Positions 1 to 24,842 of a stretch of DNA of 24,842 nt are shown one piece after another. Source of the stretch: a virus. Positions within the stretch are counted from its first letter, which is position 1. Each line of letters begins with the position of its first letter. Location: positions 1 to 24,842 of the IMG/VR virus record IMGVR_UViG_3300030116_001162; one strand, written 5' to 3'. Position numbers and translations under genes: made by a program. The notes beneath the pieces were generated by a model, which made no database searches, had not been told where the DNA came from, and worked only from the letters and a program-made list of their open reading frames with translations.

Positions 1-317
1 CGAGCAGTATATTCAGCTACTAATGTCTCGTCTGAAGATTTTAATTTATTCTGCAAACTTGCAGTTTGTTCAGACATTTTCTTAGCAAACTGAACAGCTT
101 CATCGCGTTGGCGTTCTGCCTCTCGCATACGATAAGTCAGTTTATCTATACGCTTTTTGACACCCTCACTGTAGTCTTCTAACTCATCTGTTTGAGAAGT
201 TTCAGGCTCAGCTTCACTTGTATCAAAATCTTGTTGCGGTTCTTGAATTACATCCGCTTCACGTGGATCTACTTCCTCATCAGGAAGTTCTAATTCAATT
301 TCTTGGGACTCAGCCAT
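1..317 (-). CDS. Capsid assembly scaffolding protein, N-terminal part (runs off the window)
   Basis: The reading frame is open from an ATG at 317 to the left edge, giving about 105 residues. The start has a good ribosome-binding site (AAGGTGATTGAA before ATG) that overlaps the stop of the co-chaperonin gene. The first 45 residues are very acidic (many E, D, Q). A predicted long helix follows, with the pattern DYSEGVKKRIDKLTYRMREA and then alternating K/R/E/Q heptads. An acidic N-terminus followed by this 'V-KRIDKLTY' coiled coil is what I know from scaffold / prohead-core proteins of many marine phages. The position just after portal and co-chaperonin fits, because scaffold normally precedes major capsid. 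The C-terminus lies outside the window. The family call rests on this motif and the context. Confidence 0.72.
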   Translation of the reverse strand, partial: MAESQEIELELPDEEVDPREADVIQEPQQDFDTSEAEPETSQTDELEDYSEGVKKRIDKLTYRMREAERQRDEAVQFAKKMSEQTASLQNKLKSSDETLVAEYTA

Positions 318-327
318 TTCAATCACC

Positions 328-777
328 TTATTGCAGAATATCTTCTGGGTTATTTACAGTAGCTAAAATTTCATCATCGTTTAGGAGACGCATATCTCCC
401 CCTTCGATATTGAATCTAGCTCCTGCATAGCGACCAAAAATTACCCAATCACCCTCGTTACACCATGGGCCTTGAGGAAATTTATCAGGGTCGGAATATG
501 CGTCTGGGCCTTGTTTTACGACAAGCCCCACGATAGTGGCTATTTTCTCTTTATCAAGAGTTTGTTTAGCCATAAGAATGCCGCCTTTACTTTTCTCAGG
601 AGGAGAAAACGGTAGGATCAACATACGATACCCCGTAGGGTTTGGTAGTTTATCTGCGTGAGATTCTAAATTTTCAGGAGTAATAGACTCTTTCGGAGGA
701 TCTAACGGCGTATCAGATCCAAAATTTAGTACACGATCGGGAGTTACCCCTTTTTCAAGTTCAGTCGTCTTCGACAT
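328..777 (-). CDS. GroES-like co-chaperonin (Cpn10 fold)
   Basis: A 149-residue protein whose central and C-terminal part reads as a GroES barrel: GYRMLILPFSPPEKSKGGIL matches the N-terminal strand and the 'GGI-L' mobile-loop pattern of Cpn10. It continues with IATIVGLVVKQG, then a GDWVIFGRYAG segment and a final DDEILATV strand. Phage GroES-like proteins (T4 gp31 is the classical case) cap host GroEL so that it can fold the capsid protein. The neighbouring portal and scaffold genes fit this role. About 50 residues at the N-terminus precede the GroES core and are longer than in bacterial GroES. I chose the ATG at 777 over that at 792 because AAGGA lies 6 bases before it. The start overlaps the previous gene by 17 bases. 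No GroEL is visible, so the host chaperonin must be used. Confidence 0.85.
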   Translation of the reverse strand: MSKTTELEKGVTPDRVLNFGSDTPLDPPKESITPENLESHADKLPNPTGYRMLILPFSPPEKSKGGILMAKQTLDKEKIATIVGLVVKQGPDAYSDPDKFPQGPWCNEGDWVIFGRYAGARFNIEGGDMRLLNDDEILATVNNPEDILQ

Positions 778-961
778 CTTCCATCCTTCCATGCAGGGCA
801 GTTATCTCTTGTTCAGCAAAATTAAGCCCTGAAATTTCACCAACTATTCGTTGGTACTGAACATAGTCTTGTGCGCCACCAGCGGCGAGTGATTGCGTGA
901 GATCTTCTTGTCTCTCACGAAATTTGCGGAGTAAAAACTCCGAATACTTAATAAAGTCCAT
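761..961 (-). CDS. Small helical hypothetical protein
   Basis: 66 residues, predicted almost entirely alpha-helical, with charged heptads (FLLRKFRERQEDLTQSL) and an acidic tail. Its start codon is embedded in the stop of the preceding gene as TAATG, which indicates translational coupling, and it ends inside the start region of the co-chaperonin gene. Position between portal and scaffold genes suggests a virion-assembly or head-related role. No family is recognised and no catalytic motif is visible. Confidence 0.6.
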   Translation of the reverse strand: MDFIKYSEFLLRKFRERQEDLTQSLAAGGAQDYVQYQRIVGEISGLNFAEQEITALHGRMEDVEDD

Positions 962-1173
962 TAGTTGACGTAGCTAGTAAAATCCAATCCTTTAGTAGCT
1001 GCACCTGTGCCCTTTGTCCTTACTTTCTTTCCAGGAATACTAATTGTCTTTTCAGCCAATACAGTAGACTTTGCGAAACCTTCGTTGGAGGGTTCTGGAA
1101 TAGAAGGCTGTACTCCAGCCTTCTGAGTTTTCGGAGATGGATAGGGCATTTCCGTTGATCTAAGGTTTCTCAT
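961..1173 (-). CDS. Small Pro/Lys-rich hypothetical protein
   Basis: 70 residues, rich in Pro, Ser, Lys and Gly, probably largely disordered, with a 'KKVRTKGTGAATKGLDF' basic-to-hydrophobic tail. The ATG at 1173 overlaps the stop of the upstream Lys/Met-rich gene as ATGA, and its stop overlaps the next start as TAATG. This tight coupling, rather than homology, is the main support for it being expressed. Function unknown. The location in the portal-scaffold interval hints at a minor head component. Confidence 0.55.
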   Translation of the reverse strand: MRNLRSTEMPYPSPKTQKAGVQPSIPEPSNEGFAKSTVLAEKTISIPGKKVRTKGTGAATKGLDFTSYVN

Positions 1174-1304
1174 TTCTTACTCTTGCTACGAGTACGAGAA
1201 CGAGTTGAGCCGCCACGCTTCATTTTCATTGGCATTTTCTTAGCGCTTTTACCACCCATGCCCATTTTCTTAGGCATCTTTTTGTTTTTCTTGTGTCCAG
1301 GCAT
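1170..1304 (-). CDS. 44-residue Lys/Met-rich basic peptide
   Basis: A short gene encoding MPGHKKNKKMPKKMGMGGKS and then further K/M/G/R repeats ending SRTRSKSKK. It has an excellent ribosome-binding site (AAGGAGATTAAA before ATG), starts one base after the stop of the 225-residue gene, and ends with an ATGA overlap into the next gene. About 40% of residues are Lys or Arg, so it probably binds nucleic acid or an acidic capsid/scaffold partner. Marine phage head modules often carry such Lys/Met/Gly-rich small proteins, by recollection. Function is not known. Confidence 0.65.
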   Translation of the reverse strand: MPGHKKNKKMPKKMGMGGKSAKKMPMKMKRGGSTRSRTRSKSKK

Positions 1305-1305
1305 T

Positions 1306-1983
1306 TTAATCTCCTTCAGAATACAAGTTGTTAAAGGTTACGTTCGGATCCATGTAGCTATCGTCAATCTCTGCACTATGCAAATGTTGACTAGGATAAA
1401 AGTCTGGTGCTCCAGAACCTGTTTCCCATAACGCTGGATTGGTCGCTCTTACACGATTATTAGGCAATGCTACAATGTTGCCTGTCCATTTCCCAGCATC
1501 AGTAAGTTGTATCAAATGACTTTGTTTATGTTGTGCAGGATCGTCAGCGATATCGTTTCCTGTGTAATCAACTGTAAACAAATACTTCCCAGTATGAAAC
1601 TCATTATCAATCTTACATAGCCAAGGGCTAGAAGATACACGATCCATAACAATAACTTCATGGTCTCGCGAACTACAGTCCCAAGGTTGCGCTAAATGAG
1701 TAGCCATCGCTTCTGGCATTTCCTCAAGCATCGCATCCGCTACTAGAGCCGTAATAGGCATTCTTGCCCACATTGCTCCTCCGTGAAGATTCTCAGAATC
1801 TTCTTCCTCTCCCAATTCGTATCCAGTGAATACAACTTGGAAAGATAGACATCTGTCTGGAATAGTGTTTACCGCAATCGCAATCGCGTGTAAATACTCT
1901 CCGTGGTAATCTAAATGATTGTGTGTATATTCTTTTCTAACCCAGCAATTAAAGTGTGGAATATTGCTGATCAGATGTGGCAT
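1306..1983 (-). CDS. Conserved hypothetical protein of marine phages (225 residues)
   Basis: Starts MPHLISNIPHFNCWVRKEYT and contains a Trp/His-rich N-terminal half (EYLHAIAIAVNTIPDRCLSF, then ENLHGGAMWARMPITALV), followed by beta-rich segments (KYLFTVDYTG, HLIQLTDAGKWTGNIVALPN). I recall similar proteins next to portal genes in several marine podo- and myovirus-like genomes, but know no function for them. There is no signal peptide or membrane segment. The start lies 3 bases after the portal stop codon, with CAGGGAGCAG as an SD-like sequence at the end of the portal gene, so it is co-translated with portal. A head-completion or virion role is a guess from context. Confidence 0.7.
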   Translation of the reverse strand: MPHLISNIPHFNCWVRKEYTHNHLDYHGEYLHAIAIAVNTIPDRCLSFQVVFTGYELGEEEDSENLHGGAMWARMPITALVADAMLEEMPEAMATHLAQPWDCSSRDHEVIVMDRVSSSPWLCKIDNEFHTGKYLFTVDYTGNDIADDPAQHKQSHLIQLTDAGKWTGNIVALPNNRVRATNPALWETGSGAPDFYPSQHLHSAEIDDSYMDPNVTFNNLYSEGD

Positions 1984-1986
1984 AAG

Positions 1987-4350
1987 TTACTGCTCCCTGG
2001 ACTCTCGAACGATCTTAGCGATCTCAGTTAAGTTAGAATCTATTTCACGATCATCTTGCATTTCCGCTTTTTGTAATTCAGCGGCAATACGAACGTCAGT
2101 TTGTTCCTCTTGAGATTCAATACGCTCTCTTTCGAGCTGGGCTTTACGCTCAGAATCTCTATCCCGTTGCTTAAGTTTTTCAAACTCTAGCTCTAGTTGT
2201 TGTTGGAACATTTCCCTTTCTGGGTCTTGCTGTTGCGCAGCTATTGCTTGCGCTATCGCTTGCTCTTGACCTGTAATCTGTTGTGTTACTTGAGCAGCCG
2301 CTACAGCTATTTGACTTTCTAACTCTGGTGGTAACTGAGGCATCTGACCATCTGGTCCAGGTTGAGGTAACTCGATACCTTGTTGTGCCAACATCTCCTC
2401 TACTTGAATGCGATACTTCAAGGCTTGGTGCTCTTGTATATGAGCTTGTAATCCTGCCATCGCTTGAGGGTTTTGTTGGGTTTGAGGGTTTTGCATAAAT
2501 GCAATATGCGCTTGGACGTGCGCATCATGATTCTGTTGGATAAATGCTTTTAAAGGCATCCCCATAACCGAATCCATATTTTCTTGAATCGGGTCTTTCG
2601 GAGCTGGGGCAAAATCAGGCATTAAGATATCGTCGATATCTTTAATGTTCAAAGCGATATACATCTTACGATACGCTTCTTTCATGTTATGGATCTGAGG
2701 TGCACTCTGAGCCATCTGAAGTTGTGTTTGCGCTAGAATAATCCGTTGGGTAGTGCTAAAGATATTGGGATCACAAACAGGAATAACATCAACAGTATTA
2801 TTAAAATCTTCAGCGAAGACTGTTTGTTGAGCGCCTTGTACTTGGTAAGGATATTCCGGAGGCAAGTATTCACCGAATAACCTCTTAAGTATTTTAAATT
2901 CGTTACGTTGCGCATAATGCAATCGTTTATGGATTGCAGAAATTACTTTCTGTCCTTTTTCTAATAGAGCAACTGTTGTACCTACAGGAGCATTAGAATT
3001 AGCATCTCCTGTCTGATTATCCATAACAGAAGCGAATCGCTGTCCAGATTCGACAAGTAATCCTAATAACTGCGCTAATGTCGCACTTGGCTCTTTATAT
3101 GGGAGCGGCAAGAACGACTCTCGAATAGTCCCCCCAGGAACATCCACATCTCGCCATTCTCCTGGCTGTACAGGATCGTCTGATCTCTGGATATTTAAAC
3201 CACGAGCTTTGAAGCCAGCTGGAAGATTGGCTAAAGTACCGGCATCAATGAGTTGACGAAGAATTGACGTTGCGGAACGGGTAACGCCGCCAATCATGTG
3301 GATTAGGCCAAATCCGTAGAAGCCCAGTCCTGGGAGGAACTTATAATGCGTAAAGTATTCAATCTTTTTACGCATCGGATCTGTTTCTTCGTAGTTCCTA
3401 CGAATAGATAGAACGGTATCGTTATCTTTACAAATCGTGACGATATACGGAAGTGCTAACCCCGTTGGTTCTCCATTACTATCAGTATGTTCAAAACCTT
3501 CAATATCTAGTTCTACATGAAACTCTAGTAACGTATATTCAGCTTGAGTTCCTGTCCTAGAAACACCGTCTATCTCGTCAATCTTATCTTGTACCGCATT
3601 TTCTCCATCAGCTGAATAGCTAGGAGAACTCATCGGCATATCTCTATAAAACCCACTCAACTGTAATTTACGCAAGTCATTTTCTGACATAGCCATACGG
3701 TGAGTAATACGAGGAGACGTATGAAGATCTGTAGTGTAGTACGGTACGATTAAATCTTCGGCTTTTACAAACCTAGAAACGACTCGACCCATCGCAGGGT
3801 CGAAATAACATTTCTTAAACGCAGAACCAGCTAGAGGCAAAAAGAACAACATTTGATCCATTTCAGGATCGTATTCTTCCATTTTGTACATAAGCTGGTA
3901 GTTCATGAAATCCTTAACGCGATTAGCTTGCATCACTTTCGGATCATTAGACGCGCCCATAATCTTAGTATCTACTGGGCCGTTTGCAGGAAGAAGTTCT
4001 TTATACGCTTGCGCTTGGAAATGAGTTGTCGCTTCAGCTAATAGCGGGTGATATACTCCGCTTGCGCCTTCAAACGGTTCACTTCTAGGGTCACTGTCTA
4101 CGCCTAGTAGTTCTAATCCGTCTTTAAACGCCTCGTACCAATCACCACGAGAACTTAGATCTTCTTCAAACGCAGTAGTTAGTTCACTAGAGACTTCGGA
4201 AAGAGTAGCGGGGTCTAAAAACTCGGCTAAATTTTCTTCGAAAGGGATTTCGACCTCTTGGGTCAAGAGAGAAGGGTCAAGAACGTTATCCTCTTCGTCA
4301 AAAAGGATTTCTACGTTTTCTTCACCCTCAGGAATCTGTACTTCAGCCAT
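1987..4350 (-). CDS. Portal protein
   Basis: 787 residues, in the size range of large portals such as P22 gp1 (725). The protein forms the dodecameric ring at one capsid vertex through which DNA is packaged and ejected. After an acidic leader (1-75) comes a recognisable portal region: a 'SEPFEGASGVYHPLLAEATT' helix, KELLPANGPVDTKIMG, and a conserved 'LPLAGSAFKKCYFDP' stretch. The middle contains GGVTRSATSILRQLID and PAGFKARGLNIQRSDDPVQP (clip/stem-like segments). The last 180 or so residues are Gln/Ala-rich, with long charged helices, resembling the extended C-terminal barrel of P22-like portals. It lies directly downstream of large terminase, the usual order, with a 37-base gap and GGTGG upstream of ATG. 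Confidence 0.88.
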   Translation of the reverse strand: MAEVQIPEGEENVEILFDEEDNVLDPSLLTQEVEIPFEENLAEFLDPATLSEVSSELTTAFEEDLSSRGDWYEAFKDGLELLGVDSDPRSEPFEGASGVYHPLLAEATTHFQAQAYKELLPANGPVDTKIMGASNDPKVMQANRVKDFMNYQLMYKMEEYDPEMDQMLFFLPLAGSAFKKCYFDPAMGRVVSRFVKAEDLIVPYYTTDLHTSPRITHRMAMSENDLRKLQLSGFYRDMPMSSPSYSADGENAVQDKIDEIDGVSRTGTQAEYTLLEFHVELDIEGFEHTDSNGEPTGLALPYIVTICKDNDTVLSIRRNYEETDPMRKKIEYFTHYKFLPGLGFYGFGLIHMIGGVTRSATSILRQLIDAGTLANLPAGFKARGLNIQRSDDPVQPGEWRDVDVPGGTIRESFLPLPYKEPSATLAQLLGLLVESGQRFASVMDNQTGDANSNAPVGTTVALLEKGQKVISAIHKRLHYAQRNEFKILKRLFGEYLPPEYPYQVQGAQQTVFAEDFNNTVDVIPVCDPNIFSTTQRIILAQTQLQMAQSAPQIHNMKEAYRKMYIALNIKDIDDILMPDFAPAPKDPIQENMDSVMGMPLKAFIQQNHDAHVQAHIAFMQNPQTQQNPQAMAGLQAHIQEHQALKYRIQVEEMLAQQGIELPQPGPDGQMPQLPPELESQIAVAAAQVTQQITGQEQAIAQAIAAQQQDPEREMFQQQLELEFEKLKQRDRDSERKAQLERERIESQEEQTDVRIAAELQKAEMQDDREIDSNLTEIAKIVRESREQ

Positions 4351-4387
4351 GGTTCGCCACCATACTCTTATTTTTTACTAGAATAAA

Positions 4388-5911
4388 TCAATAATAGACA
4401 CGAACTTTTGGATAATAGTCGTCATCGTCGTCATAATCGCCTTCTAAACGTAAGAATCCGCCTTGTCTAAATCGCATAAGTGCTAAAGTAGTTGCATCTA
4501 CGCAATCGTCGTTCTCTCCGTTCGGAAAATCTACGATTTCGTCAATTAATTCTTGTCCCCAGTTCGTATCAGGTACCCAAACTCGGCCTTCTTGGAAAAT
4601 TGCGCTGACCGTATTCAATCTTGCGATCTTATCTTGCCCTTTACTCGGTGAAAAGGTGTTTATCGGGATACCTTGACGCCGTAATTCTTGTGTAAGCGGG
4701 ATACCTGACGCTTTTGTTTCGACAATTACCGAATCAGGCTCCCAATGTTCGTATAACCGCATCGCTTCACGCTTCAATTCTGGAAAATCTAGGCGTTCTT
4801 TTACGCAATCTAACAAAATTATGTGGGCATCGTCCCCAGAATACAGTTCCTCGCCGATTTTACCCTCGGGATAGAACACTCCCCACGTTGTAATCGCCGT
4901 ATAGTCTGCTCGTTCGGACTTTAAAAACGCCGTATCGTAACTTTGGATCAAATAACTACACGAAGGAGGGTTATCGTTCGGCCATTCTTTAATCCATTCT
5001 TTCGGAATAATAGAAATACCCTCGCCTGTAGGCCGTTGCATATACTGCGCAGCCCATTTCGACGGAGGAATCGACGATTTCGTCGCTTCTAATTCTTCTA
5101 ATTTCCAAAATTCAGGCCATAACGGATTACCTGATGGTAATATCGCAGGGAACTCGATGATTTCCCATTGGTCTCCACCTTGTTCTTGAGCCATTCGTTT
5201 GATTAATTTACCCGTTACGTCCTTTTTAGACCAACGAGTCATTACGATAACTATCGCACCTCCTGGCTGTAGGCGCTGACGAGGCCCAGTTTGATACCAT
5301 TCGTAGGCTTCTTCTAACGCTTTATCCGAAAAAGCGTCTTGTTCAGAGTGAGGGTCGTCAATAATAAACAAATCAGCACCACGACCCGCGAGTGCACCGC
5401 CGATACCAGCCGCATAATATTCCCCGCCTTGCGAAGTCGTCCATTTACCCGCGCTTCGAGAGTCAGCTTTTAGTTGAGTAGCCGGAAATATCTCAGCGTA
5501 ATCGTCACTTTCGATTAAGTCACGGACTCTACGACCGAAATTAATCGCGAGGTCAGCGGTATGCGTTGCTTCAATAATTTTAAGTTTAGGGCGTTTACCT
5601 AGTAGATATGCAGGAAATAAATACGAAGCAAATTCTGACTTCGTATGTCGTGGGGGCATATTGATTATTAGTCTTTTTGACTCTCCTGAAGCAATCTTGT
5701 CGAAAGCCTCGGCCATCTTTTTGTGGTGTGCACCTGCAATAAACTCTGGCCAAATCGTTTTAACAAAATCGTAAAACGACGCCATAGAACTTTCGCGTTT
5801 TTCACGCTTTTCTAATTCCTCAAGTAGTAACGTAAACTCTTTCGCCTCTTCTTTAGAGAGGTGAGAAAGGTCTACGCTTTTAAGATTTTCGAGTGGATTT
5901 TTTGTTTGCAT
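4388..5911 (-). CDS. terL: Terminase large subunit (packaging ATPase/nuclease)
   Basis: 507 residues with both terminase domains. In the ATPase domain, Walker A-like MPPRHTKS is at about 85-92, Walker B LFIIDDP at 181-187 with the acidic pair, and motif III MTRW at 224-227. The RNase-H-like nuclease domain follows with QSYDTAF (first acidic residue about 326), a VETKASGIPL segment, and DDCVDATTLALM near the C-terminus carrying the last catalytic acids. The enzyme pumps DNA into the prohead through the portal and cuts concatemers. The gene start overlaps the preceding basic-protein gene by 32 bases and lacks an obvious SD. Small terminase lies about 3.3 kb upstream instead of adjacent, separated by head-region genes and a cassette. 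Confidence 0.95.
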   Translation of the reverse strand: MQTKNPLENLKSVDLSHLSKEEAKEFTLLLEELEKREKRESSMASFYDFVKTIWPEFIAGAHHKKMAEAFDKIASGESKRLIINMPPRHTKSEFASYLFPAYLLGKRPKLKIIEATHTADLAINFGRRVRDLIESDDYAEIFPATQLKADSRSAGKWTTSQGGEYYAAGIGGALAGRGADLFIIDDPHSEQDAFSDKALEEAYEWYQTGPRQRLQPGGAIVIVMTRWSKKDVTGKLIKRMAQEQGGDQWEIIEFPAILPSGNPLWPEFWKLEELEATKSSIPPSKWAAQYMQRPTGEGISIIPKEWIKEWPNDNPPSCSYLIQSYDTAFLKSERADYTAITTWGVFYPEGKIGEELYSGDDAHIILLDCVKERLDFPELKREAMRLYEHWEPDSVIVETKASGIPLTQELRRQGIPINTFSPSKGQDKIARLNTVSAIFQEGRVWVPDTNWGQELIDEIVDFPNGENDDCVDATTLALMRFRQGGFLRLEGDYDDDDDYYPKVRVYY

Positions 5912-6176
5912 TTATATATCGACGATAAACTTGAGCTGCGCTTACTTTACCCGCTGCTTTTGCTCGTTGTTCCATCGCTATCGCTGCTTGTATTTTATGT
6001 GCAGGAGTACGTTTAGCTTTTTTAATTTTAGCTACGCTTGCTTGCGCATCTTTGACGGTAGCGAATTTTAATCCGTGGATCGTACCTTTCGGATCTTCGT
6101 CAGTATATAAATCGCTATGTTTTTTACTTTTCGCGGGTTGCCCTTTTTTCCTAGGGATGCGCGGATTTTTAGCCAT
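5880..6176 (-). CDS. Small basic protein upstream of large terminase
   Basis: 98 residues, strongly basic, beginning MAKNPRIPRKKGQPAKSKKH and containing a 'GLKFATVKDAQASVAKIKKA' helix and an HKIQAAIAMEQRAKAAG helix. The compact helical part with flanking basic tails suggests DNA or RNA binding. I recall similar proteins immediately before terL in other marine phages, without a known function. Start overlaps the previous stop as TAATG and the end overlaps terL by 32 bases, so it is co-translated with the packaging motor. A packaging accessory role is inferred from position only. Confidence 0.7.
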   Translation of the reverse strand: MAKNPRIPRKKGQPAKSKKHSDLYTDEDPKGTIHGLKFATVKDAQASVAKIKKAKRTPAHKIQAAIAMEQRAKAAGKVSAAQVYRRYINANKKSTRKS

Positions 6177-6748
6177 TATCTTAATCTTGCGTTATTAAGA
6201 CGTTCCTCGGATATCGGGCCACCTTCGGCCATCATCGTTATTTGATCACGAGTCGCGGGAACCATATCCATCCCAGGAGTCGAAGCCATCATATCTGCTA
6301 ATTGCATCCCGACTCCTTGTATTCGAGGATTCGGATCTTGCATCATCCCCATAACTTGCGGAACACTAAAATAATAAACATCTTCAGGCGTACCTACTGG
6401 CCCACCGCTAGCCATTAATTGACCTGCTAATCCTGATTGTTCTAATAACTGCGCTAATTCTTCTTCAGATAAATTAGCTATCGGATCAGGTTGAGCTGAT
6501 GGTAAAGGAACTTCTTCGCCATATTCCATCGCGGCTAATGCTCGTTCTAATCCCGCAACATCTGTACCTTGTACTTCTTCAGGGATTACATCAGATACAG
6601 CAGAGATATTAGGCGCAGCCCCTTCGATTAATTCACGAAGATTAGCATCTTCACGTGCTCGTTTTTGAGCTTTACGCGCTCTACTAGAACTGTACGCTGT
6701 GGTGGCTGCAGTAGTGCCAATCACAGTAGCTATTATAGCAAAACTCAT
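6176..6748 (-). CDS. Head-region protein with N-terminal hydrophobic segment
   Basis: 190 residues. The N-terminus (SFAIIATVIGTTAATTAYSS, about 2-21) is a hydrophobic helix long enough to span a membrane, followed by a basic patch (RARKAQKRAR). The rest is acidic and Met/Gly/Pro-rich, with repeated 'M-A-x-G-G-P' motifs (MASGGPV, MMAEGGPI). Such motifs are frequent in marine phage structural or ejection proteins by recollection. A hydrophobic N-terminus in a packaging/head cluster would fit an internal virion or ejected protein, but a membrane-anchored assembly factor is equally possible. TAATG overlaps at both ends tie it to its neighbours. Confidence 0.6.
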   Translation of the reverse strand: MSFAIIATVIGTTAATTAYSSSRARKAQKRAREDANLRELIEGAAPNISAVSDVIPEEVQGTDVAGLERALAAMEYGEEVPLPSAQPDPIANLSEEELAQLLEQSGLAGQLMASGGPVGTPEDVYYFSVPQVMGMMQDPNPRIQGVGMQLADMMASTPGMDMVPATRDQITMMAEGGPISEERLNNARLR

Positions 6749-7179
6749 TATTTTACATCCTCGAAATTATCTACGACAAACATCTGCTCAAGTTCTGAAA
6801 TATCTTGAATGTTGTCTGGGTTCGGATGGATAGTAAGTATCGTCGTATCTTCTAAAAAGTATAGTGCGCGTTTCGTATGCGGCTCAGTTTTCATTATCGC
6901 AAAATCTTTATAAACATCTACTTGTTCTTTTTCTTGCATCGTAGATATTACTCGACAATGACCTCCTGCTAAAATCGTAATGTGTTCGTGTAAATGAACT
7001 TGACTTACGACAACAGAACCCTTCAAGCCGTAATATGCTCGAACATAAACTCCCTCGGCAAAATGGTGAGTGTTTATATAAGCAGTGCTCTGGGGAGAAG
7101 TTTCTCGTACAGCATTCATAATCGCTGATTGAAGTTTTTCAATCTTAGCTTTTTGCAGGTCTAAAACCGCTGTAGTCAT
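6748..7179 (-). CDS. Cupin-like small beta-barrel protein
   Basis: 143 residues. The centre alternates short beta strands with conserved His: VYVRAYYGLKGSVVVSQVHL, then HEHITILAGGHCRVIS, PHTKRALYFLEDTTILTIHP. The 'H-H-E-H ... G ... P-H-x-K-R' arrangement is typical of the double-stranded beta-helix (cupin) fold, where His side chains bind a metal. I recall this family in many marine phage genomes as an unannotated or 'cupin' gene. Substrate is unknown; neither an enzyme nor a structural role can be excluded. It overlaps the preceding gene by 4 bases (ATGA) and the next by TAATG. Confidence 0.6.
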   Translation of the reverse strand: MTTAVLDLQKAKIEKLQSAIMNAVRETSPQSTAYINTHHFAEGVYVRAYYGLKGSVVVSQVHLHEHITILAGGHCRVISTMQEKEQVDVYKDFAIMKTEPHTKRALYFLEDTTILTIHPNPDNIQDISELEQMFVVDNFEDVK

Positions 7180-7976
7180 TTATACGATTTACCGTAATAA
7201 CCTTTAGCGTAACTTAATCCACCACCATTAGCTTTTTTAGCAGTAGTTTCAGCTTGTCGGAAATTTTCTTTCGTCGGTGCACCCTTAGATCCTGGCTTAC
7301 GCATCTTCTCACCCGACCCTGCTTTTATCCGCCTACGTTTCGCGGCGATATTTGCATATAATCCTGGGCGACCACCTGCGGCAAACATATCTCCGTCACG
7401 TCGGGCTTTTCTTAAAACGTCTCGCTGGACACGCATCGCTTTTTCTAACGCTTCAGGCGAATCCATATATTCATCCCGACCTTCTTGTAATAAATCTTCA
7501 AACCCTTCTTTAGCCCGTCGTTCTTTTTGTAATTGCGAAAACGATTTTAGAAAATCAGGGAGATCCGCTTCATCTTCCATAGCACGACGAGTATCAATAA
7601 GATCTTGCTCGGATTTCATCCTACGGCCTATTTCCATAATTTCTTCTAGTAATTCTTTTGCAGATTTACCTTTACCCATAGGCCCACCAGCCATAGCCGC
7701 TAATACCCCAGCTTCTGGCCCTAACATCGAACTTAATCCTGGAGTATTACTTAATCGAACAGATAAACTTGATTCGTCAATCGGCCCCGACATATCGCGG
7801 GTTTCTTGCATCGTTAACGTATCTTTATTCGTACTTTCTAACGCACGGAGTAACATCGGAAGATTATCCATAATATCTTCCCCAAGAACCATATCTCCCG
7901 TACCACGTAATAAAGACATTAAGCCGCCCGAACTACCACCAACTTCATCGTCGTAAACCGCTTGCATATCTTCCAT
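7176..7976 (-). CDS. Head-region protein with conserved 'GLYANIAAKRRRIKAGSGEKMR' type C-terminal motif
   Basis: 266 residues from the ATG at 7976, which forms a TAATG overlap with the previous stop and has AAGGTGA 8 bases upstream. The ATG at 7982 is too close to that SD. The N-terminal half is acidic and Met/Leu-rich. The middle is a charged helix (ELLEEIMEIGRRMKSEQDLI). The C-terminus carries a motif found in many marine phages: GGRPGLYANIAAKRRRIKAG, then SGEKMRKPGSKGAPT. Elsewhere that motif occurs as a small stand-alone protein or a tail of virion proteins (recollection). Function is unknown. The basic motif may bind DNA, and its place between small and large terminase genes suggests packaging or head assembly. 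Confidence 0.65.
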   Translation of the reverse strand: MEDMQAVYDDEVGGSSGGLMSLLRGTGDMVLGEDIMDNLPMLLRALESTNKDTLTMQETRDMSGPIDESSLSVRLSNTPGLSSMLGPEAGVLAAMAGGPMGKGKSAKELLEEIMEIGRRMKSEQDLIDTRRAMEDEADLPDFLKSFSQLQKERRAKEGFEDLLQEGRDEYMDSPEALEKAMRVQRDVLRKARRDGDMFAAGGRPGLYANIAAKRRRIKAGSGEKMRKPGSKGAPTKENFRQAETTAKKANGGGLSYAKGYYGKSYK

Positions 7977-8272
7977 TACCATTTCACCTTATCGGCCCAA
8001 TAAGCTGCGCTCATTTTGCCTTTCTTAATGTTTTTACTATGGCGAGCTTTGAAACTCTTACGACGAGCCTTTTGTTTTGCCGACTCACCCTTTTTAGGCT
8101 TACCCGCAGTCTTTACACCCTGTTGACCAAAACGAATCGTTTTAATCTTATCGCCTTCTTTCGCAACAACAATATGGGATTTTTTAGGATGACTCGGGGT
8201 ACGTTTCGGTTTGTTATAGCCCGAAACGCCAGCTCTCGCTAATCGTGGGTCTTTTTTCTTACGTTCGGCCAT
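7976..8272 (-). CDS. Small very basic conserved phage protein
   Basis: 98 residues, more than one third Lys/Arg. Recognisable segments are KKDPRLARAGVSGYNKPKRT, KSHIVVAKEGDKIKTIRFGQ and a C-terminal KARRKSFKARHSKNIKKGKM followed by SAAYWADKVKW. This is a widespread small phage family; I believe it is called DUF6321 but cannot check. The strongly conserved 'SFKARHxKNIxKGKMSxAYWADKVKW' ending is typical. No function is established. It is the first gene of the head block after the cassette at 8340-9235 and has a fair SD (TAGGAT, 7 bases before ATG). Confidence 0.75.
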   Translation of the reverse strand: MAERKKKDPRLARAGVSGYNKPKRTPSHPKKSHIVVAKEGDKIKTIRFGQQGVKTAGKPKKGESAKQKARRKSFKARHSKNIKKGKMSAAYWADKVKW

Positions 8273-8286
8273 AGCGGAATCCTACT

Positions 8287-8331
8287 CGCGAAAATTTTTT
8301 TCGCAAAATTTTTTACGCGAAAAATTTTTTA
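8287..8331. repeat. Three tandem copies of an A-tract/T-tract unit
   Basis: Three head-to-tail copies of about 15 bp, cgc(g)AAAATTTTTT, starting at 8287, 8302 and 8316. Each unit has a CGC core and an A4-5T6-7 tract, nearly palindromic. Such phased A/T tracts bend and easily melt. It lies just upstream of the head-gene block on the minus strand, so an UP-element/promoter or a protein-binding site is possible; an unwinding element is another option. Confidence 0.75.
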
Positions 8332-8516
8332 TGGTGCGTAGCAAAAGTAGATCCGAAAAAGAGGCTGGATTCAGGTAGTGGCGGGTGGGTGGGTGCCTTG
8401 CGGCACTTTTGGGGGTATGCCCCCCTAGCCTAGCTAACCGCGAGCCGTAGGCGAGCGCGCCTTGCGCCCCTTAGTTATATTGGTAGGGCTTAGTTAACCT
8501 GTTAGCCAGCTAACCT
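8332..8516. other. Non-coding, hairpin- and CTAG-rich border of the cassette
   Basis: No gene seen. The segment contains a G-rich run (GGGTGGGTGGG at 8383-8393), a hairpin gtgcc/ggcac (8393-8406), a ggggg-tatg-ccccc hairpin (8411-8424), a GC-rich stretch with gcgagccgtaggcgagcgcg, and TAGCTAAC/GTTAGC repeats that recur on the far side of the cassette around 9062-9079. It probably marks one boundary of inserted DNA. Confidence 0.5.
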
Positions 8517-8541
8517 AAAAAAGGGTACACACGGTACCCTT
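8517..8541 (-). terminator. Rho-independent terminator of the cassette gene
   Basis: On the minus strand AAGGGTAC - CGTGT - GTACCCTT forms an 8-bp perfect stem, followed directly by four further T. It lies 20 bases past the stop of the gene at 8562-8978. Confidence 0.85.
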
Positions 8542-8561
8542 AACTAGCTAGTTAGTTAAGC

Positions 8562-8978
8562 CTAGCTGAACGTGGCAAGCTGTGCCTTAACCGCCTTGTT
8601 ACCCTTACCCCATGCAGTTTTACCTAGCAAGCGGTCGCGGTAGTGTAGCAATATGGTGGCAACGTCTTGGTTATAGGCATCGCCACTAGCGCGTACCCAT
8701 AAGCCTTTAGTCACTAAGCTATCGTTAATAGCTTGGACATCTAACGCGCCGCCACCTAACGCTAGCCACTCATTCATAACCAGTTGAATCTGGCGAGGAA
8801 TGTTAGCGGTAATAACGTCTAAGGCTAGGGCTGGGCTAAAGTCAATCTTGCCCGACATACTGCTAGCAGGTTTAGCAAAGTTAAACCCTGCGTTATCCTT
8901 AATGTGCGGCGTTGTACCTTTAGGCATAACGTCAGCGGCAGTAGTGGCAGTGGCTAGTTTTTGGTTTTTAGTAGTCAT
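8562..8978 (-). CDS. Unknown 138-residue protein in a moron-like cassette
   Basis: Not recognised. I chose the ATG at 8978 (MTTKNQKLATATTAADVMPK), which has TTAGGA about 9 bases upstream; the GTG at 9002 would lie inside the leader hairpin. The first 50 residues are Thr/Ala/Pro-rich and probably disordered. The rest is helical with a conserved-looking core (IPRQIQLVMNEWLALGGGAL) and a Trp-containing tail (LHYRDRLLGKTAWGKGNKAV). There is no signal peptide or membrane segment. Codon use (many GCT, CTA, TTA, GTT, TAG-containing dicodons) differs from the neighbouring phage genes. The gene has its own promoter and terminator, unlike its densely packed neighbours. This suggests independent acquisition and a host-interaction or exclusion role, which is inference. 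Confidence 0.75.
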   Translation of the reverse strand: MTTKNQKLATATTAADVMPKGTTPHIKDNAGFNFAKPASSMSGKIDFSPALALDVITANIPRQIQLVMNEWLALGGGALDVQAINDSLVTKGLWVRASGDAYNQDVATILLHYRDRLLGKTAWGKGNKAVKAQLATFS

Positions 8979-8998
8979 TATAAAATGTCCTAATTGTG

Positions 8999-9017
8999 CC
9001 ACCCAGGTATTGGGTGG
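8999..9017 (-). promoter_or_regulatory. Leader hairpin upstream of the cassette gene
   Basis: CCACCCA - ATACC - TGGGTGG (minus strand), a perfect 7-bp stem with a 5-base loop. It lies between the -10 box at 9027-9032 and the ribosome-binding site, so it falls in the 5' untranslated leader or acts as an operator near the transcription start. Confidence 0.6.
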
Positions 9018-9026
9018 ATGCGTCTT

Positions 9027-9054
9027 ATTATACGCACTTGACTAACTAGCGCAA
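9027..9054 (-). promoter_or_regulatory. Sigma-70-type promoter of the cassette gene
   Basis: On the minus strand the -10 box is a perfect TATAAT (9032-9027). A weaker -35 box TTGCGC (9054-9049) is separated from it by 16 bases. It is placed about 50 bases before the start codon at 8978. Host RNA polymerase should be able to use it. Confidence 0.7.
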
Positions 9055-9203
9055 CCCCTAAATAGCTAGCTAGCTAACTATTAATCTAACCAGTCTACAC
9101 TGCCGCTGGCTCTAACGGGTCGCCTCCGTCGCGCTCGCTAACGGGTCCAATGAGGCGCGCGCTCGCTGGCTCGCTGGCTGCGTCGCTCGCTGCGTGAATG
9201 AGT
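9055..9203. repeat. CTAG-rich and GCTCGCTGG-type short repeats
   Basis: Non-coding. Contains TAGCTAGCTAGCTAAC (9063-9078), two copies of TAACGGGTC (about 9114 and 9140), and a run of gctcgctggctcgctggctgcgtcgctcgct (about 9150-9190) made of a repeated GCTCGCTGG-like unit. CTAG tetramers are usually rare in bacterial DNA but are dense here and across the cassette up to 8430. Confidence 0.6.
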
Positions 9204-9222
9204 GGGTGGGAGGGTGGGTGGG
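9204..9222 (+). other. G-quadruplex motif (five GGG runs, one-base loops)
   Basis: GGGTGGGAGGGTGGGTGGG on the plus strand: five consecutive G-triplets separated by single T or A bases. This is the tightest possible class of parallel quadruplex motif. It lies 14 bases past the stop codon of the small terminase gene, and the G-rich strand is the template strand for leftward transcription. Confidence 0.8.
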
Positions 9223-9235
9223 CGCGGCCCCCCTG

Positions 9236-9811
9236 CTACTTTTCTATGTAGTCGATCGATCGATCATTCGATTCGTCGATCGATCCGATCCGGTTCGTAA
9301 TTTGTCCCTCGATCGTTTGCGGCACACGTTTCGTGATGAGTTGTCCGAGTCGATCGATCAGTTGGTCTTTGGATAGTGAGTCGATCTTCGCGGTCAATAC
9401 TTCACGTCGATCGATGTATAAACCTCCGACCTTCCCTCGGTGGATCTCTGCGGTGATGGCAGCGTTAATCTGTCCCTGATCGCGTGCCTCCTCACGCAAG
9501 TCATGAAGCGCGGATAGGTGGCCCTCCATGGAAACTCTATCACGCTCCGCCTCCTTGATTTCCTGGTCGATCAGATAGTTTCGGAGTAGCGGGTTGTGAT
9601 TGAGTAACACACTGCCTTGTCTTTTGGCAGCGGCTCTGTTCTTCGTATAACCAGCTTTGACAGCTGCTTCGGTAGCATTTTGGCCTTTCAGATACTCTCG
9701 AGCGAACTTCTTTTGCTTCGGGTTTAGCGGATGCCACTTCTTACCATCGGGGTCGATGAAGCCGTTACCATCGTCAGATGGGATCATGGGAGTGTACTGT
9801 AGCTCTTTCAT
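9236..9811 (-). CDS. terS: Terminase small subunit (Terminase_2-like)
   Basis: 191 residues. Residues about 29-75 carry the typical small-terminase helix-turn-helix region: LNPKQKKFAREYLKGQNATE, AAVKAGYTKN, RQGSVLLNHNPLLRNYL. It matches the Terminase_2 pattern 'LTpKQe-FV-eYl...NATqAAiRAGYS...A...GsrLL-np-V'. The middle is a charged helix (oligomerisation) and the C-terminus is encoded by TCGATCGA repeats (SIDESNDRSIDYIEK). The protein recognises viral DNA and recruits the large subunit. No strong SD precedes the ATG at 9811, and Met9 is an alternative start. It is separated from large terminase by about 3.3 kb. Confidence 0.88.
   Translation of the reverse strand: MKELQYTPMIPSDDGNGFIDPDGKKWHPLNPKQKKFAREYLKGQNATEAAVKAGYTKNRAAAKRQGSVLLNHNPLLRNYLIDQEIKEAERDRVSMEGHLSALHDLREEARDQGQINAAITAEIHRGKVGGLYIDRREVLTAKIDSLSKDQLIDRLGQLITKRVPQTIEGQITNRIGSIDESNDRSIDYIEK
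9252..9415. repeat. Cluster of TCGATCGA repeats inside terS
   Basis: TCGATCGATCGATC at 9252-9265, TCGATCGATC at 9276-9285, TCGATCG at 9309-9315, TCGATCGATC at 9350-9359 and TCGATCGAT at 9407-9415: five clustered palindromic repeats within about 165 bp in the 3' half of the gene. In several phages the packaging initiation site lies within the small terminase gene, so this cluster is a candidate pac site. It may alternatively be a simple-sequence expansion. Confidence 0.6.
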
Positions 9812-10104
9812 GCAGTGAATCCGAGGGGTCTGTGGGTCACTACTATAATCTAAAAATAATTATTTTTATAAAAAAGAAAAGATTTCGCTCGCGGCCTATC
9901 TACTCTATTCTCTGTTTCAGAAGTAATAGTTCTAATAGATTCTATTACTTTTCAGTCACACTCACCACGGTCCCCGTCCCTTGTCCCACGAGGCTTTCCT
10001 CATCACTCTATTACTTCTATTACTCTATTAGTCGTTTTTGTTAAAAAAATAAAAAAAAGTTTTTTTTCTAAATAGACAATATCAGCGCTCTTTCTAATAG
10101 GCAC
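9812..10104. promoter_or_regulatory. AT-rich non-coding region with inverted and direct repeats
   Basis: About 290 bases with no supported gene between terS and the terminator at 10105. It contains an inverted repeat AAGTAATAG/CTATTACTT (9921-9929 and 9942-9950, 12-base spacer). Three further CTATTAC/CTATTAG heptamers are at about 10007-10030. Long A and T runs (about 9850-9880 and 10036-10070) are separated by a C/G-rich patch (9965-9990). A TATAGT on the minus strand near 9845 could be a -10 box for terS. The mix of repeats with an AT-rich block resembles a regulatory region or a replication origin, but neither is proven. Confidence 0.5.
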
Positions 10105-10127
10105 AAAAAAGCCCACCGAAGTGGGCT
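10105..10127 (-). terminator. Strong rho-independent terminator
   Basis: Minus strand AGCCCAC - TTCG - GTGGGCT followed by a further five T: a 7-bp stem closed by a UUCG tetraloop. It lies 19 bases past the stop of the gene at 10147 and ends the block of small early-type genes before the packaging module. Confidence 0.93.
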
Positions 10128-10146
10128 AATCGCGGTTAGTGGAAGT

Positions 10147-10638
10147 TTAGTACAGAAGCTCGAGCACGGTCAGATCTGTCAATACCCATCTCATTCCTAA
10201 GTCTGGGTCATTCGTAGCTATTCCGTGTTCGTCTTCAATCTGAGGGCCATCTAAGTTATTGACTAACGTCCAGACATAAATGTCGTCGTCTTCGATCAGG
10301 GGTATAAAATGTTCGAACACAAGTGGCTTTACGGCGTCGGGTAACTTTTTGTATTGCGCACCCCTCATAATCAACAATCCTTTACCGTCCGTCTCATTTG
10401 TATGTAACCAAATGACTATCGCACCTTGATCAAACTCCTGTCCTTTTCGGACTAGGGTGTGTCCTAACTGGTGCAAGTTAGGTCGAACGAACTCCCCGTC
10501 TTTTTCTAACAGGTCGGGGACTATATCTTCTGGGTAAAAGGTGTACGTGAAGTCGAAAAACTCTTCGCGCTCGCGAACACCACTAGCTGAGATCAGTGTC
10601 TCTACTTTATCGAGAGTTTGGAAAAGCTCCTTTATCAT
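10147..10638 (-). CDS. Hypothetical protein (163 residues)
   Basis: Not recognised. It begins with a helix (IKELFQTLDKVETLISASGV), then alternates strands and helices. It is acidic overall (EHFIPLIEDDDIYVWTLVNN), with a cluster of Asp/Glu near 110-145. No signal peptide or metal-binding motif. It has a strong ribosome-binding site (AGAAAGGAGAATAGA before ATG), is preceded by the conserved 16-bp element and a hairpin, and is followed by the terminator at 10105-10127. It is the last gene of the small-gene block. Confidence 0.7.
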   Translation of the reverse strand: MIKELFQTLDKVETLISASGVREREEFFDFTYTFYPEDIVPDLLEKDGEFVRPNLHQLGHTLVRKGQEFDQGAIVIWLHTNETDGKGLLIMRGAQYKKLPDAVKPLVFEHFIPLIEDDDIYVWTLVNNLDGPQIEDEHGIATNDPDLGMRWVLTDLTVLELLY

Positions 10639-10659
10639 TCTATTCTCCTTTCTATGGGT

Positions 10660-10687
10660 AAAAATCCTAGGGCGCGTAGCCGCGCCC
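10660..10687 (-). terminator. Terminator-like hairpin in intergenic unit A
   Basis: Minus strand GGGCGCG - GCTA - CGCGCCC (perfect 7-bp stem), then TAGGATTTTT. It sits between the conserved element at 10714-10729 and the ribosome-binding site of the next gene. The T-run suggests an intrinsic terminator or attenuator; an mRNA-stabilising leader hairpin is the alternative. Confidence 0.6.
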
Positions 10688-10713
10688 GTAGCCTATAGTA
10701 AGGCGGGAAAAAA

Positions 10714-10729
10714 CGAGGGTAAAGCACTA
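10714..10729 (-). promoter_or_regulatory. Conserved intergenic element, copy A
   Basis: Minus strand TAGTGCTTTACCCTCG; its TAG is the stop codon of the gene at 10727-11158. Two bases differ from the other copies. TACTATAGG follows with 17 bases between TTTACC and TACTAT, which would fit a sigma-70-type -35/-10 pair. Confidence 0.65.
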
Positions 10730-11158
10730 AGCCGAGACTCTGACATCTCCGTAGAGTTCTACCTCGCTCCATTCTGTAACGTAGGTCATCTCTAAATAGT
10801 CTTCGTGCATATCGTCGGGGAAAATATCTTTAAAGGTTGTGTAATGCAGTGGGTTACGTCGGTCGCCCCATGGCTTACAGTCGTACCGTAAATCATCTCT
10901 CACGGTCGTTACATAATTAAAATGTAACGAGATCTTGTACTTTCGATCCGTCCTAAAGGGCACCCATGGGTCTGTAATCGTAGCAATCACGTCGGGGTAA
11001 TTGTTTCGGTAAAGCACAATCCAAGTTATTTGGTTTTTAATCAGCCGTTTGGGGTCTACTTTCCACGGGCCTGTCGACTTCCATTTGGCGTTATCGATCC
11101 GAGTTCTATCTAAGTTTTTCGTAAACCCGTCGGTGCGTATCGCTAATACATCAGTCAT
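10727..11158 (-). CDS. Hypothetical protein (143 residues)
   Basis: Not recognised. It is aromatic-rich (many W, Y) and predicted mainly beta, with segments such as ITWIVLYRNNYPDVIATI and KYKISLHFNYVTTV. The acidic C-terminus (YLEMTYVTEWSEVELYGD) suggests a small compact soluble protein. It has an AGAAAGGAGAATAT ribosome-binding site. The stop codon TAG is the first triplet of conserved element A. Its neighbours are equally unknown small genes, as is usual for phage host-takeover regions. Confidence 0.65.
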   Translation of the reverse strand: MTDVLAIRTDGFTKNLDRTRIDNAKWKSTGPWKVDPKRLIKNQITWIVLYRNNYPDVIATITDPWVPFRTDRKYKISLHFNYVTTVRDDLRYDCKPWGDRRNPLHYTTFKDIFPDDMHEDYLEMTYVTEWSEVELYGDVRVSA

Positions 11159-11180
11159 ATATTCTCCTTTCTAAATCAAT

Positions 11181-11198
11181 GCGCCCCTTTCGGGGCGC
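11181..11198 (-). terminator. GNRA-loop hairpin after the 125-residue gene
   Basis: Minus strand GCGCCCC - GAAA - GGGGCGC, a perfect 7-bp stem with a GAAA tetraloop, 7 bases past the stop at 11206. It lacks a clear T-run, so it may be a weak terminator or an mRNA end-protecting/processing structure. Confidence 0.55.
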
Positions 11199-11205
11199 GG
11201 GTAAG

Positions 11206-11583
11206 TTAGCCACTCCAGGGCTGGTCAGTCCAACGAGTCGCTTCGTAATTATTTACTGGCCCGTAAGTCCAAATGTCAAACTTGTAATGTTTTCCAGGGT
11301 AATACAACTCTCCGTCTCGCGGGTCGTTCCACTTAAATGTTATTACGTGGCAACAACCTTGGAAGTGGTAGTGGTCAGCATCTGTCACATTTGGGTGGTT
11401 ACATATCTCAATGATGAGTTCTTCTGGTTCGCAGGGTAACTCAGCAACGTTGAGTCTTTCGATTTCTTGTTGGTCAGCTTTTTGCATTTCTGGCCAACTG
11501 CCATCGCTCTTTTCCCAAAAGCTATCGTTTAAGAAATGTTCTATCAACTCGGGGCCGAGGTCTATCGTAATTAGATCTCTCAT
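11206..11583 (-). CDS. Hypothetical protein (125 residues)
   Basis: Not recognised. It starts MRDLITIDLGPELIEHFLND. The middle contains Cys and His residues (C51, C62, then H-Y-H-F-Q-G-C-C-H around 72-80), which could bind a metal but do not form a standard zinc-finger spacing. It is Trp-rich toward the C-terminus. The start has AGAAAGGAAGAAAGT before ATG. It is preceded by conserved element B plus a terminator-like hairpin and followed by a GNRA hairpin, so it may be a single-gene transcription unit. Confidence 0.65.
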   Translation of the reverse strand: MRDLITIDLGPELIEHFLNDSFWEKSDGSWPEMQKADQQEIERLNVAELPCEPEELIIEICNHPNVTDADHYHFQGCCHVITFKWNDPRDGELYYPGKHYKFDIWTYGPVNNYEATRWTDQPWSG

Positions 11584-11604
11584 ACTTTCTTCCTTTCTAT
11601 GGTT

Positions 11605-11632
11605 AAAAAATCGTAGGCGCGGGGTACGCGCC
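11605..11632 (-). terminator. Terminator-like hairpin in intergenic unit B
   Basis: Minus strand GGCGCG - TACCC - CGCGCC, 6-bp perfect stem, followed after five bases by TTTTTT. TATTATAGG lies immediately upstream. Same position and loop sequence as the hairpin in unit D. Confidence 0.6.
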
Positions 11633-11658
11633 TATAATAAGGGTAGCTAGGAGTACCG

Positions 11659-11674
11659 CGAAAGTAAAGCACTA
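11659..11674 (-). promoter_or_regulatory. Conserved intergenic element, copy B
   Basis: Minus strand TAGTGCTTTACTTTCG, consensus sequence; the TAG is the stop codon of the gene at 11672-11887. TATTAT lies 23 bases after TTTACT, too far for a normal sigma-70 -35/-10 spacing. Confidence 0.7.
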
Positions 11675-11887
11675 AAAGACCAATACGAAACGGTCTTTCT
11701 GTTTCTTAAGTTTTCCGTCGACACCTTTGTATACTGGGAAGCTCGGCAACCAAGAATTAAAATCCAAACTTGCTTTAGTACGAACAACGTATTCTTTACC
11801 TTCGGCTGGTCGAAAATCTTTCAATCGTTTAACGACAGTCGAGATCGACAAGTCTGCGGTTTCTAATCGGCTTATGTAATACTTCAT
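11672..11887 (-). CDS. Small basic hypothetical protein (71 residues)
   Basis: Not recognised. It starts MKYYISRLETADLSISTVVK and ends with KLKKQKDRFVLVF; it is basic and probably a small alpha/beta domain. The start overlaps the stop of the upstream gene (ATGA), which supports translational coupling. The stop TAG belongs to conserved element B. Confidence 0.6.
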   Translation of the reverse strand: MKYYISRLETADLSISTVVKRLKDFRPAEGKEYVVRTKASLDFNSWLPSFPVYKGVDGKLKKQKDRFVLVF

Positions 11888-12084
11888 ATCAAGATACTCG
11901 AAGGGATATCAAACTTCCAATCGGAAGCTAGTTTGAAATAAATCGATTTGTAATGTCCAATCGTAACTTTGTCGAACTTAGTCCTATAGTACTCGTCCGA
12001 AGAATGTTCAATGAGATTGTAAATCTCTTGTAGTACGTTTCCTCTCGCCACGTCGAGTGGCGTTTCGCCTTTATCGTTTTGCAT
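11884..12084 (-). CDS. Small hypothetical protein (66 residues)
   Basis: The ATG at 12084 (MQNDKGETPLDVARGNVLQE) has GGGAG 5 bases upstream and is a better start than the in-frame TTG at 12096. The sequence GETPLDVARGN resembles an ankyrin-repeat helix pair (G-x-TPLD-A), but one motif in 66 residues is not enough for that call. The remainder is a charged helix and an aromatic C-terminus. Overlaps the next gene by 4 bases. Confidence 0.6.
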   Translation of the reverse strand: MQNDKGETPLDVARGNVLQEIYNLIEHSSDEYYRTKFDKVTIGHYKSIYFKLASDWKFDIPSSILI

Positions 12085-12085
12085 A

Positions 12086-12325
12086 TCATCTCCCAATATG
12101 TTCGATATCCGAGTCGGGTATCACTTGGTAAGCGCCTTTGTTATAGGCTGGGGCGATCGTCGCACGGGCCGACGGTCGAGTATCTGGCTTCTGAGTACAA
12201 TCGGTCTTCGGTAATCGAGAAGGGTATTTTTCTCGGTGGTCGTCGACACGCATAGTCAGAGTCAATGGTCGAAAGGGTCGGGCTTTCGCCCGACTCCTAG
12301 GTAATGGTTTATAGCGTCTAGGCAT
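12086..12325 (-). CDS. Possible Arg/Pro-rich small protein (79 residues), uncertain
   Basis: The frame from the ATG at 12325 overlaps the stop of the preceding gene by 8 bases and fills an otherwise empty 230-base gap. The product (MPRRYKPLPRSRAKARPFRP and onwards) is very rich in Arg and Pro and looks disordered. A perfect 7-bp GAAA-loop hairpin lies inside the frame at 12277-12294, which argues for a terminator in non-coding DNA instead. No SD is evident apart from coupling. Treat as tentative. Confidence 0.35.
   Translation of the reverse strand: MPRRYKPLPRSRAKARPFRPLTLTMRVDDHREKYPSRLPKTDCTQKPDTRPSARATIAPAYNKGAYQVIPDSDIEHIGR
12277..12294 (-). terminator. GNRA-loop hairpin after the 164-residue gene
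   Basis: Minus strand GTCGGGC - GAAA - GCCCGAC, perfect 7-bp stem with a GAAA loop, 23 bases past the stop at 12318, followed by CCTTTCG. Same architecture as the hairpin at 11181-11198. Confidence 0.5.
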
Positions 12326-12812
12326 CTGCATAATCCGCAATGTTACGGTCATCGTCGACCTCGTCGGGGAACGTAATCGGGAACATCGGGTACGCTGCCA
12401 TCTCACCTGCAAGGTCGTCTCGGTAATTATCAATACGATTTATTTTCTGTGTATCAGCACCGTATCGACTAGCTGAGTACTCCGCTCGCTCCTCGAGTAA
12501 CCACTGGTCAAGCAATCTAGTGCGGGCTTTATAATCCTCGGGGAAGTAATGTTTCGAAGCTGTCTCACTATCCTCGTCAATCGGGGTGGAGCGGGGGTGC
12601 CACTTACCGTAAGTAATGGCTAAGTTAAGGATCTCGGGGTACGCTGCAAGTGTCTCGGCAGGTATCGAATCACCTATCGTACGCAACTCTGCGTGGGCCT
12701 CCTCCATGAAATCGTGTATCTTACCAGCGAAGTCACTACTAAATCCTAGCGACTGTAAGTGTGGTCGGAATACACGATACTCGAGGTCGTGCTCGTCAAA
12801 TTTATCTGACAT
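12318..12812 (-). CDS. Hypothetical protein (164 residues), acidic and helical
   Basis: Not recognised. It is acidic and largely helical (FAGKIHDFMEEAHAELRTIG; LLDQWLLEERAEYSASRYGA), with an acidic C-terminal tail (FPDEVDDDRNIADYADA). There are no Cys-based motifs or membrane segments. It has a good ribosome-binding site (AGAAGGAGATAGAT before ATG) and is preceded by conserved element C and a hairpin. Confidence 0.68.
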   Translation of the reverse strand: MSDKFDEHDLEYRVFRPHLQSLGFSSDFAGKIHDFMEEAHAELRTIGDSIPAETLAAYPEILNLAITYGKWHPRSTPIDEDSETASKHYFPEDYKARTRLLDQWLLEERAEYSASRYGADTQKINRIDNYRDDLAGEMAAYPMFPITFPDEVDDDRNIADYADA

Positions 12813-12840
12813 ATCTATCTCCTTCTTCTTTCTAAGTTAT

Positions 12841-12861
12841 CCGCGCCCGTAGGCGGCGCGG
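12841..12861 (-). promoter_or_regulatory. GC-rich leader hairpin in intergenic unit C
   Basis: Minus strand CCGCGCC - GCCTACG - GGCGCGG, perfect 7-bp stem, no T-run after it. TTATATATA precedes it. Without a T-run it looks more like a 5' leader structure than a terminator. Confidence 0.5.
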
Positions 12862-12887
12862 TATATATAAGGTACTTACGACTAACG

Positions 12888-12903
12888 CGAAAGTAAAGCA
12901 CTA
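12888..12903 (-). promoter_or_regulatory. Conserved intergenic element, copy C
   Basis: Minus strand TAGTGCTTTACTTTCG, identical to copies B, D, E and F. Here the TAG is not the stop codon (TAA at 12910-12912 precedes it by 6 bases), showing that the element is conserved independently of the stop codon. Confidence 0.7.
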
Positions 12904-12909
12904 ACGCGA

Positions 12910-13134
12910 TTACTCGTCGACGGTGTCTTCGAGGTAATCCAGAAGCTCTCGTAATCTAGGGCGAAGTCCTTCTTCGTAATCACTGTCATCGGAAAGCCGT
13001 GCACTAATTTCTAAGAGCAATGCTTGGAACCGTTCTAGTAACGGTCTCTCCTCAGGTTCGTCATCCCCACCGAAATGTTTTTCTATGAGCATAGCGTCAC
13101 TTAATTCGCGTAAGCGATCAACATCAACGGTCAT
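12910..13134 (-). CDS. Small acidic Leu-rich protein (74 residues)
   Basis: Not recognised. Very acidic, Leu/Arg-rich and predicted as helical coiled coil (RFQALLLEISARLSDDSD; GLRPRLRELLDYLEDTVDE). The start overlaps the end of the zinc-binding protein gene by 11 bases, so the two are probably co-translated. Size and charge would suit a protein that binds a host factor or mimics DNA, but this is only a guess. Confidence 0.6.
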   Translation of the reverse strand: MTVDVDRLRELSDAMLIEKHFGGDDEPEERPLLERFQALLLEISARLSDDSDYEEGLRPRLRELLDYLEDTVDE

Positions 13135-13576
13135 TTACTGCACTCCTTACATCTTCTAAACGTTGTTGGATGACGACTGTATTGCAACTGCTACAACACT
13201 GTCCGTCTGCGAGGGGCTGCGCGTTATGTCCATGCGCCCAGCCGTTACTTTGTACGTCGATCGGCCCGTCACATATACTGCATTGGTGCTCTACGTTCGG
13301 GTCGTATGATCTCATCTGACGGGGGTTTTTAGTCACCCACGGATCATCAACATCGTGCATCTTAAATTTGATATCGATTTCAGCGGCGACACCTTTCTGT
13401 TCTTCTATCGCGACGAAAAATGTACAAGCGTCAGAATCTTCTTCGAGGTAGACCTTCGATCCTGAAACGTAACTATGTCCACTGATCTTTTGGTGGATCC
13501 CTAGTTCGATCAGCTCGCTAAACTCCACTTCTAACCAGCCGTGGCCAGAGTCGTGGAAAAAGTTATATTCCTTCAT
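13124..13576 (-). CDS. Two-domain phage protein with C-terminal zinc-ribbon-like motif
   Basis: 150 residues. The N-terminal part (FFHDSGHGWLEVEFSELIEL, then GSKVYLEEDSDACTFF) matches a small phage family with the 'H-D-x-GHGWLEV ... VYLEED-DA' pattern, which I know by sight without a function. The C-terminal part has CSIC at 99-102 and CCSSC at 127-131 around GWAHGHNAQPLADGQ. This is a common small Cys4 zinc-binding domain of phages. I usually recall the two parts as separate small proteins, so this may be a fusion. It has an AGAAAGGAGAACGAA ribosome-binding site. Its role is probably regulatory or protein-binding in early infection; unproven. Confidence 0.72.
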   Translation of the reverse strand: MKEYNFFHDSGHGWLEVEFSELIELGIHQKISGHSYVSGSKVYLEEDSDACTFFVAIEEQKGVAAEIDIKFKMHDVDDPWVTKNPRQMRSYDPNVEHQCSICDGPIDVQSNGWAHGHNAQPLADGQCCSSCNTVVIQQRLEDVRSAVNDR

Positions 13577-13759
13577 TTCGTTCTCCTTTCTGTTAAGTTC
13601 ATAGTCTGGTAGTCGATACGATTGCGGTAATGAAAACTTCCGTGGACAGGAAGGGTGAGGACCGACTTCATCGTATCTATTTCTCTGAAACCCCGTTGGG
13701 GCGGGGTAGGAACTCGCCTGACGCTACCAGTCGCCTGACTCAATATCCCCACCGATATT
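13577..13759 (-). promoter_or_regulatory. Intergenic region with direct repeats and a hairpin
   Basis: About 180 bases without a convincing gene. It holds two direct copies of tcgcctgac at 13714-13722 and 13731-13739 (17-base period). It also holds a hairpin CCCCG - CCCCAA - CGGGG (13691-13706), followed on the minus strand by TTTC, which may terminate the upstream transcript. A 32-codon frame (ATG at 13671, ATGA overlap with the gene at 13576) could be a leader peptide but has no SD. Unlike most gene boundaries in this block, the conserved 16-bp element is absent. Confidence 0.45.
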
Positions 13760-14005
13760 CTATTTATCAGCTGCATCTTCTAAGAGCCTATCCCAAAGTT
13801 CGTCAGAGATCTCTGGCATCTTTTTGTACAATACTTTGTGCATCTGACACTGTAAACATTTTACCGTGGCGTACTCTTCCACGGGGCCATCCGAGATCCA
13901 TGAACGACAATCGTCGTTATAACAAAGCTGAATCTCGTGCGGTAATAATTCGAAGGCAGCGTCGAGTAAATCGGTCTGCCTATCGTATTTCTCTCTCCAA
14001 TTCAT
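13760..14005 (-). CDS. Small Cys4 (zinc-binding-like) protein
   Basis: 81 residues with two Cys pairs, C28-x4-C33 and C50-x2-C53 (LCYNDDC and KCLQC), that could hold one zinc ion. Flanking helices are charged (NWREKYDRQTDLLDAAFELL; ISDELWDRLLEDAADK). No named family recognised. It has an AGAAAGGAGAATAT ribosome-binding site and is preceded by conserved element D with a hairpin. A small nucleic-acid- or protein-binding zinc ribbon is the simplest reading. Confidence 0.65.
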   Translation of the reverse strand: MNWREKYDRQTDLLDAAFELLPHEIQLCYNDDCRSWISDGPVEEYATVKCLQCQMHKVLYKKMPEISDELWDRLLEDAADK

Positions 14006-14024
14006 ATATTCTCCTTTCTATGGG

Positions 14025-14039
14025 GGCGCGGGTAGCGCC
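14025..14039 (-). promoter_or_regulatory. GC-rich leader hairpin in intergenic unit D
   Basis: Minus strand GGCGC - TACCC - GCGCC, 5-bp stem with the same TACCC loop as unit B, directly before the CCCATAGAAAGGAG ribosome-binding region. No T-run. Confidence 0.5.
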
Positions 14040-14067
14040 TACTACTAAAAGGTAGCGGCGACTACCC

Positions 14068-14083
14068 CGAAAGTAAAGCACTA
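14068..14083 (-). promoter_or_regulatory. Conserved intergenic element, copy D
   Basis: Minus strand TAGTGCTTTACTTTCG; its TAG is the stop codon of the 44-residue gene at 14081-14215. CCTTTTAGTAGTAGG follows at the place where other copies have TATTATAGG. Confidence 0.7.
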
Positions 14084-14215
14084 CGCTAGACGCTTCTCGG
14101 GATTCCTGAGATGCCATTCGACGTTGTACCAATAAACTTTCATCTTCTCATCTTTAGCACGTTCGGCACATTTACGAACTGCTTTTATCCGTCGTTGTGT
14201 TCTAGAATCAATCAT
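14081..14215 (-). CDS. 44-residue basic peptide
   Basis: A short gene encoding MIDSRTQRRIKAVRKCAERA and ending YNVEWHLRNPEKRLA. It has a good ribosome-binding site (GAGGTGAAAACA before ATG), follows the tail-anchored gene by 10 bases, and its TAG stop is part of conserved element D. It is a single basic amphipathic helix followed by a Trp-containing tail. Function unknown. Confidence 0.6.
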   Translation of the reverse strand: MIDSRTQRRIKAVRKCAERAKDEKMKVYWYNVEWHLRNPEKRLA

Positions 14216-14225
14216 TGTTTTCACC

Positions 14226-14894
14226 TCACAATAAATCTTTAATTATGGAAACTGTAAAAGCAGTCATTGCCATAACAAACGCTGCTCCGCAAATTATCGC
14301 CAGCCGCTCGATCTTATTCATCGAATCCGATTTAAAATCAGGTGTTCTATTCTCAATGAGCTGAGGATGTTTCCTTGCGGTCTCTTCGACGATTGTTTTA
14401 ATCGCTTCAGAGTTATGTGTCATTCGAGTGTTTGAACGAGGGGTGGGGGTAACTTTAGGTTTCGTATGAGACTTCTTTCGAGGAGGTCGTAACTGCGACC
14501 AAGGGTCTTCAAGGGTCTTCTCAATTTTAGCCATTCTTTTAAGCGAAACTTTTTCTTTCCCTTTCTCTACTTGAGATTTGGTATACGCGGCTCGTGACCA
14601 ACTCTGAGGAGCCTCTTTATCCGCATACTCTTCGTAACGTGCAATGCGATACCTATCTTTCGATAAAGTGCTATCTATCAGGAGATAAGGTGGGCCTGAT
14701 CTCGCCATGTATTTATGAAGTTCTTTAAGATTAGCAGGGGGATTACCTATGTACCCATATTGAGTCCAAAAGGCTTTTAACTCTCGGAGTACGTCAGCAG
14801 CATCAACAAAATCGATCCCGCCTAAGTTATCAACCGCTCTATATAAAGCGTGGGACACACTGCGAACTCTAGCTGGAAATGGTGCAAGTTCCAT
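14226..14894 (-). CDS. Putative tail-anchored membrane protein (222 residues)
   Basis: Not recognised by family. The N-terminal 80 residues look like a folded alpha/beta or winged-helix-like domain (VSHALYRAVDNLGGIDFVDA; ADVLRELKAFWTQYGYIG). A long Lys/Arg/Pro-rich linker follows (RPPRKKSHTKPKVTPTPRSN). One hydrophobic segment lies at the extreme C-terminus (LAIICGAAFVMAMTAFTVSI, about 198-217) and ends KDLL. This arrangement predicts a cytoplasmic domain anchored to the inner membrane by its tail. It sits among early-type genes, not lysis genes, so a membrane-tethered host-takeover or superinfection factor is as likely as a holin/spanin role. It has an AGGAGAAAGAT ribosome-binding site. Confidence 0.65.
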   Translation of the reverse strand: MELAPFPARVRSVSHALYRAVDNLGGIDFVDAADVLRELKAFWTQYGYIGNPPANLKELHKYMARSGPPYLLIDSTLSKDRYRIARYEEYADKEAPQSWSRAAYTKSQVEKGKEKVSLKRMAKIEKTLEDPWSQLRPPRKKSHTKPKVTPTPRSNTRMTHNSEAIKTIVEETARKHPQLIENRTPDFKSDSMNKIERLAIICGAAFVMAMTAFTVSIIKDLL

Positions 14895-14914
14895 ATCTTT
14901 CTCCTATGGAATAT

Positions 14915-14930
14915 GGGGGCCGTAGCCCCC
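14915..14930 (-). terminator. GC-rich hairpin between the KA-rich protein gene and the tail-anchored gene
   Basis: Minus strand GGGGGC - TACG - GCCCCC, perfect 6-bp stem, 7 bases past the stop at 14937 and just before the next ribosome-binding site. No T-run, so termination would be weak. Confidence 0.5.
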
Positions 14931-14936
14931 GATCTA

Positions 14937-15329
14937 TCAAAGTGAAACAATAAACCCTTCTTCGATCAGGGGTTTTTTGTAACACGCGATAATGCGCTTC
15001 TTTTGTTTTTCTGGGTTTTTAGTATTAGGCATACTGATATGCCCTTCTTCAACACCTAGATCAACAACTTCCTGCATAGTGAAGTTTTTAGGATCAAACT
15101 CTTTACTCTCGATATCTTGCATCGAGATAACCAAGGCTTGAAACTGCGGGGTTTTAACTTTCGTTTCTGAAAGTTGTTTACCTGTGTACGCAAACTTCTG
15201 TGCTACTCGACCACGTTTCGCGGTCTCAGGTGCTTTTACCGTAATTGTTGTTACGGTCGCCGCTGCTTTTTTGGCAGGGGCTGCTTTTTTCTTCGCAGCG
15301 GGTGCTGCTGCTTTTTTGGCTGTTGCCAT
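14937..15329 (-). CDS. Lys/Ala-rich-tailed DNA-binding-like protein (histone H1-like tail)
   Basis: 130 residues. Residues 2-31 are almost only Ala, Lys and Pro (ATAKKAAAPAAKKKAAPAKK), like the tails of histone H1 and H1-like bacterial proteins. About 100 residues follow that look like a compact helical domain (FQALVISMQDIESKEFDP; FTMQEVVDLGVEEGHISM), ending in RIIACYKKPLIEEGFIVSL, which may be a small winged-helix or SAP-like fold. Such tails bind DNA without sequence specificity. It has an AGAAAGGAGAATGAC ribosome-binding site and is preceded by conserved element E. DNA compaction or host chromatin binding is inferred. Confidence 0.68.
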   Translation of the reverse strand: MATAKKAAAPAAKKKAAPAKKAAATVTTITVKAPETAKRGRVAQKFAYTGKQLSETKVKTPQFQALVISMQDIESKEFDPKNFTMQEVVDLGVEEGHISMPNTKNPEKQKKRIIACYKKPLIEEGFIVSL

Positions 15330-15407
15330 GTCATTCTCCTTTCTATGATGACGTTATACTTTCTAGCTGGTTTATACCAACGTTTACTACTTTACTAAAG
15401 ACGAAGG

Positions 15408-15423
15408 CGAAAGTAAAGCACTA
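15408..15423 (-). promoter_or_regulatory. Conserved intergenic element, copy E
   Basis: Minus strand TAGTGCTTTACTTTCG, one base after the stop TAG at 15425-15427. Downstream lies GTAAAGTAGTAA, a stretch shared with copy G and complementary to CTTTAC, then a TATAAA (-10-like) at about 15373-15378. No GC hairpin in this copy. Confidence 0.7.
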
Positions 15424-15424
15424 A

Positions 15425-15622
15425 CTAACGATCCTGGTTGACGTAAGCAGACGTTGGTTCTCCTGTATCAAACATCTCTGTTTGATTATTTTCTTCGCTT
15501 AAAACAGTTTCAAGCAATCGGCTGCATCTCTCAGCTATGCGTAAACTATCAGCTTTAATAATTGTCAGTTCAGCTTGTAACTGAATTAAATCTTCAGGCA
15601 ACTTAAGTGTTGGCACTGTCAT
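15425..15622 (-). CDS. Small helical hypothetical protein (65 residues)
   Basis: I chose the ATG at 15622 because it overlaps the upstream stop as TAATG and has GGAGG 8-10 bases upstream; the longer frame starting at 15703 would run deep into the previous gene. The product (MTVPTLKLPEDLIQLQAELT) is a Leu/Ile heptad helix of about 45 residues followed by a polar tail, probably a coiled-coil oligomer. No family recognised. Confidence 0.6.
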   Translation of the reverse strand: MTVPTLKLPEDLIQLQAELTIIKADSLRIAERCSRLLETVLSEENNQTEMFDTGEPTSAYVNQDR

Positions 15623-15912
15623 TACTCGACCCTCCATACTCGGACACCGCTTATTTCTTTTCCTTTCACCTCTTCTAATTTTACGCGCAACGTAAACTTC
15701 CAAGGTGGCTCTTGTTTTCTCGCAAACGTCCGAGTCGATTGGTCGAGTCGATTCTTTAATCGTTTCGCTGTATCGTCCTCTCGGTCTGTTTGGAAGAAAA
15801 ACGAAGCGCCTACTTGAAACTTATCCCAAGGGTAACTGGTAGAGCTTCGAGTATCGGTTGGTAACGGGACATCCATGTCAGGCTTAAAGTCAGCCCATGG
15901 GTCATTCGACAT
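15622..15912 (-). CDS. Small conserved phage protein ('PWDKFQVGASFF ... GVRVWRVE' type)
   Basis: 96 residues. The pattern YPWDKFQVGASFFF, followed by basic residues (RLKNRLDQSTRTFARKQ), a strand KFTLRVKLEEV and the final GVRVWRVE, matches a common small phage/plasmid family in which 'hPFd-L-vGeSFFvp ... r-GvRVWR-e' is conserved. Its function is not known to me; the fold is probably a small DNA-binding alpha/beta domain. Overlaps the upstream gene by 11 bases and the downstream gene by TAATG. Confidence 0.68.
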   Translation of the reverse strand: MSNDPWADFKPDMDVPLPTDTRSSTSYPWDKFQVGASFFFQTDREDDTAKRLKNRLDQSTRTFARKQEPPWKFTLRVKLEEVKGKEISGVRVWRVE

Positions 15913-16177
15913 TACTTTCTCCTTCTTCTATTGAGTTAGTCCAATCAGATAAATATCCGAATGTCTTAACGGCTTCAGATAAAGGGCAGTCTTGCTGCGC
16001 CATCTTTAAAGCAAGCTGCCGCGAGATTACTCTCGCGGATGCTTGTGTTTCTTCGAATTGTTCTAGGGGTCTGTTGAGAACCTCAGGATTTGATAGTTCG
16101 TGTAGTAAACACCACGTTTCGCTAATCAAGTCTTGGTCGATCACGACAGAATTACCTAGCTTCAAAACTTCTCCCAC
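15902..16177 (-). CDS. Hypothetical protein (91 residues), GTG start
   Basis: Starts with GTG at 16177, which overlaps the TAG stop of the DUF932 gene as TAGTG, with GGAGG 8 bases upstream. The sequence is helical and acidic (LEQFEETQASARVISRQLAL; KTFGYLSDWTNSIEEGESN). No family recognised. It is part of the same translational chain as DUF932 and the next two small genes. Confidence 0.65.
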   Translation of the reverse strand: MGEVLKLGNSVVIDQDLISETWCLLHELSNPEVLNRPLEQFEETQASARVISRQLALKMAQQDCPLSEAVKTFGYLSDWTNSIEEGESNVE

Positions 16178-17226
16178 TACGCTGCCTCCGCATATTCAAT
16201 AGCAAGGTTAAGTGCTCTTGATTTACGCTTGGAGCTTTCGCCGAACATCGTGCTGTACGCTCGGTTCTCGCCGCTACGTTGGTGGTCTTCGACAAAGGTT
16301 ACTGCGTTAAGTGCACCCCACCATGTACCTTTAGAAGATTTCAGGGTTGCTCCTGGAGATTCTTCTAAGGCGCGTACCGTTAGTTCAGAGTATTTCGTAA
16401 ACTGATCGCGTAACGGGGTTATCTCGCCAACCTTCTTACCTTCTTGTAACAACCGAGCTTGTTCAAGCTGTTGTTGATATAAGTCAGGTTGGTTAAGGCG
16501 AGTAATAAACTCAAGCACGTCGCTATGCTTGGCTTTCTTAGACGCAAGTAAGTGCGCGGCATCTTGGAAGTTTTGGTGGGACTCTTTCATAAGCCCTAAC
16601 GCCTCGGCTGCTTTTTTAGCGATATCGTCCGTAAACTCTGTATTGTGTGTCATACGGAACTCACCGCGAGATGCTTGGCCTAACGCGAACTGTAAAGTGT
16701 TATTACATACGACGCGTATTTCGGTCTCGCGTATGATCATAGCGTGTCCGGCTTCGTGAGGTTGACGAAACAAAAAGTAATCGTTAATCTCGTCACCACC
16801 AGGAAGTTCAAACGTTTCGTTTAGTTTGGCTAACGCCCACACATCTTTACCACCACGTAAGCTACCAGCGGTCTCCATACTCACGTTAGCTTCTTTAACA
16901 AACTTCGCAAAGAAGTCGAAGATACGTTCGTTTTGTATTGGCTTATAGCCTGAACCGCATGAGGAAAGGATCGCGTTATCGGTGTCGCGTACTATCGTAA
17001 ACCGACTAGGGTCTTCTAATAGTTCGAGCGCGATATTACCGTCAGCGTCTTTCTCGTATTGGTCAATAGGCTTGGCGGAAGTCCAAGTTGGTCGCTTACT
17101 AACAGACCAGTCAAGTCCTGCCGCAACCATCATCTCGTGAGGCGTAAGGTCGTTAGATACCTCAACGCCTTCTCCGTGCCAAGGGACTTGGCCTGTCCAA
17201 GCCATACTTTCTACTGCTGCTACCAT
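16177..17226 (-). CDS. DUF932 / phage-plasmid-like protein
   Basis: 349 residues from the ATG at 17226, chosen over upstream starts because AAGGAG lies 7 bases before it. The N-terminal WTGQVPWHGEGVEV and MMVAAGLDWSVSKRP match the DUF932 hallmark ('W-G--PWHGLG--V ... AGLdW-V'). Further typical segments are CGSGYKPIQNERIFDFFAKF, GSLRGGKDVWALAKL, NDYFLFRQPHEAGHAMI, VVCNNTLQFAL and GTWWGALNAVTFVEDHQRS. The family is widespread in phages and plasmids. Its function is unknown, although it is often placed near replication genes, as here (nuclease and DNA polymerase follow upstream). It is preceded by conserved element F. Confidence 0.88.
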   Translation of the reverse strand: MVAAVESMAWTGQVPWHGEGVEVSNDLTPHEMMVAAGLDWSVSKRPTWTSAKPIDQYEKDADGNIALELLEDPSRFTIVRDTDNAILSSCGSGYKPIQNERIFDFFAKFVKEANVSMETAGSLRGGKDVWALAKLNETFELPGGDEINDYFLFRQPHEAGHAMIIRETEIRVVCNNTLQFALGQASRGEFRMTHNTEFTDDIAKKAAEALGLMKESHQNFQDAAHLLASKKAKHSDVLEFITRLNQPDLYQQQLEQARLLQEGKKVGEITPLRDQFTKYSELTVRALEESPGATLKSSKGTWWGALNAVTFVEDHQRSGENRAYSTMFGESSKRKSRALNLAIEYAEAA

Positions 17227-17314
17227 GGGTAGTCTCCTTATGTAAGTTCTACTTTCTAAGTTTTGTCGTAACGCTGTCACGGCGCTACTTTTAATACGTT
17301 AACCGCGAGGGTTA

Positions 17315-17330
17315 CGAAAGTAAAGCACTA
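17315..17330 (-). promoter_or_regulatory. Conserved intergenic element, copy F
   Basis: Minus strand TAGTGCTTTACTTTCG; its TAG is the stop of the nuclease gene. TATTAA follows 22 bases after TTTACT. It sits in the roughly 100-base gap before the DUF932 gene. Confidence 0.7.
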
Positions 17331-17738
17331 ATCAGAGTAAAGTTCGATAGCTTCGAAGAGTTCCTCCCATTTGTAAGGAATCTCCAGAGTAACTAAAGAA
17401 TCTGTTTTCCAATTTAAATCTCCTAATTCTTTCAAACTTAATCCTTGAGATGGAGAAAATAATTTAATCTGTTTCTTCTTGGTGTTTATCTTTCGCATCA
17501 GAATAAAAGCATTGCCTCCGCTCCGATATCTGTTGTAAATCCAAGCTATCTGAAACGGGGTCAGAGTAGATTTTAATCCTTCGATCGATTTGAGCTCGAT
17601 CCAGATCTCTTTGCCTTTATGACAATAGTTGACATCAGGCACCCCTTTCCCCGTACCTCCTGTCTCGATCCGTTGAAAGTGAGCTTCTTCTGGTAGATGC
17701 TCTTTCAATAATGCCCAGAGGGATGCTTCTTTTGCCAT
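17328..17738 (-). CDS. VRR-NUC-type PD-(D/E)XK nuclease
   Basis: 136 residues with the nuclease core GKGVPDVNYCHKGKEIWIEL followed by K50: catalytic D35, E48 and K50 fit the PD-(D/E)XK pattern, and LTPFQIAW (Q63) is the usual motif after it. The N-terminal SLWALLKEHL and E25 helix and the length fit the stand-alone VRR-NUC family found in many phages, which act on branched DNA or in recombination/repair. It lies in the replication block between polA with its small neighbours and DUF932. The SD is weak (GAGATCGAC). Confident on fold, less on exact substrate. Confidence 0.82.
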   Translation of the reverse strand: MAKEASLWALLKEHLPEEAHFQRIETGGTGKGVPDVNYCHKGKEIWIELKSIEGLKSTLTPFQIAWIYNRYRSGGNAFILMRKINTKKKQIKLFSPSQGLSLKELGDLNWKTDSLVTLEIPYKWEELFEAIELYSD

Positions 17739-17745
17739 GTCGATC

Positions 17746-18024
17746 TCAATGTTTGATCTGTTCTTCTTCAGTAAAATGATCTAAGAGCATGAAAACAATC
17801 TGTTTCAACTCGCTCAAAAACTGATCAGCTTCTTTTGTTTCTGGGCCACACATATGAAAAACATTTACTACTCCGACTAAAGTCATTGCTTGATAGATTT
17901 CGAACATATCTATGTCTGATTTATGTGCCTCGGTCAGCCACTCATGAATCATTTCAAATATCTGGTTGACTTCTTCATCGTCGGTCTGAAGAGCAACGTG
18001 GTTCCAATCACCTGGAAAAATCAA
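17746..18024 (-). CDS. Hypothetical helical protein (92 residues)
   Basis: Not recognised. Almost wholly helical and acidic (EVNQIFEMIHEWLTEAHK; FLSELKQIVFMLLDHFTEEE), probably a small helical bundle. Its ATG overlaps the stop of the HTH gene upstream (ATGA), so it is translated together with it. It could be a partner of that regulator, by position only. Confidence 0.6.
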   Translation of the reverse strand: MIFPGDWNHVALQTDDEEVNQIFEMIHEWLTEAHKSDIDMFEIYQAMTLVGVVNVFHMCGPETKEADQFLSELKQIVFMLLDHFTEEEQIKH

Positions 18025-18230
18025 GAGGCGACCTTGTTACGATGTTTGTAGTAATAATCCCCGTTACCTTCTTTCATTCTGTCTACGATCTGCCATGCTC
18101 TTTGTTTAGTTACACCAAACTGCTCTCCGATCTCTCGGAGTGTCTTTCCCTCTTTCCATAGTTCGTAAACAAGCCGATAGTATTCTTGGTTACTGATAAT
18201 CTTTTCTTGACTGAGGCTTCGTATTCTCAT
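18021..18230 (-). CDS. Mini HTH protein resembling sigma factor region 4
   Basis: 69 residues with a clear helix-turn-helix: KEGKTLREIGEQFGVTKQRA followed by WQIVDRM. The order 'TLREIGEQFGVT--R--QI' is the same as in sigma-70 region 4.2, which recognises the -35 promoter element. The preceding helix (NQEYYRLVYELWKEG) could be the region 4.1-like part. It lacks regions 2 and 3, so it is not a complete sigma factor; it may be an adaptor, anti-sigma-like factor or simple repressor. The start overlaps the polA stop (ATGA). A generic HTH regulator is the alternative. Confidence 0.72.
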   Translation of the reverse strand: MRIRSLSQEKIISNQEYYRLVYELWKEGKTLREIGEQFGVTKQRAWQIVDRMKEGNGDYYYKHRNKVAS

Positions 18231-20089
18231 ACTGCTTCTCCCCAGTTATCTCCTGATTCGTAATCTACTACCAACGGCACTCTCATATCGACACAGTTGA
18301 CCATTTTATCTATTACCATCTCCGATTGTTCTTTATTAAATATCGAGAAGTCGAGTTCATCGTGGATCTGTATATGTGGCACCATGCCTTCTTTCCACAG
18401 TTCCCGCATCGCTAACTTCGTCATATCTGCAGCTGATCCTTGGATTAGTTTGTTCAGAGCTTTATAGGTAAAGGATCGCTTCAAATTATCCCCGTACTGA
18501 TCTTTAGCTTCTTGTTCAGGTAACGGTGTTTTCTTTTCGTCAGCTAAATATCCGACTGGCTCCCATAAATCGAAATGACATTTCCGACCTCCGAGAGTTG
18601 TTATATATCCTCGCTCTTGAGCAGTCCGAGTACATCTATCTTGCATCGCTCGAACGAAAGGAACTCTTGCGTGGTAGACTTCTAACAGTCTAGCAGCTTC
18701 GTCTTGCTCTAGTCCTAACTCTCTAATCAACTTTTCTCTACCCATCCCGTAAGTCAGGCCGAGGTTAATATCTTTGGCTTGTTTCCGAGGTATCCCTGCC
18801 ATATCTGCTACGATCTGGTGGAAGTCAGCACCTTCGTTAGAGTATGCGTTGACTGCGTCAGCTGCTCCTGGAAGTCCGAGCAGTGACGAATAATGAACCG
18901 TAATCCTAGGTTCTTGTTGTGAGTAATCGAAGATCCCCCACGTTGCTCCTTCCTCTGGAATAAATAACGACCTGATCATCTTGCCGATCTGTGGGTCTCG
19001 AGCAGGGATCTGTTGTAAGTTTGGGTTGGAATAACTAAATCGACCAGTCACTGTCCCTCCACCGTCGTTCTTCAACGGGTGGGCTTCAGCGTGTATTCGA
19101 CCGTTATGTGAATACTCTAAGATCGCTCCTTCGATAAATGTCGTCCGAGCTTTATTAATCTTCCGAGCTTCAACGATCATCTTCGGTAGTTCGTGTTCGT
19201 GAGCTTCGAGCCACGGCCCTTGGAAACTAGGTGCGCCTTTCGCTGTATGCGGATACCAGATTCCGTTAGCGTCGAAGGCTTTTTGTATCGACGCGCTTGC
19301 CCAGATATCTATCGACGTTCCGAACTTACGTTTGATTTCTACGAGCAACTGTTGTTCTTTCTTCGACATTTGCTCCGAGGTTTGTTCTGCTTTATCTGTG
19401 TCGATCCGAACACCTCGCCATCGCATCTCGATCAGTAAAGGTATTAAGTCACATTCGAGATCGAAGATCTTTTGTAATCCTTCGATCTCGATCCTTTTCT
19501 TAAATATGTTCCACAACTTAAGAGTCATTACTGCATCTTGTTCAGCGTATGGCCCGACGTATTTAGCAGGGAGCGACCACATACCGCTCTTTGCGTTTAC
19601 GCCCCATGCTTTAGCAGCCATCTCAAGTAACGTTTCATCTTTAGTTTCTCCTAAAAAATCCATACCGAGATTATTTAGAGAGTATGACCAACGATTTTCG
19701 TCGAACAAAGGAGCTGCGAACATTGTATCGCGGAGAGGACAAGTTAGATTTACGCCCTCACGTTTTAGCCACCCTACATCATAAAGTGAATTATGGAAAA
19801 CCATCGTACCTTTATGATTCTCAAACGTTCTTTTGAGCCAACGTAAGACAACTTCTTCCTCTAAATTACCACCGTTCTCATGCCTGATCGGTAAATACCC
19901 TGACCAATCATCCGAGGCGATAGCTACACCTACAACGTGTCCATCACCTGTTGCCCATCCAGGCCCACGGTTAGTTAAGTTTGGATCGTAAGTTTCTAAA
20001 TCAACAGCTAACGTTTCGTTAGGATCGAAACGTGGCAGTATATCAGGAGCGACCCAATCGCTTTCAGGCTGAATCAGTGGTATCTGCAT
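18227..20089 (-). CDS. polA: DNA polymerase I-type (family A) replicative polymerase with 3'-5' exonuclease
   Basis: 620 residues. The 3'-5' exonuclease domain has Exo I VDLET (D30/E32), Exo II FHNSLYD (98-104) and Exo III Y181-x3-D185. The polymerase domain has TGRFSYSNPNLQQIPARD (348-365), motif A DYSQQEPR (D388), motif B/O-helix RKQAKDINLGLTYG (435-448) and motif C HDE (576-578). No 5'-3' exonuclease domain is present, as is usual for phage PolA. The residue equivalent to E. coli Phe762 is Leu443. No strong SD precedes the ATG at 20089, which lies within the end of the NMAD1-like gene (26-base overlap). It is the likely genome replicase. Confidence 0.96.
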   Translation of the reverse strand: MQIPLIQPESDWVAPDILPRFDPNETLAVDLETYDPNLTNRGPGWATGDGHVVGVAIASDDWSGYLPIRHENGGNLEEEVVLRWLKRTFENHKGTMVFHNSLYDVGWLKREGVNLTCPLRDTMFAAPLFDENRWSYSLNNLGMDFLGETKDETLLEMAAKAWGVNAKSGMWSLPAKYVGPYAEQDAVMTLKLWNIFKKRIEIEGLQKIFDLECDLIPLLIEMRWRGVRIDTDKAEQTSEQMSKKEQQLLVEIKRKFGTSIDIWASASIQKAFDANGIWYPHTAKGAPSFQGPWLEAHEHELPKMIVEARKINKARTTFIEGAILEYSHNGRIHAEAHPLKNDGGGTVTGRFSYSNPNLQQIPARDPQIGKMIRSLFIPEEGATWGIFDYSQQEPRITVHYSSLLGLPGAADAVNAYSNEGADFHQIVADMAGIPRKQAKDINLGLTYGMGREKLIRELGLEQDEAARLLEVYHARVPFVRAMQDRCTRTAQERGYITTLGGRKCHFDLWEPVGYLADEKKTPLPEQEAKDQYGDNLKRSFTYKALNKLIQGSAADMTKLAMRELWKEGMVPHIQIHDELDFSIFNKEQSEMVIDKMVNCVDMRVPLVVDYESGDNWGEAV

Positions 20090-20396
20090 CTGGGTTAATA
20101 TCCTGTATGCCGTATCGAATGTGATGTTCTACTAAAAACAAATATCGTCTAAGGTCTCCGATATCGTCGAGTAAGCCATCTTCTCCATTGAACTTAGCTC
20201 CTGCTTCGAACACGTCGTAATTACAAGACTCAGCCTGTTGTTCGATACGGTCGAACTTACGAGCGAGCATCATGAAGGCTCCTGTACCACCCCTACGTTT
20301 CCAAGAGTCTCCGTAAGATTTTTCTGATTCGATCAGGCTTACGATATCTTGTTGGGCGATATCCTTCATCTCTGTCCACTTAGCATCAAGACCCAT
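20064..20396 (-). CDS. DUF1599 / nucleotide-modification-associated domain 1 (NMAD1)-like protein
   Basis: 110 residues from the ATG at 20396, chosen because GGAG lies 8 bases upstream; the longer frame to 20498 runs inside the TS-like gene. The core SYGDSWKRRGGTGAFMMLAR and KFDRIE, then GLLDDIGDLRRYLFLVE, matches the DUF1599/NMAD1 pattern ('YGdSWrk-Gg-G-F--L--K--Rie ... D---DLagY'). I recall this family as associated with nucleotide or DNA base modification enzymes. It overlaps the TS-like gene by 11 bases, the partner expected for such a role. Catalytic activity is not established. Exact family name should be treated as recollection. Confidence 0.75.
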   Translation of the reverse strand: MGLDAKWTEMKDIAQQDIVSLIESEKSYGDSWKRRGGTGAFMMLARKFDRIEQQAESCNYDVFEAGAKFNGEDGLLDDIGDLRRYLFLVEHHIRYGIQDINPDADTTDSA

Positions 20397-21453
20397 TCTT
20401 TTTTCTCCAATTAGCCTCACGTCTTTTGATCCATTGGAGACAAGCGAACTGCCAGTCCTCCGCTTTAATATCTGCCAAATGCGAGTAGCAGTTTTCATAT
20501 TTTCTTTCCTTATGGCATAGGTAGGCTTTAATCATCGGAATCATTACATCAGGAAAGAACGTGTTTTGATAACCGTGTCCCCATATAGTTGGCCAAATAT
20601 CAACAGTTTCTGGGTTGCCAGATACTCTACGAGGTGGGACGGTTGCGATTAAATTTTCGCAATCTTTTAGGAAAAGATGTGCTTGTCCTTCAGTGACAAG
20701 AGGGTAGTGAGGCTCAGGGTATCCCATCGCATTCCAGTATTGACGATCATAGAAATCTACCCCGTCGATATGTTTTACTTTATCCCACTCTTTATTCAGG
20801 TAGATATGGAAACTGTCGCTTATCTGATAGTACGGCCCCATCTCTAGCTCTAATGCCGCCGCAATGTATTCTTGTAACACAGACATATGTACTGCGTTCG
20901 CACCATAAGCTCCCCAGATCATATCGTTCGATCTATTACAGACTGTCATCTGTAATTTGTTATCTCTGATCTTGAAATAGATATTGGTATTGCAGGGGAT
21001 ATCTTTACTTGGGCTGTCAAGATCATGAACAGCGTCCCACATCTGTAAAACTACTCGACGGGAATCAGGATCTTTTTTCAGCATATCGATCACACTAACT
21101 AACTGATCGTGCGCAAACTGATACCTCCAACGATATCCGTACGAGCCATTCAAGGTCTCGTTGTCATCAGAAAAGTTAGCCATACCTGCGTTGAAGTGTG
21201 TCAGCTTCTGTAGATTGCGGGAACCCGCTAACATCCAGATTGACTCATATAAATGAAAGAAAGGATTAGCGTCTCGTTCTTCACGAAACAGCACTCTCTC
21301 CCAAGGATGCGAGTACACCGTTGTAACAGGGGTGAGGATCTCTCTAGTTGGCCCGTTACGACTTTCTTGTTCTCGGTAATTAGCCTCTGAGTTAAATAAA
21401 TCTATTCCCCACATAAAGGCTTGGTTGACATTTCTTACATCAATAACTTTCAT
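20386..21453 (-). CDS. Thymidylate-synthase homologue, likely dUMP hydroxymethylase
   Basis: 355 residues. The real start is the ATG at 21453 (MKVIDVRNVNQAF), which has GGAGAG 5 bases upstream; the ATG at 21489 lies inside a duplicated segment. TS landmarks: Glu70 in YESIWMLAG (E. coli Glu58), NGSYGYRWR, catalytic Cys154 in KDIPCN, Arg174/Asp177 in RSND, Asn186 in GAYGAN (the residue that selects uracil over cytosine), and H216-x-Y218. The 'NRSNDMIWGAYGANAVH' form is the phage subgroup I associate with 5-hydroxymethyl-dUMP synthesis (Salmonella phage ViI-type, phiW-14, SPO1-like), not the 'RSCDVFLGLPFN' of canonical ThyA. The modification genes beside it agree. Ordinary dTMP synthesis cannot be excluded from sequence alone. 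Confidence 0.8.
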   Translation of the reverse strand: MKVIDVRNVNQAFMWGIDLFNSEANYREQESRNGPTREILTPVTTVYSHPWERVLFREERDANPFFHLYESIWMLAGSRNLQKLTHFNAGMANFSDDNETLNGSYGYRWRYQFAHDQLVSVIDMLKKDPDSRRVVLQMWDAVHDLDSPSKDIPCNTNIYFKIRDNKLQMTVCNRSNDMIWGAYGANAVHMSVLQEYIAAALELEMGPYYQISDSFHIYLNKEWDKVKHIDGVDFYDRQYWNAMGYPEPHYPLVTEGQAHLFLKDCENLIATVPPRRVSGNPETVDIWPTIWGHGYQNTFFPDVMIPMIKAYLCHKERKYENCYSHLADIKAEDWQFACLQWIKRREANWRKKNGS

Positions 21454-21568
21454 AAAGACTCTCCGTCCGTAATGTAAGACTGTGTTCAATCTGTAAACGG
21501 CTTACAATAACTTTCATAAAGACTCTCCGTCCGTAATGTAAGAATGTGCTCGATCTGTAAACGGCTTA
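21441..21568. repeat. 64-bp tandem duplication at the start of the TS-like gene
   Basis: Unit 1 is 21441-21504 and unit 2 is 21505-21568. They match at 61 of 64 positions; the differences are gac/gaa, gtt/gct and caat/cgat. Each unit carries the ribosome-binding site and the first codons of the TS-like gene (ATGAAAGTTATTG) plus the 3' end of the upstream gene. The copy in unit 2 has a vestigial ATG (21517) that is out of frame with both genes. Confidence 0.95.
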
Positions 21569-21743
21569 GATGCAATCTTCCTGTTAAGTAAGCTGACCAA
21601 TGAATCGCGTCTATTGCATCGTGCCAAGTATTCGCAGCCCGTTTGTTTTTCATGCAGTATTCTAAGAACGATCCGTAACAGTGCATTACGAAATCTATAT
21701 CTGCATTTTCAAGATCTATAATAGCTTGTTTAAGTTTTCCCAT
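21486..21743 (-). CDS. Small hypothetical protein between the pyrophosphorylase-like and TS-like genes
   Basis: 85 residues from the ATG at 21743 (MGKLKQAIIDLENADIDFVM), preferred over 21764 because GAGGAAGA precedes it. The sequence is helical and rich in His, Cys and Trp (HCYGSFLEYCMKN; NTWHDAIDAIHWSAYLTG). The last 20 or so residues (LTLRTESLYESYCKPFTD) lie in the 64-bp duplication. Without the duplication the protein would end at ...LYESY and overlap the TS-like start. Unknown family. Its place inside the base-modification cluster makes it a candidate accessory protein. Confidence 0.65.
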   Translation of the reverse strand: MGKLKQAIIDLENADIDFVMHCYGSFLEYCMKNKRAANTWHDAIDAIHWSAYLTGRLHLSRLQIEHILTLRTESLYESYCKPFTD

Positions 21744-22635
21744 TCTTCCTCTCGTATTCTTCAATTAATGGTCGATCCTTTTGTGAGTAGTCATATATGC
21801 TTCGTGTCCGACCTTGTCCGTGCAGTATCCGAGAATACTTATCGAACTCACATAGACCGCCTTCTATCTCCCGCATCTCAAAAGGTCTGTGGAACTTACT
21901 CAAGTCGAGATGTTCTTTGCACCACTGATACAATACTTGCATCTCGCCGTTCCAATCCCAGCTACGTTTACAAAACTCTAAAGGTCTACCTGTTAATCTG
22001 TTTAATCCTCTCATCGCTCCTGGGCCAGCGTTAGCCCATGAAAGAATATCCTCTGCGTTTTCTAACAAGTATGTATGCCGTAAGTCAGTAACCATCTCGT
22101 AAGAAACGAATGGCCCAATGTACGGAAACCTCAGTAGATAATTCCACGCATCGCATAAAGATTTGAGACGAGAGAAATCTTTTAGTATCCGCTCACGCTC
22201 TGCCCAAATATGCGATACGCACTCAGCTACTCCTGTAACTTTGTCCATACGATTCGGACTCTTAACGATATACGCCCCAGTAACCCACTTGTTTTGCTTT
22301 CTAATTTCTTGGATCGCTTTTTCTCGATCCCATTCGATATGTAGATTGTGGTCGAGTAACGTTTCACCTGTTTCAATAAGATTAAAAAATCTAAACGCGA
22401 CTGTCGCCATAAAGACTTCAGGATCGTTTCTCAACGGCTCTCGAATATGGTGTCGAAACCAGCGAGTAGTTCTATCGTCCTCTCGGAATACTTGACAGAA
22501 TTTAAACTCTCGAAGTATCGGATCCATCGTCCAAGGAGGTTCTTGTCGAACCTCTTCTTTTAGATGACGGATACGTTCACGTTCTTCTATCCAATAAACA
22601 TAACGATCAACTTCTGCGGGTATGAAGTTTGTCAT
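21730..22635 (-). CDS. Alpha-glutamyl/putrescinyl-thymine pyrophosphorylase-like protein (5-hmdU DNA kinase helical domain family)
   Basis: 301 residues with landmarks of the HMUDK-helical/aGPT-PPlase family: PPWTMDPILREFKFCQVFRE at 33-52 and DDRTTRW; a helix-hairpin-helix-like PYIGPFVSYEMVTDLRH (171-187); AGPGAMRGLNRL (203-214); and the signature REIEGGLCEFDKYSRI (255-270) followed by GQGRTRSIYD. The family has a DNA-glycosylase-like helical fold. It is predicted to act at phosphorylated 5-hydroxymethyl-dU in DNA, replacing pyrophosphate by an amino acid or polyamine. No P-loop is present, so the kinase step must come from another gene outside the window. The start overlaps the methyltransferase stop (ATGA). 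Family call firm from sequence; substrate inferred. Confidence 0.85.
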   Translation of the reverse strand: MTNFIPAEVDRYVYWIEERERIRHLKEEVRQEPPWTMDPILREFKFCQVFREDDRTTRWFRHHIREPLRNDPEVFMATVAFRFFNLIETGETLLDHNLHIEWDREKAIQEIRKQNKWVTGAYIVKSPNRMDKVTGVAECVSHIWAERERILKDFSRLKSLCDAWNYLLRFPYIGPFVSYEMVTDLRHTYLLENAEDILSWANAGPGAMRGLNRLTGRPLEFCKRSWDWNGEMQVLYQWCKEHLDLSKFHRPFEMREIEGGLCEFDKYSRILHGQGRTRSIYDYSQKDRPLIEEYERKNGKT

Positions 22636-23495
22636 TTAGCCTTTCTCAGAATCCACGCACAGTTGTTAGATACTTCTGGGTAGAACGTCGCGGCAACTAC
22701 TCGTAAGAATTGCTTACCGTATCGTTCTTGTAGAAGTTCAAACTGATCAGGCCACCACTTCCATTCGGACTCGCGGTTATCTTTTGCCATCGCTTTTCTA
22801 AGTTTAGGCATCTGACAAAACGTACCAACTACTGATTGTAGTTCCCAGCCTCGCAAGTCTTTTGTAAGTTCTTCTTTTAGTTCCTCGAAACCCCACTCGT
22901 AAATATGATCTTCGGGCAGCTTATCGTTAGACCCATCATGGTTAGGAGTAGAAACGTAAATTAATCCTCCTGGTCGTAACACTCTATCAGCGTCATCTAG
23001 CCATGGGGAGATAAACTCGCGGTTCATATGTTCGATAACTTCTGTAGTCCAAAAGAAATCTATGGACTCGTCAGGTAAATCGAATACAGGATTGGTAGTT
23101 AGATCTTGGATATCTATCTTGCCGTTGAAGTTAGCGAACCAAGTCGAATCTTCAACTAATCCTGTCGGGCTACTGTAACCTTGCTTTTCTTGTAGACAAG
23201 CAGGATCAATATCTACACCTCGGTAAGAACCGATGATGTCAGATTTCTTAACCGTGTAGGCTTTATACAAGTTTCTTAAAACCCATATCTCTCCACACCC
23301 AGCTTCAAGAACGTTTATCGGTCTTTTTAACCGATTAGATTCTTCAATACACAACGACGAGATCTTGTCGTACCTCGTCATATGTGTTATCTCATCAGGT
23401 CGCCAATTACCCAGCATATTCCCGCTAGCAATATCCATACGGGTGTTCTTACTGTTGTTGACATTTTCTTCTAGCTTCTTTCTTATAGATGCCAT
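22632..23495 (-). CDS. Class I SAM-dependent methyltransferase
   Basis: 287 residues with a Rossmann methyltransferase core: motif I NVLEAGCGE (61-69), motif II YRGVDID (91-97), the acidic motif before the catalytic face FFWTTEVIEHM (147-157), and LRPGGLIYVSTPN (173-185). This is the Methyltransf_11-like layout of small-molecule, protein or sugar methyltransferases, without the (D/N)PP(Y/F) motif of N6-adenine or N4-cytosine DNA methylases. N-terminal 60 residues are an extra helical segment. The ATGA overlap with the pyrophosphorylase-like gene suggests they work together, perhaps in finishing a hypermodified base. It has an AGAAAGGAGAAACGT ribosome-binding site and is preceded by element G. 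Confidence 0.82.
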   Translation of the reverse strand: MASIRKKLEENVNNSKNTRMDIASGNMLGNWRPDEITHMTRYDKISSLCIEESNRLKRPINVLEAGCGEIWVLRNLYKAYTVKKSDIIGSYRGVDIDPACLQEKQGYSSPTGLVEDSTWFANFNGKIDIQDLTTNPVFDLPDESIDFFWTTEVIEHMNREFISPWLDDADRVLRPGGLIYVSTPNHDGSNDKLPEDHIYEWGFEELKEELTKDLRGWELQSVVGTFCQMPKLRKAMAKDNRESEWKWWPDQFELLQERYGKQFLRVVAATFYPEVSNNCAWILRKAK

Positions 23496-23540
23496 ACGTT
23501 TCTCCTTTCTACGGGTTACTACTTTACCTTAGCGCCTTTT

Positions 23541-23556
23541 TGAAAGTAAAGGACTA
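23541..23556 (-). promoter_or_regulatory. Conserved intergenic element, copy G (divergent)
   Basis: Minus strand TAGTCCTTTACTTTCA, 14 of 16 identical to consensus. The TAG is the stop of the helicase gene. GGTAAAGTAGTAA follows, complementary to the CTTTAC core and shared with copy E. It precedes the methyltransferase/pyrophosphorylase/TS gene run. Confidence 0.65.
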
Positions 23557-24842
23557 AAGTGGGAAATACTTTTGAGTTTGCGGCTCAATTAAAAACAAGT
23601 TCTCCTTTGCTCTTGTAAGTCCAACGTAAAACACTCTTGACTCATCGTCAGGGTTACTTTGGAACGATTTATAAATTCTGTTAGAGATATCGGTAAGCAG
23701 AATTACATTTTCTGCTTCGCCTCCCTTAGCAGCGTGAATAGTAGATAGTTTGATTCTTGGTTCTTTAGTGATCTTCTCTCCCCTTCTAAGCATCGCTCGG
23801 ATATAACTTCGCTCAGATACGGAGACACCGATGAAAGCGTCATACCAATATTCATTCTCAAGCGTAGGCACATACTTTTTAGCCTGTTCGAAAGAAACAT
23901 TAGTATCAAAGTCGATCATCTCTAGGGAACTAGGTACCCGAATCTTTAAATAATTTAAGACTTTGGTAAGTTCTATGACAGGGATAAGACCCCCCTTCCT
24001 AAAGTTCTCCCAAGATCGCACTGCCATAATTTTCTTTTCGGAAACACTGGCTCTATTTTTGTTTTTATAGAACCATCCTTCCGAGCGGCAGTGTTCTTCT
24101 ATGCTGTTGAGTAAGTAGTTTGTCCTAGCAAGTACCAACCACTCACCGCTTTCCATGTTTATGGATTCATAAGAAGGTTCCCAAGAAACGTGTCCCTCTT
24201 CTTTTCTAGGGTTCCAGGTCTTATGTACTCTCGCCCCAACTTGTCCTATACAACGCTCGGCAAGGGTATGGATAGATTTAGGAATTCTGTAGGACTGTTT
24301 AAGAACCATCGCATCTTTTGAGTTACGAATCAAGTAATCAACGTCTGCTCCAGCCCAACGATAGATCGCTTGGTCATCGTCACCAGCGATATAGATACGG
24401 TCTGCAGATTCACATAGCTTTCTAACTACTGCCCACTGTAAGGGGGATAAGTCTTGAGCTTCGTCTACGAACATCACGTCTAACTTCGGTGCTCTACCTC
24501 TAGTCAGAAACAAGTTCAGCATATCGGTGTAGTCGATTAGCATTCTGTCTTTCTTAAACAGTTCTAATCCTCGAGAGAATCTCTCTAACTCGAACCATCC
24601 GACTGCATCATCTGAGTCGTGCCACTGGCTTTCTAAACTAACCTGTCTCATACGAGATAAGTTTTCTATAAACAGTAGTCGATCATCTTTAGAAATACCA
24701 GAGACGTGACCTTCTTCGGAGTTGATCGATCCTGTCAGTCTTAGATTTAGTTTGTCGTTTAGATCTCTATAATCCGATGCTGAAAAGACACTATCTTTAC
24801 TCAAACCTAACTGAAAGAAACAAAGTGAGTGCAACGTTCTAA
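23554..24842 (-). CDS. UvrD/Rep-like superfamily 1A DNA helicase, C-terminal part (runs off the window)
   Basis: The frame is open to the right edge; the in-frame TTG at 24834 is not a real start, since the residues there (RTLHSLCFFQLG) are helicase motif Ia. Residue numbers here count from that TTG. Motif II DEAQD is at 124-128, motif III GDDDQAIYRWAGAD at 151-164, motif IV QSYRIP at 180-185, motif V STIHAAKGGEAENVILL at 364-380 and motif VI VGLTRAKENL at 404-413. Only the N-terminal Walker A region is missing. The enzyme unwinds DNA 3'-5' during phage replication or recombination. The C-terminus ends soon after motif VI, so it is a compact phage form with no extra C-terminal domain. Confidence 0.93.
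   Translation of the reverse strand, partial: RTLHSLCFFQLGLSKDSVFSASDYRDLNDKLNLRLTGSINSEEGHVSGISKDDRLLFIENLSRMRQVSLESQWHDSDDAVGWFELERFSRGLELFKKDRMLIDYTDMLNLFLTRGRAPKLDVMFVDEAQDLSPLQWAVVRKLCESADRIYIAGDDDQAIYRWAGADVDYLIRNSKDAMVLKQSYRIPKSIHTLAERCIGQVGARVHKTWNPRKEEGHVSWEPSYESINMESGEWLVLARTNYLLNSIEEHCRSEGWFYKNKNRASVSEKKIMAVRSWENFRKGGLIPVIELTKVLNYLKIRVPSSLEMIDFDTNVSFEQAKKYVPTLENEYWYDAFIGVSVSERSYIRAMLRRGEKITKEPRIKLSTIHAAKGGEAENVILLTDISNRIYKSFQSNPDDESRVFYVGLTRAKENLFLIEPQTQKYFPL

What the first reader, a model, noticed from the sequence alone, without database searches (positions are those of the whole stretch)
8332..9235. Self-contained moron-like cassette between small terminase and head genes
One unknown gene has its own TATAAT promoter (9027-9054), leader hairpin (8999-9017) and strong terminator (8517-8541), is set off by non-coding flanks of about 180-250 bases, and differs in codon and oligomer composition (CTAG-rich). 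TAGCTAAC-type repeats and GGGTGGG runs occur on both sides. Neighbouring genes are all tightly overlapped. This is the classic moron layout; morons often encode superinfection exclusion, anti-defence or host-fitness functions. The protein matches nothing I know.
Basis: partly seen in the sequence, partly recalled or inferred. Interest (0 to 1): 0.7.

Follow-up and report, generated by a model that had tools for sequence, protein, structure and literature searches.

The report
Swappable one-gene slot in marine phages
Next to the DNA-packaging gene of a group of uncultured, mostly marine phages lies a slot with its own on and off signals that is filled in every relative checked, but with very different versions of one small, probably DNA-binding protein that the phages swap with each other, as expected of a gene caught in an arms race with hosts or rival phages.

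Summary
The self-contained gene unit is real: promoter 9027-9054, leader hairpin 8999-9017, 138-codon gene 8562-8978 on the minus strand, terminator 8517-8541. It is not a classic moron. In about 45 related contigs with a complete terS-to-head interval, the slot is never empty. It always holds a gene, of at least 13 sequence classes, on either strand. Class changes at least 25 times on the terS tree. Between phages with 93-99% identical terS, homology covers promoter, leader hairpin and the first few codons, vanishes over the gene body, and resumes at the stop codon. Each class is under purifying selection (dN/dS mostly 0.07-0.25). For most forward-strand pairs of one class, synonymous divergence is 2-20 times that of terS, so alleles are older than, or foreign to, the backbone. 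The model shows a disordered basic tail plus a winged-helix-like domain (weak match, Z about 4). Best reading: a hypervariable allelic slot for a small, probably DNA-binding effector, exchanged through conserved flanks and diversified by conflict with host defence or competing phages. Architecture and swapping are well supported; function is inferred. Closest precedents: P22 'ant moron', SPP1 morons. PHROGs, Pfam, NCBIfam, PADLOC, PDB and 50,697 phage records hold no match.

The parts
9236..9811 (-). terS, small terminase subunit (Terminase_2): conserved left boundary of the slot
   Evidence: Pfam PF03592 E 8e-14, PHROG 51 E 1.5e-18
8979..9235 (-). upstream flank with tetranucleotide-period repeats (CCCA, GAGC/CAGC, CTAG), shared between different classes in one clade
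   Evidence: periodicity peak 8951-9250; pairwise homology
9027..9054 (-). promoter: TTGCGC, 16 nt, TATAAT
   Evidence: same layout, often with better -35, in the relatives
8999..9017 (-). 5' leader hairpin CCACCCA-ATACC-TGGGTGG
   Evidence: covariation in 4 of 7 pairs, constant loop; folding
8988..8991 (-). AGGA, probable ribosome-binding site
   Evidence: sequence; purine-rich site in the leaders of the relatives
8562..8978 (-). slot gene, class D, 138 aa
   Evidence: purifying selection dN/dS 0.02-0.19 within the class
8922..8978 (-). codons 1-19, disordered basic tail; N-terminus shared with another class (G, L021); the 5' swap boundary lies here
8565..8852 (-). codons 43-138, predicted winged-helix-like body, the part that is replaced between classes
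   Evidence: model m416ad11d1173, PDB comparison
8515..8541 (-). intrinsic terminator, 8-bp stem and T tail; 3' homology between classes resumes at the stop codon just before it
8273..8514 (-). downstream flank with AAC-N6-YTAAG-like repeats, CCCACCC run and AT-rich element (8287-8334) before the head operon
7976..8272 (-). 98-aa head-side gene (PHROG 7595): right boundary of the slot
   Evidence: position in relatives

Best explanation
This is an obligate, hypervariable one-gene slot. A constant expression frame (host-type promoter, leader hairpin, ribosome site, first codons of a disordered basic tail, stop codon, terminator) carries one of many alternative bodies of a small protein whose folded part looks like a winged helix. 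Shown by sequence comparison: the frame, the never-empty slot, class turnover, body-only replacement between near-identical phages, reversed alternative units, purifying selection within classes. Inferred: phages meeting in one cell exchange the body by ordinary recombination in the conserved flanks; host RNA polymerase can transcribe the unit without phage factors and the hairpin protects the 5' end of the message; the protein binds DNA or a nucleoprotein complex and counters a variable opponent, either host defences or a competing phage or satellite, so that rare alleles are favoured. Within this reading I put about 0.45 on host anti-defence, 0.3 on phage-phage or phage-satellite exclusion, 0.25 on a housekeeping DNA role.
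For: Slot filled in every complete interval. 13 classes; 25 changes of class on the terS tree against 12-13 needed for one origin each and 34-40 in shuffles; 12 changes of orientation. Body-only swaps: W/L021, W/L019, L035/L031, L054/L057, L060/L062, L005/L058; sliding identity shows a dip over the slot against backbones near 97-100%. dN/dS 0.07-0.25 within most classes; slot dS 0.59 vs terS 0.10 (W/L018), 0.30 vs 0.03 (L004/L005), 0.26 vs 0.02 (L060/L065), 1.44 vs 0.20 (L032/L043); reverse class A moved between clades (slot dS 0.44-0.55 vs terS 0.90-0.98). One family member at most per genome record, always in the slot. Solved-structure matches of the model with Z 3 or more are, apart from one designed lattice protein, winged-helix domains (Fur/Zur, linker histone, MCM). 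Most classes are basic. Same hairpin with different classes.
Against: Winged-helix matches are weak (Z 4 at best; Foldseek E above 3), and the class G model gave no clear match. Some classes are not basic (I, reversed C). No known anti-defence or exclusion protein resembles it, though PADLOC holds defence proteins, not counter-defences. Another variable region lies about 0.9-1.7 kb upstream of terS, so part of the turnover may be general mosaicism. One unrelated class (I) shares the slot.
Confidence: 0.6

Rival explanations
1. Classic moron: an extra gene with its own signals inserted between terS and head genes, present in some relatives and absent in others.
For: Own promoter and terminator, variable content, unknown small protein.
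Against: No empty site in about 45 complete slots; the incomplete ones that can be read (L075, L084, L069) also carry such a gene. Most classes share a frame and N-terminus, so they look like alleles rather than independent insertions.
Confidence: 0.12
2. Immunity repressor: the protein represses its own and same-class phage genomes, and classes are immunity groups.
For: Winged-helix-like fold, many classes on one backbone, P22 ant moron precedent with Mnt/Arc in a late-operon slot.
Against: No Phage_integrase in 12 records; promoter, hairpin and flanking repeats are the same for different classes in a clade, so no class-specific operator near the gene; no class-specific dispersed repeats of 10 or more bases outside the slot (a single operator would be missed).
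Confidence: 0.1
3. Packaging or replication partner: the protein acts with TerS or at an origin/pac site next to terS, and diversity tracks recognition sites or satellites that steal the packaging machinery.
For: Always adjacent to this type of terS and missing from 79 loci that have the 98-aa head gene on other backbones; repeat-rich DNA beside terS; SPP1 has an origin in a bracketed unit in its head cluster.
Against: terS and flanks hardly change when the class changes; no GC-skew turning point at the slot.
Confidence: 0.15

Closest known systems
'ant moron' of P22-like phages (PMC2629481)
   Same: Variable, usually independently expressed region at one fixed place in the late operon; ten types in sixteen genomes; small DNA-binding regulators (Mnt, Arc) and a superinfection exclusion gene.
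   Different: There several genes, absent in some phages, in temperate phages; here one gene, never absent, body-only replacement within a constant frame, no integrase seen.
SPP1 morons and the oriR-containing unit between head genes (PMC6316719)
   Same: A unit bracketed by transcription signals interrupts the head gene cluster of a lytic phage.
   Different: The SPP1 unit holds an origin and three moron genes; no allelic series of one protein is described.
Winged-helix DNA-binding domains (Fur/Zur, linker histone H1, MCM C-terminal domain)
   Same: Predicted order of helices and strands of residues 43-138 and best structural matches.
   Different: No sequence similarity; Z only about 4; metal-binding and oligomerisation features of Fur not examined.
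HTVC023P-type pelagiphages (HTVC027P) and phages DSL-LC04, 023Pt_psg01
   Same: Closest annotated TerL (about 50-60% identity).
   Different: The three records searched lack any slot-family gene; terS lies in another gene order.

Membership tests
phage moron | independent transcription unit (own promoter and terminator) | tested here: met
   sequence and conservation only, no expression data
phage moron | addition relative to related phages (empty sites exist) | tested here: not met
   about 45 complete slots, none empty
phage moron | content differs between related genomes | tested here: met
   13 classes, 25 changes on the tree
phage moron | expressed from prophage / benefits lysogen | not testable with these tools
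   no integrase in 12 related records, records incomplete
winged-helix DNA-binding proteins | winged-helix fold | tested here: inconclusive
   AlphaFold2 pLDDT mostly 80-90 for residues 61-138, best Z 4.0; class G model no clear match
winged-helix DNA-binding proteins | binds DNA | not testable with these tools
   only basic charge computed
temperate phage immunity region | class-specific operators | tested here: inconclusive
   no class-specific repeats of 10 or more bases outside the slot; flanks equal between classes; a single operator would be missed
temperate phage immunity region | integration functions in the genome | tested here: not met
   PF00589 absent from 12 records of 26-59 kb, controls positive; records may be incomplete and serine recombinases were not searched
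known anti-defence or defence proteins | sequence similarity | tested here: inconclusive
   no PADLOC, Pfam, NCBIfam or PHROG family with a known function; these libraries cover counter-defences poorly

The most novel reading that the evidence does not exclude
A phage counterpart of a polymorphic recognition locus: one obligatory gene in a constant expression frame whose alternative bodies are kept across phage lineages by rare-allele advantage, because each body defeats a different host defence or excludes phages (or satellites) of other types.
Probability: 0.25. Interest if true: 0.75.

Novelty: new variant of a known kind. Interest (0 to 1): 0.52.

Why it matters
A locus that is always filled, in one copy, but with alleles older than or foreign to the backbones that carry them is what strong, frequency-dependent conflict would produce. 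It marks, in uncultured and mostly marine phages, a single small gene whose alleles could be tested one by one for anti-defence or exclusion activity, and the constant frame gives a sequence handle for mining many more alleles.

Tried and rejected
Protein libraries for the window protein: PHROGs, Pfam, PADLOC, NCBIfam, PDB sequences, 50,697 phage records: no significant match. Weak PHROG matches of some relatives (phrog_21035 E 0.001, phrog_15904 E 0.006) have no known function. Lactococcus phage matches at E 0.3 not significant. Bacterial genome scans with a slot protein and with terS found no relative, so the host is unknown. Autoregulation by protein-specific binding to the leader hairpin: rejected, since one hairpin serves several classes. 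Class-specific iterons or operators in the flanks: rejected for forward classes for the same reason. Dispersed class-specific sites: none of 10 or more bases. Origin at the slot: no skew turning point. Phage-type RNA polymerase: search uninformative because no control rang. Phase-variable inversion: reversed units differ in sequence from forward ones; invertases were not searched for. A search with an RNA model that I had not built failed. Assembly chimaeras: unlikely, because the same classes with the same boundaries recur in independent metagenomes.

Full report
Observation. The gene at 8562-8978 on the minus strand encodes 138 residues and is bracketed by a promoter (TTGCGC-16-TATAAT, 9054-9027), a leader hairpin (8999-9017), an AGGA ribosome site and a terminator (8541-8515). 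The -35 element is a poor match in the window, which is why the automatic scan missed it, but relatives show TTGAC or TTGCG at about the same place. CTAG is strongly enriched in the gene (16.8 per kb; 14 of the window's 73 copies lie in 8400-9100), whereas codon usage is ordinary for this side of the genome. The flank towards terS has the strongest four-base periodicity of the window. The flanks are 257 and 289 nt.

What the phage is. TerS, TerL and portal are identified by profile; the window also encodes a family A DNA polymerase and thymidylate synthase. The nearest annotated TerL proteins are from phage DSL-LC04, phage 023Pt_psg01 and Pelagibacter phages HTVC027P and HTVC023P at about 50-60% identity. 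Of these, HTVC027P, DSL-LC04 and 023Pt_psg01 were searched and have no slot-family protein. The host is unknown. Twelve related records of 26 to 59 kb lack an integrase.

The slot. A terS search brought 80 related contigs. Between terS and the next head gene there is always a gene. In the intervals that are complete, about 45 after removing repeated contigs, none is empty; incomplete ones (L069, L075, L084) also begin such a gene. Twelve of the 80 contigs end within about 110 nt after terS, which fits a place where assemblies break because populations differ or repeats intervene. The genes fall into 13 classes at 40% identity. Class A and class I, and one member of class C (L064), lie on the opposite strand. 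On a terS tree of 60 phages the class changes at least 25 times (34-40 in shuffled labels) and the strand 12 times. The window's class D occurs in more than one terS clade, as do classes A, F and G. Each large record has exactly one slot gene, found in the slot.

How the bodies are exchanged. Pairs with nearly identical terS but different classes show the same pattern. W against L021 (class G): homology until 58 nt into the gene, none over the body, homology again from the last 6 nt. L035 against L031: until 52 nt in, again from the last 5 nt. L054 against L057: until 7 nt in, again from the last 4 nt, i.e. the stop codon. L060 against L062: until 70 nt in, again from the stop codon. So promoter, hairpin, first codons, stop codon and terminator are kept, and only the body is replaced. 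W against L009 (class A, reversed): terS and the head genes are 93-100% identical, but the whole unit, from 52 nt after terS to beyond the terminator, is replaced by a different unit on the other strand. The shared 5' part encodes the N-terminal tail, for example MTKSNTKSAPEQTAR in classes B, D and F of one clade, and near-identical MTTKTKLATATTAADVMPK and MNTKTKLATATTAADVMPK in classes D and G of another.

Age and selection. Within classes, dN/dS is mostly 0.07-0.25, so these are functional proteins. For most forward-strand pairs of one class, synonymous divergence at the slot is 2 to 20 times that of terS: 0.59 vs 0.10 (W/L018), 0.30 vs 0.03 (L004/L005), 0.26 vs 0.02 (L060/L065), 1.44 vs 0.20 (L032/L043). 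L024/L027 is an exception (0.55 vs 0.58). The reversed class A shows the opposite between clades, 0.44-0.55 vs 0.90-0.98, which suggests a transfer between clades after they split. Sliding identity puts the dip over the unit, promoter to terminator, against backbones near 97-100%. Alleles thus arrive from diverged phages, or are older than the backbones. Either way the locus turns over faster than its neighbours, although the small-gene region 0.9-1.7 kb upstream of terS is also variable. All this rests on metagenome contigs; the recurrence of the same classes and boundaries in independent samples argues against chimaeras.

The leader hairpin. In the window's clade the seven-pair stem has four pairs with changes on both sides and none broken, and the ATACC loop never changes. 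The same hairpin stands before classes D, F, G and M, so it belongs to the expression frame rather than to one protein. Most other leaders also contain a short hairpin close to the presumed start of transcription, but folding energies are not better than shuffled for all of them: the class A leader and one leader of another clade are not. A 5'-end protective hairpin is the simplest reading; this is inference.

The protein. AlphaFold2 gives a disordered tail (residues 1-35) and a domain of moderate to good confidence. Solved-structure matches at Z 3 or more, except one designed lattice protein, are winged-helix domains, but the best Z is only 4.0 and Foldseek alone finds nothing significant. 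One uncharacterised phage protein in the viral library has probability 0.94 at E 0.06. Class G has a longer, better-predicted model with no clear match. Most classes are basic. I therefore call DNA binding likely but unproven.

Function. Constant frame plus variable body, one copy per genome, deep alleles shared by lineages and swaps between near-identical phages together point to a variable opponent. Host anti-defence and competition between phages or with satellites fit best; an immunity repressor and a packaging partner fit less well, because operators, flanks and terS do not change with the class and no integrase is found. The P22 ant moron, a late-operon slot with ten types in sixteen genomes that carries small repressors and an exclusion gene (PMC2629481), and the bracketed units in the head cluster of SPP1 (PMC6316719) are the nearest precedents. 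The present slot differs in being obligatory, single-gene as a rule (L018 has two genes), and swapped by body only.

Verdict. The kind of thing is known (a variable late-operon cassette), and this is a new variant with strong comparative evidence and an untested function.

Noticed in passing
window 10147-11583: The small-gene region 0.9-1.7 kb upstream of terS (163-, 143- and 125-aa genes) is also replaced or missing between near-identical relatives, a second variable region.
   Followed up: partly
window 8951-9400: Strong tetranucleotide-period repeats (CCCA, CTAG, CGAT) reach into the 3' end of terS, which holds 15 GATC sites in 576 nt; similar repeats (GACG, GAGC) stand beside terS in relatives. 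A packaging or recombination site is possible.
   Followed up: partly
window 8287-8334: AT-rich element of repeated GCGAAAATTTTTT before the head operon, conserved in most relatives although the slot differs; perhaps a late promoter or unwinding element.
   Followed up: no
L018 5599-5904: A second, unrelated gene (101 aa) sits between the class D gene and the terminator: a true addition inside the slot. No Pfam or PADLOC match.
   Followed up: partly
L010, L012, L020, L023, L026, L048, L050, L052, L056, L068, L073, L082: Twelve of 80 contigs end within about 110 nt after terS, i.e. at the start of the slot.
   Followed up: partly
window 5880-7179: The 98-aa gene before terL and the 143-aa gene are missing or diverged in close relatives (L003, L013), so the head cluster has further accessory genes.
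   Followed up: no
L051 2166-2771 (-), L053 6889-7494 (-): Class I, 201 aa, acidic and unrelated to the other classes, fills the slot in reverse orientation.
   Followed up: partly
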